Assembly (NCBI GenBank): GCA_012523465.1
Contig: JAAYIK010000012.1
Coordinates: 1 to 64,000 of the forward strand
Source: Lysobacteraceae bacterium
GTDB taxonomy: Bacteria; Pseudomonadota; Gammaproteobacteria; Nitrococcales; AK92
DNA length: 64,000 bases
Reading direction: 5' to 3'
In this document: piece after piece, positions 1 through 64,000 of the stretch
Layout of the letters: every line of letters starts with the position of its first letter
Position numbering within the stretch: the stretch's first letter is position 1
Notes under the pieces: model-generated
Databases searched by the model: none
Seen by the model: the letters and a program-made list of their open reading frames with translations, nothing else
What the model was told of the DNA's origin: nothing
Program-made: the position numbers and the translations under genes

Positions 1-1
1 C

Positions 2-226
2 AGTGGCTACCTGCACGGCAAGGTGGACTGCGAGCGGCTGGAGATCGTCGCCAGCGGCAAGGTCTACGGCGAGGTGGTCTGCGGCGAGCTAGTGATCGAG
101 CCGGGCGGCCAGTTCATCGGCGAAAGTCGGGTGCGCGAGGAAGGCCAGGTGGTCGCCCTGCAGCACCGACACGACAACGAGCTTCTGGCGGCGCCGGAAG
201 CGACCGGGGAGTTGCAGGACGCCTAA
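2..226 (+). CDS. Bactofilin (polymer-forming cytoskeletal protein), C-terminal part
   Basis: Only the last 74 codons are inside the window; the reading frame is open from base 2, so the start lies upstream. The visible part shows the short repeating beta pattern of bactofilins: glycine every five or six residues alternating with valine/isoleucine (GYLHGKV, GKVYGEVVCGELVIEPGGQF). It ends in a polar, unstructured tail. Bactofilins polymerise into membrane-associated filaments that help shape cells or place envelope enzymes. Partners cannot be judged because the upstream side is missing. An in-frame GTG at 23 exists but falls inside the fold, so it is not the true start. Confidence 0.75.
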   Translation, partial: SGYLHGKVDCERLEIVASGKVYGEVVCGELVIEPGGQFIGESRVREEGQVVALQHRHDNELLAAPEATGELQDA

Positions 227-255
227 GGCGCGCCCCTTCGAACGGCAGCCGCGGC

Positions 256-684
256 TCAGACCCGCGCTGCCAGGATCACGCTGGATGCCTTGAAAATCGC
301 GCTGACCGGGCTGCCCTCGGCCATCGCCAGGGCATCGCAGCTCTCGTTGGTGATGAGGGCGCTGATCTGCCCGCCGCCATCCAGCTCCACCACCACGTCG
401 CAATTGACGGCCCCGCGGCGCAGCCTGGCCACCTTACCGGTGAGATGATTGCGGGCCGAGAACAGGATGCCCTCTTCCTCGGTATTGAGGATGACGGAAG
501 AGGCCTTGACCAGGGCGAACACTTCCCGCCCTAGTCGCAGTCCGAGCCGTTGCGCACTTTCGTGCGTCACCACAGCCAGCAGCCGCTGACCGCCGGCGAT
601 TTCCACCTCCACCTCATCGTTCACGGCGCCGCGCCGCACGTCGACGACCTTGCCGGGAAAGCTGTTGCGGGCGCTGCTTTTCAT
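256..684 (-). CDS. Double Mop/TOBE-domain molybdate-binding protein (molbindin)
   Basis: A 142-residue protein made of two tandem Mop domains, about residues 4-68 and 72-138. Each opens with SARN, has a GKV..(L/V)RRGAVN segment and closes with KASSVIL. Such di-Mop proteins assemble into rings that bind molybdate or tungstate in the cytoplasm, for storage or buffering. The ATG is preceded by GGGAG at a suitable distance. It is the last gene of the leftward transport cluster, and it is the main reason to read the neighbouring FecBCD-like importer as a molybdate/tungstate system. Metal specificity is inferred. Confidence 0.85.
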   Translation of the reverse strand: MKSSARNSFPGKVVDVRRGAVNDEVEVEIAGGQRLLAVVTHESAQRLGLRLGREVFALVKASSVILNTEEEGILFSARNHLTGKVARLRRGAVNCDVVVELDGGGQISALITNESCDALAMAEGSPVSAIFKASSVILAARV

Positions 685-693
685 CCCCTGCTC

Positions 694-719
694 CCTGACT
701 GTCCAACCAAGCAGTCAGG
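694..719 (-). other. Hairpin between methyltransferase and Mop genes
   Basis: Perfect 8-bp inverted repeat (CCTGACTG / CAGTCAGG) with a 10-base loop, just after the methyltransferase stop and before the Mop ribosome site. There is no T run, so it is more likely an mRNA processing or stability element than a full terminator. Confidence 0.4.
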
Positions 720-1514
720 TCATGGCGGCGGTTCCCAGTCAATCAAGGCCCAGCGCATGGGCGCCCCGCCCCGCCGGCTGCGCTCGGGGTCTGCCGCGTA
801 CCATTGCCGCAGCCGCTCCAGCTCCTCTGGTTGCAGCTCGCCGAAGGACCAGGCGACCCGTTCCGCGAACTCGGCGAAATCGCGAGTGCCGGCCAGGCGA
901 CTGGGCAGCTCGATGTAGTCCAATCGAGGGTGGATGCCCATGCTGTAGAGGATGTTGACGACGTAGATGTAATCCGGGAACGGTTCCTGGCGACGCCCCA
1001 GCAGCGCCGCGATCTCGGGATCGACGAACTGGCCCCCAACCAGGGTGGTCATGTAGACCCGCTTGCGGGCATGGGCGTTGAGCTTCTCGATGGCGGCAGC
1101 CATGTCCTCAACCGCAGTGGAGCGCGAGGCCACCGCGATGTCGCAACGCGGCAGGTCCGACCAATCATCTTCCCAGGCGCGCAGCACCGGAACCACGTTA
1201 TCCACTCCGTGGGCGGCTGCGTTCTCCATCAGCACCTCCAGCATCATCGGGCTGTAGTCCAGCCCGTAGACGCGGCGCAGCCGCCGCGCCAACGGCACGC
1301 CGATGGTACCCGGCCCGCAGCCGACGTCGAGCAGCGTCTCCACCCCCTCCAGGTCCATGCGAGCGATGAAGTCGGCGGCGTAAGTGCCTGACGTCATTCT
1401 GCCGCGCAGCTTGCGGGCGCGCTCGTCCCAGGCGCTGGCTGGCTTGCGCGCGCGCCCGCTGCGGGCCATCTGTTCCCGGTAGAGCTGGGCGAAATCGACG
1501 TCACTCAGTCTCAT
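720..1514 (-). CDS. Class I SAM-dependent methyltransferase in the Mo/W transport cluster
   Basis: 264 residues. The SAM-binding motif I LDVGCGPGTIG is near residues 63-73, followed by an acidic residue at the end of strand 2 (GLDYSP). The fold is that of a class I small-molecule or protein methyltransferase; the substrate cannot be read from sequence. The ATG at 1514 overlaps the end of the upstream ABC ATPase gene by 14 bases, so the two are translationally coupled. Unassigned methyltransferases beside FecCD-like importers have been seen elsewhere, but their role is unsettled. Confidence 0.75.
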   Translation of the reverse strand: MRLSDVDFAQLYREQMARSGRARKPASAWDERARKLRGRMTSGTYAADFIARMDLEGVETLLDVGCGPGTIGVPLARRLRRVYGLDYSPMMLEVLMENAAAHGVDNVVPVLRAWEDDWSDLPRCDIAVASRSTAVEDMAAAIEKLNAHARKRVYMTTLVGGQFVDPEIAALLGRRQEPFPDYIYVVNILYSMGIHPRLDYIELPSRLAGTRDFAEFAERVAWSFGELQPEELERLRQWYAADPERSRRGGAPMRWALIDWEPPP

Positions 1515-2304
1515 GCTTGATCTTCCTCCGCCGGTGATCGAAAAGCCCGGGCAGGCTGGCACGCACCACGTCCGGATCCAGGTCGTACAGCCAGGCCAGA
1601 CGCTCTGCCGTCGCCACTTCCAGCGCCGGCCCGCAATGGCGCAGCTCGCCATTCTTGAGCAGTGCAATGCGATCGGCCACCTGCAAGGCGTGCTCGGGCT
1701 GGTGGGTACACAGCAATATTCCCATGCCCTGGTCGCGCAGCTGCTGGATGCGAGCCAGGACCCGGAGCTGGTTGCCAAAGTCGAGGCTGGCGGTCGGCTC
1801 ATCCATGACCAGCAGGGCCGGCTCCTGGGCCAGAGCGCGAGCGATCAGCGCCAATTGCCGCTCGCCGCCGCTGATCTCGGTATAGACGCGCTCCCGCAGG
1901 TGGGCGATGCCGAGGCTTTCCAGACACGCCGCGGCGACTTGCCGGTCGCGCGCCGACGGCGTAGCGAAGCGGCCGATGCGCGCGCTGCGCCCCATCAGCA
2001 CCACCTCCTCGACCGTGAAGGGAAACATGCTGACATGGCCCTGCGGCACATAGCCGACATAGCGGGCGAACTGGACCCGGCTCCAGCGGCGGGTCGGCTG
2101 TCCCCCCAGGCGCACCTCGCCCGCCAGGGCCGGAATCAGCCCCAGCAGGGTCCGGAACAGAGTCGACTTGCCGCTGCCGTTGGGCCCAAGCAGGCAGAGA
2201 ATTTCTCCGGCCTCGAGCTGCAGTGAAATCCCGCTGCCGACCAGGCGGCCCGGGTAGCCGATGCTGAGGTCGCGCGCCTCCAGTACATGGCCCGGCGCGT
2301 TCAT
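1501..2304 (-). CDS. ABC transporter ATP-binding protein, FecE/BtuD/MolC type
   Basis: 267 residues. Walker A GPNGSGKST (about residues 40-48), signature SGGERQ, and Walker B LLVMDEPTASLD are all intact. This is the energy-coupling subunit of a metal/siderophore/cobalamin-type importer. It overlaps the permease gene by 4 bases (ATGA), which points to a single operon. Together with the Mop protein the closest functional model is the MolBCA molybdate/tungstate importer, which uses FecBCD-like rather than ModABC-like components. Iron-siderophore or B12 uptake is the alternative. Confidence 0.88.
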   Translation of the reverse strand: MNAPGHVLEARDLSIGYPGRLVGSGISLQLEAGEILCLLGPNGSGKSTLFRTLLGLIPALAGEVRLGGQPTRRWSRVQFARYVGYVPQGHVSMFPFTVEEVVLMGRSARIGRFATPSARDRQVAAACLESLGIAHLRERVYTEISGGERQLALIARALAQEPALLVMDEPTASLDFGNQLRVLARIQQLRDQGMGILLCTHQPEHALQVADRIALLKNGELRHCGPALEVATAERLAWLYDLDPDVVRASLPGLFDHRRRKIKHETE

Positions 2305-3359
2305 GCAGTCTTGCCTCCACGCGCCAACAGGTACAGAAAGAACGGCGCCCCCACCAGCGCGGTAAGCACGCCCAGCGGCAGCTCGATGCTGGCCACGGTG
2401 CGGGCCAGCGTGTCGGTGAGCAGCAGGAAGCTAGCGCCCAGCAGCAGCGAGGCCGGTAACAGCCGGGAAAAGCCGGGACCGACCAACAACCGGGCCACAT
2501 GGGGGATGACCAGCCCCACCCAGCCGATGATGCCGGTAAACGACACCGCGCTCGCCGTCATCAGCGTCGCCGCGACGATCAGCAACAACCGGGTGCGGCC
2601 GACATGAAGCCCCAGCGCCGCCGACTCCTCGTCGCTGAGGCTGAGCAGGTTAATACGCCAGCGCAGCAGCACCATGGGCAGCAGCCCGAGCAGTATCAGC
2701 GGCGCGGCATAGCCCAGGTCGGTCAGGGTGATGGCATTGAGTCCTCCCAACAGCCAGAAGGTAATGGTGGGCAGCTGGGTATAGGGATCGGCCAGGATCT
2801 TCAGCAACGAGATGCCGGCCCCCAGCAGCGTGCCCAGCGCCACTCCGGCCAGCACCAGCACCAACACCGGATCGTGCCGGCGCACCATGCCGGCGATGGC
2901 ATACACGGCCCCCACCGCCACCAGCCCGCCGGCAAAAGCCAGTCCCTGCACCATGGCCATGGGCAGGGCGAGGAATATCCCCAGCACCGCGCCCAAACCG
3001 GCGCCGGCGGACACTCCGAGGATGTCCGGCGAGACCAGCGGATTGCGGAACATGTTCTGGTAGGCGGCGCCGGCCGCCGCCAGTGCGGCGCCCACCAGCA
3101 GCGCTGCCAAGATGCGCGGCAGCCGCAACTGCCAGAGCACGGTATCGACCGCCGGCGCCGGTGGCGTCGCTAGCCCCAGCCGCGCCAGCAGCGAGCGCAG
3201 CAAATCCTGCGGTCCGATCGGGAACTTGCCGGCCAACAGCGCGATCGCTCCGGCGATCAAAAGCAGGGCCAGCAGCAGCGGCCAGATCCAGGGACCAGCC
3301 AGCAGCGCCGGACCGCTGCGGCTGGCCGCGACAGCAGAGCGCTCAACCATGGCGCCCAC
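2301..3359 (-). CDS. ABC transporter permease, FecCD family (MolB/BtuC-like)
   Basis: 352 residues with nine to ten hydrophobic segments and the family's conserved GAALAAAGAAYQNMFRNPLV region and the later GLVIPHVARLLVG coupling loop. It forms the inner-membrane channel, presumably as a homodimer. It sits between the binding-protein gene (131 bases upstream) and the ATPase gene (4-base overlap). Substrate is inferred from the di-Mop neighbour. Confidence 0.88.
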   Translation of the reverse strand: MGAMVERSAVAASRSGPALLAGPWIWPLLLALLLIAGAIALLAGKFPIGPQDLLRSLLARLGLATPPAPAVDTVLWQLRLPRILAALLVGAALAAAGAAYQNMFRNPLVSPDILGVSAGAGLGAVLGIFLALPMAMVQGLAFAGGLVAVGAVYAIAGMVRRHDPVLVLVLAGVALGTLLGAGISLLKILADPYTQLPTITFWLLGGLNAITLTDLGYAAPLILLGLLPMVLLRWRINLLSLSDEESAALGLHVGRTRLLLIVAATLMTASAVSFTGIIGWVGLVIPHVARLLVGPGFSRLLPASLLLGASFLLLTDTLARTVASIELPLGVLTALVGAPFFLYLLARGGKTA

Positions 3360-3385
3360 TCCCCCGCCCGCAAGCGGCGGGCGCG

Positions 3386-3404
3386 GTTGCCGACTGCCGG
3401 CAAC
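3386..3404 (-). other. Hairpin in the gap between binding-protein and permease genes
   Basis: Perfect 7-bp stem GTTGCCG / CGGCAAC with a 5-base loop, inside the 131-base gap that separates the solute-binding protein from the permease. Intra-operon hairpins here often limit downstream expression relative to the binding protein. There is no T run on either strand. Confidence 0.35.
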
Positions 3405-3490
3405 AGGGTTGCCGCTGGCGCTGATTGTGCAGAACTGGCCTGGTCATGATCAGCGTACTCTAGCCCCGCCCCGCCGGATTTGCACCGCCG

Positions 3491-4552
3491 TCAGGCTGGC
3501 TCAATCAGGCCGCGCAGGGTTTCCTCGCTGGGGCTGGAGGAGTAGAACAGCTGGAAGAACGCCCGCGCCGTCGCCAGCACATCGATGCCCGCATCGGCAT
3601 GGAACAGGGCCAGCAGCCAGCGCACTCCCAGCAGCCGGTTGATGCCCGGCGGGCTGTCCAGCCAGCCGAACGGCAGATGGGGCACCAGGTACAGGCGGCC
3701 CTCCCGCACCGCCGGCAGCTGCCGCCACAGCGGCGACCGCCGGGCAGCGGCGTAGAAGTTCTGGTTGTGGGTCAGGATGAAATCCGGATTCCAGTCCAGC
3801 ACTTGCTCCAGCGATACCCGCGCCAGACCGCCGCGCCCCAGGCCGCTGGCCACGTTGTAGCCGCCGGCAAGCTCCACCGCCTCGGCATGGATGGCGCCGC
3901 CCAGCCCGGTCTCCAGGCCATCGGCAGCCCGCGCCAGGTACACGCGCGGGCGCGTCCGGCCGCCGGCGCGCAGCCGCGCCGCCAGCGCGAAGGTCTGCTC
4001 GGCATAGCGCGCCAGCTGCTCGGCCCGTTCCGCCACGCCCAGCAACCGCCCGACCTCCCGCAGCTGTTGGGCCGATTCCTCCAGCCGCCCGTCCACCAGC
4101 AGGTAAGGAATGCCGGTCTGCTGGGCGACTCGCTCGGCCATGGAGCGGTAAGTGGCGGTGACCGAGCCGGCGTCGATCACCAGATCAGGAGCAAGCAGCA
4201 CCAGCTGCTCCAGGGTCATGGTGCTGCCGCGACCGGCCAGACGGCCCAGCAGCGGAAGATCGCTCTGGGCCGGAGCCAGCAGCTCCCTGGCGCCTTGCGG
4301 CAGCGGCACCGGCCAGCCCAGCAGCTTCTGCGGCGCCAGGCAGTACAACAGCACGGCGGCGGGATAGCCGGCCGCAAGCACACGCTGCACCGAGCCTGCC
4401 GGCGGCAGCGCGCCAAAGGCCAGCGCGAGCCTGCGCTCGGCCGCGCCGGTCAGCATCGGCCACAACCAGGGCGCCAACCCCAGCAGCTGCAATAGCTGGC
4501 GCCGCCTGCGTTCAGGCGGCCGCGCGCCGCCGCAAGGAATCGTCAAGGTCAC
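3491..4552 (-). CDS. Periplasmic solute-binding protein of FecB/BtuF/MolA type
   Basis: 353 residues. The N terminus has an RRRRQLLQLL segment followed by a hydrophobic stretch to about residue 36, a plausible export signal with a Tat-like arginine cluster. The mature part has the class III binding-protein layout: an N lobe containing LLAPDLVIDAG, a long linking helix around residues 165-195, and a C lobe with WNPDFILTHNQNF. It would deliver the ligand to the downstream FecCD-like permease. The gene begins 24 bases after the DUF3482 GTPase stop, so it may share that transcript. Molybdate/tungstate is the favoured ligand, by context only. Confidence 0.8.
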   Translation of the reverse strand: MTLTIPCGGARPPERRRRQLLQLLGLAPWLWPMLTGAAERRLALAFGALPPAGSVQRVLAAGYPAAVLLYCLAPQKLLGWPVPLPQGARELLAPAQSDLPLLGRLAGRGSTMTLEQLVLLAPDLVIDAGSVTATYRSMAERVAQQTGIPYLLVDGRLEESAQQLREVGRLLGVAERAEQLARYAEQTFALAARLRAGGRTRPRVYLARAADGLETGLGGAIHAEAVELAGGYNVASGLGRGGLARVSLEQVLDWNPDFILTHNQNFYAAARRSPLWRQLPAVREGRLYLVPHLPFGWLDSPPGINRLLGVRWLLALFHADAGIDVLATARAFFQLFYSSSPSEETLRGLIEPA

Positions 4553-4576
4553 CGCAAGCCTCCCCCAACGTAGCGC

Positions 4577-5977
4577 TCACCGGGAATCTGCCGCAGCCGG
4601 GTCGATCTCGGCCAACAGCAGCTCCGCCAGCCGCTGTTGCCAAAGCTGGCGCTCGGCCAGATCGAGACGCGCTCCCGGATTGAGCGCCGACCATTCCGGA
4701 TGGGCCCGCGCCCGCAGCACCGCTCCCGGCAGCTCCCCGCCCTGCCAGCCACTCCGCTCCGGCAGGGCGAGCCGCAGCCTCTCCGAGGCGGCATGGCCGC
4801 GCGCCTCCAGAGCCCTGACCAGCTGCAGCTGGCGCAGGGCCAGCAAGCGTAGCACGGGATCCTCCACCGTCAGCTCGCGCTGGCCGCGAAACCGCCCCAG
4901 CAGCCGCTGGCCGTAGTTGCGCGCCGTCTGCGCCGTGCCACCGGCCAGCGCGCCCAGCAGGGCGGCCCCACCCAGGCTAGCCCCACCCAGCAGCAAATCG
5001 ATGGTAGCCCCGGCCGCCGCCCCGGCGGCCATACCGCCGCCTACCTTGATGCCCAGCTGGCGCAGCGTCTCCGGGTTGAACAAATCATGCTCCCAGCGGC
5101 CATCCAGGAGCGGCAGCTCGTCGTATTCGGCATCGCCGGGACGGAAGGCGTACAGCCGCAGCAGGTCGTCGACGCAGCGCTGATCCCGCGCCCGTACCGC
5201 CTCCCGCAGCTCCTGCGCGGCCTGCCGCTCCAGCTCCGGCTGCGCCGGCACGCTGCGGCGACAGGCCGCCACGTCGATCAGCAGGCCAGCGATGAGCTGC
5301 GCCGCCGCCCGCCGCCGCGCCCGGGCCTTGGCTTCCAGATCCGCGATCAGTCGCTGCAGCCGCGGCGACGCCTCCTCCATCAGCAGGGTCAGGCTCTCGT
5401 ACAGCCGACGCTCGCCGTCCACCGGCGGCGCCACGGTATCGAAGCGCACCAGCGCATGCAGGCCGATGCGAGCCAGCGCCGTCCGCCATTCCTCTGCCCG
5501 GTGCCCCTCGCTGGCGACGAAGTTGAGCACCGGCAGCAAGGGCTTGCCGCACATGGCCAGCACCGCCAGCTCGTCGCGGTATTTAGCCAGCACCGGCTCG
5601 CGGGCGTCGATCACATACAGTCCCGCATCGGAGAGCAGCAGCTGACGCAGCACCCGCACTTCCTGCTCGAAGCGCAGGCGTGCTTCGCCGGTCGCCAAGA
5701 AACGCGCCAGCAGCTCGGGCGGATCCGGCCGCTCGCCCGGCTTGGGCAGCCTTTCCAGGTACTCCAGCAGCCCGATGGCGGCTTCCAGCCCGGGCGTGTC
5801 GTAGAGCTCGATCAGCGGCTCGCCGTCGACCGACAGCCGCGCCCCTTCCACGCGGCGAGTGGTGCTCGGCCGCGGCGACACCTCCCCGAACTCGGGATCG
5901 CGCAGCAGGGTCCGCAGCAGCGAGGTCTTACCGACATTGGTATGGCCGACCACGGCCAAGACGAGCGGCTTGCTCAC
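4577..5977 (-). CDS. GTPase with DUF3482 domain
   Basis: 466 residues from a GTG start that overlaps the upstream gene's stop (GTGA at 5974-5977). The G domain carries P-loop GHTNVGKTS (residues 11-19) and switch II DTPG (60-63). The canonical NKxD is not evident; LNFVAS occupies about that region. The C-terminal half contains an unusual Gly/Ala-rich hydrophobic stretch (about residues 320-370) that could insert in or hug the membrane, typical of DUF3482 proteins. Its partner is the DUF2868 protein encoded immediately upstream; the two families regularly occur as a pair. Cellular role is not established. Confidence 0.82.
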   Translation of the reverse strand: MSKPLVLAVVGHTNVGKTSLLRTLLRDPEFGEVSPRPSTTRRVEGARLSVDGEPLIELYDTPGLEAAIGLLEYLERLPKPGERPDPPELLARFLATGEARLRFEQEVRVLRQLLLSDAGLYVIDAREPVLAKYRDELAVLAMCGKPLLPVLNFVASEGHRAEEWRTALARIGLHALVRFDTVAPPVDGERRLYESLTLLMEEASPRLQRLIADLEAKARARRRAAAQLIAGLLIDVAACRRSVPAQPELERQAAQELREAVRARDQRCVDDLLRLYAFRPGDAEYDELPLLDGRWEHDLFNPETLRQLGIKVGGGMAAGAAAGATIDLLLGGASLGGAALLGALAGGTAQTARNYGQRLLGRFRGQRELTVEDPVLRLLALRQLQLVRALEARGHAASERLRLALPERSGWQGGELPGAVLRARAHPEWSALNPGARLDLAERQLWQQRLAELLLAEIDPAAADSR

Positions 5978-7392
5978 GATCCCTCTCCTTCCTCCAGCCA
6001 TTGCTGCGGCAGCGTCTCGGCCAGCGGCAGCTGCAGCCGCCCCAGCGCCTCCTGCCAGGCTTCCAGCCGCGCCGGCTCCAGCCCTGCGTCGACCGGCAGC
6101 AGCCAGACCTTGACGGCGGCCGCCGTCCGGGCCAGCTCGGCCAGCAGGTTCAACGTGCCGCGGTCGGGAGAGCGTCGCGGGTCGCAAGCGATGAGCAGCC
6201 GCGCCGGCGGGTGCATGGCAAGCGCATCCAGCAGCGCGCGGCGCTGCTCGCGGCTGTCGACCACGCCGGCATTAAGGACCGAGGCCGGCAGCGGCGGCGG
6301 CCAGGGATAGCGGTCGTCGATCTCTATCCCCACCACCACGGCGCCGCCGGCGGCTGCGGCGAGCGGACGCGCCGGGGAAACGGGCGCCGGCACCGGCGGC
6401 GCCTGGTCCAGCGCGAGGCGCTCGCTGCTCGGCAGCAGCCGCTCCCGCAGCAGGCTGTAGCCCGGCAGCTCGGGATCCAGGACGAGCCCGGCCAGCCCGC
6501 GCCGCCAGCGCCACCAGCACAAGACACTCAGCAGCAGCCGAGGGAGCAGGCCGTAGAGCACCAGCACGCCCAGCAGCCAACCGGACCAGGCCCGCCGCGC
6601 CGCCTCGGCGGCGACGGCGCCTTCCCCACTGGCGCGGATGATCTCTAGGGTCGGCACGGGGAAGCCCAGCGTGGCCGGCAACGCGCCGAGGCCGCGGGTT
6701 AGGGCGACGAAGGCGTCTGCGCTCAGCAGGGTGGTCTCCCAGACAAAGTCGTAGCGCCGGGTCGCCAGCAACAGCAGCAGCATCACGAGCGCGCTGGCCA
6801 GCGCAAGCAGCCAGAGCCCATGCGAGAGCATTCCGAGCCCCCACTGACTCAGCCGCCCCCGCTGCAGCAGCACCAGCAGCGCCGGGGCCAGCTGCGCCGC
6901 GCCGGCATCGCGGGCCAGCTTGGCGCTCAGCCAGAGCCAGATCCGGCCCAGCGCACCGCCGCTGCCTTGCATGACCGGCAGGCTCAGCAGCCAGAGCAGC
7001 AGCATCAGCAGGTTCAGTCCCAGCAGGCTGCCCAGTGCCCAGAACACGTTGACCGGACCGCGGCCGTCGCCCAGCGCCGCGAACGCCAGGCCGACGCCGG
7101 TGAAGACTGCCGCGACCAGCAGCAGTGCCAGCGCCAAGCCCGCTCCCTGGCGCCAATGCCGCAGCGCCTGCAGCTGCCCGTCCCGCTCGGCCAGCCACAG
7201 CGCCCGCGCCTCCAGCCGCTGGGCCAGGGTGGCACCGGCCAGGCGCGCCCGGCGCACCGCCTCGCCGTCCTCCAGCGGCCCGGCCTGCTCCTCGCGCAGC
7301 CGCACGGCCTCGCACAGCCACAGCCGCTCCAGCCGGCTCAAGCCATGTCCGGGCGGCGGCCTGGTGCCGGTCTCCTTGCTATGGTCGGACAC
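5974..7392 (-). CDS. DUF2868 membrane protein, partner of the DUF3482 GTPase
   Basis: About 472 residues if the GTG at 7392 is used. The frame stays open to 7533, but those upstream codons are arginine-rich and would crowd the divergent gene's promoter. There are four clear hydrophobic segments in the first two thirds (two near residues 80-160, a central pair, and one near 320) and a soluble C-terminal domain (GIEIDDRYPWPP onward). No catalytic motif was recognised. The family is defined only as DUF2868; it is translationally coupled with the GTPase, so a membrane-anchored GTPase complex is the natural guess. Confidence 0.7.
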   Translation of the reverse strand: MSDHSKETGTRPPPGHGLSRLERLWLCEAVRLREEQAGPLEDGEAVRRARLAGATLAQRLEARALWLAERDGQLQALRHWRQGAGLALALLLVAAVFTGVGLAFAALGDGRGPVNVFWALGSLLGLNLLMLLLWLLSLPVMQGSGGALGRIWLWLSAKLARDAGAAQLAPALLVLLQRGRLSQWGLGMLSHGLWLLALASALVMLLLLLATRRYDFVWETTLLSADAFVALTRGLGALPATLGFPVPTLEIIRASGEGAVAAEAARRAWSGWLLGVLVLYGLLPRLLLSVLCWWRWRRGLAGLVLDPELPGYSLLRERLLPSSERLALDQAPPVPAPVSPARPLAAAAGGAVVVGIEIDDRYPWPPPLPASVLNAGVVDSREQRRALLDALAMHPPARLLIACDPRRSPDRGTLNLLAELARTAAAVKVWLLPVDAGLEPARLEAWQEALGRLQLPLAETLPQQWLEEGEGS

Positions 7393-7562
7393 AGGGGAAA
7401 TCGCCCGCTCCACTTGTTCGGTCCGTTGTGTTTGATAACGTAGGGTTAAAGCCCGGCGAGCCGGCATGCCGCGCAGGCGCCATGCTGTCGCGCCGCGCCC
7501 GGCGGCGAACTTGCCCCGGCGTGCGGAGTCCAACGGAACAACATCGAGTGTCAGGCCACATC

Positions 7563-7856
7563 ATGCAGCAAATTCCCTATCGTTCCTCTTCCCCTTCACT
7601 GCTGACGCGCATCGTCGGCGCCCTGATCGCCGTCATCGTGCTAGCGGTCAGCATGACAGTCGGCTTCGCCATCTTCCTGGTGCTGCTGGGCCTGGCCGCC
7701 ATTACTCTGATCGTATTCTACGTCCGCCTCTACTGGGTGCGCCGGCGACTGGTGCGGCGCACGCAGCGGGCCCGCCAGGAAAGCGGGTGGCAGGACTCGG
7801 GGCACAGCATCATCGAGGGCGAATACCGGGTGGTGCGCCGGCGCGAGCGACGCTGA
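7563..7856 (+). CDS. Small inner-membrane protein of unknown function
   Basis: 97 residues. A Ser-rich N terminus is followed by two adjoining hydrophobic segments (about residues 14-34 and 36-52), then a strongly basic cytoplasmic tail with RRRLVRRTQRAR and a final IIEGEYRVVRRRERR. The EGEYRVV motif resembles the C-terminal end of small proteins often found next to DUF2868 genes. It is divergent from that gene with about 170 bases between. No function is proposed. Confidence 0.6.
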   Translation: MQQIPYRSSSPSLLTRIVGALIAVIVLAVSMTVGFAIFLVLLGLAAITLIVFYVRLYWVRRRLVRRTQRARQESGWQDSGHSIIEGEYRVVRRRERR

Positions 7857-7899
7857 GGCCCATCGCGGAGAGAACTGCCTGCCCGGGACGCGCCAGGGA

Positions 7900-8739
7900 T
7901 CAAGCGAGTTCGATACCCAGCCGCGGCCAGATGGGCGGCAACTCCTGCGGCAGCGCAGGCATGCGGCCCAGCTCCACGAACTGGCCTGGCGCATGGAAGT
8001 CCGAGCCCACGGATGCCAGCAGACCGTAGCGGCGGACATAGCCGGACCACTGCTGGATGCTTTGCGGAGTGCTGGTGCCGCATGCCACCTCAATGCCTTC
8101 GCCGCCGGCGGCGACGAAGGCTTCGATGATGCGCCGCGCCCAGGCGCCGGTCCACTTGTAGGCATGCGGGTGAGCCAGCACCGCCAGCCCGCCGGCGGCG
8201 CGCAGCGCGGCGACGGCGCGCTCTAGATCCGGCCATTCGGTGTTGGCGTAGCCGGGCCGGCCGCGCACTAGGAAGCGCTTGAACACCGCCCCCACGTGTT
8301 CCGCCGCCCCCCGTTCCACCAGATAGCGGGCAAAGTGCGTGCGCGTCGGCACGCCACCGTCGGCCTGGGCATAGGCGCCCTCCAGGGCGTCGTCGTAGCC
8401 GACCCGAGCCAGGCTGGCCGCCATGCGTTCCGCCCTGTCCGCGCGCAGCGCCGCCAACTCCGCAATGAGCGCCTGCAGCGGTTGCGCCTCCGGATCGATG
8501 CCGAGGCCGACCACGTGCAGCTCGCGGCCCTTCCACTGGGCCGAAAGCTCTATCCCGGGCACCAGGGCAATACCGTGCCGGGCCGCCGCCTGCGCCGCCT
8601 CGGCCAGGCCCGCGGTGGTGTCGTGGTCGGTCAGCGCCAGGACCCGTACCGCCTGGGCATGGGCTCGGCTCACCAGCTCGGCCGGCGCCAGCGCGCCGTC
8701 GGAAGCGGTAGAATGCGAATGGAGGTCGATGGCTGCCAT
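7900..8739 (-). CDS. rnm: PHP-domain phosphatase/5'-3' exonuclease, RNase AM (YciV/TrpH family)
   Basis: 279 residues. PHP metal-binding motifs are intact: DLHSHSTASDG near residue 5, LTDHDT near 35, PGIELS near 60, LAHPHAYKW near 192 and a final SDFH near 243. Family members hydrolyse 3',5'-nucleotide bisphosphates and trim 5' ends of RNA, including rRNA maturation. The length matches (E. coli 293). The gene is divergent from the DUF3301 gene with only 37 bases between the starts. Confidence 0.85.
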   Translation of the reverse strand: MAAIDLHSHSTASDGALAPAELVSRAHAQAVRVLALTDHDTTAGLAEAAQAAARHGIALVPGIELSAQWKGRELHVVGLGIDPEAQPLQALIAELAALRADRAERMAASLARVGYDDALEGAYAQADGGVPTRTHFARYLVERGAAEHVGAVFKRFLVRGRPGYANTEWPDLERAVAALRAAGGLAVLAHPHAYKWTGAWARRIIEAFVAAGGEGIEVACGTSTPQSIQQWSGYVRRYGLLASVGSDFHAPGQFVELGRMPALPQELPPIWPRLGIELA

Positions 8740-8776
8740 CAGCCGAAGACTATCACAGCCGCCAGGAGGATGCGCC

Positions 8777-9097
8777 GTGCCGGAGCTGATGTTCGCGCTG
8801 ATCGCCGCAGCGGCTGCCTGGCTGTGGCACGATGCCATGCGCGCCCGTGAGCGCACCCTGGCGGCCTGCCGCCGCGCTTGCCGTGAGATGGGAGCCCAGC
8901 TGCTGGACGAGACCGTGGTGCTGGATAGGCTGCGGCTCGGGCGCGACGGTCAGGGGCATCTCGCCATCGATCGCCGCTACCGCTTCGAGTTCAGCCTGGA
9001 CGGCCACGAGCGCCGGCACGGCTGGATACGCCTCACCGGCTCCGACATCGTCCTGCTGCAGATGGACCATCCGGACGGCCCAACCCTGCTGTCCTGA
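8777..9097 (+). CDS. DUF3301 family protein
   Basis: 106 residues from GTG at 8777; AGGAGG at 8764-8769 with a 7-base spacer fixes this start. One N-terminal transmembrane segment (FALIAAAAAWLWHDAM) is followed by a small domain with the DUF3301 pattern: ACREMGAQLLDETVVL, then YRFEFSLDGHERRHGWIRLTG. It is a gammaproteobacterial family with no assigned role. It lies divergent from the PHP phosphatase gene and 74 bases before the oxidase operon. Confidence 0.8.
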   Translation: MPELMFALIAAAAAWLWHDAMRARERTLAACRRACREMGAQLLDETVVLDRLRLGRDGQGHLAIDRRYRFEFSLDGHERRHGWIRLTGSDIVLLQMDHPDGPTLLS

Positions 9098-9171
9098 CGT
9101 TCCGGCAGCGCCCGCTTGAACTGACGCCGCCCTACCCACAGCTTCGACAGGTCGGCGGTTATGCTTGGAGA

Positions 9172-10572
9172 ATGCCGGTGGCGCTCGATCCGGAACTGCT
9201 GTCGCGAATCCAGTTCGCGTTCGTCGTTTCGTTCCACATTTTGTTCCCCACTTTCACCATCGGCCTGGCGTCCTATATCGCCGTGCTGGAAACGCTTTGG
9301 GGCTGGACCAAGCGGGATCTTTACATCGAGCTGTCGCAGTTCTGGACCAAGATCTTCGCCGTTTCCTTCGCCATGGGCGTAGTCTCCGGCATCGTCATGA
9401 CCTACCAGTTCGGGACCAACTGGAGCCGGCTGTCCGACGCCAGCGCCCCCATCATCGGTCCGTTGCTGGGCTACGAGGTGCTGAGCGCCTTTTTCCTGGA
9501 GGCGACGTTTCTGGGCATTTTGCTGTTCGGCCGCAACCGGGTTTCCCCAGGACTGCACATCGCTTCCGCCTACGTGGTCGCGCTTGGCACGCTGCTGTCG
9601 GCGTTCTGGATTCTTTCCGCCAATAGCTGGATGCAGACGCCGGCCGGAGCCGAGTTTCGCGACGGCCGCTTTTATCCCGTCGACTGGATCGCCGCCATTT
9701 TCAATCCGTCGTTTCCCTATCGATTCGCCCACATGGTGACGGCCTGCTACCTGACCACCGCCTTCGCCGTGGTCGGCGCCAGCGCCTGGGCCATCCGCAA
9801 CAAACGCTTCCCAGAGCATTCCCACAAAGCCTTCGCCATGGGGCTGGGGCTGATCGCCATCCTGGCGCCGGCGCAGCTGGTCATCGGCGACCTGCACGGG
9901 CTCAACACGCTGCGGCACCAGCCGGCCAAGATCGCCGCCATGGAAGGCCACTGGGAAACGCAGCAAGGCGCGCCGCTGCTGCTGTTCGCCATCCCGGACC
10001 AGGCAGCCGAAAGGAATCGCCTTGAGCTGGCTATCCCCAAGCTGGGCAGCCTCATCCTCACCCACGATTCCATGGGTGAGGTGGCCGGGCTCCGCGACTG
10101 GCCGCCGGAGGAACGCCCGCCAGTGACCATCGTCTTCTTCGCCTTCCGGCTGATGGTGGGACTGGGGCTGTTGATGATCTTCGTCGGCCTGGCGGGACTG
10201 TGGTTGCGCTGGCGCGGCCGACTCTACGACACGGACTGGTTCCTGCGCCTGTGCGTCTGGTGCACGCCGATCGGCTTTGTCGCCATCCTCGCCGGCTGGT
10301 TCGTCACTGAAATCGGCCGTCAGCCCTGGACCATCTACGGCCAGCTGCATCGCAGCGATTCGCTGTCGCCGTCGCTGACGGGAGCGCAGGTGCTGGGCTC
10401 GCTGCTGATTTACGTGGCCGCCTACTGCGTGATCTTCGGCACCGGCATCTACTACCTGATTCGCATCGCCAGGCGGGGCCCGACCGTCGGCGAGCCGGCA
10501 CCGGCCGGTGCCACGGCGCGCCGGCCGCTGAGCGGGGCGGACCTGCCGCTGGACGAGGGAGAAGCGTCATGA
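9172..10572 (+). CDS. cydA: Cytochrome bd-type ubiquinol oxidase subunit I (CydA/CioA)
   Basis: 466 residues with about nine membrane helices. The b595-type haem ligand region VVSFHILFPTFTIG is near residues 17-30, and the family signature GRQPWTIYGQL is near residue 382. The protein is about 55 residues shorter than E. coli CydA, in the region of the periplasmic quinol-binding Q loop, as in the CioA (cyanide-insensitive) branch. It oxidises quinol and reduces oxygen to water with high affinity and no proton pumping. It is coupled to subunit II by a 4-base overlap. No cydX-like ORF follows. Confidence 0.93.
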   Translation: MPVALDPELLSRIQFAFVVSFHILFPTFTIGLASYIAVLETLWGWTKRDLYIELSQFWTKIFAVSFAMGVVSGIVMTYQFGTNWSRLSDASAPIIGPLLGYEVLSAFFLEATFLGILLFGRNRVSPGLHIASAYVVALGTLLSAFWILSANSWMQTPAGAEFRDGRFYPVDWIAAIFNPSFPYRFAHMVTACYLTTAFAVVGASAWAIRNKRFPEHSHKAFAMGLGLIAILAPAQLVIGDLHGLNTLRHQPAKIAAMEGHWETQQGAPLLLFAIPDQAAERNRLELAIPKLGSLILTHDSMGEVAGLRDWPPEERPPVTIVFFAFRLMVGLGLLMIFVGLAGLWLRWRGRLYDTDWFLRLCVWCTPIGFVAILAGWFVTEIGRQPWTIYGQLHRSDSLSPSLTGAQVLGSLLIYVAAYCVIFGTGIYYLIRIARRGPTVGEPAPAGATARRPLSGADLPLDEGEAS

Positions 10573-11576
10573 GCCTAGACCTGCCGCTCGTCTGGGCCTC
10601 CATTCTGGCCCTTGGCGTGTTCATGTACGTGCTGCTGGACGGCTTCGACCTCGGTGTCGGCATCCTGTTCCCCCTAGGGGAAACCGACGCCGAGCGCGAC
10701 GTCATGATGAACTCGGTGGCCCCGGTCTGGGACGGCAACGAGACCTGGCTGGTGCTGGGTGGCGGCGGGCTGCTAGCAGTCTTTCCGCTGGCCTATGCCG
10801 TCATCATGCCGGCACTCTACTTTCCGGTGCTGCTGATGCTCATCGCCCTGATCTTCCGCGGCGTGGCCTTCGAGTTCCGCTTCAAGGCGCCGCCGCGGCG
10901 GCGCTGGCTGTGGGATCATTCCTTCAACCTCGGCTCGGTCGTCGCCACCTTCTCGCAAGGCCTGGTCCTGGGCGGCTTCCTGCAGGGCTTCGAGGTGGCG
11001 GGGCGCGATTTCGCCGGCGGCCCGTTCGACTGGCTGTCGCCGTTCACCGTGTTCGTCGGCCTCGCCCTGATCTGCGGCTACGCCCTGCTCGGCGCCACCT
11101 GGCTGATCATCAAGACGGAGGGCGAGCTGCAGGAGCGCTTCTACCGTCTGGCGCGGCCACTGCTGCTGGGAGTGGTGCTGTTCATCGTCGCCGTCAGCGT
11201 TTGGACACCGCTCAAGCACCCGGCCATCGCCGAGCGCTGGTTCAGCTGGCCCAACCTGCTCTACCTCTCGCCGGTGCCGATCGTCACCGCGTTGGTCGCC
11301 CTGCTGCTGCTGCGGGCCCTGCGGCGGCGGCGGGAAGTACAGCCCTTCGTGCTGTCCCTGGCTCTGTTCCTGCTGTGCTACCTTGGCCTCGGCATCAGCC
11401 TCTGGCCCTACGCGGCCCCGCCCAGCATCACCATCTGGGACGCCGCCTCCGACCCTAGCTCACAGCTGTTCCTGCTGGTAGGGACCCTGTTCCTGCTGCC
11501 CTTCATCCTGTTTTACACCGGCTATGCCTACTTCGTGTTCCGCGGCAAGGTGCGTGAAGGCGAGGGCTATCACTGA
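10569..11576 (+). CDS. cydB: Cytochrome bd-type ubiquinol oxidase subunit II (CydB/CioB)
   Basis: 335 residues with eight predicted helices. The typical N-terminal [21 protein letters not shown] and the conserved [13 protein letters not shown] loop (about residues 57-69) mark the subunit II family. It overlaps cydA by ATGA. Subunit II supports haem insertion and quinone access in the complex. The last residues ([12 protein letters not shown]) make a short hydrophilic tail. No terminator with a T run was seen in the 100 bases before rhlB. Confidence 0.93.
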
Positions 11577-11680
11577 GCCGGCCTGAGGCGTACCATTTGC
11601 CGCTCGACGCGCAACCGCAAGGCTGCCGATCGTGCCGCCCTCTCCTATCGGACGGACAAATCGGGTACGCTACGCAGCTT

Positions 11681-12958
11681 ATGGCTAACAATCACCTGAC
11701 CGACGTAACCTTTACTTCCCTTGGCCTCACTCCGGCGCTGCTGCGCGGGCTGGAGGACGCTGGCTTCACCCACTGCACCCCCATCCAGGCAGGCACCTTG
11801 CCGCTTGCCCTGGCCAAGCGCGACGTTGCCGGCCAGGCGCAAACCGGCACCGGCAAGACCGCCGCCTTCCTGCTTGCGACCATGCACTACCTGCTGGAAA
11901 ACCCGGTCGAGGAAGGCCGCTACGGTCCCTGGGCCATCGTGCTGGCACCGACCCGGGAGCTGGCGCTGCAAATCCACAAGGACTTTCAGCTGCTCGGCAA
12001 GTACACCGGCCTGTACGGCGTTGCGGTCTACGGCGGCACCGGCTACGAGGCGCAACGGCGCGAGCTGGAGCTCGGGGTGGACATCGTCATCGGCACGCCG
12101 GGACGCATCATCGACTTCTATAAGCAGGGCGTGCTGCCGCTGAACAACATCGAGGTGGTGGTCCTCGACGAGGCCGACCGCATGTTCGACCTCGGCTTCA
12201 TCAGCGACATCCGCTATCTGCTGCGGCGCATGCCACCAGCGGAAAAGCGCCTCAACATGCTGTTCTCGGCTACCCTCTCGCACCGGGTGATGGAGCTGGC
12301 CTACGAGCACATGAACCAGCCCGAGGTGGTGCGCATCGAGCCCGAGCAAGTAACTGCGGAGAAAGTCCGCCAGCTGCTTTATCACGTCTCCAAGGACGAC
12401 AAGATGAAGCTGCTGATCGCCACCCTGCGCCAGCACGACCCGCACCGCACCATCGTCTTCGTCAACACCAAGCGTGGCGCGGACGAGGTCCAGGGCTATC
12501 TGGTGGGCAACGGCTTCGAGGCCGAGGTGCTCTCCGGGGACATTCCGCAAAGCCGGCGGGAGCGCATGCTCAAGCGCTTCCAGGACGGCGAGGTGCCGAT
12601 TCTAGTGGCCACCGACGTGGCGGCGCGCGGCTTGCACATCCCCGACGTCACCCATGTGATCAACTTCGACCTGCCACAGGACCCCGAAGACTACGTGCAC
12701 CGCATCGGCCGCACCGCCCGGGCCGGCGCCAGCGGCGACGCCATCAGCTTCGCGTGTGAGGAATACGTCTACTCGCTGCCCGACATCGAGGCCTACATCG
12801 GCGAGAAAATCCCCACCGAGATCGTCGATCCCTCGACCCTGCCCGAGCTACAGCCGCCCAAGCGGACCCAGCGGCGGGGGCGCGGCGGCCGCGGCAGCTC
12901 CCGCAGCCGACCCCGCCACAACGGCGCCGGGCAGACTCCTCCCACGGAGCCAAGCTGA
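11681..12958 (+). CDS. rhlB: ATP-dependent RNA helicase RhlB
   Basis: 425 residues (E. coli 421). DEAD-box motifs in order: Q motif near residue 30, AQTGTGKT near 51, [27 protein letters not shown] near 163, SATLS, and the C-terminal [10 protein letters not shown]. The C-terminal tail is basic and Gly/Arg-rich, as expected for RNA binding. RhlB unwinds RNA for RNase E in the degradosome. The frame extends upstream to 11597, but MANNHLTD matches the family's start. The Shine-Dalgarno signal is weak. Confidence 0.9.
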
Positions 12959-12965
12959 GGCGCGG

Positions 12966-12985
12966 GAGCCCCGTCCGCGGGGCTC
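12966..12985 (+). terminator. Hairpin after rhlB
   Basis: Perfect 8-bp stem GAGCCCCG / CGGGGCTC with a TCCG loop, 8 bases after the rhlB stop. There is no T run afterwards, so it could be a weak terminator or a 3'-end protecting hairpin. Confidence 0.5.
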
Positions 12986-13082
12986 GCCCGCCAAGCCAAC
13001 GCGCCGCGGCAACGCCGACTGAATCCGCAAAAACTGGACCGGTCGATTGAGGCGATGGCCGCAAGCCTGCTATGGTGAGCGC

Positions 13083-13847
13083 GTGAATTACCTTGCGCAT
13101 CTCTATCTCGCCGGCGACGATGACGATCTTGCCGCCGGCGCCTTGCTCGGCGATTTCGTCAAAGGCTGGCTGGAGCGCCAGCCGCTTCCGTCCGGCGTCA
13201 TCGCAGGCATTCGTCTGCACCGGGCGATCGACAGCTTCACCGACCAGCACCCGGTGGTGCGGCGCAGCTGCGCGCGCCTGCGACACCGGCGCCTGGTCGC
13301 CGGGGTCATCGTCGATCTGGCCTACGATCACTTCCTCGCCGTGCGCTGGCCGCAGTTCGCCTCGGAGCCGCTGCCGGCATTCTGCGCCCGCAGCTATCGG
13401 CGCCTGCTGGCGCGTCGCCACGCCTTCCCGCCCAGGCTGCAGGCCATGCTGCCGCACATGGTGCGGGACGACTGGCTGGGTTCGTACGCGCGGCTGGAAA
13501 ACGTGGCCCTGGCACTGGAGCGAATCGGCCGCCGGCTCAGCCGGCCGGGGCTGCTGGCCGATGTGCTTGCCGACCTGGAGCGGCACTATCACGGGCTGGA
13601 GCAGGACTTTCTGGAGTTCTTTCCCGAGGTTGTGGCCCATTTCGCCCCGCGAGGCAAGGGCGAGCAAGGCGCGATCGCCGCCAGTGCCTCCGCCGTCGGC
13701 ATGCCGGCAGCGCAGAGCGGCTGCCGACGCACGGCCGGCAGCCGTTATTCTTCTTCGTCCAGGAACTCGTCGAAGGCAGCCAGCAGCAGCTCGGGCTCGA
13801 CCGCCGCGCCGCTGGCGTCGGCCTCCCAATCCAGGCCCACAGCATAG
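13083..13847 (+). CDS. acpH: Acyl carrier protein phosphodiesterase (AcpH), with C-terminal extension
   Basis: 254 residues from GTG at 13083, chosen because VNYLAHLYLAG matches the family start and GGTGAG lies just upstream. AcpH removes the 4'-phosphopantetheine arm from acyl carrier protein using an HD-like metal site: RLHRAIDSFTD near residues 41-51 and a LAYDHFLAVRW segment near 79-89. Homology to known AcpH (about 193 residues) ends near EFFPEVVAHF. The remaining 60 or so residues are Ser/Ala-rich low complexity that overlaps the convergent DUF2750 gene for 103 bases. That tail may be dispensable or reflect a lost stop. Confidence 0.8.
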   Translation: MNYLAHLYLAGDDDDLAAGALLGDFVKGWLERQPLPSGVIAGIRLHRAIDSFTDQHPVVRRSCARLRHRRLVAGVIVDLAYDHFLAVRWPQFASEPLPAFCARSYRRLLARRHAFPPRLQAMLPHMVRDDWLGSYARLENVALALERIGRRLSRPGLLADVLADLERHYHGLEQDFLEFFPEVVAHFAPRGKGEQGAIAASASAVGMPAAQSGCRRTAGSRYSSSSRNSSKAASSSSGSTAAPLASASQSRPTA

Positions 13848-14113
13848 CCATCATCGGCCATGCCCGGCAGCCAGTCTTCCGTGAACGAATCCAGCGGAAT
13901 GGCGGCCACCTCGAAACCCGCCCATTCGTCCCGAGCGCAATCTGCCGCCGCTTCGGCGCTGGACCAGAAAGGCATGACCAGCCGGTCGTCGTCCTCCTCC
14001 GAAACCGCCAGCGCCCAACCCTCCTCGTCCCGCAGACTCCAGACTTGCCGCTGTGCGAGCGCTGCCGCGACGAATTCGGCGATCACGTCCTGATCCGGGA
14101 TTTGCGATTCCAC
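13745..14113 (-). CDS. DUF2750 family protein
   Basis: 122 residues from GTG at 14113, chosen for the GGAAGGAG site just upstream; an ATG at 14137 would add 8 residues without such a site. The acidic protein has the DUF2750 layout: WSLRDEEGWALAV, then VMPFWSSAEAAADCARDEW, then IPLDSFTEDWLPGM and a closing GYAVGLDWE. No enzymatic motif is known for the family. The C terminus (FDEFLDEEE) is encoded opposite the low-complexity tail of acpH; the acidic residues here and the serines there are products of the same DNA read both ways. Confidence 0.75.
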   Translation of the reverse strand: MESQIPDQDVIAEFVAAALAQRQVWSLRDEEGWALAVSEEDDDRLVMPFWSSAEAAADCARDEWAGFEVAAIPLDSFTEDWLPGMADDGYAVGLDWEADASGAAVEPELLLAAFDEFLDEEE

Positions 14114-14316
14114 GATGTCTCCTTCCAGCACATGCATGCCGCATTGGCGTGCAGGTCAAGCATACATGGCTTTCCGCGATGGTGCGCGGATTTCGACGCA
14201 GCGGACAGGCCTGCGGTGCGGCGTGCGGAAGGACATGTCGCGCTCCTGGCCGTCCGCGGACCCCGCGACAGCCTGCTCGCATTTCCGCCTCGGCTTGCGC
14301 CCGTCAGGCCACACCT

Positions 14317-14649
14317 TCAGCGTTTGGTCGCGCCAGTCGCCTTTTGCTGGGACCGGCGATAACGCTGGCTGATCAGCGGCGCCGAGACGCGCAGACGGCC
14401 GGGGCCGCCAAAGGGACACGGCTCGACCCGGAGCCGGAAGCGCAGCTGCTGCTCGGCATCCTCCGCCAGTATCACGGCATCCATGCTGCCCAGGAGCTCC
14501 AACAGGCGTCGCCCCGCGTTATCGACGGCGACCAGCTCGACGTCGCCACCGAATTCGGATGCCGCCTGGCTGGCCTCGGCAGAGGCACGGAACAGCTGCT
14601 GCAGGAAGGCGCGCTCCTCTGCCGTCAGGCGGCTGCTGAGAGTTGTCAT
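14317..14649 (-). CDS. Hypothetical protein, possibly a degenerate PilZ/YcgR-N-like domain
   Basis: 110 residues; ATG at 14649 has GGGAG with a 7-base spacer. It has a helical N terminus rich in Ala/Glu (LTAEERAFLQQLFRASAEAS), then a beta-rich part (LRFRLRVEPCPFGG) ending in RVSAPLISQRYRRSQQK. The RYRRS ending after a beta domain recalls the linker arginines of YcgR-type proteins, but the PilZ RxxxR/DxSxxG motifs are not convincing. No neighbour suggests a pathway. Treat as unknown. Confidence 0.55.
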   Translation of the reverse strand: MTTLSSRLTAEERAFLQQLFRASAEASQAASEFGGDVELVAVDNAGRRLLELLGSMDAVILAEDAEQQLRFRLRVEPCPFGGPGRLRVSAPLISQRYRRSQQKATGATKR

Positions 14650-14824
14650 TGTCTGCTCCCTACCCTGGGATACGCAAATATCCAGAAACGCTCGTTTTTT
14701 GCAGGAAGGCAGCCCGAGCGGGCGCCGCCTGCTTGTCTTTGTTTGTCGAATTATACGGCGCCGCGGTGCCATTGACCCGCCCAAGGCCCTAGGGAATATC
14801 CGCGCCGCCGGGCTGGAACGGCCT

Positions 14825-15289
14825 TCAGGAAGGCCGCGACAGCAGGAAGTGCATGCGCGCGGTCGCGACCATGCGCTCGGGGTCACCCTGCCAGGCGCTG
14901 ACCGCGACGTTGGCGATGCGCTGCCCTTGCCGCACCAGGCTGCAGCGGGCATACAGCGTCTCCGGCCGGCCGGGGCGCAGGTAATCGATGGAGAAGTCGA
15001 TGATCTTGGGCAGGGTCACCGTCTCGCGCTGCCAGAGAATTTGCAGCGTCGCGGCATGCTCCATGAAAGCCGCGATCACGCCACCATGCAGCGCCGGCAT
15101 CAGAGCATTTCCGATGTTCTCCGGCTTGTAGTCCAGCCAGAACAGCAGCTGCCCGGCCTCGTCTTCCCTGAAGCGGATGCCGAGCAGCTTGGCGTAGGGA
15201 ACGAACTCCGCCAGCCGGTCGTAATCCTTCTCGGCCCGCGCCTGCGCGATCAGCTCCACCAGCCCGGTCCTGTTCGCCGACTCCATCAC
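14825..15289 (-). CDS. Hotdog-fold PaaI-type thioesterase
   Basis: 154 residues. The hotdog motif LHGGVIAAFMEHAATLQILW (about residues 78-97) gives the catalytic loop of PaaI/YbgC-like thioesterases, and KIIDFSIDYLRPG is the following conserved strand. It likely hydrolyses acyl-CoA thioesters. It overlaps the second thioesterase gene by 4 bases (ATGA), so the two form a tandem operon, possibly a heteromeric enzyme. Substrate is not predictable. Confidence 0.8.
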   Translation of the reverse strand: MMESANRTGLVELIAQARAEKDYDRLAEFVPYAKLLGIRFREDEAGQLLFWLDYKPENIGNALMPALHGGVIAAFMEHAATLQILWQRETVTLPKIIDFSIDYLRPGRPETLYARCSLVRQGQRIANVAVSAWQGDPERMVATARMHFLLSRPS

Positions 15290-15759
15290 GCCTTGCCCTC
15301 CTCTGTCTCGTTCGCCTGCCGGCTGCGCACGCGCATGAAGGTGCTCATGCTAGTGGCGACCGGATCGGCCGGGTCTTCGTCGTAGCAGACGCAGCGCACG
15401 AAAGCGACGTCGCGGGTCATGCGGTAACACTCAGCCAGCGCGTACAGCGGCAGGCCGGGCTTGGCCGGGCGTAGATGGTCGATACGCAAATCCAGGGTCG
15501 CCACCGTCTCGGCAGCGCCCAGCTCCAGAATGGCGGCAGTGCCGCTGGTCTGGTCCACCAGGACCGTCAACGCGCCGCTGTGAATGTAGCCGGTGTAGGG
15601 GTTGCCGACGATTTCCGATCGGTACGGCAGCTTGGCCAGCAGCGAGCGCGGCTGCCAGCTGATCACTTCCAGACCGAGCTGGCGACCGTGAGGAATGAAT
15701 TCGAAAAACCGCTGGGCGCGCTGCACGGTCTCATTGGCATTGCTCATCGCCGGGGTCAT
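15286..15759 (-). CDS. Hotdog-fold PaaI-type thioesterase, first of a tandem pair
   Basis: 157 residues from ATG at 15759, which has GGAGA six bases upstream; an in-frame start at 15780 lacks such a site. The hotdog signature YTGYIHSGALTVLVDQTSGT (residues 42-61) and LDLRIDHLRPAKPG are clear. It is related to, but clearly diverged from, the downstream partner gene, as in an old duplication. The pair probably acts on CoA thioesters; there is no pathway gene next to it. Confidence 0.8.
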   Translation of the reverse strand: MTPAMSNANETVQRAQRFFEFIPHGRQLGLEVISWQPRSLLAKLPYRSEIVGNPYTGYIHSGALTVLVDQTSGTAAILELGAAETVATLDLRIDHLRPAKPGLPLYALAECYRMTRDVAFVRCVCYDEDPADPVATSMSTFMRVRSRQANETEEGKA

Positions 15760-15822
15760 GGAATTCTCCGTTGTCAGCACGGGCTGTGCATTTTGCCGAC
15801 TCCTGCCGCCGATGCAAGCCCG

Positions 15823-16263
15823 TCACGGACTAGCCGCGAATTCCCGCAGCTGCCGGACGGCGCGCGCCGCTTCCTGCCGCACCTGCTCCAGCAGGCCCTG
15901 CCAGGCCGGCTCCAGCGCCAGCCCGGCGGCGTGCTCGGCCAGGCGTAGCAGCTCTTCCTCCGCTGCCAGCCGCTCCCTGATGAGCAGTGGCCTTTCCGCG
16001 TCCGACAGCAGGGCCCGCAGTCGGCTACCGAGCCGTCCCAGGGTCTCCCGATCGGCGTCGGGCTCGCTCGGCAAGTCCCCGGCCTGCCGCAGCGCGGCCT
16101 CCATGCGCGCGGCCAGCGCCGCCCGCCGGCGCGCCAACCGACGGCACAGCGTGGCAGCGGCATCCTGCCCGAGCGCGGTGGCCGCATCCTCGTAGCGACC
16201 AGCCGCAACGGCCAGCGCTTCCAACACGTCGTGTAAGGCGACCTGCCTTTCACTGCGCAGCAC
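15823..16263 (-). CDS. Four-helix-bundle protein, DUF2383-like
   Basis: 146 residues, almost entirely amphipathic helix and Ala/Arg/Leu-rich. Four helices can be drawn: ALHDVLEALAVAAGRYEDAA, LCRRLARRRAALAARMEAAL, TLGRLGSRLRALLSD and the closing ALEPAWQGLLEQVRQEAARA. This resembles DUF2383/ferritin-like bundles of unknown role. The start overlaps the end of the lipid kinase gene by 14 bases, so they are co-translated. No metal ligands (ExxH) are apparent. Confidence 0.55.
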   Translation of the reverse strand: MLRSERQVALHDVLEALAVAAGRYEDAATALGQDAAATLCRRLARRRAALAARMEAALRQAGDLPSEPDADRETLGRLGSRLRALLSDAERPLLIRERLAAEEELLRLAEHAAGLALEPAWQGLLEQVRQEAARAVRQLREFAASP

Positions 16264-17167
16264 GATCCAGCCCTTCCGCCTGCCGCGCCTCCCGCTGCCC
16301 GACGTAGACCGTCACCGCCGCCGGCACCACCTCGAACACGGCCGGCGTCTGCGTGATCGGTTCCTCGTCGGCGGTCACCGGCCTGGGCTTGCGGGTACGA
16401 ATGACGATGCGCCGGCCGCGAAAGCTGGCCACCTCGTCGAGCTGCCGGTGCTTGCCGGCGCGCAGCGCCGGCAGCATGGCGGCGATCTGCCACAGGCTCT
16501 GCGGACGGATGGAATAGACATCCAACAGCTGATCGTCGAGCAGCGCCTCTTCGTGCACGGTCATGCCGCCGCCGAAAAAGCGGCCGTTGCCCACCGTGAT
16601 CTGCAGGGTGCGCAGGTAATGGATCTCACCGTCGCAGTCCAGCTCGGCAATGAACGGCCGCGCGCTGCGCCAGGCCTCGAGCAGGCTGCGGGCGTAGCCC
16701 AGCACACCCCAGGAGCGCTTGCGGTCGCTGCTGACGTGGTCGGTGACGGTCGCGCCTAGCCCGATGTGGGCGGCGTTGAAGAAATAGTGGCCGTTGACTC
16801 GGCCGACGTCGATACGGTGCGTCTCGCCGGCGGCGATGATGTCCACCGCCGTCAGCGGGTCGGCAGGAATCCCGAGCGCCCGCGCCAGGTCGTTGGCCGT
16901 GCCGAGCGGCAAGATGCCCACCGGCAGCCCGCTGTCGACCACAGCAGCGGCGGCCGAGCGCAACGTGCCGTCGCCGCCGCCGATCACCAACAGGTCGAAC
17001 TCCGCCGCCCGTTTTCGGATCTCCGCCGCAGCCTGCTGCGCCCCTTCGGCCTGGATCTGCGCGACCGCGATGCCCCGCTCGGCGAAGCGCTCCAGCACCT
17101 GCTCGAGGCCTGTCTCCCCTTGCCGGCAATGCCGGTTGATCATGACCAACGCACGCCGCTTCGCCAC
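16250..17167 (-). CDS. Diacylglycerol/lipid kinase family protein (YegS-like)
   Basis: 305 residues from GTG at 17167 (GGAG five bases upstream); in-frame codons run to 17218 but do not match the family. The catalytic domain begins ALVMINRHCRQG, has the nucleotide-binding GGGDGTLRSAA motif (about residues 62-72), then GILPLGTANDLARALG, and a C-terminal beta domain with NAAHIGLGATV and GNGRFFGGGM. YegS-like kinases phosphorylate phosphatidylglycerol or diacylglycerol. Head-to-tail with the DUF2383-like gene. Confidence 0.85.
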   Translation of the reverse strand: MAKRRALVMINRHCRQGETGLEQVLERFAERGIAVAQIQAEGAQQAAAEIRKRAAEFDLLVIGGGDGTLRSAAAAVVDSGLPVGILPLGTANDLARALGIPADPLTAVDIIAAGETHRIDVGRVNGHYFFNAAHIGLGATVTDHVSSDRKRSWGVLGYARSLLEAWRSARPFIAELDCDGEIHYLRTLQITVGNGRFFGGGMTVHEEALLDDQLLDVYSIRPQSLWQIAAMLPALRAGKHRQLDEVASFRGRRIVIRTRKPRPVTADEEPITQTPAVFEVVPAAVTVYVGQREARQAEGLDRAAQ

Positions 17168-17329
17168 ATCGTCTCCATTGCTTGGCCCAACCGGGACCCA
17201 GCTTGCCGGGCTGGCCACCTCTCAAGTGGGGGCGGCGAGCGGGCAGCGGCAAGCCATTGACCATGCTTGAGTCACCCTCGACTCACTCCAATGTAAGAAC
17301 CGACTGATGAAAAAGGAGGCGTTGCCGCC

Positions 17330-18040
17330 ATGCCCGACTCTCCCATTGCCCGCAGGATTCGAGCCGCCCTGGAACAGGCCGAGGACGTGGACTTGCATCA
17401 TAACCGCATCGAGCTACAGGTCGGCGAGGTGATACGACTGGAGGGCGAGGTCGACAACATCGCCGTCAAGCGCCGCGCCCGCCAGATCGCCCAAGCCATC
17501 GCCGGGTCGACCCCGGTCGAGGACAGGCTCATGCTGCGAGTGGAAACCCGGCGTGGTGACGACCAGCTGCGCCAGGCGGTGCTCGAGGCGCTGATGACCG
17601 AGCCGGCCTTTCGCGACTACGCTGTCGGCGAACGAGCAGACGGGCCGCCGGATGACGGGGAAGAAAGGTACGGCATCGCCGTGGAAGTGAGCGCAAGCCG
17701 GGTCAGACTGCATGGACGGGCCAACAGTCCCTCGCACCGGCGGCTGGCGGAAGTGATCGCCTGGTGGGTGCCGGGCACGGCCGACGTCGAGAACCGGATC
17801 CGGGTGCACCCGCCGCGCCAGGACAACGACGAAGAGCTGTCCGAGATCATCCGCCTGGTCCTCGATAAGGACCCGACGCTGGACGCCAGCGCCATCCAGG
17901 TCATCGCCCGCGACCAGGAAATCACCCTCAAGGGCGTCGTCGGCAGCGACGTCAAGCGCAAGCTGGCGGCCTACGATTGCTGGTACGTACCCGGGGTGCA
18001 CCGAGTGCACAACCAGCTGCAGGTCCGTCCTCCCGGCTGA
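17330..18040 (+). CDS. BON-domain protein with three BON repeats
   Basis: 236 residues; AAGGAGG stands 11 bases before the ATG. Three BON units can be outlined: residues about 6-70 (IRLEGEVDNIAVKRRARQIA), 75-160 (VRLHGRANSPSHRRLAEVIA) and 165-233 (ITLKGVVGSDVKRKLAAYD). Each ends with a 'xVxNxxxV' strand. BON domains usually bind phospholipid or stabilise the envelope, often in osmotic-stress proteins. There is no signal peptide, so a cytoplasmic or membrane-peripheral location is likely. The middle linker contains two WWVPG-like motifs, one per later repeat (AWWVPGTADVEN, CWYVPGVHRVHN). Confidence 0.75.
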   Translation: MPDSPIARRIRAALEQAEDVDLHHNRIELQVGEVIRLEGEVDNIAVKRRARQIAQAIAGSTPVEDRLMLRVETRRGDDQLRQAVLEALMTEPAFRDYAVGERADGPPDDGEERYGIAVEVSASRVRLHGRANSPSHRRLAEVIAWWVPGTADVENRIRVHPPRQDNDEELSEIIRLVLDKDPTLDASAIQVIARDQEITLKGVVGSDVKRKLAAYDCWYVPGVHRVHNQLQVRPPG

Positions 18041-18161
18041 CGGCGGACTGGACTCCGGCGCCCGGCAGCGGTAGAAATCGCTGCTGGGCCGTCCGGCGCC
18101 GTCGAAGCTCGGCGCAGAACCGCTATCCAAGCCATTACCGCAACCAATCGGAGAGCATCCG

Positions 18162-19061
18162 TTGTCTGAACGCAGAGGACCGGGGCTGGCCTATGCCGGG
18201 CTAGCCGCCGCCGCTTTCTTCTGGGCTGGCAATGCCGTCGTCGCCAGGGATGCCGTCGGCCACATCCCGCCACTGGCCATGTCCTTCTGGCGCTGGGTCA
18301 TCGCGCTGCTGGTTCTGCTGCCTTTCGCTCTGCCGCACCTGCGCCGGGAGTGGGCCACGGTGCGCGCCAACTGGCGGCACCTGCTCGGGCTGTCGATTCT
18401 CAGCGTCGCCGCCTACAACACCCTGCTTTATCTGGCCGCGCAGACCACCACGGCCGTCAACATCACCCTCATCAGCGCCACCATGCCCATCATGATCGCG
18501 CTGATGGCGCGCCTGGTGCTGGGCTCGCGCCTGCAATGGGCGCAGTGGGGCGGCATCGTGCTGGCGCTGAGCGGTGTTGCCATCATCGTGCTGCTTGGCG
18601 GTGGCACCGGCGGCGTCAATCCCGGCGACCTCATCATCCTACTCGCTGTCGTCAGCTGGGGCGTGTATTCGGTGCTGCTGCGCTGGCGACCGCTGCCACT
18701 GCACCAGCTGACCGTCCTGCTGGTGCTGATCATGCTCGGGCTGCCCTGCATCCTGCCGTTCTATCTCTGGGAGCTGGGCGCGCGGGGAGGCCTGACGCTG
18801 GACGCCGACGCCCTCCTGGCCATGTGCTACGTCGGCCTGTTCCCCTCCGTGCTGTCGTATCTGTTCTGGAACTACGGAGTCAGCACCGTGGGCCCCAACC
18901 GCGCCGGGATGTTCATCTACCTGGTGCCGGTCTTCACCGCCGTGATGGCCTGGGTGCTGCTGGACGAGCGCCTCTACCCGCGGCATGCGCTGGGGGCGGC
19001 GCTCATCCTGATCGGGCTGTACCTGTCGACCCGCGCCCGCTCGCTCAAGACGCGATCTTGA
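18162..19061 (+). CDS. EamA-family drug/metabolite transporter
   Basis: 299 residues with ten transmembrane helices arranged as two EamA repeats (about 10-140 and 150-290). The start is TTG at 18162, supported by GGAGAG with a 6-base spacer. Conserved features include [22 protein letters not shown] in the first helix pair and the [14 protein letters not shown] end. This is an inner-membrane exporter of unknown small metabolites. The last 17 bases overlap the convergent chemoreceptor gene. Confidence 0.85.
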
Positions 19062-20676
19062 AACGGGTGACCAGCTGCTCCAGCTCGCGCGCCAACCGCG
19101 CCAGATCCTCGCCGGCCCGGGTGTTGTGGCTGACGTCCGCCGCCGTCTGCTCGGCGGCGCTGGCGATGGTGGTGATGTTGCGGTTCATCTCCTCCGCCAC
19201 CGCGCTCTGCTGCTCGGCAGCGCTGGCGATCTGGGCGTTCATGTCGCGAATGGTCGCCACCGCGCTGGCGATGATTTGCAGCGCCCGGCCGGCTTCCTCG
19301 GCTTCCTCCACCGCCCCGCGCGCCTGCTCGCGGCTGTTGTGCATCACCTGCACCGTTTCCGCCGTACCGGCCTGGATGCGCTCGACGATGTCCTGAATCT
19401 CCTGGGTCGACTGCTGCACGCGCAGCGCCAGGTTGCGCACTTCGTCGGCCACCACGGCGAAGCCGCGGCCCTGCTCGCCGGCCCGCGCTGCCTCGATGGC
19501 GGCGTTCAGGGCCAGCAGGTTGGTCTGCTCGGCCACGCCGCGGATCACGTCCAGCACGGTGCCGATGGCCTTGCTGTCGCCTTCCAGCCGATCCAGAGCC
19601 ACGGCCGCCTGCTCGACGCCGGCCGCGACGTCCTGCACCGCCGTCACCGCCGAACGCACCACCTCGGCGCCGCCGCGGGTGGCATCGTCGGCCTGCTCCG
19701 CCGAACGGGCCGCTTCCGAAGCGCTGCGGGCCACTTCCTGCACCGTTGCCGCCATCTCGTTCATGGCCGTGGCGATCTGGTCGGTTTCGCGCCGCTGCCG
19801 ATCGACTGCCTGGTTGGTGCGCTCGGCGATCTTGGCCACTTCGTTCGAGGCCGCCGTCATCCGGGCCACTGCCGCCGTCAGCTGGCCCAGAATCGTGCCG
19901 AGCTCGCGTTGTAAATGCTGGGCGCTGAGCGCGATCCGGCCCAGCTCATCCCGGGTCGAGCTGACGATGGGCTGGGTGAAATCCCCCTGTGCCATCCGCT
20001 CCAGGTCCTCGGCCAGATGGGCGGCCGGACCGATGATGCCGCGGTTGATCAGCACCAGGAACAGGGCGAAGGCCAGTAGCACCGAGACAACCAGCGCCGC
20101 CACGCTCAACGTCATCAGCCGCCGCGCCGATTCGGCGACCAGGTTGCTTTCCCTGGCGGTGTGCGCGCCCAGCAGATCGACCGCCTGCTGCAGCAGATTG
20201 GCGTTTTGCTCCAGCACCGTCATGACCATGGCGTCGGCAGTTTCCGCGCTCTGGAATTGCAAGTAGTACTGGCGCGCTTCGCGCAGGGCGCCGATCGCCC
20301 GCTCCTGCGCCGTCTGGAAGCGCTGCAGCAGCTCCCGCACGTCGTTCTGCCGCACGGCCGAGATCAGCGCGGCGGCATTGCGCAGGATGTCTTCCTGCAG
20401 CGCGTTGACCGCCTCCCAGTGACGGGCATGGTCGGCTTCGTTGGCGCCGCGCAGCAGCATGGTGGTCCACTCCCGGCTCTGCTCCCGCGTCTGCAGCATC
20501 AAGGCGCTGACCTGTTCCTGGAGCCGCACGTCACCGGCGATGAGCCGCTCGTAGCTCAGGATGGCCTGCCAGCCCTGCCAGAGCCCGAAGACGGAAGCGG
20601 CCAGCACCAGCGCCGTGCCGAAGCCGGTAATGGCGAGTAGCTTGTTGCGAATGCTGCTGAAGATGAAATTGAACAT
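19045..20676 (-). CDS. Methyl-accepting chemotaxis protein
   Basis: 543 residues. It has an N-terminal transmembrane helix ([20 protein letters not shown]), a helical periplasmic sensor of about 150 residues (four-helix-bundle type), a second transmembrane helix ([20 protein letters not shown]), HAMP ([10 protein letters not shown] end), and a long signalling domain with the hallmark tip [20 protein letters not shown]. There is no C-terminal CheR-tethering pentapeptide. The ATG at 20676 is preferred to a GTG at 20694. No other chemotaxis genes are nearby, so it is an orphan receptor; the ligand is unknown. Confidence 0.9.
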
Positions 20677-20883
20677 AGGCCCGTTACCCGACACCGTTGG
20701 ACTCAGGATCTGAGAGCTTTAACGGCAGATGCGTTGTATTCTTGAGAGTACGCGCCGCGGGCCCGCAAACGGTGCCGGGCGGTCTCATCCCTACAGCCAC
20801 GCATTCTAGGAGCTGACAGGCCGGGCATGCCCTGATGCGAATCAAGAGCGCTTCAGAACAATCAAGCCCAAGCCCCGAGCGCC

Positions 20884-22461
20884 ATGTACGAGTCGCACTT
20901 CGGCCTGCATGAGCGGCCGTTCTCCATCGCTCCCAATCCCCGCTTCCTGTTCCTGAGCCAGCGCTACCGGGAGGCGCTGGCGCACCTGCTCTACGGAGTC
21001 CGGGAGCGGGGCGGGTTCGTCCAGCTGACCGGCGTGGTGGGCATCGGCAAGACCACGCTGACCCGTGCCCTGCTGGAGCAGCTGCCAGACACGGTCGACA
21101 CCGCGCTGGTGCTGAACCCGACCGTCACCCCGCGGGAGCTGCTGCTGACGATCTGCGAGGAGCTGGGCATCGCCGTCCCCGCCGATGCCGGCATCCCGGC
21201 GCTGATGAATACGCTGCGCGACCATCTGCTGGCCGGCTATGCCAGCGGCCGCCAGACGCTGGTACTCATCGACGAGGCACAAAACCTGAGTCCGGAGGCG
21301 CTGGAGCAGGTGCGGCTGCTCACCAACCTGGAAACCAACCGCGAGAAGCTGCTGCAGATCATTCTGGTCGGGCAGCCGGAGCTGCGGGATCTGCTCGCCC
21401 TGCCCGGCCTGCGTCAGGTGGCGCAGCGGGTGACGGCCCGCTACCACCTCACGCCGCTGCGCTGGCAGGAAACCCGCCGCTACATCCAGCACCGGCTGCG
21501 GATCGCCGGCGCCAAGCGGCCGCTGTTCAGCTGGCACGCGATGCGCATCATCCATGCCCGCGCCGGCGGCATCCCCCGCCTGATCAACGTCATTGCCGAC
21601 CGCGCTCTGCTCGGTGCCTACGCCCGCGGCCGCAAGCGGGTCGGCGCTGGCATCGCCCGCCGCGCCGCCCGCGAGGTGTTGGGGCAGCCTTCGCGTCGCC
21701 CCAGCTGGCTGCTGCCGACGGTCGCCGCCAGCATGCTGCTAATCGCGGCCATCGCGGCCTGGCCGCCGCTGCGCGGCTGGCTGCAGGCACTGCCGCAGCC
21801 AGCACTGCCGCAGGCGCAGGAAGCCGTCGCGGCACCGCAGCCGGCGGCGCTGGCGCAGCTGCTGCGGGACCGGGACTCTCGGCTGCGGCCCGATACCGCC
21901 ATCAAGCAGTTGTTCCGGCTCTGGCAAGCGCGGTTCGCCGCGCACGACGAGGCGACGGCCTGCGAGCAGGCGCAGCGGCAAGGGCTGGCCTGCCGGGTGG
22001 ACGATGCTGGGTTGGAGGCGCTGATCGCGCGCGGCCTGCCCGTGGTGCTGGAGCTACTGGCCGAGGACGGCATCCGCCATGCGGTGCTGCTGCTCGGGAT
22101 CCGCCAGGACCAGGCCGTCATCGCGCTGGACGACGCCAGGCTGGCAGTTCCGCTGGCTCAGCTGGCGGCGCGCTGGAGCGGCAGCTCCCTGACCTTGTGG
22201 CGGCCGCCGGCAGCGGTGGAGCAGACGCTGCGACCAGGCCAGCAGGGTCCCGCCGTGGCCTGGCTGCGCCGCCAGCTGGAGCGGATCGACGGCCGGCCCT
22301 ACCCCGCTGGCGACCGCTTCGACGACGCCCTGCAGCAGCGCATCCGGGCCTTTCAGGCCGAGCGCGGCCTGACGGTTGACGGCATCGTCGGCAGCGATAC
22401 GCTGTTCCATCTGGTGCTGGCCGCGCCGCCGGCCGGCTATCCGAGGCTGCAGCGAGAGTGA
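20884..22461 (+). CDS. gspA: GspA/ExeA-type AAA ATPase with peptidoglycan-binding domain
   Basis: 525 residues. The family start MYESHFGLHERPFSIAPNP is followed by Walker A GVVGIGKTTLTR (about 55-66), Walker B TLVLIDEAQNLS (near 122), a sensor region with VGQPELRDLL, a single membrane helix near 278-296, a periplasmic C39-like inactive peptidase region, and a C-terminal PG_binding_1 domain (LRPGQQGPAVAWLRRQL). With GspB it inserts the type II secretin through peptidoglycan. It overlaps the gspB reading frame region at the stop. No other secretion genes are in the window. Confidence 0.88.
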   Translation: MYESHFGLHERPFSIAPNPRFLFLSQRYREALAHLLYGVRERGGFVQLTGVVGIGKTTLTRALLEQLPDTVDTALVLNPTVTPRELLLTICEELGIAVPADAGIPALMNTLRDHLLAGYASGRQTLVLIDEAQNLSPEALEQVRLLTNLETNREKLLQIILVGQPELRDLLALPGLRQVAQRVTARYHLTPLRWQETRRYIQHRLRIAGAKRPLFSWHAMRIIHARAGGIPRLINVIADRALLGAYARGRKRVGAGIARRAAREVLGQPSRRPSWLLPTVAASMLLIAAIAAWPPLRGWLQALPQPALPQAQEAVAAPQPAALAQLLRDRDSRLRPDTAIKQLFRLWQARFAAHDEATACEQAQRQGLACRVDDAGLEALIARGLPVVLELLAEDGIRHAVLLLGIRQDQAVIALDDARLAVPLAQLAARWSGSSLTLWRPPAAVEQTLRPGQQGPAVAWLRRQLERIDGRPYPAGDRFDDALQQRIRAFQAERGLTVDGIVGSDTLFHLVLAAPPAGYPRLQRE

Positions 22462-22463
22462 CT

Positions 22464-23045
22464 ATGTCGTTCATTCTGGAAGCCTTGCGCCGCTCGGAAA
22501 AGGAACGCCGCCGGCTGGAAAGCGACGACGGCAGTCCGCTGCTGCCACCGGGCGAACAGCCGCGGCGACGCTGGCTGCCGTGGCTGCTGGCCGGGCTGCT
22601 CAGTCTCAATCTAGCAGCACTGGCCTGGCTGCTGCTGCGCCAGCCCACTCCCGACCCGGACCCGGCGCCTGCCGTCGCGGCCGCTCCCGACACCGCCAGC
22701 GCGCGGCTGGCCGACCTGGCAGGGCAGCCCGCAGCACCAGCGGCCAAGCCAGCGCCAACGACCGCGCTGCCGCCCGCGCCGCTGCAGCCGACGGTCGTCG
22801 CCGCGCCGGAGCCCGAGCCACCCTGGCTGTTCGAGCTGTCCGAAGAATTCCGCCAGGCGCTGCCGAGCTTCCAGGTCGGCATGCACGTCTACGCCCGACA
22901 GCCACAGGCGCGCTTCGTGCTGGTTGACGAGCGCACGGTGCGGGAGGGACAGGAGATCGCCCCGGGGCTGCAGCTGCTGGAAATCACCCCGCGCGGGCTG
23001 ATCCTGGGCTTCCGCGGGCAGCGCTTCCAGGTGCCGCTGCAGTAG
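22464..23045 (+). CDS. gspB: GspB, general secretion pathway assembly factor
   Basis: 193 residues from ATG at 22464, matching the family start MSFILEALRRSEKERRR; it lies 2 bases after the gspA stop. One transmembrane segment (residues about 36-53) is followed by a Pro/Ala-rich periplasmic linker and the GspB domain ending in GMHVYARQPQARFVLVD and LLEITPRGLILGFRGQRF. It works with GspA to place the secretin. The gene ends 3 bases before the convergent recQ stop. Confidence 0.85.
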   Translation: MSFILEALRRSEKERRRLESDDGSPLLPPGEQPRRRWLPWLLAGLLSLNLAALAWLLLRQPTPDPDPAPAVAAAPDTASARLADLAGQPAAPAAKPAPTTALPPAPLQPTVVAAPEPEPPWLFELSEEFRQALPSFQVGMHVYARQPQARFVLVDERTVREGQEIAPGLQLLEITPRGLILGFRGQRFQVPLQ

Positions 23046-23048
23046 GCT

Positions 23049-24899
23049 TTACCCACCGTGCGCGCGGATGACGGCCAGGAACTCCTCGCCGTAGAGCGCC
23101 AGCTTGCGCTCCCCCACCCCGTACAGCAGGCGCAGCTGCTCCAGCGTCTCGGGCCGGTATTCCACCATCTCCCGCAGCGTCGCGTCGTTGAAGATGACAT
23201 AGGGCGGCACGCCCTGCTCGCGAGCCAGCTCGCGCCGCTTCTCGCGCAGCGCCTCCCACAGGGCCTGATCGGCCGGCGCGGCGAACGCCGACGGCGCGCC
23301 GCGGGGCTTGCCCTTCTGCCGCGGCTGTCTGCGCTCCTGGCGCAGCAGCAGCCTTTGCTCGCCACGCAGCACCGGCCGACACGCCTCGGTTAGCCGCAGG
23401 CCGCCGTGGCCCTCGGCGTCCACGTCTAGCAGGCCGCGCGCCACCAGCTGGCGGAACACGCTGCGCCACTGCGCCACCTCGAGCTCCAGTCCGATGCCGA
23501 AGGTCGACAACCGGTCGTGGCCCAGCGCCAGCACCCGTTCGCTCTTGACCCCGTGCAAGACCTCGATCAGATAGCTGACGCCGAAGCGCTGGCCGGTGCG
23601 ATAGACGGTGGAGAGCGCCTTTTGCGCCGCCTCGGTGGCATCCCAGGTCGGCACCGACTCCAGGCAGTTGTCGCAGTTGCCGCAGGGCTGGTCGAGGGTT
23701 TCACCGAAGTGGGCCAACAGCGCCTGGCGCCGGCAGGTGGTCAGCTCGCAGAAGCCGAGCATGGCATCCAGGCGATGGCGCTCCAGCCGCTTGCGCTGCT
23801 CGCCGGCCTCGGAGCTTTCCAGCATTTGCCGCAGGGTGATCACGTCCTGCAGGCCGTAGGCCAGCCAGGCGTTGGCGGGCAGGCCGTCGCGCCCGGCCCG
23901 ACCGGTCTCCTGGTAGTAGGCCTCAAGGGAGCGCGGCAGGTCGAGGTGGGCCACGAAGCGCACGTTGGGCTTGTCGATACCCATGCCAAAGGCGATGGTG
24001 GCGACCATGATCAGGCCTTCCTCGTAGAGAAAGCGCCGCTGGTGCTCGGCCCGCACCTCGGGCGGCAGCCCGGCGTGATAGGGCAGCGCCACCCGGCCGC
24101 GCTCGCTCAGCCAGGTGGCGGTTTCCTCGACCCGCTTGCGGGAGAGGCAATAGATGATGCCGGCATCCTCCGGGTGCTCGCTGTCGATAAAGCGCCACAG
24201 CTGCTCGCGGGCCCGGTCCTTGACCGTGACCCGATAGCGGATGTTGGGCCGATCGAAACTGTCGCTGAAGACGCGAGCGGTCTGCAGCGCCAGCCGCTCG
24301 ACGATTTCCTGGCGGGTGCGGGCGTCGGCGGTGGCAGTCAGCGCCACCCGCGGCACGCTCGGGAAGCGCTGGTGCAGCACCGACAGCTGCAGATACTCGG
24401 GGCGGAAGTCGTGCCCCCACTGCGAGACGCAATGCGCCTCGTCGATGGCGAACAACGCCAGCCGCACCCGGCCGAGCAAGTCCAGCGTGCGCGGCTGCAG
24501 CAGCCGCTCGGGCGCGACGTAGAGCAGGTCGAGCTCGCCCGCCAGCAGCCGAGCCTCGACCTCGCGCATTTCCTCCAGCTCCAGCGTGGAGTTCAGATAA
24601 GCCGCTCGCACGCCGAGCTGCAGCAGGCTGCGGACCTGGTCTTCCATGAGTGCGATCAGCGGCGAGACCACGATGCCGACGCCCTCGCGCACCAGCGCCG
24701 GGATCTGGTAGCACAGCGACTTGCCGCCGCCGGTCGGCATCAGCACCAGAGCGTCGCCGCCGCGGATCAGCTCGGCGATCACGCCGGCCTGCTGGCCGCG
24801 AAAATCCTCGTAACCGAACACCCGCCGCAGCACCTCGCGGGCACGCGCCAGCACGTCGCGCGCGCCGTCTGCATCAGGTTGCATCATCGTTGTTGCCAT
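23049..24899 (-). CDS. recQ: ATP-dependent DNA helicase RecQ
   Basis: 616 residues (E. coli 609). Helicase motifs: FRGQQAGVIAELI, Walker A MPTGGGKSLCYQ (about 54-65), DEAH near 154, SATAD-type ALTATADARTR, and FGMGIDKPNVRFVAH. A zinc-binding RQC region has C-x16-C-x2-C-x2-C type cysteines (CRRQALLAHFG to CGNCDNCLE), then a C-terminal HRDC domain (LWEALREKRRELAREQG). RecQ unwinds recombination and stalled-fork structures. Several ATGs cluster at the start; the first was taken. The first two thirds are the highly conserved core. Confidence 0.95.
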   Translation of the reverse strand: MATTMMQPDADGARDVLARAREVLRRVFGYEDFRGQQAGVIAELIRGGDALVLMPTGGGKSLCYQIPALVREGVGIVVSPLIALMEDQVRSLLQLGVRAAYLNSTLELEEMREVEARLLAGELDLLYVAPERLLQPRTLDLLGRVRLALFAIDEAHCVSQWGHDFRPEYLQLSVLHQRFPSVPRVALTATADARTRQEIVERLALQTARVFSDSFDRPNIRYRVTVKDRAREQLWRFIDSEHPEDAGIIYCLSRKRVEETATWLSERGRVALPYHAGLPPEVRAEHQRRFLYEEGLIMVATIAFGMGIDKPNVRFVAHLDLPRSLEAYYQETGRAGRDGLPANAWLAYGLQDVITLRQMLESSEAGEQRKRLERHRLDAMLGFCELTTCRRQALLAHFGETLDQPCGNCDNCLESVPTWDATEAAQKALSTVYRTGQRFGVSYLIEVLHGVKSERVLALGHDRLSTFGIGLELEVAQWRSVFRQLVARGLLDVDAEGHGGLRLTEACRPVLRGEQRLLLRQERRQPRQKGKPRGAPSAFAAPADQALWEALREKRRELAREQGVPPYVIFNDATLREMVEYRPETLEQLRLLYGVGERKLALYGEEFLAVIRAHGG

Positions 24900-24935
24900 T
24901 GCCTTGTCGCGGTTTGGGCCTAGGCCCGCAAAGAA

Positions 24936-24957
24936 GCCGCGGCCTGCAGGCCGCGGC
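24936..24957 (-). terminator. Palindromic terminator after tamB
   Basis: Perfect inverted repeat with 11-bp arms (GCCGCGGCCTG and its complement) and no loop bases, followed on the minus strand by TTCTTT. It lies 64 bases after the tamB stop and before the recQ start, so it most likely ends tamAB transcription. Confidence 0.6.
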
Positions 24958-25021
24958 CAGGAGCGCCGGCTACCATAGCGGAATCGGTCGGTGACGTCAG
25001 TGATCCGGGCCCTGACTCGGG

Positions 25022-28000
25022 TCAGAATTCGAACTCGTAGAAGAAGTCCAGCGCGCTCTCCAGGCCGCTGACCGCCTCAACGTAGAAATTCCGGTTGACC
25101 CGGTAACGCAGGGTCAGCGTGTTGACAGGCTCGAAGACGCCGATGCCGTAGCGGACCAGCAGGTCCGGGGTGATGTAGCCGCTGAGCTCGACCTGGGTCT
25201 CCTCGCCTTCGCCCGAGGTGCCAACCTCGAAATCCTCCACCCCCAGCTCGCTCGCCAGCGAGGTGGCGAAGCCCCTGCCACCGAAAATGCCCAGGCTGAT
25301 CGCCGCCTGCGCCAGCAGCTGGTCACTGCCTCCACCCCCGCCCCCCAGCGGCCGCCCGCGGATCAGATAGGACAGGATCTCCTCCTGCGGCAGCCCCGGC
25401 TCGGAGAACAGGGTCACCTGCGGCTGCTCGGGCTCGCCCTCTACCCGCAGGCCGGCGACCACGTTGTCCACCCGCCGCACCGCTTCCACCAGCATGCTGG
25501 GCTGCGTCAGCGGCCCGGAGAACAGCAGCAGCCCCTGGCGGATCTCCAGCTTCTGCCCGTAGGCCTCGTAGCGACCTTCGACCACGCTGATCTCGCCCGC
25601 TGCCTCCGGCACGCCCTGGGCCCGCTGGCGCAGGCGCAGGCTGCCGGCCAGCCTGCCTTCCAGCCCAAAGCCCTCGATGCGCACCGCCTCGCCGAGCAGC
25701 AGCTCGATGTCCAGCAGCACGTCCCAGTCCGCCGCCGGCGGCGCCTCGACCTCCGCCTGGCCCGGACGGTTGATCACCACCACGTCGTCGGAAACCGCCA
25801 CCGCTCCTTCGGGCAAGCGCTTGATGGCAATGGTGCCTTCCGGCACGACGACCTGGCCGGTCACGCCGACCCGACCGGGCTCGATGGTCAGAGCCAGGTT
25901 GGGGCTGACGTATAGCCGAGCCATCTGCTCGTAGGCCGCCTCCAGCCGCGCGCCCGCCAGGGCCAGCGCCAGCCGCCAGGACTGCCGGCTCCAGGTCGCC
26001 TGCCCGTCGATGCGGGCCGTGCCCTCGCCGCTGCGGAAGCCGCCCCGCAGGCGCGCGGCATCGCCGGCCACCTCGGCGCGCAGCTCGATGGCGCTGAGCG
26101 CCATGGGCAGGCCGGTCGCCACCAGCTCGCCGTTCGCCAGCGCCACCGTGCCGTGGAACTGCGGCATGGCCAGGCTACCGCCCAACTGGCCGCGGATGCC
26201 GATAGTGCCGCTCAGGGTCTGGATGTCCGGCAGAAAGGCCTGCAGCAAGCCGAGCTGGAGCCCGTCGAGGTCGATGTCGCCACGCAGCGGCCGCCGGTCG
26301 CCGGCCAGCTCGGTGCGCGCCTGCAGCCGACCGGCCCCCAGCTGCTCGGAAGCCAGCTCGAGCTCCAGCGCCAGCGCTTCCTCCGCCAGCCCCAGCCGCA
26401 CGGCGAGGCTTTGGTACGCCAGCCGCAAGGGGTCGTCGTCTTCCCGCTCGAGGACGACCGCGCCGCCGCGGCTCTCAAGCACGACCCGTGCTGCGGGCCG
26501 CTGCGCCGGCAGCCAGTGCAGCTCGGCCTCGCCATCGAGCGGCGCCTGCCAGGCCAGGCCCTCCGGCAGCAGGGACGCCAGCCACTCCAGGCGGAAGCCG
26601 TTCAGGGCAAGCGCAACGCTGCCTTCGGCGCCCACGGTGGCAGCGCGGGTCAGGCACAGCCGCGCCGCCTGCTGTCGCCAGCAATGGGCCGCCACGTCGA
26701 GCCGCCTCGCCCGGTGCTGCCAGCCCAGCGCCACCGGCTGCTCCAGCCGCCACTGCTGCTGCGGCAAGAAGAGCGCCGCGCTGCGTAGCCGGCCGCGCCA
26801 ATCCAGCTCTGCGGTCAACTCCCCCTCCAGCTCGAGACGGCCACCATGGCCGTCGCCCTCAGCCTGCAGGCTCAGCGCATGCGCGCTGCGGCTGCCGACC
26901 AGCGCGCCCTGCAGACGCGCAAGCCGAAGCGCCCCGCTGGTCAGGCCGGAGGCGGCCAGTTGCAGGCTGCTGTCCTCCAGGGCGAGCCGGCGCAGGTCGA
27001 GCTGCAGCGTCAGGCTTTCTGCCGCATGCTCCCGGTAGCGCAGGCCACGACCCTGCAGCTGCAGCCGCAAATCAGGCTCCAGCATGGCGCCCGTCAGCGC
27101 CAGTTGCCCGCGCAAGCTGCCTTGCAGCCCGGGCAGCAGCCCCTGCGGCTGCGGCAAATCGAACGCGCCCTGCAGCGCCCACTGCTGGCCCAGGCGGCCG
27201 TCCACGCGGACGCGGTTGCGGCCGCTTTCCAGACGAACGTTCTGGAAGCGCCAGCCGGCGGCCAGCGGCTTGTCCAGCCTGCCCTGCAAGCGCAGCGGAT
27301 GGCCGAGCAGCTCGCCGTCGAGACGCAAGGCGTCCACGGCCAGCGACCAGTCGCCTGCGGCCACCGCGCCCGCAGCCTGCAGCTCGCCGCCGAGCGCGCC
27401 GGGCAGCGCCGGCCAGTGGCTGGCCGGATTGAGGCCTTGCGCCTTGGCGGCGGCCTGCCAGCGCAGTCCATCGCGCCAGCTCAGCCGGCCAGCGATGCGC
27501 AGGCTGCCGCCCAGCGTTGCCGCCTCCGCGTCGAGATCTCGCAGTTCGCCGCTGTCGCCGGCGAAGCGCAGCCGCCAGTGACCGGCCGGCACCTGGGGGC
27601 CGGCCACCGCGACCGCCAGGCTGCCCCGGTAGTCGCCGAGATCGCCCGCCGCTGCCAGCACGCCATCGCGCAGCAGCAACAGGGGCGCGTCGTCGAAGGG
27701 ATAGCGCAGTTCCTGCCAGCGGGCGGTGAAGTCGAAGGGCAGCCGGGGCGCGAGCGGCTGCACGCTGCCCTTGAGCTGCAGTTCCAGCAGACCGGATGCT
27801 TCCAGCTCGAGCGCGAGCTGGCGCATGTCTCCCGCTGCGGTGGCCGCGAGCCGCAGCGGCCGCGGCAGCTCGGGCGGCGTCAGTTCGGCCGCGAGCCGCA
27901 GCGCCAGGGGATAGGCATCGGCCAGCTCCACCTGGCCGGTTAGCGTCGCGGTGAGCGGTTCGCCGTGGAGCGCAAGGCGGTCCAGCGCCAGCAGCGATCC

Positions 28001-28717
28001 GCGCAGCGAGCCCGCGACGGCCAGCTGCCGCAGCCGGTAGTCGCCAGCGGGCATGCGCAGCCGGGCGTCCTCCAGCAACAGGCTCTTGGCGACCAGATCC
28101 AGCGGTAGGACGATCGTCGGCAGCTGCGCCGCCGGCGGCGCGGCCGGCTTCGCGGCGGACCGCTCGGCGCCGACATCGATCGCCACGTCCAGCCCGGCGG
28201 CGAGCAGCCACTCCACGGTCAGCGCCCCGCCGCTCAGCTCGGCGCTGCCCTGCAGGCTTCGCAGCGCCAGCGCGGCATCCGGCAGCTCGACTCGCACGTT
28301 GTCGAGCTGCAGCAGCTGCAGCCGCATGCCGACCGGCAGCTCCAGCCTGCCGGGTAGCGCCGACTCTGGCTCGGGCTGCGCCTCTGCCTGCGGCCGCACC
28401 GTCACCGTCAGCCCGTCCACGACCACGCGATCCAGACAGATGCGGGCCGCCAGCAGGCAACCCGGACTCCAGGCCAGCTCCGCCCTGGCTGCCTCGACCG
28501 CGATGTCCCGGTCCTCCCAGCGCAGCCCGCTGACCGCCAGGCCGCCGACGATGGCGCCGCCCTCCACGGTCAGCCGTAGGCGTGGCTCCAGTTCCATGGC
28601 TTGCTCGGCCAGCCAGCGCGCGCCCGCGGTGGTCAGCGTCAGCAGCCCCAGCAGGCCGACGACGACCAGCAGCAGGGTAAGCAAAGCGCTCAGCAGCCAG
28701 ACCACCAGACGCGTCAC
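25022..28717 (-). CDS. tamB: TamB, translocation and assembly module inner-membrane subunit
   Basis: 1231 residues (E. coli 1259). An N-terminal signal anchor (LLSALLTLLLVVVGLLGLLTL) is followed by about 1000 residues of amphipathic beta strands, the taco-like lipid-channel architecture of AsmA-like proteins. The C-terminal DUF490/TamB domain has GYITPDLLVRYGIGVFEP and ends FYEFEF, with the final phenylalanine typical of an outer-membrane-facing strand. It works with TamA in outer-membrane protein assembly and phospholipid transport. It overlaps tamA by 4 bases (ATGA). Confidence 0.93.
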   Translation of the reverse strand: MTRLVVWLLSALLTLLLVVVGLLGLLTLTTAGARWLAEQAMELEPRLRLTVEGGAIVGGLAVSGLRWEDRDIAVEAARAELAWSPGCLLAARICLDRVVVDGLTVTVRPQAEAQPEPESALPGRLELPVGMRLQLLQLDNVRVELPDAALALRSLQGSAELSGGALTVEWLLAAGLDVAIDVGAERSAAKPAAPPAAQLPTIVLPLDLVAKSLLLEDARLRMPAGDYRLRQLAVAGSLRGSLLALDRLALHGEPLTATLTGQVELADAYPLALRLAAELTPPELPRPLRLAATAAGDMRQLALELEASGLLELQLKGSVQPLAPRLPFDFTARWQELRYPFDDAPLLLLRDGVLAAAGDLGDYRGSLAVAVAGPQVPAGHWRLRFAGDSGELRDLDAEAATLGGSLRIAGRLSWRDGLRWQAAAKAQGLNPASHWPALPGALGGELQAAGAVAAGDWSLAVDALRLDGELLGHPLRLQGRLDKPLAAGWRFQNVRLESGRNRVRVDGRLGQQWALQGAFDLPQPQGLLPGLQGSLRGQLALTGAMLEPDLRLQLQGRGLRYREHAAESLTLQLDLRRLALEDSSLQLAASGLTSGALRLARLQGALVGSRSAHALSLQAEGDGHGGRLELEGELTAELDWRGRLRSAALFLPQQQWRLEQPVALGWQHRARRLDVAAHCWRQQAARLCLTRAATVGAEGSVALALNGFRLEWLASLLPEGLAWQAPLDGEAELHWLPAQRPAARVVLESRGGAVVLEREDDDPLRLAYQSLAVRLGLAEEALALELELASEQLGAGRLQARTELAGDRRPLRGDIDLDGLQLGLLQAFLPDIQTLSGTIGIRGQLGGSLAMPQFHGTVALANGELVATGLPMALSAIELRAEVAGDAARLRGGFRSGEGTARIDGQATWSRQSWRLALALAGARLEAAYEQMARLYVSPNLALTIEPGRVGVTGQVVVPEGTIAIKRLPEGAVAVSDDVVVINRPGQAEVEAPPAADWDVLLDIELLLGEAVRIEGFGLEGRLAGSLRLRQRAQGVPEAAGEISVVEGRYEAYGQKLEIRQGLLLFSGPLTQPSMLVEAVRRVDNVVAGLRVEGEPEQPQVTLFSEPGLPQEEILSYLIRGRPLGGGGGGSDQLLAQAAISLGIFGGRGFATSLASELGVEDFEVGTSGEGEETQVELSGYITPDLLVRYGIGVFEPVNTLTLRYRVNRNFYVEAVSGLESALDFFYEFEF

Positions 28718-30447
28718 AACTGCGGCCCCATCGAGAAATGCAGGCGGAAAGGCACGTCATCCTCGCTCACGCCCCAGGCCAGATCGAGCCGAATCGGCCC
28801 CACCGGCGAGATCCAGTGCAGGCCGAAGCCGGTGCCGACCTTGGGCGCATCGCCAAAGGAGTTCATCGCGTTACCGCCATCGACGAACAGCGCCAGCCGC
28901 CAGCGCGGCCGAAACTCCCAGGCGTACTCGGCGCTGGCAGTGAACAGGTAGCGGCCGCCCATGACGTCGCCGTCGGCATTGCGCGGACCGACGCTGTTGT
29001 ATGCAAACCCGCGGATGCTTTGGTCGCCGCCGGCGAAAAACCGCAGCCCCGGCGGCACCTGGTCGAAATCGGTGGTCGCCAGGGCGCCGGCGTCAAGGCG
29101 CAGCAGCAGTCGATGCCGCTCCGCCACGGTGTACAGCCAGCGCGCGCCCGCCCGCAGCCGCTGCAGCTCGATGTCCGAGCCCAGGAGCGGATCTGTCGCT
29201 TCGATGCCGAACAGCAGGCGGTCGCCCTTGCGTGGGTCGACGCCGCCGCTGCTGCTGGTGCGGGTGAAACTCAGGCCCGGAAGCACCAGCAGGGTCTTGT
29301 CGCGCACGTCGCCGATGCGGAAATCGCTGTAGTCCCAGCGGACGGAGATGGTCCGCCGCCAGCCGCTGGGCAGCCGCTGCAGGCGCTGGATGGAGAAGGT
29401 GTAGCGCTGGCTGTCGGCGTCCTGGAACGCTTCATCCTGCACCCCGAACTGGAACTCCAGCACGTCGTCGATGGGGCTGGCGAGCGGAATGCGGTACTGC
29501 GACTCGACGGTCTGGCGCGGCTCGGACAGCTCCAGCTGGGCGCCGGCGCTGTGGCCGTGGCGGTTGACCCAGTGCCGCTGCCAATTGAGCTGGGTGCGCG
29601 GGCCGATGTCGGTCGAGTAGCCCAGGCCCACCCCCACCCGGTTCGGGATGGCCGGCTCCAGGACGACGTCGACCGGCACTTCCTGCCGTTCGGCGCGGTC
29701 CGGCAGCGGCCGCACCCGCACCACGCGGAAATACTGGCTCTCCAGCAGATTGCGATTGAGGGAGACGATGGCCTCGGCGTCGTAAGCATCGCCCCGCGCG
29801 AACGGCACCATTTTCTCCAGCAGCGCCGGCTCGAACGGGGTCGCGGAAAAGCTTACCTCGCCGATCTGGTAACGCGCGCCCGAGTCGAACTCCAGAGTGA
29901 TGTCGGCGCTGTTGGCGGCGGCATCCACCACCACCTCGTGGCGGCTGAAGCGGGCATCGAAATAGCCGCGCCGCAGGGCGAGATTCTGCAGGGTCTGCTT
30001 GGCCGCCTCATAATCGCCGTGGTTGAACGGCTGGCCGGACCGCAGCGGCAGCTCCTGCAGGACCGTCGCGAAAACCGGGTCGTGCTCGGCGGCGCCCGTC
30101 AGCCGCAGCTCCACCGAGCCAATGCGGACCTGCTCCCCCGGCGTCACTCGCAGCCGCTGCACCACGTCCTCGCCGCGACGCTCGTGTTCCAGCTGCAGGC
30201 TACTGTGATAGTAACCCAGCGCCTCGGCGGCCTGCCGCGCCGCCGCCAGGATGCGGCGCTGCTCGCGCCGCCCCGTCGCGCTGTCATCCTGCGGCAACTC
30301 GCCCACGTGGGCCCGGATGTTGTCGCGCAGCGCTGCCGGCGCGCCCTCGATATCCAGCCGCACGGCGGCGGCAGCCGTGCCGGCCAGCAGCGAAGCGAGC
30401 AGCAGCAGCCAGCCAGGCCAGCCTGGGCGTGCGGCGCGAGCGGGCAT
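28714..30447 (-). CDS. tamA: TamA, Omp85-family outer-membrane assembly protein
   Basis: 577 residues (E. coli TamA also 577) from ATG at 30447; the upstream frame to 30621 is not family-like. It has a signal peptide WLLLLASLLAGTAAAA, three POTRA domains (about 25-265), then a 16-strand barrel. Conserved barrel features include GVGLGYSTDIGPR at barrel entry and FFAGGDQSIRGFAYNSVGPR (the Omp85 lid/L6 RGF motif). It ends with HFSMGPQL. Upstream of tamB in the same operon. Confidence 0.93.
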   Translation of the reverse strand: MPARAARPGWPGWLLLLASLLAGTAAAAVRLDIEGAPAALRDNIRAHVGELPQDDSATGRREQRRILAAARQAAEALGYYHSSLQLEHERRGEDVVQRLRVTPGEQVRIGSVELRLTGAAEHDPVFATVLQELPLRSGQPFNHGDYEAAKQTLQNLALRRGYFDARFSRHEVVVDAAANSADITLEFDSGARYQIGEVSFSATPFEPALLEKMVPFARGDAYDAEAIVSLNRNLLESQYFRVVRVRPLPDRAERQEVPVDVVLEPAIPNRVGVGLGYSTDIGPRTQLNWQRHWVNRHGHSAGAQLELSEPRQTVESQYRIPLASPIDDVLEFQFGVQDEAFQDADSQRYTFSIQRLQRLPSGWRRTISVRWDYSDFRIGDVRDKTLLVLPGLSFTRTSSSGGVDPRKGDRLLFGIEATDPLLGSDIELQRLRAGARWLYTVAERHRLLLRLDAGALATTDFDQVPPGLRFFAGGDQSIRGFAYNSVGPRNADGDVMGGRYLFTASAEYAWEFRPRWRLALFVDGGNAMNSFGDAPKVGTGFGLHWISPVGPIRLDLAWGVSEDDVPFRLHFSMGPQL

Positions 30448-30652
30448 GGTGATCACCCCACCGCCTGGCGGACCGGTCCGGCCACGGGCGGCAACAGCCC
30501 TGATGGCGGATTGCGTTTTGATTCTGGCCGTCTCCATCCCTGGCTCGATCACCGGCTCCTGGTCGGCTGAACGGCGAGTCTGGCCTCGCCTGCGCTTGAA
30601 AGTGCCCGCGAGCAAGGCCACATCTGAGAGCTGTCAGCATCGCCGAGCAAGT

Positions 30653-32216
30653 ATGAACGATCGCGACGCCACCCCCAACAGCCTCGAGCCGGAGGAGCAC
30701 CGCCTCAAGCTGCGCAACCTCACCCTGGACGACTATCCGCAGGTCCGCCGCATCATGGAAACGGTGTATCCGACCCTGGGCGCCTGGCAGCAGGACCAGT
30801 TCGCCGCCCAGCTCAGTCGGTTCCCGGAAGGCCAGATCTGCATCGAGGACAACGGCCGGGTGGTGGCAGCGGCGCTGACGCTCATCGTCAACTACGACCG
30901 CTTCGGCGACCGCCATACCTACGAGCAGATCACCGGCAACGGCTACTTCACCACCCATGACCCGACCGGTGACGTGCTCTACGGCGTCGATGTCTTCGTC
31001 GATCCGGCCTACCGCCACATGCGCCTGGGCCGGCGGCTGTACGATGCCCGCAAGGAGCTGTGCCGCAACCTCAATCTGCGCGCCATCATCGCCGGCGGCC
31101 GCATCCCCGGTTACCGCGACTACGCCGACCGGATGTCGCCGGAAGAGTACATCGAGCAGGTGCGGCGGCGCGAAATCTACGACCCCATCCTCTCCTTCCA
31201 GCTCGCCAACGACTTCCACGTGCGCCGCATCATCCGCAACTACATGCCCGAGGACGCCGCCTCGCACGGCTACGCCACCCTGGTGCAGTGGAGCAACATC
31301 CACTATCAGGAGAAGGCGCCGCTGGTCGGCCGGCGCAAGACCACGGTGCGGGTCGGCGCGGTGCAGTGGCAGATGCGCACCATGCACACCGTCGACGACC
31401 TGATGGGACAGGTGGAGTTCTTCATCGACGCGCTGGCCGGCTACAAGGCCGATTTCGCCCTCTTCCCCGAGTTCTTCAACGCGCCGCTGCTGTCCCAGTT
31501 CAACCAGGACCATCCGGCCGAAGCCATTCGCCACCTGGCCCGGTTCAGCGAGGAGATACGCGAGCGCATGCTGCACCTGGCGGTCAGCTACAACATCAAC
31601 ATCATCGCCGGCAGCATGCCCGAGTACGACGGCCAAACCCTGACCAACGTCTCCTACCTGCTGCGCCGTGACGGCACCGTGGACTGCCAGTACAAGCTAC
31701 ACGTCACCCCGGACGAGCGCTTCTACTGGGGGGGTGGAAGGCGGGCACGAGCTCAAGGTCTTCGAGACCGACGTGGGCAAGATCGGCATCCTGGTCTGCT
31801 ACGACGTCGAGTTCCCGGAACTGGCGCGCCTGCTGGCCGAGCGCGGCATGCAGATCCTGTTCGTGCCTTACTGGGTGGACACCAAGCAAAGCTATCTGCG
31901 GGTGCGCCTGTGCGCCCAGGCCCGCGCCATCGAGAACGAGTGCTACGCCGTCATCACCGGCAGCGTCGGCAACCTGCCCCGGGTGGAGAACATCGACATT
32001 CAGTACTCGCAGTCGGCGGTGTTCTCCCCCTCCGACTTCGCCTTTCCGCACGACGCCGTGATGGCGGAATCGACCCCCAACACCGAAATGACCCTGGTAG
32101 TGGACCTCGATCTCGACCTCCTCAAGGAAGTCCGCCACGAAGGCTCCGTGCGCAACTTCCGCGATCGCCGCCTCGATTTGTACAAGGTGCAGTGGCTGGG
32201 AAGACGGCGGGACTGA
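30653..32216 (+). pseudogene. GNAT N-acetyltransferase / nitrilase-superfamily fusion, frameshifted
   Basis: Two domains: GNAT (about residues 15-205; VFVDPAYRHMRLGRRLYDAR is the acetyl-CoA loop) and a carbon-nitrogen hydrolase (from VGAVQWQM, with catalytic Glu in FALFPEFFN, Lys in CQYKLH and Cys in ILVCYDVEFPEL). A run of seven G at 31728-31734 breaks the frame after ERFYW. With six G the frame continues YWGVEGGHELKVF and gives about 520 residues, the normal length of this fusion family. Overall length is 3n+1, consistent with one extra base. It may be a sequencing error rather than real decay, since both halves are well preserved. Function of the family is unknown. Confidence 0.8.
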
Positions 32217-32229
32217 GCAGCCGCCGCCT

Positions 32230-32781
32230 TCAGTCCTGGTCGCCGGCCTGCTCCAGCTCCTCGAACAGCGCCAGCGCCTGCTCGCACCAGGCGATCCAGC
32301 GGCGCTCGTGCTCGATGCCGGCCTGCAGCACCAGGCGGCGCAGCCGCGCCTGGCGGGAGGTCTTCTCGGGCGGGAAGTCCCTGGCGTCGATTTCCTCATA
32401 CAGCGCCAGCCGCTGCCGGTGCAGCACCAAGTGGCGCCGGATCTCGGCGGGCAGCGAGGTCGGCCCGACGATGGCCTCGGCCCGCAGCCGCAGCATCAGC
32501 GCATCGCGCAAGGGCCGCGGATCCTGGCTTTCCTCCACCCAGCGCCGCAGCTCCTCGCGGCCGGCCGGCAGCACGCGATAGACTTTCTTGCGCCCCCGGC
32601 CGTCCTCGGCCGGCAGCGCCTCCACCCCGCCGGCCTGCTCCAGCCGGCGCAGCTCGCGGTAGATCTGCTGATGGGTGGCGTGCCAGAAGAAGCCGATGGA
32701 GCGCTCGAAGCGCCGGGCCAGCTCCAGCCCGGCGGACGGTCGCTCCAGCAGCGCTGTCAGCAATGCATGCGGTAAAGACAA
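32230..32781 (-). CDS. PadR-family transcriptional regulator
   Basis: 183 residues. The winged-helix domain spans about residues 1-85: LPHALLTALLERPSAGLELARRF, HATHQQIYRELRRLEQAG (recognition helix) and a beta wing GRGRKKVYRVLPAGREEL. The C-terminal part is a helical dimerisation domain of the Vir-type PadR group. It is the third gene of the fadH operon, 3 bases after the SnoaL-like gene. By position it may be the autoregulator that binds the two palindromes upstream of fadH; that is inference. Confidence 0.85.
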   Translation of the reverse strand: MSLPHALLTALLERPSAGLELARRFERSIGFFWHATHQQIYRELRRLEQAGGVEALPAEDGRGRKKVYRVLPAGREELRRWVEESQDPRPLRDALMLRLRAEAIVGPTSLPAEIRRHLVLHRQRLALYEEIDARDFPPEKTSRQARLRRLVLQAGIEHERRWIAWCEQALALFEELEQAGDQD

Positions 32782-32784
32782 GGC

Positions 32785-33213
32785 TCAATCCATTTGCTTG
32801 AAGCTCGGCAGCTGAGAGGCCAGCCGCTTGCCCATGGCCTCGGCCAGCGCTTGCAGCCCGCTGAGGGGCCGCACCATGACCTCGAACTCGACGATGCGGC
32901 CCTGCTCGTCGAAGCGGATCAGGTCGATCCCTTTGAGCTGTTTGTCGCCGACCCGGGCGCTGAACTCCAGCACCACACTCAGGCCGTCTTCACTGGCCAG
33001 TTGTCGATGATAGGTGAAGTCCTCGAACACTTGCAGCACATTGGTCAGCACCAGCAGCAGCGCCTGCGCCGAGCGGTAGGGCGTGAACGCCACCGGCGAG
33101 CGAAACACCGCGTCCGGGTGCAGGATTTGCGGCAGGTCGCCAAGGTCGCGGCTGGCGACCATTCGATGCCAGGCGGCCAGCGATGCGGCCGCGTTGTCTT
33201 GCAGTGCGAGCAT
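32785..33213 (-). CDS. SnoaL/NTF2-like domain protein
   Basis: 142 residues from ATG at 33213, which has GGAGGAG six bases upstream. It is an alpha+beta cone protein with a helix-rich start (AAASLAAWHRMVASRDL), then HPDAVFRSPVAFTPYRS and strands SVVLEFSARVGDKQLKGIDLIRFDEQ (SnoaL/NTF2 pattern). Such proteins bind or act on small hydrophobic ligands. It lies between fadH (17 bases upstream) and padR in one operon, suggesting a role with enoyl/dienoyl substrates. Confidence 0.7.
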   Translation of the reverse strand: MLALQDNAAASLAAWHRMVASRDLGDLPQILHPDAVFRSPVAFTPYRSAQALLLVLTNVLQVFEDFTYHRQLASEDGLSVVLEFSARVGDKQLKGIDLIRFDEQGRIVEFEVMVRPLSGLQALAEAMGKRLASQLPSFKQMD

Positions 33214-33230
33214 GGTTTCTCCTCCTCCGG

Positions 33231-35324
<2,094 letters not shown>

Positions 35325-35349
35325 ATAAAAGCGTCCAGCCCGAAGGCGG

Positions 35350-35811
35350 CTATTCGGCAACGACCGGAATGCCGTTGATGCCCAGGGTCCGCGCCAGACC
35401 GGGCCGGTGCTCGTCCTCGAGCATGTCGGCCAGGGTGTAGCCGTCCAGGACCTGGAAAAACGCCTCCTGGGCGCGCGCCAGCACATGCTTGAGATCGCAA
35501 AACGGCGTGATCACGCAACCGTTGTCGGCACCGAAGCACTCCACCAGCGCCTTGTCCTCCTCGGTCTCGCGGATCACCCGGCCGATGTTGATCTGCTCCG
35601 GCGGCAGCCGCAGCCGCAGACCGCCGTGCTTGCCACGGATGGTGTCGATATAGCCGCGCTGCTGCAGATCGTGCACCACCTTCATCAGGTGGTTCTTGGA
35701 GATGCCGTAGCTGTCGGCGATCTCCTGGATGGTCGCCAGCGCGCCGTCGTTCTTGACGCCAAGATAAATCAGCACGCGCACCGAGTAATCGGTGTAGCGG
35801 GTAATACGCAT
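35350..35811 (-). CDS. nsrR: NsrR, nitric-oxide-sensing Rrf2-family repressor
   Basis: 153 residues. Winged helix at the N terminus with [20 protein letters not shown] (recognition helix near 34-46) and the wing [10 protein letters not shown]. Three cysteines for the [4Fe-4S] cluster are C92, C99 and C105 (CFGADNGC...C), close to the E. coli NsrR spacing. NO damages the cluster and relieves repression of NO-detoxification genes. It sits 14 bases after nnrS, in a leftward operon DUF454-nnrS-nsrR, so the sensor would be made with its own targets. Confidence 0.9.
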
Positions 35812-35825
35812 GATCAGATGACTCC

Positions 35826-37025
35826 TCAGCCCGGCCGGCCGTCGGCGCGCGGACCGCTTAGAATGGGCCAATACAGCACCGTGAACAGCACAAATGCCAG
35901 CACCCAGCCCGCGGCGGCGACCATGACCGATCCACGGTAATCGGCATAGCCGAGCGCGGCGGCGAGCCGCGCCAGGGCGGACAGCGAAATGGCGTAGTAG
36001 ATCAGCACCGCGCCGCGCAGCAGCCGGATCGCCCGCCCGGTATGCCCCATGGCGACGCGGGTCATGACGCCAAGCACCAGCGTGCCCGCCGCGCCGACGC
36101 CCAGGGCATGCATCCAGGCCGACGGTGCCAGCCCCACCCAAGGCGTCGCCGCTTTGAGCAGCAGGGCCACCACCACCCAAGCCAGCCCCAGGTGCAGCAC
36201 CCAGAGCAGCGGCTCATCGGCGGCATGCCAGCCGCGCCAGCGCAGCAGCCGCCAGCCGTTGATCAGCGCTGCGGCCAGCGCCAGCAGCGCACCCAGCCAC
36301 GGCGCGCCGAGAACCAGGTCGGCCGGTACCATGGCGAGCGCGCTCCACATCGCCGCGCGATCGAGTGCCTCGGAGCGTGCCACCACATTCGGATCGCGAC
36401 CCTGCATGCGCAGCCAGTTGGCGGTGAAGGCCGGGGTGATGCGCCCGCCGATGACGATCATGATCACGGCGATCAGGTCCAGCGCCACCAGTTCGCCGAC
36501 GATCTGGCCGGACGCCCAGAGGCTGTTGAAGCCAAGATGGAAAGCCAGGTTGGCGGCCGCCAGCCCACCCAGCATGCCCGCCAGCATCAGATTGCGGCGG
36601 TTGCCATGGCGCAGCAGCACCCGCCCGACGTACGCCGCCACGGCCGGCAGGAAAGCCAGATCGACCGCGGTCACCAGCCACAACGGCAGGCTGGCGGAAA
36701 ACCACATCGCCAGTCGCCCCGCCGCCCACAGCAGCAGCAGCGCCAGCAGGCCGCCGCCGCGCAACGGCGCCGCTCCCGTCCAGTTGCACATGGCGGTGAG
36801 CAGAAAGCCGGCGATGGCGGCCGGCATAAGGCCGATCAGCATCTCATGGGCATGCCAGGCCGGCGGCGCGATGCCTAGCGGCAGCGGCAGGCCGGCAAAC
36901 AGGAAGGCGACCCAGGCGGCGACCAGCAGCGCACCGTACAGGCCGGTAAGCAGGAAGAACGGCCGGAACGGGTATGCCAGCAGGATTGGCGTCTCGTTGA
37001 CACGGTAGGCTCTGGTTTCAGCCAT
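35826..37025 (-). CDS. nnrS: NnrS family NO-stress membrane protein
   Basis: 399 residues with about twelve hydrophobic helices. NnrS hallmarks include [19 protein letters not shown] near the start, [20 protein letters not shown] (residues 58-77, a candidate haem/metal-binding histidine pair) and a later [15 protein letters not shown] segment. NnrS proteins protect iron chemistry during NO stress and are often controlled by NsrR. Its first bases overlap the DUF454 gene end by 8 bases, and nsrR follows 14 bases downstream. Confidence 0.88.
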
Positions 37026-37431
37026 GGTCGGACTCCTTGGGCGACCCGCGCGGGCTCGGGCGGGTCAGCAGGAAAGCGGCAACACATATGAAAAACACCC
37101 CGGCCGCGACCGGCAGCCAGACGCCGTCTGCTCGCCAGGCCAGTATCGTCCAGCTCATGATCAGCAGCGCCACCGCCACGCACTTGGCTCGCCGCGGCAC
37201 CGCCCGCTCGTCGCGCCAGGCCCGCAGCGGCGGTCCGAAGTGGCGGTGCGTATACAGCCAGCGGTGCATCCGCTCCGAACCGCGGCTTGCCGCCCAGGCT
37301 GCCAGCAGCAGGAACGGCGTCGTCGGCAGCCCCGGCAGCGCCACACCCAGCGCTCCCAGCCCGACACAGCCGTAAGCGATCAGCAGGTACAGCCAGCGCG
37401 TTCCAGAGCGGCGCATGGAGAGGCCGTTCAT
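37018..37431 (-). CDS. DUF454 (YbaN-like) inner-membrane protein
   Basis: 137 residues from ATG at 37431 with AGGAG upstream. Two to three hydrophobic segments (YLLIAYGCVGLGALGVALPG; the later VAVALLIMSWTILAW and GVFFICVAAFLL) surround the family motif PGLPTTPFLLLAAWAASRGS. DUF454 proteins have no proven function, but they recur in denitrification clusters. The gene leads the leftward nnrS-nsrR operon. Its promoter shares the FNR-type box at 37489 with hemN: a TAATAT on the minus strand at 37462-37467 is positioned for transcription from it. Confidence 0.8.
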   Translation of the reverse strand: MNGLSMRRSGTRWLYLLIAYGCVGLGALGVALPGLPTTPFLLLAAWAASRGSERMHRWLYTHRHFGPPLRAWRDERAVPRRAKCVAVALLIMSWTILAWRADGVWLPVAAGVFFICVAAFLLTRPSPRGSPKESDHG

Positions 37432-37488
37432 CCTTTGCTCCTCCGGTGCTGGACCAAACATATATTATCCATATATCTTTATCAAACC

Positions 37489-37502
37489 CTGATACAGATC
37501 AA
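37489..37502. promoter_or_regulatory. FNR/Dnr-type box between DUF454 and hemN
   Basis: CTGATACAGATCAA, one mismatch from the consensus TTGAT-N4-ATCAA. Its centre (37495.5) is about 41.5 bases before a predicted hemN start near 37537, with a -10 like TACCAT at 37525-37530, the classic class II activator position. On the other strand it stands at a similar distance from a TAATAT -10 (37462-37467) reading toward DUF454-nnrS-nsrR. One box could drive both. Confidence 0.75.
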
Positions 37503-37571
37503 GCGCCGGCCCGGCAATGCCACTACCATAACGATGGCATGCCCGATTCCCCGGCGCGGCGAGGATGCGCA

Positions 37572-38951
37572 ATGAGCCAAACCCTGCAGTTCGATCCCGA
37601 CCTTCTGCGCAAGTACGATGTGCGCGGCCCCCGCTACACCTCGTACCCGACCGCGCCGCAGTTCTCGCCGGAATTCGACGAAGCCGCCTACCGCGAGCTG
37701 GCCGAACGGGTCGGGGCAGAGCCGGCGCCGCTGTCGCTGTACGTCCATATCCCGTTCTGCCGCACCATTTGCTTCTACTGCGGCTGCAACAAGGTGATCA
37801 CCGCCAACTACCGGCGGGCGGAAGCCTATCTGGACCGGCTGGAGCGGGAGATGGCGCTGCAGGGCGCGTTGTTCGGCGGGCGCGAAGTCACCCAGCTGCA
37901 TTTCGGCGGCGGCACGCCCACCTACCTTGAGGCGCAGGATATGCGCCGGGTCATGGCCGACCTGCGCCGCCATTTCAACCTCAGCACCAGTGAGGCGCGG
38001 GAGTTCTCCATCGAGATCGATCCCCGCACGGTGACGCCGGAGAAAATCGCCCTGCTGGCCGAGCTGGGCTTCAACCGCATGAGCCTGGGCGTGCAGGACT
38101 TCGATCCCAGGGTGCAGAAAGCGGTCAACCGCATCCAGTCAGTGGAGCAGACCGCGCAGGTGCTTGCCGCGGGCCGCGCCGCCGGCTTCCGCTCCACCAA
38201 CATTGATCTCATCTACGGCCTGCCCTTGCAGACCTTGGAGAGCTTTGGCCGCACCCTGGACACCATCCTGGAGCTGCGGCCGGAGCGGCTGGCGGTCTAC
38301 AGCTATGCCCACCTGCCGCACATGTTCAAGACCCAGCGCCAGATCCGCGCCGAGGACCTGCCCGATGCGGAAACCAAGCTGCAGCTGCTCGGCCTGACCA
38401 TCGAGCGCCTGACCGCGGCCGGCTACGTCTACATCGGCATGGACCACTTCGCCCTGCCCGACGACGAGCTGGCCGTCGCCCAGCGGGACGGTAGCCTGCA
38501 CCGCAACTTCCAGGGCTATTCCACCCAGGCGGAGCTGGATCTGGTGGCGCTGGGGGTCTCGGGCATCGGGCTGATCGGCGACGCCTATGCCCAGAACACC
38601 CGCATCCTCGACCAGTACAACGAGCTCATCGACGCCGGCCGGCTGGCGGTGGTACGCGGCACGCGCCTCAGCGCCGACGATCTACTGCGGCGCGAACTGA
38701 TCCAGGGCATCATGTGCCAGGGTCAGATCGACATCCCCGCGCTGGAGCGCAAGCACGGCATCCGCTTCGCTGAGTATTTCGCCAAGGAGCTGCCCAAGCT
38801 CGATCCACTGGCCGAGGACGGCCTGCTGACGCTAAGCCCCGACGCCATCGCCGTCACCGCGCGCGGTCGCCTGTTCCTGCGCAACATCGCCATGGTGTTC
38901 GACGCCTACCTAACGCCGGCCGATCCTCAGCGCTACTCCCGCGCCATCTGA
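37572..38951 (+). CDS. hemN: Oxygen-independent coproporphyrinogen III dehydrogenase HemN
   Basis: 459 residues (E. coli 457) from ATG at 37572. A radical-SAM enzyme: CRTICFYCGC carries the cluster cysteines C63, C67 and C70 plus the fourth conserved C72. The SAM-binding GGGTPTYL lies near residue 113. It converts coproporphyrinogen III to protoporphyrinogen IX without oxygen, supplying haem for respiration under anoxia. It is divergent from the NnrS operon behind an FNR-type box and 138 bases before the nitric oxide reductase gene, which has its own promoter. Confidence 0.94.
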   Translation: MSQTLQFDPDLLRKYDVRGPRYTSYPTAPQFSPEFDEAAYRELAERVGAEPAPLSLYVHIPFCRTICFYCGCNKVITANYRRAEAYLDRLEREMALQGALFGGREVTQLHFGGGTPTYLEAQDMRRVMADLRRHFNLSTSEAREFSIEIDPRTVTPEKIALLAELGFNRMSLGVQDFDPRVQKAVNRIQSVEQTAQVLAAGRAAGFRSTNIDLIYGLPLQTLESFGRTLDTILELRPERLAVYSYAHLPHMFKTQRQIRAEDLPDAETKLQLLGLTIERLTAAGYVYIGMDHFALPDDELAVAQRDGSLHRNFQGYSTQAELDLVALGVSGIGLIGDAYAQNTRILDQYNELIDAGRLAVVRGTRLSADDLLRRELIQGIMCQGQIDIPALERKHGIRFAEYFAKELPKLDPLAEDGLLTLSPDAIAVTARGRLFLRNIAMVFDAYLTPADPQRYSRAI

Positions 38952-38997
38952 GACCCGGGTCGCCGGCACCGCCCGGCGCTGCCGCGGGCGGCCGGAA

Positions 38998-39011
38998 TTG
39001 ATCCAGATCAA
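38998..39011. promoter_or_regulatory. FNR/Dnr-type box upstream of the nitric oxide reductase gene
   Basis: TTGATCCAGATCAA is an exact match to TTGAT-N4-ATCAA. The centre (39004.5) is 41.5 bases before a predicted start near 39046; a -10 like TAGTTT lies at 39035-39040. The spacing fits direct activation by an FNR/ANR/DNR protein in low oxygen or NO. Confidence 0.85.
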
Positions 39012-39044
39012 ATTCAAATATGCATGCGCTTTGCTAGTTTTAAT

Positions 39045-39059
39045 CATGCATTCTGCATG
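39045..39059. promoter_or_regulatory. Inverted repeat at the norB start site, candidate NsrR operator
   Basis: CATGCATTCTGCATG: perfect 6-bp arms with a 3-base spacer, lying on the predicted transcription start downstream of the FNR box. Position suits a repressor such as the NsrR encoded nearby. The arms share ATGCA/TGCAT with E. coli NsrR sites, but the spacing is shorter, so NsrR binding is only a suggestion. Confidence 0.5.
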
Positions 39060-39088
39060 CTTTTTAATGAAATCCCAACGGAGGCGTC

Positions 39089-41425
39089 ATGAACCCTTCC
39101 CGCCGACTTTGGTGGACCCTCGCGGTCCTCTTCGCCATATCGTTCGGGGCCCTGGGGTGGATCGGTGGCGAGATCTACCGCCAGGCCCCGCCCATCCCGA
39201 CCCAAGTCGTTGCCGCCGACGGCAGCGTGCTCTACACCCAGGACGACATCCAGCGCGGCCGCCAGGTCTGGCAAAGCATGGGCGGCATGCAGGTCGGCTC
39301 CATCTGGGGCCACGGCAGCTACGTGGCGCCGGACTGGTCAGCGGACTGGCTGCATCGGGAGGCGGTCGGCCTGCTCGATCTTTGGGCGCAGCGCGAGTAC
39401 GGCCGCGCCTTCGCTGCCCTGGACGGCGAGCGGCAGGCGGCGCTGAAAGCGCGCCTCAAGGCCGAGATGCGCACCAACACCTACGACCCCGAGACCGGCA
39501 TCGTCACGGTGTCGAACGACCGCGCCGCGGTCATCCGCGCGGTGCAGGAGCATTACGTCGGCGTGTTCGGCGATGATCCGGCCTTCGAGTCGCTGCGCGA
39601 GCAGTACGCCATCGCCAACGGCGCCATCCCGAGCGAGGAAAACCGCCGACTGATGACGGCGTTCTTCTTCTGGACCGCCTGGGCAGCGGCAGCCGAGCGG
39701 CCCGGCTCCGACATTACCTATACCGCCAACTGGCCGCACGAGCCGCTGATCGACAACACCCCCACCACCGCCACCGGAATGTGGTCCATCGCCAGCGTGA
39801 TCCTGCTGCTGGCCGGCATCGGCGCGCTGGTATGGTACCAGGCAGCGCAAAGGCAGGAACCGCCGCCGGTGCCACCCAAGGCCGACCCGCTGCTGCAGAT
39901 CAAGGTGACGCCCTCCATGCGCGCCACCGCCAAGTATTTCTACACCGTGGTGGCGCTGTTCCTGGCCCAGATGACCCTCGGCGCCATTACCGCCCACTAC
40001 GCAGTGGAAGGCCATCACTTCTACGGCTTCAACCTCTCCGAGATCCTGCCCTACGCGGTCGCCCGCAGCTGGCACACCCAGCTGGCAATCTTCTGGATCG
40101 CCACTGCCTGGCTGGCGACCGGCCTGTACATCGCGCCGGCCATCTCCGGCCACGAGCCCAGGTACCAGAAGCTCGGCGTCGATCTGCTCTATGTCGCGCT
40201 GCTGGTGGTGGTGATCGGCTCCCTGGCCGGCCAGTGGCTGGGCGTGATGCAGCGCTTCAACCTCGACACCAACTTCTACCTGGGCCACCAGGGGTGGGAA
40301 TTCGTGGACCTGGGCCGGGCCTGGCAAATCCTGCTGTTCGCGGGCCTGATGATCTGGCTGGCGCTGATGGGGCGCGCGCTGTGGCCGGCGCTCAAGCGCA
40401 AGGCGGAAAACACCACCCTGTTGTGGTTGCTGTTCCTATCCACCATCGCCATCGGCCTGATGTACGCGGCCGGGCTCATGTACGACAAGCACACCCACAT
40501 CTCCATGGTCGAGTACTGGCGCTGGTGGGTGGTGCACCTGTGGGTGGAAGGCTTCTTCGAAGTGTTCGCCACTGCCATCATCGCCCTGCTATTCACCAAG
40601 CTCGGCCTGGTGCGCGCCAGCACCGCAGGCACCGCGACGCTGTTCGCCACCGTGGTGTTCCTGGCCGGCGGCATCCTCGGCACCCTGCATCACCTCTACT
40701 TCGCCGGCACCACCGAGGGCGTGATCGCGGTCGGCGCGATGTTCTCGGCGCTGGAAGTAGTGCCGTTGGTGCTGCTCGGCTTCGAGGCGGCGGAGAACTA
40801 CCGTCATAGCCACGCCACCTCCTGGATGCGCAGCTACCGCTGGCCGGTGCTGTTCTTCGTTGCCGTGGCCTTCTGGAACCTGGTGGGCGCCGGCCTGTTC
40901 GGCTTCATCATCAACCCGCCAATCTCGCTCTATTACCTCCAAGGCCTCAACACCACGCCCAACCACGGCCATGCCGCCCTGTTCGGCGTCTACGGCATGC
41001 TGGGCATCGGCCTGATGCTGTTCTGCCTGCGCGGCCTCAGCGCGCCGCTGGCCTGGAAGGACAAGCTGCTGGGCCCGGCCTTCTGGCTGCTGAACATCGG
41101 CCTCGTCGGCATGACCTTCTTCGCCTTGCTGCCGGCCGGCATCTACCAGGCCTGGGCCAGCATCTCCCAGGGCATGTGGTATGCCCGCTCGCCGGAGGTT
41201 ATCCACTCCCCGTGGATGGAGGCCTTCGTCTGGCTGCGGGTTCCGGGTGACATCGTCTTCGCCGGCGGCGCCGTCCTGCTGGGCCTGTTCGTCTACTGCC
41301 TCTGGCGCGGCAGTCGGCATGCCGCGACGGCCAGCATGGCCGGCCTTGCGGAATCCCCAGCGGCGAATCCCGTCTCGGCCAGACCGGCCATCACCCCGAG
41401 CGCGCACGGCTCGGAGCAGGCTTGA
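39089..41425 (+). CDS. norZ: Quinol-dependent nitric oxide reductase (qNor, NorZ type)
   Basis: 778 residues, GGAGG just before ATG. Single-subunit form: an N-terminal extension with a helix and a periplasmic domain (residues about 30-220, QRGRQVWQSMGGMQVGSIWGHG), fused to a twelve-helix haem-copper-oxidase-like core. The core holds conserved histidine segments such as ARSWHTQLAIFWIATAWLATG, WWVVHLWVEGFFEVFATAI and GTLHHLYFAGT. It reduces two NO to N2O using quinol, without a cytochrome c subunit. Flanked by its own FNR box and a strong terminator, so monocistronic. Confidence 0.93.
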   Translation: MNPSRRLWWTLAVLFAISFGALGWIGGEIYRQAPPIPTQVVAADGSVLYTQDDIQRGRQVWQSMGGMQVGSIWGHGSYVAPDWSADWLHREAVGLLDLWAQREYGRAFAALDGERQAALKARLKAEMRTNTYDPETGIVTVSNDRAAVIRAVQEHYVGVFGDDPAFESLREQYAIANGAIPSEENRRLMTAFFFWTAWAAAAERPGSDITYTANWPHEPLIDNTPTTATGMWSIASVILLLAGIGALVWYQAAQRQEPPPVPPKADPLLQIKVTPSMRATAKYFYTVVALFLAQMTLGAITAHYAVEGHHFYGFNLSEILPYAVARSWHTQLAIFWIATAWLATGLYIAPAISGHEPRYQKLGVDLLYVALLVVVIGSLAGQWLGVMQRFNLDTNFYLGHQGWEFVDLGRAWQILLFAGLMIWLALMGRALWPALKRKAENTTLLWLLFLSTIAIGLMYAAGLMYDKHTHISMVEYWRWWVVHLWVEGFFEVFATAIIALLFTKLGLVRASTAGTATLFATVVFLAGGILGTLHHLYFAGTTEGVIAVGAMFSALEVVPLVLLGFEAAENYRHSHATSWMRSYRWPVLFFVAVAFWNLVGAGLFGFIINPPISLYYLQGLNTTPNHGHAALFGVYGMLGIGLMLFCLRGLSAPLAWKDKLLGPAFWLLNIGLVGMTFFALLPAGIYQAWASISQGMWYARSPEVIHSPWMEAFVWLRVPGDIVFAGGAVLLGLFVYCLWRGSRHAATASMAGLAESPAANPVSARPAITPSAHGSEQA

Positions 41426-41483
41426 AGCCGGCTTCGGCCCGTCTCGCCGGCCGGCGGGCCCAGCCCCCGGCCCATGCCCCACC

Positions 41484-41511
41484 AACGGCCCGCCAAGCGG
41501 GCCGTTTTTTC
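41484..41511 (+). terminator. Rho-independent terminator after qNor
   Basis: Stem AACGGCCCGC / GCGGGCCGTT (10 bp) with loop CAA, followed by a T run; it starts 58 bases after the stop. Its stem is the same as that of the terminator after nirK. Confidence 0.9.
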
Positions 41512-41549
41512 TTCCTGCTCCTGGCCAATTCCGCATTGCGCCGGCGGAT

Positions 41550-41563
41550 TTGACCTATGTCAA
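41550..41563. promoter_or_regulatory. FNR/Dnr/NnrR-type box upstream of nirK
   Basis: TTGACCTATGTCAA is a perfect palindrome of the TTGAC-N4-GTCAA variety used by Dnr/NnrR-class regulators. Its centre is about 41 bases before a predicted start near 41598; an extended -10 (TGATACTTT) is seen at 41583-41591. The following 90 bases are AT-rich leader. Confidence 0.8.
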
Positions 41564-41651
41564 TTTAAACATTCATAACAGATGATACTTTAATTTCAAC
41601 GCAATAAATTCTTCCTGAAGAACGGATTCATTTTACCTGGAGATGCATGCC

Positions 41652-43016
41652 ATGAAAGCCACCATACTGCACAAAGCCGCCGCCGCATTGTTGCTGGGAG
41701 CCGTGGCCATGGGGCCCGCGGCCGCGGACTCGGCTCCCAAGGAGCAAGTCACCTACCGGCCCGACGTCACCTTTACCCTGCGCACCGGAATCGCTGACGG
41801 CAAGCTGGTCTTTATCGGCGCCAAAGGCGACATCGAAGGCCAGATCAACCCCGACCTGCATGTCCCGGAAGGCGCCGTGGTCCAGATCAATCTGATCAAC
41901 GGCGACGGCGCGATTCACGACATCGCCCTGCCCGATTTCAATGTCGATTCCGACGACATCAGCGGCAAGGGCTCGTCCACGGCGGTCGTGTTCCGGGTCG
42001 ACAAGGCCGGCGAGTTCAAGTACCTCTGCACCCTGCCCGGCCACGTCCAGGCCGGCATGATCGGCAAGCTCATCGTCGGCGACGGCGTGGCCGATGTCGC
42101 CCCCAAGGGCATGGAAGTGGCGCAGGATCCCACCGCCGTCGGCGAGCCGGTTGGCAAGCGCGGTCCGCGAACGCTGAACGTTACCCTGGAGACCACCGAG
42201 GTCGTCGGCCAGCTGTCCGACGGCAGCACCTATCGCTACTGGACCTTCAACAACAAGGTGCCGGGGCCCTTTATCCGGGCGCGGGTGGGCGACACCATCA
42301 ACGTCACCCTGGCCAACGCCACCGACAGCAAGCACATCCACTCGGTGGACTTCCACGCGGTGACCGGTCCCGGCGGCGGCGCGGAAGTGACCCAGGCGCC
42401 TCCGGGCAAGGCGGAAAGCTTCACCTTCAAGGCCCTCAAGCCAGGCCTGTACGTGTACCACTGCGCGACGCCCATGGTGGCCCAGCACATCTCCAACGGC
42501 ATGTACGGCCTGATCCTGATCGAGCCGGAGGGCGGCCTGCCGCCGGTGGACCGGGAGTTCTACGTGATGCAGGGCGAGCTCTACACCACCCAGCCGCACG
42601 GCACGCCGGGCGAGCACGAGTTCTCGCTGGAGCGGCTGCTGGACGAAAGGCCAACCCATTTCGCCTTCAACGGCACCATGAACGCGCTCACCAAGACCCA
42701 TGCCATGGAGGCTAAGGTCGGCGAGACGGTGCGGATCTTCTTCGGCGTGGGCGGCCCCAATGCCACCTCTAGCTTCCACGTCATCGGCGAGATCTTCGAC
42801 CGCGTCTACCGCGACGGCGATTTGATTACGCCGCCCTCGGAAGGCGTGCAGACCGTGACGGTCGGTCCCGGCAGCGCTGCCATGGTGGAGTTCAAGGTGG
42901 ACGTTCCCGGCCGCTACATCTTGGTGGACCACGCGTTGTCGCGGATGGAAAAGGGCCTGGCCGGCTTCCTCCATGTGACCGGTCCGGAGAATCCCGACAT
43001 CTTTCACGCCAATTGA
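41652..43016 (+). CDS. nirK: Copper nitrite reductase NirK with N-terminal cupredoxin domain
   Basis: 454 residues from ATG at 41652; GGAG at 41639-41642 sits nine bases before it and excludes the ATG at 41643. It has a signal peptide to about residue 26, then an extra cupredoxin domain (about 35-145) with type-1 copper ligands H89, C126, H131 and M136. The two-domain NirK core keeps type-1 ligands H230, C271, H279 and M284, type-2 ligands H235, H270 and H427, and catalytic D233 and H376. It reduces nitrite to NO in the periplasm. The added domain could act as a fused electron donor, as known for Hyphomicrobium-type enzymes. Confidence 0.94.
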   Translation: MKATILHKAAAALLLGAVAMGPAAADSAPKEQVTYRPDVTFTLRTGIADGKLVFIGAKGDIEGQINPDLHVPEGAVVQINLINGDGAIHDIALPDFNVDSDDISGKGSSTAVVFRVDKAGEFKYLCTLPGHVQAGMIGKLIVGDGVADVAPKGMEVAQDPTAVGEPVGKRGPRTLNVTLETTEVVGQLSDGSTYRYWTFNNKVPGPFIRARVGDTINVTLANATDSKHIHSVDFHAVTGPGGGAEVTQAPPGKAESFTFKALKPGLYVYHCATPMVAQHISNGMYGLILIEPEGGLPPVDREFYVMQGELYTTQPHGTPGEHEFSLERLLDERPTHFAFNGTMNALTKTHAMEAKVGETVRIFFGVGGPNATSSFHVIGEIFDRVYRDGDLITPPSEGVQTVTVGPGSAAMVEFKVDVPGRYILVDHALSRMEKGLAGFLHVTGPENPDIFHAN

Positions 43017-43073
43017 GCAGCCATCAATTCGATGCGAATATGGGGAAATTGCTAGCCAGGATTTTCCCCAGAT

Positions 43074-43101
43074 AACGGCCCGCCCAGCGGGCCGTTTTTT
43101 T
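43074..43101 (+). terminator. Rho-independent terminator after nirK
   Basis: Stem AACGGCCCGC / GCGGGCCGTT with loop CCA and a T run, 58 bases after the nirK stop. An additional TGGGGAAA / TTTCCCCA inverted repeat (43041-43070) lies just before it. Both would separate nirK from the nap operon. Confidence 0.9.
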
Positions 43102-43111
43102 ATTCCGCCGT

Positions 43112-43140
43112 TTGATTTGCTGCGGGCGCAGTCCTAATCT
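43112..43140 (+). promoter_or_regulatory. Sigma70-type promoter of the nap operon
   Basis: TTGATT, a 17-base spacer, then TAATCT, predicting a start near 43147, 27 bases before napE. No FNR/Dnr palindrome was seen between the nirK terminator and napE, so nap may be controlled differently from nirK and the NO reductase gene. Confidence 0.65.
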
Positions 43141-43173
43141 TGCGGAAAAGGGGGAGGAAACAAGGAAGACCCC

Positions 43174-43335
43174 ATGCAGCAAACGGTGGACAAGCAAGAG
43201 AAACGCCGGGAACTGGCGACGTTTCTCTTTTTGAGCTTCGTTCTTTGGCCATTGCTGACGGTGATGGCAGTCGGCGCCTACGGCTTCATCATCTGGATCT
43301 CGCAATGGTTCCTAGGCCCGCCGGGACCGGGCTGA
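43174..43335 (+). CDS. napE: NapE, small membrane protein of periplasmic nitrate reduction
   Basis: 53 residues: a polar N terminus (MQQTVDKQEKRREL), one transmembrane helix (ATFLFLSFVLWPLLTVMAVG) and a short WISQWFLGPPGPG end. This is the typical NapE layout. The start has AAGGA upstream. It leads the operon napEFDABC, 18 bases before napF. Its exact task is not known; it is assumed to assist or stabilise the Nap complex in the membrane. Confidence 0.85.
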   Translation: MQQTVDKQEKRRELATFLFLSFVLWPLLTVMAVGAYGFIIWISQWFLGPPGPG

Positions 43336-43353
43336 TCACGGTGGAGCGGTGCC

Positions 43354-43872
43354 ATGGACAGGCTTGACACTTCCCGCCGCGCGTTTCTGCGCGGCCGGCT
43401 GACACCGCCCGAGCCTCCTCCCATCCGTCCCCCGTGGGCGAAGGCCGAGCCGGAATTCACCACCGCCTGCACGCGCTGCCAGGCCTGCCTGCCGGCCTGC
43501 CCGGCGGGCATCCTGCGGCTCGCCAACGATGGCTACCCCCAGGTCGACTTCAGCCTGGGCGAGTGCACCTTCTGCCGCGCCTGCATCGATGCCTGCACGC
43601 ACGGGGCGTTTCTCGCCCCCGATGAAGCCCGCCCCTGGAACCATGTCGCCGCCGTCGGTGCAGGCTGCCTCGGGCTGCAAGGCGTCTATTGCCGCAGCTG
43701 CGGCGACGTCTGCCAGCCGGGCGCGATCAGCTTCGGCTTCGGCAGCCGCGCCCTCCCGATCCCCAGCATTGATCCTGCCGCCTGTACCGGCTGCGGCGCC
43801 TGCATCGCGGCCTGCCCGGCAGCGGCCATCAGCACGGTCACGGCAACCAGCGCAGAGGATGCGGCCACATGA
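43354..43872 (+). CDS. napF: NapF, ferredoxin-type protein
   Basis: 172 residues. Three [4Fe-4S] motifs of CxxCxxCxxxC form: C39-C42-C45-C49, C71-C74-C77-C81 and C144-C147-C150-C154; an additional C113-x2-C116-x3-C120 set precedes the last. The N-terminal RRAFLRGR motif is typical of NapF. It is a cytoplasmic protein that helps load or activate NapA before Tat export. It overlaps napD by 4 bases (ATGA). Confidence 0.92.
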   Translation: MDRLDTSRRAFLRGRLTPPEPPPIRPPWAKAEPEFTTACTRCQACLPACPAGILRLANDGYPQVDFSLGECTFCRACIDACTHGAFLAPDEARPWNHVAAVGAGCLGLQGVYCRSCGDVCQPGAISFGFGSRALPIPSIDPAACTGCGACIAACPAAAISTVTATSAEDAAT

Positions 43873-44156
43873 GCGACGAAGTGCATATCTCCAGCCTGCT
43901 CATCCACGTCAGACCCCAGCACCTGCCGGACCTTGCCGCGCGCCTGACCGGCCGCCCCGGGGTGGAAATCCACGCCCGGGATCCCCGCGGCAAGCTGGTC
44001 CTAGTGCTGGAAACCAAAAGCGAGCTGCAAATCACCGCGATCATCGATTTCATCGAGCGGCAACCCGGCGTGCTCGCCGTGAGCATGTCCTATCACCAAG
44101 TGGAACGCGCCGACCTGCTGGCGCAGGAGAGTCAAGATGGACCTGACGCGCCGTGA
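43869..44156 (+). CDS. napD: NapD, chaperone for the NapA Tat signal
   Basis: 95 residues. Conserved [20 protein letters not shown] at the start and [12 protein letters not shown] near the end mark the family. NapD binds the twin-arginine signal peptide of NapA and holds back export until the molybdenum cofactor is in place. It overlaps napF by 4 bases and napA by 20 bases, so translation of all three is linked. Confidence 0.92.
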
Positions 44157-46640
44157 CCTGATCAAGCTGGCGGCCGCCAGCACCGCCGCGGCGGCCGGCG
44201 GCATCTCGCTGCCGGCCCTGGGCCAGAACGTGATCACCTCGTCCGAGTACACCCGCCTGCAATGGGACAAGGCGCCCTGCCGCTTCTGCGGCACCGGCTG
44301 CAGCGTCAACGTCGCCACCCGCGACAATCAGGTCGTCGCCACCCACGGCGACATCCTCTCGCCGGTCAACCGCGGCATCAACTGCATCAAGGGTTACTTC
44401 CTCTCCAAGATCATGTATGGAGCGGATCGGCTCACCCAGCCGCTGCTGCGGATGCGCAACGGCAGGTTCCACAAGGAAGGCGAGTTCACCCCGGTCAGCT
44501 GGGAGCAGGCCTTCGACATCATGGCCGAGAAGTTCAAGCAGGCCCTGCGTGACAAGGGCCCCTCCGCGGTCGGCATCTTCGGCTCCGGCCAGTGGACCAT
44601 CTGGGAAGGCTATACCGCGCTCAAGCTGTTCAAGGCCGGGTTCCGCACCAACAACGTTGACCCCAACGCCCGCCATTGCATGGCCTCGGCCGCCTACGCC
44701 TTCATGCGCACCTTTGGCATGGACGAGCCGATGGGCTGCTACGACGACATCGAGGCCGCCGACGCCTTCGTACTCTGGGGCTCCAACATGGCGGAGATGC
44801 ACCCCATCCTCTGGACCCGCGTCGCCGACCGGCGGCTGTCGGCGCCGGGCACCCGGGTGGCGGTCCTGTCCACCTTCGAGCACCGCTCCTTCGAGCTGGC
44901 CGACCTGCCCATCATCTTCGCCCCGCAATCAGATCTGGCCATCGCCAACTACATCGCCCGCTACATCATCGAGAAGGGCGCGGTCAACGAGGAGTTCGTC
45001 AAGAAACACACCAAGTTCAAGCTGGGCAACACCGACATAGGCTACGGCCTGCGCGCCGAGCATCCCCTGGAGCGGGCGGCCGCCAACGCCCACGATCCCG
45101 GCGGCGCCAAGGACATCAGCTTCGAGGACTATGCCGAGTTCGTGCGCCGGTACGACGCCGAGACCTTCAGCCGCATCTCGGGCGTGCCCAGGCACAAGCT
45201 GGACGCCCTGGCCGAGCTGTACGCCGACCCCGACGTCCGGGTCATGTCCTTTTGGACCATGGGCTTCAACCAGCACACCCGCGGCGTCTGGGCCAACCAC
45301 CTGGTCTACAACCTGCATCTGTTGACCGGCAAGATCTCCACCCCAGGCAATAGCCCCTTCTCGCTGACCGGGCAGCCCTCGGCCTGCGGCACCACGCGCG
45401 AGGTGGGCACCTTCGCCCATCGCCTGCCAGCCGACCTGATGGTCGACAATCCGGAGCACCGCGCCATCGCCGAGCGCATCTGGAAGCTGCCGCCGGGCAC
45501 CATCCCCAGCGAGCCCGGTTTCCACGCCGTCGAGATGAATCGCAAGCTCAGGGACGGCGAGCTCAACGCCTACTGGGTGCAGGTCAACAACAACGGCCAG
45601 GCCGCGGCCAACATCAACGAGGAGCTGATCCCGGGCTACCGCAACCCGGACAACTTCATCGTCGTCTCCGACGCCTACCCCACCGTGACCACCCAACTGG
45701 CCGACCTCATCCTGCCGGCGGCCATGTGGGTGGAGAAGGAAGGGGCCTACGGCAACGCCGAGCGGCGCACCCAGTTCTGGCGCCAGCTGGTGCAGGCGCC
45801 CGGCGAGGCGCGCGCTCCGACCTCTGGCAGCTCATGGAGTTCTCCAAGCGCTTCAGGACCGAGGAGGTCTGGCCGCAGAAGCTGCTCGCCAAGGCGCCGG
45901 AGTACCGGGGCAAGACGCTGTTCGACGTGCTGTTCAGAAACGGCCAGGTGGATCGCTTCCCCCTCAGCGACATCAAGCCCGGCTATCGCAACCACGAGTC
46001 CGAGGCCTTCGGCTTCTACGTCCAGAAAGGCTTGTTCGAGGAATACGCCTCCTTCGGCCGCGGCCACGGCCACGACCTGGCCCCCTTCGAGCGTTACCAC
46101 GAGGAGCGCGGCCTGCGCTGGCCGGTGGTCGACGGCAAGGAAACCCTCTGGCGCTACAAGGAAGGCTACGACCCCTACGTCAAGCCGGGCGCCGGCTGGG
46201 AGTTCTACGGCGAGCCGGATGGCCGCGCCAACATCTACGCCCTGCCCTACGAACCGCCGGCGGAGGCGCCGGACGAGGAATACCCGTTCTGGCTGGTCAC
46301 CGGCCGCGTCCTCGAGCACTGGCACTCGGGCTCCATCACGCGGCGCGTCCCCGAACTCCACCGCGCCTACCCGAACGCGCAGGTCTTCATGCATCCGGAA
46401 GACGCCCGCGCGCTGGGGCTGCGGCGTGGCTCCGAAGTGCGCGTCGTCAGCCGCCGCGGCGAGATCCGCACCCGGGTCGAGACCCGCGGCCGCAACAAGC
46501 CGCCCAAGGGCGTGGTGTATGTGCCCTGGTTCGATTCCAGCCAGCTGATCAACAAGGTCACACTGGACGCAACCGACCCGATCTCCAAACAGACCGACTA
46601 CAAGAAGTGCGCCAGCAAGATCGTTCCGGTGCCGTTGTAA
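44137..46640 (+). pseudogene. napA: NapA, periplasmic nitrate reductase catalytic subunit, frameshifted
   Basis: Twin-arginine signal RRDLIKLAA (residues 5-13). [4Fe-4S] cysteines C48, C51, C55 and C83 and the molybdenum ligand C181 (NARHCMASA) are intact. A (GC)4 tract at 45808-45815 shifts the frame after PGEAR; with (GC)3 the reading continues [13 protein letters not shown] and ends at 46640. The total length is 3n+2, so it looks like a two-base gain, and the corrected protein is about 833 residues, close to the usual 830. Both parts are well conserved, so a sequencing or assembly error is likely; otherwise the enzyme would be truncated near residue 560. Confidence 0.9.
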
Positions 46641-46655
46641 GGGAGGCAGGCAACC

Positions 46656-47123
46656 ATGAGCAAACCGATCCGGCTGGCGGTCGTCGCGGCTTTGGCGGTC
46701 GCCCTAATTCCATCCATCGGGCCGGCCCAGCTCGGCCACGACACCCTGCGCAACGCACCGGTCACCGAGGAGCCGCCGGCGCCGCGCCTGCCCACGGTGG
46801 AGAACCGGGACCTGCGGCGGATGCGGGCCTACCCCATGCAGCCGCCGACCATCCCCCACAAGATCGACGACTACCAGCTCGACCTCAACGCCAACAAGTG
46901 CATGTCCTGCCACTCGCGCGTCCGCACCGCGGACACCCAGGCGCCGATGATCAGCGTCACCCACTACCAGGACAGGGACGGCAACTTCCTCGCCGAGCTC
47001 TCGCCCCGGCGCTACTTCTGCACCCAGTGCCACGTGCCGCAGACCGAGGTCAAGCCGCTGGTCGGCAACGAGTTCATCGACGTCGACCAGCTGATCCGCA
47101 GACAGCGCAGCGGCTCGCGCTGA
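46656..47123 (+). CDS. napB: NapB, dihaem c-type cytochrome subunit
   Basis: 155 residues, GGGAGG upstream. It has a signal peptide (LAVVAALAVALIPSIGPAQ) and two haem c sites, CMSCH (residues 83-87) and CTQCH (123-127), with the conserved PPTIPHKIDDY stretch that precedes the first haem. It carries electrons from NapC to NapA in the periplasm. The gene is 15 bases after napA. Confidence 0.92.
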   Translation: MSKPIRLAVVAALAVALIPSIGPAQLGHDTLRNAPVTEEPPAPRLPTVENRDLRRMRAYPMQPPTIPHKIDDYQLDLNANKCMSCHSRVRTADTQAPMISVTHYQDRDGNFLAELSPRRYFCTQCHVPQTEVKPLVGNEFIDVDQLIRRQRSGSR

Positions 47124-47144
47124 TAGCGAGCAAGGAGAACTGGG

Positions 47145-47780
47145 GTGTCAAGAAAACTATTTGGCCTGGTCCGCTCCGGCTGGAAGACGCTGTCCCGGCC
47201 GTCGCGCTACTACAGCCTCGGCTTTCTTTCCATCGGTGGCTTCGTCTGCGGCATCCTATTCTGGGGTGGCTTCAACACCGCGCTCGAGCTCACCAACACC
47301 GAGCCGTTCTGCATCAGCTGCCACGAGATGCGCAGCAACGTCTACCAGGAGCTGCAGGGCACCATCCACTTCACCAACCGCTCCGGCGTGCGCGCCACCT
47401 GTCCCGACTGCCACGTGCCGCACGACTGGACTGACAAGATCGCCCGCAAGATGCAGGCCTCGAAAGAGGTCTGGGGCTGGCTATTCGGCACCATCAACAC
47501 CCGCGAGAAGTTCCTCGACCATCGCCTGGAGATGGCCATGCGCGAATGGCGCCGGCTCAAGGCCAACGACTCGCTGGAGTGCCGCAACTGCCACGCCTTC
47601 GAGTACATGGACTTCACCCGCCAGAGCCCCCGCGCCGAGCGCGCCCACATCCGCGGCCTGCAGCAGGCCGGACTGACCTGCATCGACTGCCACAAGGGCA
47701 TCGCCCACGATCTGCCGCCCATGGAAGGCATCGAAGGCTGGGACCTGTCGCCCAGAGGCCAGGCCACTTCCATGCGCTGA
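47145..47780 (+). CDS. napC: NapC, tetrahaem quinol dehydrogenase
   Basis: 211 residues from GTG at 47145, preceded by AAGGAG. It has an N-terminal transmembrane anchor ([20 protein letters not shown]) and four haem c motifs CISCH, CPDCH, CRNCH and CIDCH in a periplasmic domain of the NapC/NirT family. It oxidises membrane quinol and passes electrons to NapB. It is the last gene of napEFDABC, so napG/H are absent and electrons must enter through NapC only. Confidence 0.93.
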
Positions 47781-47804
47781 GCGCCTTGCGGAATGGACCA
47801 GCGC

Positions 47805-47858
47805 CGGCCGGCCCCGATGCCTGCCCCACCAAGGCGGGGCAGGCATCGGGGCCGGCCG
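47805..47858. terminator. Perfect 23-bp inverted repeat between napC and the acyl-CoA synthetase gene
   Basis: A 23-bp perfect stem (arm begins CGGCCGGCCCCGATGCC) around the 8-base loop ACCAAGGC. It lies 24 bases after napC and 22 bases before the convergent gene's stop. No T run follows on either side. By position it may stop transcription from both directions, possibly with Rho, or protect both 3' ends. Confidence 0.65.
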
Positions 47859-47880
47859 CGGGGCGGCCGGCGGCAACTCT

Positions 47881-49506
47881 CTAGCCCAGCTCCCGTGCCC
47901 GCTGTCGCAGCACGAACTTCTGGATCTTGCCGGTCGAGGTCTTGGGCAGCTCGCCGAAGATCACCGTGCGAGGCGCCTTGAAGTGCGCCATGTTTTCGCG
48001 GCAGAAATCGATGATCTCCTGCTCGGTCGCCTGCATGCCGTCCTTGAGCGCGATGAAGGCGCAGGGACTCTCTCCCCATTTGGGATCCGGCCGCGCCACC
48101 ACCGCCGCCTCCAACACCGCTGGGTGGCGGTAGAGCACGTTCTCGACCTCGATGGAGGAGATGTTCTCGCCGCCCGAGATGATGATGTCCTTGGAGCGGT
48201 CGCGGATTTCGATGTAGCCGTCGGGGTGCCAGACAGCAAGGTCGCCGCTGTGGAACCAGCCGCCGCGGAAGGCTTCGTCGGTGGCCTCCTTGTTCTTGAG
48301 GTATCCCTTCATCACGTTGTTGCCGCGCATGAAGACCTCTCCCATGGTCTTGCCGTCGCGCGGCACCGGCTCCAGGGTATCGGGGTCCGCTACCATCAGC
48401 CCCTCCAGCACCTGATAGCGCACGCCCTGGCGCGCCTTGAGCTGCGCTCGCTGCTCTTCCGGCTCGGCATCCCACTCCCGGTGCCAAGCGCACACAGTAG
48501 ACGGGCCGTAGGTCTCGGTGAGACCGTAGACATGGGTCACTTCGATGCCCATGGCCTCGACCCCGGCGATGACCGCAGCTGGCGGCGCGGCGCCCGCTGT
48601 CATCGCCTTGACCGAGTGCTGCAGCTTTCGCCTGTGCTCCTCGGGCGCATTCAGCAGGCTGTTGAGCACAATGGGCGCGCCGCAGAAATGGGTCACCCCG
48701 TGCTCACTGATCGCGCTCAACACCGCTTCCGGCTGCACCTTGCGCAGGCAGACATGGGTGCCGGCGACCGCGGTCACCGCCCAGGGGAAGCACCAGCCGT
48801 TGCAATGGAACATCGGCAGCGTCCACAGATAGACCGGATGCTGCGGCAACGACCACACCAGGACGTTGCCCAGGGCGCTGAGGTAGGCGCCGCGGTGGTG
48901 GTAGACCACGCCCTTGGGCTTGCCGGTAGTGCCGGAGGTGTAGTTGAGGCTAATGGCCTCCCACTCGTCAGCCGGCCCCTGCCAGGCGAAGTCCGGGTCG
49001 CCTTCGGCGATGAAGGCTTCGTAGTCGAGCTCCCCCAGCAGCTCCCCCGCCGGCGCCAGCGGATCGTCGACATCGATCACCAGCGGCTTGCGCTCGACCA
49101 GCTCCAGGGCGCGAGCGATGGTGCCGGAGAACTCGCGGTCGGTGATCAGGGCCTTGGCCTGGCCGTGGTCCAGCATATAGGCGATGGCCTCGGGATCCAG
49201 GCGCACGTTGAGCGTGTTCAGCACCGCACCGGCCATGGGCACGCCGAAATGGGCCTCCACCATTTCGGGGATGTTGGGCAGCATGACCGCCACCGTATCG
49301 CCCTTGCCGATGCCGCGCCGGGTCAGTGCCGAGGCCAGCTGCCGACAGCGCCGGTAGGTCTCCCGCCAGGTGCGCCTCACCTCGCCATGGATGACGGCGA
49401 TGCGCTCTGGATAGACGCTGGCAGACCACTCGATGAAAGTCAGCGGTGAGAGCGGCACATAATTGGCCTGCGTGCGCTCAAGTCCCTGATCGTAAACGCT
49501 CTGCAT
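47881..49506 (-). CDS. Acyl-CoA synthetase (AMP-forming), medium/long-chain type
   Basis: 541 residues with GGAGGAG upstream of ATG. The AMP-binding motif YTSGTTGKPKGVVYHHRG is near residues 184-201, then FHCNGWCFPW, the YGLTETYGPS motif, YRDR-type hinge EIRDRSKDIIISGGENIS and a C-terminal lysine in LPKTSTGKIQKF. It activates fatty or other carboxylic acids as CoA thioesters in two steps. Chain length is not predictable. Its upstream region carries the DnaA boxes, and its 3' end faces napC across the long inverted repeat. Confidence 0.9.
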   Translation of the reverse strand: MQSVYDQGLERTQANYVPLSPLTFIEWSASVYPERIAVIHGEVRRTWRETYRRCRQLASALTRRGIGKGDTVAVMLPNIPEMVEAHFGVPMAGAVLNTLNVRLDPEAIAYMLDHGQAKALITDREFSGTIARALELVERKPLVIDVDDPLAPAGELLGELDYEAFIAEGDPDFAWQGPADEWEAISLNYTSGTTGKPKGVVYHHRGAYLSALGNVLVWSLPQHPVYLWTLPMFHCNGWCFPWAVTAVAGTHVCLRKVQPEAVLSAISEHGVTHFCGAPIVLNSLLNAPEEHRRKLQHSVKAMTAGAAPPAAVIAGVEAMGIEVTHVYGLTETYGPSTVCAWHREWDAEPEEQRAQLKARQGVRYQVLEGLMVADPDTLEPVPRDGKTMGEVFMRGNNVMKGYLKNKEATDEAFRGGWFHSGDLAVWHPDGYIEIRDRSKDIIISGGENISSIEVENVLYRHPAVLEAAVVARPDPKWGESPCAFIALKDGMQATEQEIIDFCRENMAHFKAPRTVIFGELPKTSTGKIQKFVLRQRARELG

Positions 49507-49611
49507 ATCTTCTCCTCCTTAGTACCGCCTGTGGCCGGCTTTCTACAGCCTAGACCCGGTTCCGCGAACTCGCCAGGCAGGCGCCGGCACCCGTCCCCGA
49601 GCGCTGACCGG

Positions 49612-49634
49612 TTATCCACAAAAGCTGTGGATAA
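49612..49634. promoter_or_regulatory. Inverted pair of consensus DnaA boxes
   Basis: TTATCCACA at 49612-49620 and TGTGGATAA at 49626-49634, facing each other over five bases and both exact matches to the E. coli R1-type box. They are followed by an A/T-rich stretch (GAAAAAATATGGAAA). A place for strong, cooperative DnaA binding. Confidence 0.75.
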
Positions 49635-49804
49635 CTCCGTGGAAAAAATATGGAAACAGCCCGCAAACCCGCGTCCCGTCGACATTGACAGACTTTGCGC
49701 AGAAAACGACCAGCCCGACTATCTCTATGAAAAACAGCAACTTGCAACATCAAGCTCGATGTGCTAGGTGGACGAGAGCGGGAAGCGCGGCGCTTAAGAA
49801 AAAC

Positions 49805-49813
49805 TGTGGACAA
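49805..49813. promoter_or_regulatory. Third DnaA box
   Basis: TGTGGACAA, the complement of TTGTCCACA, which also fits the strict TTRTCCACA consensus. It lies 171 bases from the inverted pair, in the same AT-rich patch. Confidence 0.6.
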
Positions 49814-49896
49814 AGTCAAGCGTTCGGCCGGCCCCGCCAGCGCGAAGCGCGCATGGCGGCGCCATTTCTCAGGCGCGGGAAGGAGCAGAAGGACAA

Positions 49897-49926
49897 GCTA
49901 GGCTGTCCTGGAGCGGACAGCCTAGC
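49897..49926 (-). terminator. Hairpin after the old-yellow-enzyme gene
   Basis: Perfect 12-bp stem GCTAGGCTGTCC / GGACAGCCTAGC with loop TGGAGC, 23 bases after the stop codon of the leftward gene at 49949. The bases that follow on the minus strand (TTGTCCTTCT) are only moderately T-rich. Confidence 0.65.
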
Positions 49927-49948
49927 AAGACAGGTTGATGGGCTCGCT

Positions 49949-51064
49949 TCAGGTCAGCACCGCCAGCGAGGCTTTGCTGAAGGGGCGTATCTCGTCGACC
50001 CGGTTGTCGCGAAGCTTGGCCAGCCACTGCGGATCCTGCAGCAGGGCACGCCCGACCGCGATCAGGTCGAACTCGTCCCTGGCCATGCGCTCGAGCAAGT
50101 CGTCGATGCCGGCCTGCTGCACCACCGCGTCGTCCGGCGCGGCGAAGGTGCCGGTGATGAAATCCTCGGTCAGCCCGACGCTGCCCACGGAGATGGTCGG
50201 CAGCCCGGTGATCTTGCGGGTCCAGCCGGCCAGGTTGAGCTCCGAGCCCGGGAATTCCGGCACCCAGAAGCGGCGGGTGGAGGCGTGGAAGATGTCGACC
50301 CCGGCCCGCACCAGCGGCAGCAGGAAGCGCTCCAGCTCCTGCGGGGTCCAGGCCAGCTTGGCCTCGTAATCCTGCTGCTTCCACTGCGAGTAGCGGAACA
50401 CGATGGCGAAGTCCTGTCCGGTGGCGTCGCGCACCGCCTCGATGATCTCGATGGCGAAGCGCAGGCGGTTTTCCAGCGAGCCGCCGTACTCGTCGTCGCG
50501 GACGTTGGTGCCCTCCCAGAAGAACTGGTCGATCAGGTAACCGTGGGCACCGTGCAGCTCGACCCCATCGAAGCCCAGCGCCTTGGCGTCGGCCGCCGCC
50601 TGGGCAAAGGCCTGCACCACGTCCTGGATGTCCTGCCTGGTCATGGCCCGCCCGTTGGGGCGTCCCGGCTTGTACAGCCCGCTGGGACTGTAGCCGGGCA
50701 CGCTGGGATCAGGCTCGGTGCCTTCGCGCCGCACCGCGCCGACATGCCAAAGCTGCGGGATGATGGCGGCACCCGCGGCATGGACCTCCTCCACCACCCG
50801 CCGCCAGCCGGCCAGCGCTTCCTCGCCGTGGAAGGCCGGCACATTGGGGTAGCCGTTGGCGGCCGGATGATTGACGGTCGTGCCCTCGGTGATGATGAGG
50901 CCAACCCCGCCTTCGGCGCGGCGCCGGTAGTAGGCAGCGACCTCGGGGCCGGGCACATTGCCCGGCGAGAACCTGCGGGTCATGGGCGCCATGGCGACAC
51001 GGTTGCGCAGGCGCAGCGACTTGCACTCGAACGGTCGAAACAGAGGACCGAGATCCAACGTCAT
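49949..51064 (-). CDS. NADH:flavin oxidoreductase, old yellow enzyme family
   Basis: 371 residues from ATG at 51064 (GAGGAAG upstream; an earlier in-frame start at 51094 lacks support). FMN TIM barrel with LRLRNRVAMAPMTRRF near residues 18-33, the active-site HGAHGYLIDQFFW and the NRLRFAIEIIEAVR segment, and VGRALLQDPQW at the end. It probably reduces activated C=C bonds of enones; the substrate is unknown. It is monocistronic and lies between the CPBP protease gene and the DnaA-box region. Confidence 0.87.
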   Translation of the reverse strand: MTLDLGPLFRPFECKSLRLRNRVAMAPMTRRFSPGNVPGPEVAAYYRRRAEGGVGLIITEGTTVNHPAANGYPNVPAFHGEEALAGWRRVVEEVHAAGAAIIPQLWHVGAVRREGTEPDPSVPGYSPSGLYKPGRPNGRAMTRQDIQDVVQAFAQAAADAKALGFDGVELHGAHGYLIDQFFWEGTNVRDDEYGGSLENRLRFAIEIIEAVRDATGQDFAIVFRYSQWKQQDYEAKLAWTPQELERFLLPLVRAGVDIFHASTRRFWVPEFPGSELNLAGWTRKITGLPTISVGSVGLTEDFITGTFAAPDDAVVQQAGIDDLLERMARDEFDLIAVGRALLQDPQWLAKLRDNRVDEIRPFSKASLAVLT

Positions 51065-51140
51065 GTCTTCCTCTTCGAATTCTTGCTTAACCACAGCCGG
51101 GAAACATTAAAGGGAATGCCGCAGAATTGCACCGTTCGGG

Positions 51141-51866
51141 TTACGCGGCCAGGGTGCGCAGCAGCAGCAGCGACAGGGTATTGAGCGCGGCATGGGCGAA
51201 GATGACCGGCCACAGCGTGCCCCAGCGCAGCGCCAGGCGGGCGAACACCAGCCCCACCACCGCGGTCTGCAGCACGCCGAACCAGCCCTGGTAAAAATGT
51301 CCCAGCCCGAACAGCGCCGAGGACAGGATCACCGGGGCCCAGGTGCCGGCCAGCAGGCTGCGGCAGCGGGCCAGCAGAAAGCCGCGCGCCAGCACTTCCT
51401 CGTAAAAGCCGACCACCAGCATGGCAACGGCGATAGTCGCGGGTGAAACCTCCGCCGCCAGCAGGCCGGCCACCCCGGCAAGCCCCTGCTGATGCTGCTG
51501 CAGCAGCTCCGGTGCCACCGCCGCGCTGACCAGGCCAATCGCCAGATTGACGAGGAAGATCAGCAGCAGGGCCGCCACCCCCAGGGCGGGATCACGCAGC
51601 CGCAAGGGCCGCAGGCCGATATCGCGCCACCGCTGGCCGCGCTGCCCTAGCAGCCAACGTAGCGCCAACAGCACCAGCAGCCCCTGCAGGGCCAGCACCC
51701 CCAGCATGGGCAGGTCAAGGCGCGCCGTCAGCAGGCGCCCCATCAGCGGGGCCGCCAGGGCGGCCGCGACGAAGAACGCGAGCGCCAGGAGTATGTCCAC
51801 CAGGGCTTGCAGCGGAGGCAGCGAGCGCAGCGTCCCCGGCTCGTGCAGTTGAGGCGATGCATCCAT
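51141..51866 (-). CDS. CPBP-family intramembrane glutamic protease/bacteriocin-immunity-like protein
   Basis: 241 residues from ATG at 51866; upstream codons to 51965 have no family likeness. It has about seven membrane helices. The Abi/CPBP motifs are present: EEVLARGFLL (EExxxR), FGLGHFYQGW (FxxxH) and a closing HAALNTLS (HxxxN). Such proteins cleave membrane-bound prenylated or other substrates, or act in immunity. No bacteriocin gene is adjacent. It starts 132 bases from the divergent small periplasmic gene. Confidence 0.85.
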   Translation of the reverse strand: MDASPQLHEPGTLRSLPPLQALVDILLALAFFVAAALAAPLMGRLLTARLDLPMLGVLALQGLLVLLALRWLLGQRGQRWRDIGLRPLRLRDPALGVAALLLIFLVNLAIGLVSAAVAPELLQQHQQGLAGVAGLLAAEVSPATIAVAMLVVGFYEEVLARGFLLARCRSLLAGTWAPVILSSALFGLGHFYQGWFGVLQTAVVGLVFARLALRWGTLWPVIFAHAALNTLSLLLLRTLAA

Positions 51867-51997
51867 ATATGAAACTTCAGGGTCGTGATTGCTCAGGCAT
51901 GTTATGGTTGGCAGGATCAGGGATGGCAACCGGACCAGGCCAATGACGGCCCTTGAGGGCACCATGTCGCCGGCCCGCCCGGCTTGGAGGACGAATC

Positions 51998-52366
51998 ATG
52001 CGGCCCGCATTCGCGATCATCTCGGCGCTGGCGCTGGTCATTGGGATCGGTGCGCCGGCCATGGCAGAGCAGCCCGCCGGCCTGTCATACCATAGCGGCA
52101 GCGGCGTGGTCATCCATTTCGGCGATGGCGGCGGACGCATCGTCAAGGATCGGCCCGGCTATCATCGCGACCGCCACGGCTATCGGCAAGGCTACCGCGA
52201 CGGCTATCGGGACGGGCGCCGCGACCGACGTCATGTCTACCGCGACGACCGCCACCGGTACCGCCCGGACCAGGACTTCGCCGCTCCGCTGCGCGAGCGT
52301 TACAACCATCCGCGCCAAGACAGGCGGCCAGCCGCCCGGCACGGCCTCAGCGCCGGCAACCGCTAG
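51998..52366 (+). CDS. Small basic periplasmic protein with Tyr/Arg/Asp repeats
   Basis: 122 residues; GGAGG eight bases before ATG. A signal peptide FAIISALALVIGIGAPAMA with a likely cut before EQP. The mature chain starts with a beta-like patch (SGSGVVIHFGDGGGRIV), then a run of short repeats around GYRDGYRDGRRDRRH, rich in H, R, Y and D, and ends basic. Similar repeat proteins bind polyanions or cell wall, but no family is recognised. It could be a cell-envelope or nucleoid-mimicking polycation; function unknown. Confidence 0.6.
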   Translation: MRPAFAIISALALVIGIGAPAMAEQPAGLSYHSGSGVVIHFGDGGGRIVKDRPGYHRDRHGYRQGYRDGYRDGRRDRRHVYRDDRHRYRPDQDFAAPLRERYNHPRQDRRPAARHGLSAGNR

Positions 52367-52514
52367 CGCCGCCGCCCCCGGCGCACGATTCAGCCATCCC
52401 ATACCTGCCGCGCTGGCGGTTTTCCTGCTGGCCGCGCCCATACCGCCCTCGCTCTGGTCATTTGCCCCCCGGCGCCACCATGTTGTCATTGCACGCGTCA
52501 AGGAAACATCGGTC

Positions 52515-52805
52515 ATGACGGACGGCAAGCAAGACTTGCTCCGGCTCATCTGCCGGCATCACCTTACCAACGGCAACACCCGCAACCGCAACGAAGTCGG
52601 CCGCTTCCTGGCCGCCCACAGCGACCGTGAGCTCGCCGAATCGCTGCTGCGCCACGACCCGCTCTATGCCCCCGGGAAAATCTGCACCTACGGCACTGCG
52701 GAGGATTTCGAGCCGATCTTCGCCGACCTGCGGGCCACCTTTCCGGACTGGATGACACCCGCGGCGGATTCCCGGGACAGTCCCAAGCCGTCTCTCCCCT
52801 GCTGA
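52515..52805 (+). CDS. Hypothetical cytoplasmic protein
   Basis: 96 residues; AAGGAAA is seen before ATG at 52515. Mostly helical: KQDLLRLICRHHLTNGNTRN, then EVGRFLAAHSDRELAESLLR and DPLYAPGKICTYGTAEDF. A short C-terminal tail (PAADSRDSPKPSLPC) looks unstructured. No domain is recognised, no signal peptide, two internal cysteines. It is 148 bases after the basic periplasmic protein gene. The frame, codon use and start signal support a real gene, but with moderate confidence. Confidence 0.5.
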   Translation: MTDGKQDLLRLICRHHLTNGNTRNRNEVGRFLAAHSDRELAESLLRHDPLYAPGKICTYGTAEDFEPIFADLRATFPDWMTPAADSRDSPKPSLPC

Positions 52806-53179
52806 CGGCAGCGCCCGCCGTGCGGGTGATGGCCGGTCGGGCCGAGTACATCCGGCGCCAGGCCTGAAGCAGGCGCGCCCGTTGTCGACCCCGTCACGCC
52901 AATTTCACAAGGACGATGCGACGATCCCCTCGGGCGGCCGCCGCATTGACCGAGGTCAAGGTCGCGGCCGATTCCCATCCTGCCGTACCCCGGCCGCTTG
53001 GCGCCCCCGCGCAAGATCGCTACCATGGTTCCCCATGTTGCAGCACAGCAAAGGACGCTGCCTGCCGCCGCCCTCGGCTAACCCGGCTGGCGGCTGCGTC
53101 ACCCATCGATCGCTCCGCCGCGCATGGCGCGGCAAGCCAGAACTTTGCAAGCAATGTTCAAGAAACAGAGGTTCCCCGA
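52806..53179. other. 374-base intergenic region before cytochrome b561
   Basis: No gene is supported here. It holds one Dnr-like palindrome (52946-52959) and a GC-rich leader of about 220 bases before the cytochrome b561 start, including short inverted repeats such as CCGCGCATGGCGCGG around 53119. No riboswitch class was recognised. Confidence 0.6.
52946..52959. promoter_or_regulatory. Dnr/NnrR-like palindrome upstream of cytochrome b561
   Basis: TTGACCGAGGTCAA has the same outer arms as the nirK box. It lies 220 bases before the b561 start. No good -10 is seen 30 bases downstream, so it may be a distal site or a chance match. Confidence 0.4.
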
Positions 53180-53716
53180 ATGAACGATACCCCGAATCGC
53201 TACGGCGTCATCTCGCGCGCCTTTCACTGGCTCATGGCCGTCCTGATCCTGCTGCAGTTCATGAAGTTCTTCGACCGCATCAGCGACGGCGAGCACTGGA
53301 TCGGCCAGACCATCGTGCCGACCCACGGCTCCTTGGGCCTCATCCTGCTGGTGCTGGTGGTGCTGCGAGTACTGTGGGCGGTGAAGCAGCGCGGGCAGCG
53401 CCCGGTGGTGGAAGGAGCACTGGCGACTTTTGCCAAGGTCGGTCACGGGCTGCTGTACCTGTGCATGATCCTGATGCCCGTCACCGGCGCCCTGTTCGTG
53501 CTCGGCCGAGGCTATCCGTTGCGCTTCTTCGGCACCCCCATCATCCCGGGCAGCGGCACCCAGACCGACTGGATGATCGCCCTGGGCAACCTGCACTCGC
53601 CCATCGCCTGGCTGTTCCTGCTGCTGGTGCTCGGCCACGTCGCCGCCGCCGTGTACCACCACCTTGCCCTCAAGGACGACACCCTGCGGCGTATGCTCGG
53701 CCGCGCTGCCGGCTAG
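53180..53716 (+). CDS. Cytochrome b561 family protein
   Basis: 178 residues with four transmembrane helices. Haem b ligand histidines are seen in SRAFHWLMAVLI (helix 1), THGSLGLILLVLVVLR (helix 2), KVGHGLLYLCMILMPVTG (helix 3) and LGHVAAAVYHHLALKDD (helix 4). It is a quinol-linked diheme cytochrome b of the bacterial CybB type, likely an electron outlet from the quinone pool (superoxide:quinone oxidoreductase activity is known for E. coli CybB). Stands alone after a long leader. Confidence 0.88.
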   Translation: MNDTPNRYGVISRAFHWLMAVLILLQFMKFFDRISDGEHWIGQTIVPTHGSLGLILLVLVVLRVLWAVKQRGQRPVVEGALATFAKVGHGLLYLCMILMPVTGALFVLGRGYPLRFFGTPIIPGSGTQTDWMIALGNLHSPIAWLFLLLVLGHVAAAVYHHLALKDDTLRRMLGRAAG

Positions 53717-53985
53717 GCCGACCTCCGCGCCCGACCGGGCGGCTCGCCGCTGAGCCGCCCGCCTCACCCTTCCCGTTGGCCGCAGCCCCGCCTGCGCCGA
53801 CCTTTCCCTAGCGAGCGCGTCCCGAGCCGGTTCTGCAGCGGCCCCCTGTGCGCTGCGCCCACGGCCTCGCCCCCGGCGCCAGGCCAGGCTTGTCATTCCT
53901 GCCGCAACCCCTAGAAAAGCCGGTTGTCCGCCGACGGCCGACACGTCTTTGCCTTGGCCGTGCTCGCAACCAGGGGAGTGCTCGC

Positions 53986-54780
<795 letters not shown>

Positions 54781-55137
54781 TCCGAATCGCCGCTGGCGAG
54801 GGGCGGGCGTACTCGCTGCCGGGCGCACCCGTCGCCCTTGCCGGCGGCCATGATCCAGTCCGCCACGCTAGCCGGTGACCGCGCCGGCAGTTTTCTGACG
54901 CCGATCCGCGGCTACAACCTGAGCACCCGGCGCGTCGTGTTCGATTAGGCCCGCAAAAGGAAAGGGAAGGTTGCCCCTCCCTTTCACTATTCCGTACCCC
55001 CGTAAGGGACACCGCATCGGCACAAGTAGCGCTGACCACCACCGGCCATGTCCCTTTGGTTCTTGGGGGCCGCTGCGTTACCATTTGATCATTCGGTGTT
55101 ATCGTATCGAGCTTGATCCGGGGCGGGAGGTGACGCC
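54781..55137. other. 357-base intergenic region at the left edge of the foreign patch
   Basis: No gene is supported. A GC-rich start (to about 54947) gives way to lower-GC DNA with an imperfect hairpin GAAAGGGA(A)GG / CCTCCCTTTC at 54960-54985. The left boundary of the inserted segment probably lies in 54950-55090. A strong ribosome site GGGAGGTGA precedes the next gene. No attachment-site repeat was recognised. Confidence 0.55.
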
Positions 55138-55479
55138 ATGTACAAGATGCCACAAATCACGCCAATCAACGTAGCGACGCTCTACAACCGGGCGCAGGCC
55201 TCGGCCAACTACGAGGCGGCGCTGTCTTGGGAGCGGTACGCCAACAAGCTCAAGAAGCGCCTCCAGGCCGCCAACGAGACCATTGAGCAGCAGCGCGCCC
55301 TGATCGAGCGGCTACAAAACGAGCTTCAGAAGACGAAGGAAAACCTCAAGGGAAGGATAGCGGTCTCTAAGGCTTTGATGGCACAAAGGGATGCACTCAT
55401 AAAGAATCCTTCTATCTCTAAGGAAGAACTTAAAAAGATAGGTGAGGAGATAATTGATCAAGAACTCGGCAGCAAGTAA
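55138..55479 (+). CDS. Coiled-coil protein in the conjugation-gene relic
   Basis: 113 residues; GGGAGGTGA five bases before ATG. After a short N terminus it is mostly one long coiled coil (about residues 30-90: LKKRLQAANETIEQQRALIE and onward), rich in Lys/Glu/Gln. The second half is AT-rich at DNA level, unlike the rest of the window. Convergent with the traY fragment, with a shared two-way terminator between them. No family recognised; small coiled-coil ORFs are common in conjugative elements. Confidence 0.6.
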   Translation: MYKMPQITPINVATLYNRAQASANYEAALSWERYANKLKKRLQAANETIEQQRALIERLQNELQKTKENLKGRIAVSKALMAQRDALIKNPSISKEELKKIGEEIIDQELGSK

Positions 55480-55511
55480 TGCTTAAGAGTTTTTACTCCT
55501 AAGCATTACTT
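55474..55511. terminator. Two-way terminator between the coiled-coil gene and traY fragment
   Basis: Stem AAGTAATGCTTA / TAAGCATTACTT (12 bp), then a one-base internal mismatch, a second 4-bp stem GAGT/ACTC and a TTTT loop. The stop codon of the left gene is inside the stem. TTTTC follows on the plus side; the minus side has AAGTAATGC..., also T-poor. Confidence 0.75.
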
Positions 55512-55529
55512 TTCATCCTCACCTTTATC

Positions 55530-57338
55530 CTATTTTCCAAGGTTTTCGTTTACCTCATCTTTAAAGGTTTTTCTTTGACGCTCCTTTTGCACAGCATCCT
55601 GCTGTGTACGTCCGCTCCTAGTAGCACTACTTTCAGCAATCTTGTGATCCGTCGGCACCCCCAGCGCGGCGGCCTGCTCGGCGTCGGTGCGGGCACGGCG
55701 TGTGCTGCCGCCGCCGCCACCATCAGGGCCACCAGCCTTGTTGCCGTTAGGCACGCCGGGATCGCCGGTGCGGTTGATCGAAAGCGCACTCTGTGAAGCG
55801 GTGCCGGAGCTATGCACCGCCGCAATGACGCCAGCGCGCACATTACTCTCGGCTTCCTTCTCACCCAGCTGCTCGCTGCCGCCGCCAAGCCAGCGCATCG
55901 CCCGCTCCGCAATCAAGCTAATGAGTTCAAAGGAGCGGTGGGCAGTCACCACGATCATATGCACCATGATGCCGATCATAAAGATCGCCCCGACGATGCC
56001 GGTCGTGTGCTCACCATTGAGTAGCTCATAGACCGTGGGGATAAAAGTCAACTTGAGGAACTTAAAGAGGGCATGCATCACCAGCATGGCAAGATACAGC
56101 CCGAACAGCATCAAGGTCGGGCGCGAGAGGACATTGAGCAGCAGCATGTAGCCGTTGCGGGCATGGTGCCCCGCAATCCCCTCGCCTTCCGGCATTGAGT
56201 GCGCCGCCGCCCAAATCGGGGCGGCCACCACGGACTCGACCACCATCATGATCCGGCCCGCAATACCGAAGTACCACAGGATGTACGGCACCATCGGCAC
56301 GTAATAGGCGAGCGTGCCGCCGAAGGCCATCATCGGGAACCAGGTCAGCAGGACGATGACCCAGAACTTTTCCATAATCTTGGCGATGGCATTGAGCGAG
56401 CCATCCAGCCCGGTCAGCGAGGACGCCAATTTGACGTAGAAGGTATCCTGTGCGCCCGTGGTTATCGCCAGAAGACCCAGATAGGCAATCATGACCGCCC
56501 AGCCGATATTAAGAATCTGGTGCCCCATGTCCATGATGGCAAGCTCTGGGGCTTCGCGATCGTTCATAAAGGAAGTGATCTTCTCCGCCAGCCAGGGCGC
56601 AAAGTTGATCGCGCTTGTGACCTTATCGAGCGCTTTCGAGAGAATCCCGTCATCACCGCTCATCGAGGTAATGCCGGTCTGCTGCGTGGCAAAGGCACGG
56701 CTTCGCGCGCTGCCGCTAAGCAAATCGTAAACATCATCGGCGACATAGCGCTCGAAGAAGTTGTTGACCCGACTCATCGTCTGGGCCAAGCCTTCCTGCA
56801 CGCGCAGCGCCTTGATCTTGCCAATATCGGGCGCATCGATGGTAATGCCCGGCACCACGAAACGCTTGAGGGTTTCGTTGAGGCGGTTGTTCTCGATGTA
56901 CCAGGCGCCAGCCAGAATGAAGCCAAACTCCTGCGAGCGGTGCGTGAAGTCATCGAGCCGCTGCTGATTACGCGCATCGACGGCCTGGTAAATGCTGGAG
57001 GCAAGCCGCCCCATCGCCTGCTCGTAGTTGTCCGCCACCCGCTCGATAAGGCCCCGGTGCGCTTCGTGGAATTCCGACAGCGACCGCCCGCTGCGTGCTG
57101 CCGCCTGCGCCAGCGGATTGAGCGCTCGAATCATCCGCTCCAGGGCGTCCTTCTGCTGTTGGTGGACACTGGCGAGCTGATCCGAGAGCACATCAACGCC
57201 ACCGCTTACCCCCGATTGGGCAAAAGTGGGCGTGACCAGCTTAAGCTGAATGCTGCCGCAGGCTCCCGGCTCAATGCCGGACTTCTCCAGCCGCAGGCCC
57301 CGCTCGCCTGACCGTTCCTGCCGCTGGCGCTCGGCCAC
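55530..57338 (-). pseudogene. DotA/TraY-family conjugation protein, N-terminally truncated
   Basis: 602 open codons, with DotA/TraY homology from about codon 20 (57281) to the end. Periplasmic N-terminal part (QQQKDALERMIRALNPLAQA), then a cluster of membrane helices with the family's conserved FPMMAFGGTLAYYVPMVPYI, AAPIWAAAHSMPEGEGIAG and YMLLLNVLSRPTLMLFGLYL segments, and a hydrophilic Gly/Ser/Arg-rich tail. TraY/DotA is the large inner-membrane protein of type IVB secretion/IncI-type conjugation. The expected signal peptide and first part are missing; near 57281-57345 the frame runs into host-like DNA. No other transfer gene is present. Confidence 0.8.
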
Positions 57339-57453
57339 GTCGCGGCGGCCTGCGCCACCACGCCGCCGGCAAGATCGAACTCCGCGACGCCTGCTGGGCC
57401 AAGCCGCGCCTGGCGCTTGTCAGCTTCGGCGAAAACCTGGAGGATAGGCGCGC

Positions 57454-57711
57454 ATGGATTGTCGCGTCGGCTGCGGGGCCTGCTGCATTGCCCCGTCCAT
57501 CACCTCATCAATACCGGGCATGCCCGCGGGCAAGCCCGCCGGCGTGCGCTGCGTGCAGCTCGATGCCGGCAACCGCTGCCTGCTGTTCGGCGATCCGCGC
57601 CGGCCGGCGGTTTGCAGCCGCCTGCAGCCCTCGCCCGACATGTGCGGCGCCAGCCGCGCCGAGGCGATGCGGCTACTGGCGGCACTAGAGCGGGCCACGG
57701 CGCCCGGCTGA
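57454..57711 (+). CDS. YkgJ-type cysteine-cluster protein
   Basis: 85 residues; GGAGGA nine bases before ATG. The YkgJ/CxxCxxCC zinc/iron-cluster pattern is C3, C7, C10, C11, then C33, C42, C54 and C64 ([15 protein letters not shown] opening; [17 protein letters not shown] later). Shorter than E. coli YkgJ (109) but complete in its core. Function is unknown; metal binding is likely. It lies just right of the truncated traY gene and 12 bases from the convergent LysR-type gene. Confidence 0.8.
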
Positions 57712-57723
57712 GGCGTGTGGCGG

Positions 57724-58650
57724 TCAGGCCGGCCAGAACTCGGTGTCCTTGGCCATTTCCGCCCGCAACCATTCGACGAAGGCGATGACGGTCGGCTGCT
57801 GCCGACTGCCAGGCGGGAACACCAGGTAGTAGTCGCCGCGCCCAGCCAGCACCAGGTCGAAGGGCTTGACCAGCCGTCCGGAGCGCAGATGCTCGCCGAT
57901 CAGGGCCATGTGCCCCAGGCCCACGCCACGGCCGGCGATGGCCTCTTGCATCACCAACTGCATATCGCTGAAATGCAGCCCGCGCTGGCCGTCCACGCCC
58001 TCCACGCCGGCGGCATCGAGCCAGTCCTGCCAGGTGACGTGAAAGCCCGCCAGCGCCGTGCTCTCGTTATGCAGCAGGGTGTGGTAGCGCAGGTTCCTCG
58101 GGTCGGTGAGCGGATGCTCGCCTTCCATCAGCAGCGGCGAGCAGACCGGCGTCAGTCCGTCACGCCGCAGCAGCTCGCTGGTGAGTCCGGGGTAGTTGCC
58201 ACGGCCGTAGCGGATGATGACATCGAAGTTGTCTTGCTTGATGTCCGCCGGCCGCACCGTGGCAGCGATGCGGATGTCCAGGTCCGGATGCTCGGTGGCA
58301 AAGCTCCACAGCCGCGGCGCCAGCCACACGGCGGCGAAGCCGGGCGGGACGCTGACGTTGAGCACCCGCGCCTGCCCGGCGCGGCGGACGTAGTCGGTGG
58401 CCTCCGACAGCAGATCGAAGGCTTCGGTCAGCCGCGGCAGATAAGCCCGGCCGGCCGGCGTCAGCGACAGGCGGCGCGCATGGCGTTCGAACAGGGTCAC
58501 GTCCAGCCAGTTCTCCAGCGCCTTGACCTGCTGGCTGATCGCGGCCGGGGTCACATACAGTTCAGCCGCGGCCTTGGCGAAGCTTTCGTGCCGAGCCGCT
58601 GCTTCGAAGGCGCGCAAGGCGTTCAATGAAGGCAGTGAGCGCGAGGACAT
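57724..58650 (-). CDS. LysR-family regulator, GcvA-like
   Basis: 308 residues. The LysR helix-turn-helix is at residues 8-65 (LPSLNALRAFEAAARHESFAKAA, TPAAISQQVKALENWLDV) and the effector domain begins near 95 with VLNVSVPPGFAAVWLAPRL, as in GcvA. E. coli GcvA controls the glycine cleavage operon and the divergent small RNA gcvB. Here the gene is likewise divergent from a probable small RNA, starting 75 bases away. Confidence 0.88.
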   Translation of the reverse strand: MSSRSLPSLNALRAFEAAARHESFAKAAAELYVTPAAISQQVKALENWLDVTLFERHARRLSLTPAGRAYLPRLTEAFDLLSEATDYVRRAGQARVLNVSVPPGFAAVWLAPRLWSFATEHPDLDIRIAATVRPADIKQDNFDVIIRYGRGNYPGLTSELLRRDGLTPVCSPLLMEGEHPLTDPRNLRYHTLLHNESTALAGFHVTWQDWLDAAGVEGVDGQRGLHFSDMQLVMQEAIAGRGVGLGHMALIGEHLRSGRLVKPFDLVLAGRGDYYLVFPPGSRQQPTVIAFVEWLRAEMAKDTEFWPA

Positions 58651-58689
58651 GACTAAGATTATCTATGTCTTTTCTTTAGTTTTTCCAGT

Positions 58690-58718
58690 TTGCAGTGCAG
58701 CAAACACAAGGATAGATT
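58690..58718 (+). promoter_or_regulatory. Promoter of the candidate small RNA
   Basis: TTGCAG, a 17-base spacer, then TAGATT, giving a predicted start near 58725. This is a good sigma70 match in the AT-rich gap divergent from the GcvA-like gene. Confidence 0.6.
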
Positions 58719-58724
58719 AGCAGA

Positions 58725-58912
58725 CAATCGCTTAGCGGACAGCGTTGCGAGGCAAGGCAGAGCAGCTCTCCGGTGCAAGCCGGGCAGCCTGTCAGGAAGC
58801 GCAAAGGACGTTCAGACGTAGCCCCTCTTTGTTCAGAGCTTGTTGTTCTCCTCCCTGGCAGTTGGTTTTTTTGACTGCGGCGACCTTTCCCCCAAGGTCG
58901 CCTTCTTTTTTT
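58725..58912 (+). ncRNA. Candidate small regulatory RNA (GcvB-like by position)
   Basis: About 188 bases between a sigma70-like promoter and a strong terminator, with no credible coding frame (a 65-codon frame lacks a ribosome site and looks composition-driven). The body contains three GGA motifs (AGCGGACA, TCAGGAAG, AAAGGACG), a U/G-rich GCTTGTTGTTC stretch, and a small GCAGT/ACTGC hairpin with a T-rich loop before the terminator. Position, length and divergence from a GcvA-like gene match GcvB, but the base sequence does not clearly show the GcvB seed. A CsrA/RsmA-titrating RNA is an alternative. Confidence 0.5.
58879..58912 (+). terminator. Rho-independent terminator of the candidate small RNA
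   Basis: Stem GGCGACCTT / AAGGTCGCC with a six-base C-rich loop, followed by TTCTTTTTTT. Oriented for plus-strand transcription only: the minus side reads into an A-rich tract, so it does not serve recR. Confidence 0.9.
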
Positions 58913-58935
58913 CTGCTCTCAACAAAAGCTAAAGC

Positions 58936-59535
58936 TTATTGATAGCTCAGCCGGCCCGCAAATGCACGCGCCAGGGTGCCGCGATCGATGTACTCCAGCT
59001 CCCCTCCCAGCGGCACGCCGTGAGCGATGCGGGTAGCCTTGACGCCATGCGCGCGCGCCATCTCGGCAATGTACTGCGCCGTGGCCTCGCCTTCCACCGT
59101 CGGGTTGGTGGCCAGGATGACCTCCTCGACCTCGCCACCCTGCAAGCGCGCCTCCAGCTGATTGAGGCCCAGCTCGGTCGGCCCAATGCCGTCCAGCGGC
59201 GACAGGCGCCCCTTGAGCACGAAGTACAGCCCGCGGAAGTCAGTGGCCTGCTCCAGGGCATAGACATCGGCCGGGCTTTCCACCACGCACAGGACGCTGC
59301 GATCGCGCTTGGGATTAGCGCAAATCTGGCAGGTTTCCTGCTCCGACAGCGTGCGGCACTGGCGGCACTCGCCGATCCGCTCGATGGCCTGGAGCAGGGC
59401 CTCGGCTAGCCGCCGCCCGCCGGGCCGGTCGCGCTGCAGCAGCTGCAGGGCCATGCGCTGCGCCGACTTGGGCCCGACCCCGGGCAACACCCGCAAGGCT
59501 TCGATCAGGTTCTGCAGTAGCGGAGAAAAGGCCAT
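58936..59535 (-). CDS. recR: Recombination protein RecR
   Basis: 199 residues (E. coli 201). A helix-hairpin-helix at the start ([19 protein letters not shown]), the C4 zinc finger CRQC...CQIC around residues 57-72, and a Toprim domain with [16 protein letters not shown] and [19 protein letters not shown]. RecR with RecO/RecF loads RecA onto gapped DNA. Last gene of the dnaX-ybaB-recR operon, 14 bases after ybaB. Confidence 0.95.
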
Positions 59536-59549
59536 GCCGCCCGGCCCGC

Positions 59550-59873
59550 TCAGAACGGCAGCTTCATGCCCGGGGGCAGCGGCAGGCCGGCGGTCATCGC
59601 CGCCATCTTCTCCTGGCTTTCCCGCTCCACCTTGCGCACGGCGTCGTTGATGGCGGCAGCGACCAGGTCCTCGACCATCTCCTTGTCGTCCTGGAACAGC
59701 TCCGGATCGATGGTGACGCGGCGCACCTCGTGCCGGCCGGTCATGATCACGGTCACCATGCCGCCGCCCGCTTCGCCCGTCACCTCCATGTTGGCGATCT
59801 CTTCCTGCGCCCGCTGCATTTCCTGCTGCAGCTTCTGCGCTTGTTTCATCAGATTGCCCAATCCACCTCGCAT
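59550..59873 (-). CDS. ybaB: YbaB/EbfC nucleoid-associated protein
   Basis: 107 residues. Typical opening [21 protein letters not shown], then [24 protein letters not shown] and a [14 protein letters not shown] helix. It forms tweezer-shaped DNA-binding dimers. It lies 23 bases after dnaX and 14 before recR, the standard gene order. Confidence 0.95.
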
Positions 59874-59896
59874 GTTCGGCTCCTTGTCTTACGGCC

Positions 59897-61615
59897 TCAG
59901 TTGATGGGTTCTATGGAATTAGGCACCAGCTCCGCCGAGAACACCTTGCGCATAGCCTCCACATTGGGATCCTGCTCTATCGTTTCGACGGCCTTGCGCT
60001 GCAGCTCGGCGCGCTTTTGCTCGGCACGCTCGGCAGGGGTTTCATGGCGCGGCTTGGCCACCTCCAGCGCCAGTGCGACAGGCGCGCCGAAATACTCGGC
60101 CAGCGCCGCCTCTAGCCGTTGGACAATGGCATCGACCCGCAAGTGCTCGTATTCGGGGGCCAGGTGCAGAGTGATGCGGTTGCCGCTGCGGCCACCCCAG
60201 GCGCAATGCATGGCCAGCTGGCGCGGCAGGCCGTTGAGGTCGAGCCGCTCGACCAGCTGGATCCAGTCGACTGCGCCGCCCTCGTCGGCGACAGGCGCGG
60301 CCGGCTCCGGCCGCCCTGCCGACGACACCGATGCGGCCGGCGGCGTCGCCGGCGCGGATGCGGCCCGCGTCGGTGCGGGTCTTGCTGCCGGCACGGGCGC
60401 GGCCTGCGGCGGAGCCGCCGGCGCGGCCGGGGCCGTCTGCTGCTTGCCGGTCGCAGCCGGGGCCAGCGCCGCCCGCACGCTGGCCAGCGGCGACTGCTTG
60501 GGGCCGGCCGGTGCCGGCGGTACCACGCTGCCGGCCGGGCGAAACGCCAGCATTCGCAGCAACACCATCTCGAAGCCGCTGCGCGGATCGGGCGACAGCG
60601 GCAAATCCCGCCGACCGGTGAGGGCGATCTGGTAGTACAGCTGCACGTCCTCCGGCGTCAGCCGCTCGGCCAGCGCCCGCAGCCGGGGGTAGCCGGGCTC
60701 GTCCTCCGTCAAGCTGGCAGGGACGGTCTGCAGCAAGGCCAGCTTGTGCAGCACCAGCAGCAGGTCGGCCAGGGCGTCGGAAAAATCCGGCGCCCGCTCC
60801 GCCAGGCGCGCAACCACTGCCAGCACCTGGGCGCCGTCCTCCTCGGCCAGCGCCTCCAGCAGATCGAACACGAACTCGCGCTCGATGCTGCCGAGCATGC
60901 TGCGCACCTCGGCCTCCCGCACTGCGCCGCCGCCGTAGGCGATGGCCTGGTCCAGTAGGCTGAGCGCGTCGCGCAGGCTGCCATCGGCGGCGCGGGCGAC
61001 CTCGGCCACCGCGCCAGCCTCCCAGGCGATGCCTTCGGCGTCCAGGATCTTCTGCAAGTGGGCCGCGATCTGCTGCACCGACAGCCGTTTCAGGTTGAAC
61101 TGCAGGCAGCGGGACAGGATGGTAACCGGGATTTTCTGCGGATCGGTGGTCGCCAGCAGGAACTTGACGTGCGGCGGCGGCTCCTCCAGCGTCTTCAACA
61201 GGGCGTTGAAGCTGTGCGTGGAGAGCATGTGGATCTCGTCGATGAGATAGACCTTGTAGCGGCCCCGGGTCGGCGCGTACTGCACATTGTCGAGGAGCTC
61301 GCGGGTGTCCTCGACCTTGGTGCGGGAGGCGGCGTCGACCTCGATCAGATCGACGAAACGTCCCTCGGCGATCTCGCGACAGGCGGCGCAGCTACCGCAG
61401 GGAGTGGAGCTTACGCCCTGCTCGCAGTTGAGGCACTTGGCGATGATGCGAGCGATGGTGGTCTTACCGACCCCGCGGGTGCCGGTGAATAGGTAGGCAT
61501 GGTGCAAGCGACCGGTATCCAGACCGTTGACGAGGGCCTGCAGCACATGCTCCTGCCCCACCATCTCGGCGAAACTGCGCGGCCGCCACTTGCGGGCGAG
61601 GACCTGGTAGCTCAT
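59897..61615 (-). CDS. dnaX: DNA polymerase III subunits gamma/tau, DnaX
   Basis: 572 residues. Clamp-loader AAA domain: Walker [15 protein letters not shown] (near 45-58), zinc cysteines at CLNCEQG...CGSCAAC, DEAH-type LIDEIHMLS near 128, and [14 protein letters not shown]. Domains II and III follow, then an Ala/Pro-rich linker (about 375-425) and the tau-like C-terminal domain ([19 protein letters not shown]). No slippery A-run for gamma production was noticed. First coding gene after the SRP RNA. Confidence 0.95.
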
Positions 61616-61744
61616 GAAAGGCTCGGCTTTTCCTGACTATAAGCGAACAGGAATTCTAGCACCGGTAAGCGGTCTGCGGCGGGACCGCGCCGATGACCCG
61701 CTGCTCTCCCTGTCCCCGGCCGCACGTTCCGTTCCTGCAAAAAT

Positions 61745-61857
61745 GGTGGCGGCAGCGCCAGCCACACCCCGGCGCCCGAGTCGACCGCTGCCGCTGCTTC
61801 CTTCCGGACCTGACGGGGTTCACGGTGTATCGTCGCGAGGGGACCGACGCCGCCGCC
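61745..61857 (-). ncRNA. ffs: Signal recognition particle RNA (4.5S type)
   Basis: The universal bacterial SRP core GTCAGGTCCGGAAGGAAGC is read on the minus strand at 61796-61814, with the GGAA tetraloop and asymmetric loop flanks. The outer ends pair (GGCGGC at about 61852-61857 with GCCGCC at 61748-61753). A run of five T on the minus strand (61739-61743) forms the terminator tail. Length near 113 fits the short bacterial form. It lies upstream of dnaX in the same direction, a known gene order. Confidence 0.92.
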
Positions 61858-61861
61858 ATTG

Positions 61862-62302
61862 ATCGTGCCAGAATCGCGCTATCATCCTGGCGAGATTGGC
61901 GCATGACGCAGTTCAATTTGCCCGACAGTGGAGCCGCGCGGCTTCCTGCAGGCGGACTCATCCTACCATCGAAACCCGGCCGGCACCAATCCCGGCTTGC
62001 GCGGCGAACTTTTGCCGCCGCCACTGGTCAAGAGGCTAGCGGACAACAACAGGGAGCCCGAAAAATACCAACGATCCGATGGAGTGAGCACATGCGGACA
62101 ACAAAGGAAATCGTTGAGCTGCGTCCTGTCTCGTCCACCCCACCCCCATCCCGCCAGCCGCTACCGTCCCCCAGATCCGGGACGCCATCATCGCTTCCCT
62201 GCGGGTCCTAGCCGCCCGCCGTTCCCTTTCGTCGTTGCATGGCCGGTCACGGCCCGGCGCCTCTTGCCGGCCGTCCGGCACGGATGATCAGGACGACAAG
62301 CC
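61862..62302. other. 441-base intergenic region between SRP RNA and ABC exporter genes
   Basis: Divergent promoter region: it must carry the ffs promoter reading left and the exporter promoter reading right. Open frames here lack ribosome sites and look composition-driven. No further RNA gene or repeat was recognised; the last 200 bases are C-rich. Confidence 0.55.
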
Positions 62303-63283
62303 ATGATTCGGGTTGAACGACTTACCCGCCGCTATGGCGATTTCACCGCCGTGGACGACGTCAGCTTCCATATCGGCCGCGGCGAAATCGTGGGCCTGCT
62401 GGGCCACAACGGCGCCGGCAAGACCACGATCATGAAGATGCTGACCGGCTATCTGGAGCCGACCGCCGGCAGCATCCACATCGACGGTCTCGACATCCGC
62501 CAGCACCGGCGTGCCATCCAGGCCCGCATCGGCTACCTGCCGGAGAATTGCCCGGTCTGGCCGGAGATGACGGTCATCGACTACCTCGACTACCAGGCCA
62601 GCCTACACGGCGTCCCGCCCGAGCGCCGCGCCCGGGCCGTCGCCACCGCCATCCGCCGCACGGCGCTCAAGGACAAGGCCACTGCCCCCATCCAGACCCT
62701 CTCGCGCGGCTACCGCCAGCGCGTCGGGGTGGCGCAGGCCATCCTGCACGAGCCTGACATCGTCATTCTCGACGAGCCCACCAACGGCCTCGCCCCGACC
62801 CAGATCCGGCAGATGCGGGCGCTGATCGGCGAGCTGGCCAGGACCGCCACCGTCATCGTGTCCACGCACATCCTGCAGGAGGTGCAGGCGGTCTGCGAGC
62901 GGGTGCTGATCATGCGCGCCGGACGGCTGGTGGTGGACGCGCGCCTCGACGAGCTGCAGCGGGACGGCAGGCGGCTTCTGGTCAGCGTCGACGGCGACGC
63001 CGGAAAGGTACTTGCCGCGGTGCCCGGCGTCGCCCGCGTGGAGGAGAAGGAAGGCCTCGACGGCCAGCGCCACTACCTGCTGGAGGCCGAGCCGGCGGTG
63101 GGCCCGGCGGTGGCCCGCGCCGTGCAGGAGGCGGGGTTGAGCCTCTACGCCCTGCAGCCGGAACGGCGTGACCTTGAGGCCGTGTTCGCCGAAGTCACCC
63201 GGGCCGACGACCCGCCCCCCTCAGCCCCGACCACGCTCCGGACCGAGGCGCCGTCAGTGCGCCGGGAGGCTGCCCATGGCTGA
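62303..63283 (+). CDS. ABC exporter ATP-binding protein, GldA/NosF-like
   Basis: 326 residues. Walker A GHNGAGKTTIMK (near 34-45), signature LSRGYRQRVGVAQAI, Walker B DIVILDEPTNGLAP and the H-loop STHILQE. The C-terminal 100 residues form a substrate/regulatory domain (LLVSVDGDAGKVLAAV). It is an ABC-2-type exporter component, coupled to the permease gene by an 8-base overlap. In gammaproteobacteria the GldAFG-like system is often of unknown role; it is not proof of gliding. Confidence 0.87.
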   Translation: MIRVERLTRRYGDFTAVDDVSFHIGRGEIVGLLGHNGAGKTTIMKMLTGYLEPTAGSIHIDGLDIRQHRRAIQARIGYLPENCPVWPEMTVIDYLDYQASLHGVPPERRARAVATAIRRTALKDKATAPIQTLSRGYRQRVGVAQAILHEPDIVILDEPTNGLAPTQIRQMRALIGELARTATVIVSTHILQEVQAVCERVLIMRAGRLVVDARLDELQRDGRRLLVSVDGDAGKVLAAVPGVARVEEKEGLDGQRHYLLEAEPAVGPAVARAVQEAGLSLYALQPERRDLEAVFAEVTRADDPPPSAPTTLRTEAPSVRREAAHG

Positions 63284-64000
63284 CATCCTACGCATCGCCC
63301 GCAAGGAATTCCGCGGTTTCTTCGCTTCGCCGGCCGCCTTCCTGTTCCTGGGCGCGTTCCTGGCGGCCACCCTGTTCGTGTTCTTCTGGGTGGAGACCTT
63401 CTTCGCCCGCAACATCGCCGACCTGCGGCCCTTGTTCCGCTGGCTGCCGGCGCTGCTGATCTTCCTGGTCGCCGCGCTGACCATGCGCGCCTGGTCCGAG
63501 GAGCGGCGCGGTGGCACGCTGGAGAGCCTGCTGACCAGCCCCACCCGGCCGCTGATCCTGATCCTAGGAAAGTTCTGCGCGGCCTTGGCGCTGGTGGCGC
63601 TGGCGCTGCTGCTGACCCTGCCGCTGCCGCTGACCGTGGCCGTGCTCGGCCCGCTCGACTGGGGTCCGGTCATCGGCAGCTACGTCGCCACCCTGTTCCT
63701 GGCCGCGGCCTACATCGCCATCGGCCTCTACATGAGCGGCCGCACCGACAACCCCATCGTGGCCCTCATCCTCACCGCGGTGGTCTGCGGCCTGTTCTAC
63801 CTGGTGGGCTCGCCCAGCCTGACCCGGCTGTTCGGGCATGAGGTCGGCGCGGTGCTGGCGGCGCTGGGGGCGGGGTCGCGCTTCGAGTCGATCGCCCGCG
63901 GCGTCATCGACCTGCGCGACCTGTACTACTACGTCTCCATCGCGGGCGTGTTCCTGTGCCTCAACCTCTACAGCCTGGAGCGGCTGCGCTGGGCCGGCAA
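63276..64000 (+). CDS. ABC-2 type permease (GldF-like), 5' part
   Basis: The frame starts at ATG 63276, overlapping the ATPase gene by 8 bases, and is still open at the window end after 241 codons. It has hydrophobic segments FLFLGAFLAATLFVFFWV, LPALLIFLVAALTMRAW, then LALVALALLLTLPLPLTVAVL and the later VALILTAVVCGLFYLVG. The motif WSEERRGGTLESLLTSPTRP is a mark of ABC-2 exporters of this type. Continuation, and a GldG-like auxiliary gene, would be expected to the right. Confidence 0.85.
   Translation, partial: MADILRIARKEFRGFFASPAAFLFLGAFLAATLFVFFWVETFFARNIADLRPLFRWLPALLIFLVAALTMRAWSEERRGGTLESLLTSPTRPLILILGKFCAALALVALALLLTLPLPLTVAVLGPLDWGPVIGSYVATLFLAAAYIAIGLYMSGRTDNPIVALILTAVVCGLFYLVGSPSLTRLFGHEVGAVLAALGAGSRFESIARGVIDLRDLYYYVSIAGVFLCLNLYSLERLRWAG

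Follow-up and report, generated by a model that had tools for sequence, protein, structure and literature searches.

A putative DnaA-reactivating sequence of extended type in a Lysobacteraceae genome and its counterparts in Gammaproteobacteria

Introduction

What could a group of DnaA boxes be doing in an AT-rich patch between two genes that have no evident link to replication? The locus in question belongs to a 64,000-nucleotide stretch from the genome of a Lysobacteraceae bacterium, the whole of which is hereafter called the window. A sequence-only reading of the window had pointed out two exact boxes facing each other and another one further on, and had proposed a site of the datA or DARS (DnaA-reactivating sequence) kind, a DnaA-regulated promoter or a captured replication origin. 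The function of DARS has been worked out in E. coli. The comparison of DARS in PMC8682772 takes in species close to E. coli and reaches as far as Vibrio and Shewanella, and similar sequences are said to occur in many proteobacteria (PMC10380432). Here the element at 49612-49813 is described together with its counterparts in other genomes, and it is argued from their sequences that it is quite probably a DARS of an extended type, about 200 bp long.

Organization of the element

The element is intergenic, with the ends of the flanking genes at 49506 and 49949. Box I (49612-49620, plus strand) is an exact TTATCCACA, and box II (49626-49634), an exact TTATCCACA on the minus strand, faces it across 5 bp, just as the pair had been described in the sequence-only reading. 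Overlooked at that time was box III (49638-49646, minus strand), which reads CGTGGAAAA on the plus strand with two mismatches against TGTGGATAA, lies 3 bp from box II and has the same orientation. The core therefore consists of three boxes, not two, and positions 49612-49646 form the array I-N5-II-N3-III, in which box I points the other way from boxes II and III.

The distal box (box IV, 49805-49813, minus strand, TTGTCCACA on that strand) is oriented as boxes II and III; it stands at +193, counted here and below from the first base of box I, and starts 171 bp past the end of box II. A third box had indeed been placed there before; it has one mismatch to TTATCCACA and falls outside the pattern TTWTNCACA, and it fits TGTGNAYAA. 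The patch is AT-rich within GC-rich DNA, as claimed, with a GC content of 50.9% at 49611-49830 against 67.9% for the whole window, and equally low values are found in 19 of 3189 sliding 220-bp windows. The earlier observation is confirmed, yet it understates what is present.

Core copies in the source genome

The source genome (G000) is a draft of 2,995,147 bases in 35 contigs. A chance cluster would gain some credit from the fact that a single TTWTNCACA is not rare, 0.51 matches being expected in the window; the window has three, a number reached in one of 100 shuffles. Genome-wide, TTATCCACA occurs 17 times as opposed to 7 occurrences of the reversed control pattern, and 8 of these 17 form four facing pairs, in every case with a gap of exactly 5. 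When exact facing pairs with gaps from 0 to 30 were collected from 59 genomes, 21 of the 23 pairs had gap 5, and the remaining two, both in G000 and with gap 17, turned out to be boxes I and III (5 + 9 + 3) with a weaker box II between them. Chance was rejected on account of these fixed gaps and is, given also the conservation and the flank described below, practically negligible as an explanation.

Six copies of the core were found in G000 with up to three mismatches to the core pattern. The accessory parts described below are present in three of them (the window copy, C19:240176 and C19:263772) and absent from the other three (L166, L167 and L168), a point against the DARS reading, since a core by itself may serve some different purpose. 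At L166 (4478-4508, corresponding to C30:39477) a perfect core without accessory motifs is located about 140 bp ahead of a UmuD-like/UmuC-like gene pair.

Several strong boxes in a non-coding patch and six core copies in one genome would also suit a titration or storage site, whose boxes merely bind DnaA and shrink the free pool without nucleotide exchange, and PMC12371093 makes a case for dispersed boxes titrating DnaA in E. coli. Titration, however, requires no fixed head-to-head gap, no fixed box III and no set distances to Fis-like, IHF-like and distal-box sites, all of which are conserved in position, and it is considered an unlikely explanation.

Conservation of the core

The core pattern searched was TTATCCACA-N5-TGTGGATAA-N3-TGTGG with at most three mismatches. 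Conservation of the boxes among relatives, which the sequence-only reading had named as the point on which its proposal could fall, was found: the core is present in 57 of 59 relatives, where the reversed control produced a single hit overall, and in 317 of 370 genomes of the class, where the reversed control was almost empty. A phylum-wide draw yielded the core in 208 of 396 genomes, which a hand count from the table divides into 153 of 171 genomes belonging to the class and 55 of 225 from elsewhere.

The position of the core on the chromosome varies among complete relatives. Six genomes of one genus (G008, G011, G014, G017, G023 and G026) have two cores each, which by hand estimate are some 15-19% and 46-49% of the chromosome away from dnaA. 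Another relative, G021, has 12 core copies, 10 of them between 2.14 and 2.29 Mb; at least 8 of the 12 (L184-L191) lie within longer repeats, dispersed in the genome, which take in the flank and in most cases a distal TGTGCATAA as well, and the copies in this genome would represent DARS-like elements multiplied as repeats.

The distal box in related genomes

Same-orientation boxes with at most one mismatch are concentrated at a particular distance from the core. In the 40 relatives' sites that extend far enough, 15 such boxes lie at +186 to +209 compared with 11 in about 735 other positions, and in 28 class loci the corresponding numbers are 11 and 5, while opposite-orientation boxes at +186 to +209 are found in neither set. 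The distal-box zones, covering 25 positions, were set before 120 extra sites were fetched, 117 of which were usable; these gave 61 hits in the preset positions and 13 in the other 330, with the main peak at +200 to +207 and a minor one at +190 to +194, and 56 of the 117 sites lack a box of this kind at any preset position.

The box at 49805-49813 belongs to the element: boxes of the same orientation recur in relatives near +193 or +203, and the sites fetched after the zones had been set confirm this. Such a box at a fixed distance, recurring in many related bacteria, may be a previously undescribed part of sites of this kind. The two peaks suggest that distal boxes are helically phased (+193, +203 and about +225); Rayleigh figures are dominated by the main peak and hardly vary with the assumed period, and they are not counted as a test of phasing.

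The conserved flank with Fis-like and IHF-like sites

Downstream of the core the window contains an accessory flank (49651-49734, plus strand) whose best part is TGGAAACAGCCCGCAAACCCGCGTC and which matches a model built from 41 relatives' sites, namely an ungapped matrix from +35 to +110 with the window and E. coli excluded. In register, the window flank is the best of 1354 positions at its locus, and its score was reached in 0 of 5000 shuffles and 0 of 2000 dinucleotide shuffles. On the same matrix 15 of 30 class loci rank below 0.01, and in dinucleotide shuffles 16 of 30 fall below 0.01.

The conserved columns +86 G, +90 A, +96 T and +100 C fit the Fis consensus GnnYAnnnnnTRnnC as given in PMC8682772; they were derived from the relatives and identified as Fis-like only later, after further sites had been viewed. 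The window has GCGCAGAAAACGACC at +85 (49697-49711, no strand assigned), one mismatch from this consensus. Exact matches in 145 further sites number 30 at +86 and 9 at +85, the mean per position being 0.26. A putative IHF-like site, AAACAGCAACTTG, follows at +120 (49732-49744, plus strand), with two mismatches to WATCAANNNNTTR; it is weak here, which counts against the DARS reading, although its position is conserved in relatives. With at most one mismatch, IHF consensus matches in the 145 further sites number 28 at +120, 19 at +121 and 17 at +119 against a mean of 0.46, with no pile-up in reverse orientation, a count that is not a clean held-out test because the idea of the motif arose from viewing some of the later test sites.

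All motifs could be scored in 147 of 150 further sites, the 150 being the 120 extra sites and the 30 class loci. A Fis-like site was found in 94 of the 147, an IHF-like site in 76 and a distal box in 82, with all three in 41 and none in 22; the rates in 879 displaced frames used as a control were 7.4%, 0.3% and 0.2%, respectively. The 41 relatives' sites have 19 Fis-like sites, 17 IHF-like sites and 21 distal boxes, with all three in 6 and none in 10. The sites wholly devoid of accessory motifs in both sets speak against the DARS reading. These site counts include related genomes and are not independent of each other; the 41 training and 120 extra sites were hand-picked from the core matches, with sites at the edges of contigs, overlapping second matches and a number of close relatives set aside.

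For the window itself, the Fis-like, IHF-like and distal-box matches were jointly reached in 0 of 20000 shuffles. Singly, they were reached in 7.0%, 2.2% and 0.07%, and the first of these figures is a further point against the DARS reading.

Comparison with E. coli sites

The DARS1 and DARS2 regions of E. coli MG1655 were assigned by gene neighbors. The bioD-uvrB gap, which we take to be the location of DARS1, contains TTATCCACT-5-TGTGGATAA-3-TGTGTATTA, and TTATTCACC-5-TGTGGATAG-3-TGTGAAGAA is found upstream of mutH. The box orientations and the 5 and 3 bp spacings of both DARS regions are those of the window core, the boxes of which are closer to the box consensus than those of E. coli. A reversed box I, a common spacing and a three-box core are reported for both DARS sites in PMC5742627, and the head-to-head arrangement of boxes I and II is described as essential for ADP release in PMC10380432 and PMC8682772.

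DARS1, published as a 101-bp sequence (PMC5742627), is intergenic like the window element, and its downstream flank fits the model from the window's relatives, being the best of 1570 positions on the same matrix of 41 sites with a score reached in 1 of 5000 shuffles and 0 of 2000 dinucleotide shuffles. It differs in lacking both a Fis-like site at +86 and a distal box between +190 and +207 (two mismatches each within the zones), which counts against the DARS reading of the window element, and it has a weak IHF-like site with two mismatches at +121 and a one-mismatch box, TGGGGATAA, at +223. The same TGGGGATAA is found in the same orientation, at +222 to +224, in DARS1 (L134) and in three loci with DARS1-like cores (L385, L386 and L387); it lies outside the published DARS1 and is possibly a decayed distal box.

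DARS2, the stronger E. coli DARS, is unlike the window element in its flank, which scores nothing on the model (rank 0.25, shuffles not significant), and this too weighs against the DARS reading. It is described as including IHF and Fis sites plus extra DnaA boxes (PMC4245941, PMC8682772), of which boxes IV-VI were dispensable in the test published in PMC4245941. Its best IHF-like site lies at +109 and an exact Fis-consensus match at +145, the reverse of the order in the window, and a box at +211 is opposite in orientation to the window's distal box. As to sites of the DARS2 kind, the window offers a Fis-like match with one mismatch and an IHF-like match with two, in an order unlike that of DARS2, at positions strongly conserved elsewhere.

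The window element, then, has in common with DARS the three boxes with box I opposed, the 5 and 3 bp spacing, the intergenic location and, as judged by sequence similarity, a DARS1-type flank, and the extended layout exactly equals neither E. coli DARS. From among the options put forward in the sequence-only reading, the DARS-like one is upheld by the orientations and spacings shared with DARS1 and DARS2, by the DARS1-like flank and by conservation in relatives. The E. coli site datA, compared here by description, resembles the element as proposed in being a group of DnaA boxes in non-coding DNA that has an IHF site and influences the nucleotide state of DnaA (PMC10380432). It differs in that datA turns ATP-DnaA into ADP-DnaA. 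Double DnaA boxes 2-3 bp apart, reported as preferred by DnaA in ChIP-seq of E. coli (PMC11317965), resemble the II-III tandem of the window with its 3 bp, but are unlike the window in having no facing box I.

Neighboring genes

On one side of the element there is an acyl-CoA synthetase gene (47881-49506, minus strand; NCBIfam NF006020 above cut-off) and on the other an NADH:flavin oxidoreductase family gene (49949-51094, minus strand; PF00724) with its 3′ end toward the element, followed by a terminator-like hairpin (49897-49926, minus strand; weak evidence, with 0.7 such sites expected in shuffles). The neighbors had been said to have no link to replication. This holds for the genes next to the element, but at 58936-61615, about 9-12 kb off, there are recR and dnaX together with a YbaB-like ORF recognized by eye.

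Box I precedes the start of the acyl-CoA synthetase gene by 105 bp, as would suit a DnaA-controlled promoter at which bound DnaA switches the neighboring gene in step with the cell cycle. Copies elsewhere are found upstream of priA in five genomes (G000, G001, G002, G003 and G007), an arrangement that would also fit transcription control and to that extent counts against the DARS reading, or beside the umuD/umuC-like pair mentioned above, and PMC11317965 describes the E. coli DnaA regulon as small and made up of replication and repair genes. Nevertheless, none of 80 loci in other genomes that carry acyl-CoA synthetase homologues had the core, even with 4 mismatches allowed, a promoter scan revealed no sigma-70-like promoter in 49400-50000, and the flanking genes vary from copy to copy, those of other relatives including dusB or zapE. 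Control of the acyl-CoA synthetase gene as a conserved role and a sigma-70 promoter at the element were rejected on the first and second of these results, respectively, and a DnaA-controlled promoter is regarded as very unlikely.

In the other species of the genus (G001), the best acyl-CoA synthetase orthologue, with 82% identity over 208 residues and at the edge of contig C94, is separated from a core copy by about 5 kb that hold further genes, two of them ABC-transporter-like by eye; this copy has a distal box TGTGGACAA at +193, the same as in the window.

Two further features of the window were observed. A napA-like molybdopterin oxidoreductase gene at 44137-46640 is seemingly frameshifted, with the N-terminal and catalytic domains in the first frame (to 46548) and the dinucleotide-binding domain in another (45726-46640), which would be either a sequencing error or a broken gene. 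The most AT-rich patch, at 55138-57338 with GC down to 37% at about 55360-55400, adjoins a gene of the DotA/TraY family (NCBIfam TIGR04346 above cut-off), whose members are components of conjugation or type IVB secretion systems, and this suggests a mobile-element remnant.

DnaA machinery of the source genome

An AT-rich patch carrying DnaA boxes could also be a captured or secondary replication origin. However, dnaA and dnaN, with three TTATCCACA boxes of their own, are on contig C20, no initiator gene was recognized in the window, neither dnaA/dnaN nor another origin marker is adjacent to the element, and the same element turns up in several copies per genome and across the class. The captured origin was rejected as highly improbable.

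The DnaA encoded is 72% identical to that of E. coli and keeps Asp269, Arg285, Leu290 and the box-reading region (25 residues). The genome also codes for Hda and IHF-alpha, both above the cut-off, and for Fis (63% identity over 75 residues).

Proposed mechanism and significance

As a DARS, the element would recharge DnaA by nucleotide exchange, a function suggested by its layout, as are the binding of DnaA, Fis and IHF and the looping of DNA assumed here. ADP-DnaA would occupy boxes I and II head to head and a third molecule box III, and contact between the AAA+ domains would loosen the bound ADP. The apo-DnaA released would then bind ATP, ready to start another round at oriC. Bending of the DNA by Fis at about +86 and by IHF at about +120 would bring the DnaA molecule on the distal box (+193) back to the core, where it would stabilize or time the assembly.

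It is an evenly balanced proposition that a composite ancestral DnaA-recharging element of about 210 bp is common to Gammaproteobacteria, comprising the facing three-box core, Fis at +86, IHF at +120 and, at about +203 (or at +193, about one helical turn nearer), a fourth box that loops back to the core, with DARS1 and DARS2 as diverged forms and with several such elements in genomes like this one. A full-text literature search yielded no description recognized as this layout of Fis, IHF and distal box, which does not by itself establish its absence from print. If the proposal is true, a core that follows a single pattern in most of the class, along with a fixed layout of Fis, IHF and distal box, would mean that DNA sites generally recharge DnaA in this group; it would also implicate looping in the mechanism and offer concrete base positions for mutation.

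Follow-up and report, generated by a model that had tools for sequence, protein, structure and literature searches.

The window, a stretch of 64,000 nucleotides from a Lysobacteraceae genome (contig JAAYIK010000012.1), carries at 57724-58650 on the minus strand a gene for a LysR-type regulator. This regulator belongs to the GcvA subfamily, as judged by its match to NCBIfam PRK11139 (352.6 bits against a cut-off of 288) and by its orthologues, which agrees with the first-pass annotation of this DNA, and it is the putative activator of the RNA described here. A candidate gcvA promoter found by consensus scan (TGGAAA-18-GATAAT, 58658-58687, minus strand) stands back to back with the promoter of the RNA (58690-58718, plus strand), in which the -35 element TTGCAG (58690-58695) and the -10 element TAGATT (58713-58718) are separated by a 17-nt spacer, and whose arrangement and spacing are alike in five gcvA loci. 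From the positions of promoter and terminator we predict a small RNA of about 187 nt on the plus strand (58726-58912), its 5' end being an estimate that lies 7-8 nt past the -10 element. The RNA would end at an intrinsic terminator (58879-58912, plus strand; terminator scan and pair counts) that consists of a GC-rich 9-bp stem and a 6-nt loop followed by the U tract TTCTTTTTTT, and that has no T tract in the opposite direction. This terminator faces the 3' end of recR (58936-59535, minus strand), so that the RNA sits between gcvA and recR. The promoter, the non-coding stretch and the strong terminator had all been placed exactly at first pass.

Directly ahead of the terminator, folding and pair counts in four orthologues delimit a hairpin, GCAGUUGG-UUUUU-UUGACUGC (58858-58878, plus strand). 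The candidate seed, CUUGUUGUUCUCCUCCCUGGC (58839-58859, plus strand), contains at 58848-58855 the anti-Shine-Dalgarno core CUCCUCCC, and it was singled out because this core is conserved and because its complements are enriched at the starts of LivK-type genes. It overlaps the stretch GCTTGTTGTTC at 58838-58848, and the GUUGUUC that had been remarked upon earlier is indeed part of a region of interest, since GUUGUUCUCCUCCC is the candidate seed.

By itself, the promoter in the window is weak, matching 7 of the 12 consensus bases and going unreported by a promoter scan. The terminator scan would be expected to return 0.7 terminators of such a type in the region by chance, and the predicted fold of the RNA is of ordinary stability compared to shuffled sequences (z = -1.0). 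We nevertheless rate the unit above chance because it is conserved beside gcvA in five genomes. A translated small ORF, which the first-pass annotation had named as a competing possibility, did not appear: there is no ATG inside the predicted RNA, and no ORF is common to the orthologues at the five gcvA loci compared.

Several other features were observed in the window. A bacterial small SRP RNA that scores above the Rfam gathering score lies upstream of dnaX (61753-61849, minus strand). An ORF past the 3' end of gcvA (57454-57711, plus strand) encodes a small CxxCxxCC protein with a zinc- or iron-chelating domain; such a protein is also found past the gcvA 3' end in a genome of another family (G005, L027:2382-2687, plus strand), in a different orientation relative to gcvA, which indicates a conserved neighbourhood. 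The 602-aa product of a gene at 55530-57338 (minus strand) contains several hydrophobic stretches but matches no Pfam family; by eye it resembles a TrbL/VirB6-like conjugation protein.

The comparison at gcvA covered the genome of the window (G000), a congener (G001), two members of the same family (G002 and G003) and the member of another family of the same order (G005), with gcvA orthologue identities of 84% for G001, 62-63% for G002 and G003, and 66% for G005. Outside the order, no GcvA of this clade was found at E 1e-100 in a class-wide sample of 370 genomes. At all five loci the promoter pattern TTG-N3-N17-TA-N3-T, which has a per-locus chance of about 0.6-1.2%, lies at a distance of 39-50 bases from the start codon of gcvA and is followed, after 149-199 nt, by a terminator of the GGCGA(C/U)CC type. 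The gene past the terminator is different each time (recR in the window, and GGDEF-like, patatin-like, NYN-like and recombinase-like genes, identified by eye from sequence, elsewhere), and therefore the RNA travels with gcvA and not with recR. A covariance model was built from the 3' modules of four loci, with G003 held out as a test because the alignment had misplaced its terminator; this model recovered the G003 RNA at its gcvA locus with an E-value of 0.006, as the sole match in that genome. Pairing in the two 3' helices amounts to 87% across the four sequences, with three pairs altered on both sides, and in the terminator helix 97% of cells are paired, with two pairs altered on both sides. 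Based on this shared synteny, promoter and terminator, the existence of a small RNA gene divergent from a GcvA-subfamily gene in five of five genomes, the arrangement of gcvB that had been invoked at first pass, is well supported at the level of the genome sequences. Since each of the five genomes has an hfq gene, the previously suggested link to Hfq is plausible.

Weak matches of the model were also seen in other families of the order (L031, L036, L038 and L044), where they correspond to terminators away from gcvA. Those in L031, L036 and L038 have a CUCCUCC stretch directly ahead of a strong terminator, and G006 (L044) has two weak matches about 170 bases apart (C3:260147-260199 and 260314-260365); these matches possibly represent another family of small RNAs with anti-Shine-Dalgarno stretches. 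In addition, an intergenic region of G003 (L010, about 1440-1530) that lies ahead of a response-regulator-like gene is closed by a similar terminator (GGCGCGG-TTTTCCCCCAA-CCGCGCC with a T tract) and could be another small RNA.

The best-conserved piece in the comparison with the congener is TTCTCCTCCCTGGCAGTTGG together with the terminator. The anti-Shine-Dalgarno core precedes the hairpin and terminator, and reads CUCCUCCC in G000, G001 and G003, and CUCUCCCC in G002 and G005. In the four other RNAs it is predicted to be unpaired (0.77-0.98). In the RNA of the window, by contrast, most of it is predicted to be paired (0.18 unpaired), which counts against the pairing proposed below and would call for opening by Hfq or with the help of the target. 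The conservation of the GUUGUU region, proposed earlier as a check, held only in part: the G/U-rich CUUGUUGUUC is not conserved in G002, G003 and G005. AACAA, which complements the GUUGUU next to the seed core, is enriched in LivK leaders (7 of 26 against 8 of 504). A second C/U-rich stretch of partly anti-Shine-Dalgarno character, CCCCUC (58822-58827), was noted upstream of the seed in the RNA of the window, and in the congener RNA (L009, minus strand) a second C/U-rich stretch, CCUCCUCC, lies in a predicted open loop.

Candidate targets were sought with a pattern fixed in advance, namely the seed complement GGGAGGAG located 4-9 bases ahead of an ATG. This yielded 18 sites in G000, 16 in G001 and 14 in G003, compared to 0-3 for the reversed pattern, and the genes concerned include LivK-type binding proteins, a LivF/UrtE-like ATPase, a TRAP binding protein and rpoS. 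The corresponding search with GGGGAGAG in G002 pointed to an AgcS amino-acid carrier. Within the window itself, an acyl-CoA synthetase gene (47881-49518, minus strand; NCBIfam PRK08162, 985 bits) has AGGAGGAGAAG ahead of its ATG and is a predicted target. Two genes for TAXI-type TRAP substrate-binding proteins, the second of which was identified by eye, have GGAGGAG-type leaders with GAGAACA (L162:2602-3798, plus strand; L179 at 2183, minus strand).

We then examined the leaders of LivK-type genes in the five genomes, as defined by a PF13458 census, against a background of genes from sampled genome stretches with heuristic start sites (504 genes, or 194 in a smaller sample). The core complement GGAGGAGA, an exact motif chosen after the leaders had been seen, is found ahead of 8 of 13 LivK-type starts in G000 and 6 of 13 in G001, two related genomes whose leaders are not independent of each other, compared to 7 of 504 background genes. 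In the related genome G007, where a search for gcvA orthologues found none at a comparable level, the motif precedes 4 of 309 genes. The median energy of pairing with the seed in G000 is -19.9 kcal/mol for the 13 LivK leaders and -14.5 kcal/mol for the 504 sampled genes (p = 1.6e-5), and 5 of 300 shuffled seeds matched the pairing of the real seed with LivK leaders. As for rpoS, the genes of G000 (L065), G001 (L107) and G003 (L109), each of which exceeds the RpoS equivalog cut-off, have GGGAGGAG, complementary to CUCCUCCC, 5-7 bases ahead of their ATG. It is thus possible that pairing between the RNA and rpoS links amino-acid status to the general stress sigma factor.

The sequences themselves show a gene unit that is conserved together with gcvA, and an excess of seed complements at the starts of LivK genes; from these we infer transcription, control by GcvA, binding of Hfq and repression of targets as follows. 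An RNA of about 187 nt would start at its own promoter, which stands back to back with that of gcvA, and would end at the intrinsic terminator; GcvA probably activates its synthesis when glycine or another amino acid provides a signal. Assisted by Hfq, the RNA would expose its C/U-rich seed GUUGUUCUCCUCCC for pairing with ribosome-binding sites rich in A and G (AGGAGGAGAA) in mRNAs that encode LivK-type amino-acid binding proteins, further proteins of uptake and catabolism and perhaps RpoS, and by covering these sites the pairing would block translation. The circuit and the class of targets would then be those of GcvB, and the pairing chemistry that of AbcR1/2. We give a probability of about 0.6 to this reading, in which a gcvA-linked, Hfq-assisted, trans-acting RNA represses the uptake of amino acids and organic acids with a GcvB-like action and an AbcR-type seed. 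More tentatively, with the odds somewhat against it, the seed may have been rewired: in a lineage without a detectable GcvB, the gcvA-divergent RNA would use the CUCCUCCC code of the LysR-linked AbcR RNAs of alphaproteobacteria, and most LivK leaders and rpoS would have evolved a matching extended Shine-Dalgarno sequence. If true, this would mean that an amino-acid uptake regulon has evolved convergently around LysR-linked RNAs with interchangeable seeds.

Alternatively, the RNA may descend directly from GcvB, having diverged past recognition and changed its seed while keeping its locus, as the suggestion of a distant GcvB at first pass implied. The divergent position, the similar length, the two 3' hairpins, the variable downstream gene and the predicted amino-acid uptake targets are all features of GcvB (PMC9409037), so the suggestion stands with respect to position and predicted target class. 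It finds no backing in the sequence, however, as the GcvB covariance model (RF00022) gave no match in the window at E-values up to 5, and none among 54 genomes of the order when E-values up to 0.1 were allowed, whereas the E. coli control scored above the cut-off. We regard such descent as conceivable, though less probable than not having occurred. In function it is compatible with a gcvA-linked repressor of uptake, which may have arisen by descent with a changed seed or by separate recruitment.

A further explanation, which we consider unlikely, accepts a real gcvA-linked RNA with other main targets and attributes the AGGAGGAGA in LivK leaders to strong ribosome-binding sites that this class of genes has in the lineage. 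Such an origin would fit the observation that the LivK leaders of G000 pair with 16S rRNA better than background genes do, and that the leaders of G002 and G003 sometimes carry the motif; in G002, GGAGGAGAA occurs in 2 of 7 leaders although the seed of that genome is CUCUCCCC, which counts against the pairing model, and a comparison in which seeds were swapped across genomes was only weakly diagonal. However, the enrichment persists among leaders that have a GGAGG core (GGAGGAGA in 8 of 8 LivK leaders against 7 of 121 in the background), and the pairing excess survives regression on 16S pairing (p = 0.0015, 194-gene sample). Moreover, the AGAA extension is not complementary to 16S rRNA, no LivK leader contains the 16S-like GGAGGTGA, and LivK genes of unrelated plasmids rarely have the motif GGAGGAGA (1 of 13).

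That there is no RNA gene at all, and that the region is merely the control region of gcvA plus a terminator or the leader of a short ORF, would agree with the weak promoter and the unexceptional fold, but it is rendered very improbable by the directionality of the terminator, which points to the end of recR, by the lack of an ATG and of a common ORF, and by the conservation of the unit at five gcvA loci. Finally, we rejected the idea, also raised at first pass, of an RNA that sequesters CsrA (RsmA) or otherwise acts through multiple GGA motifs: the three GGA motifs of the window's RNA are present as described, but G001 has none and G005 one, only one of the three fits ANGGA, and the covariance search of the window with the Rsm/Csr families gave no match.

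GcvB is a model multi-target RNA described in Enterobacteriaceae, Vibrio, Pasteurellaceae and relatives. The finding of a gcvA-divergent RNA beyond the reach of the GcvB model, with the same predicted role and another seed, suggests that the locus can keep its circuit while the pairing code changes, and would connect GcvB with the AbcR RNAs, which have until now been compared as analogues. For a little-studied lineage it also offers a rule, in that AGGAGGAGAA at ribosome-binding sites would mark the regulon, and a hint that the same RNA may couple the translation of rpoS to the supply of amino acids.

Among known RNAs, the 3' end resembles suhB/mmgR (RF00519) and alpha-r14 (RF02344), which share the succession of C/U-rich stretch, hairpin and terminator. 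Membership was rejected, as the scores lie well below gathering (RF00519, 24.9 bits here against 41; RF02344, 15.3 here and 24.4 in G001 against 58.8), and the resemblance is probably a convergence of 3' ends. Rfam searches at gathering and permissive thresholds gave only sub-threshold hits to suhB, alpha-r14, anti-hemB and CcsR1, all in the C/U-rich 3' end, and no AbcR-like family matched in the permissive scan of the window. The Neisseria RNAs NgncR_162/163 likewise control amino-acid uptake, together with serine/glycine metabolism, by blocking ribosome-binding sites (PMC9973317), but they are an adjacent sibling pair with no known linkage to gcvA.

The likeness to AbcR1 and AbcR2 of Rhizobiales lies in the seed. 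Their aSD1 is the identical octamer CUCCUCCC, found here at 58848-58855 and in G001 and G003 but not in G002 and G005, and it pairs with the ribosome-binding sites of mRNAs for ABC-transporter substrate-binding proteins, probably including livK; the LysR-type activator LsrB/VtlR adjoins, and LsrB activates AbcR1 (PMC8844928). In contrast to these tandem RNAs of 114-121 nt beside lsrB/vtlR, the RNA described here is a single one of about 187 nt encoded divergently from gcvA, with one RNA-model match in the genome and hence no tandem homologous copy. A second AbcR-type aSD, UUCCCCUC, was not found between the stem loops; the nearest equivalent by eye, CCCCUC, lies upstream of the first aSD and not between hairpins.

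GcvB of Enterobacteriaceae, Vibrionaceae and Pasteurellaceae is likewise about 200 nt long and divergent from gcvA, with a variable downstream gene, an intrinsic terminator and amino-acid uptake targets, which here are predicted (PMC9409037, PMC1557403). The back-to-back candidate promoters recall the overlapping gcvA and gcvB promoters of E. coli (PMC5002191). CTAAT, the half-site of GcvA in E. coli, is absent at the gcvA loci examined here, so that the putative control of the RNA by GcvA is suggested by the gene arrangement alone. Furthermore, GcvB controls amino-acid uptake mostly through its G/U-rich R1 seed (PMC9409037), which pairs with C/A-rich leaders, whereas the seed here is a C/U-rich anti-Shine-Dalgarno sequence. 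A literature search, which covered subscription journals thinly, returned no published gcvA-divergent RNA with such a seed. Formally, the RNA belongs to neither GcvB nor AbcR. Small RNAs beside their own LysR regulator are already known, and the gcvA-divergent RNA described here is a variant of those.
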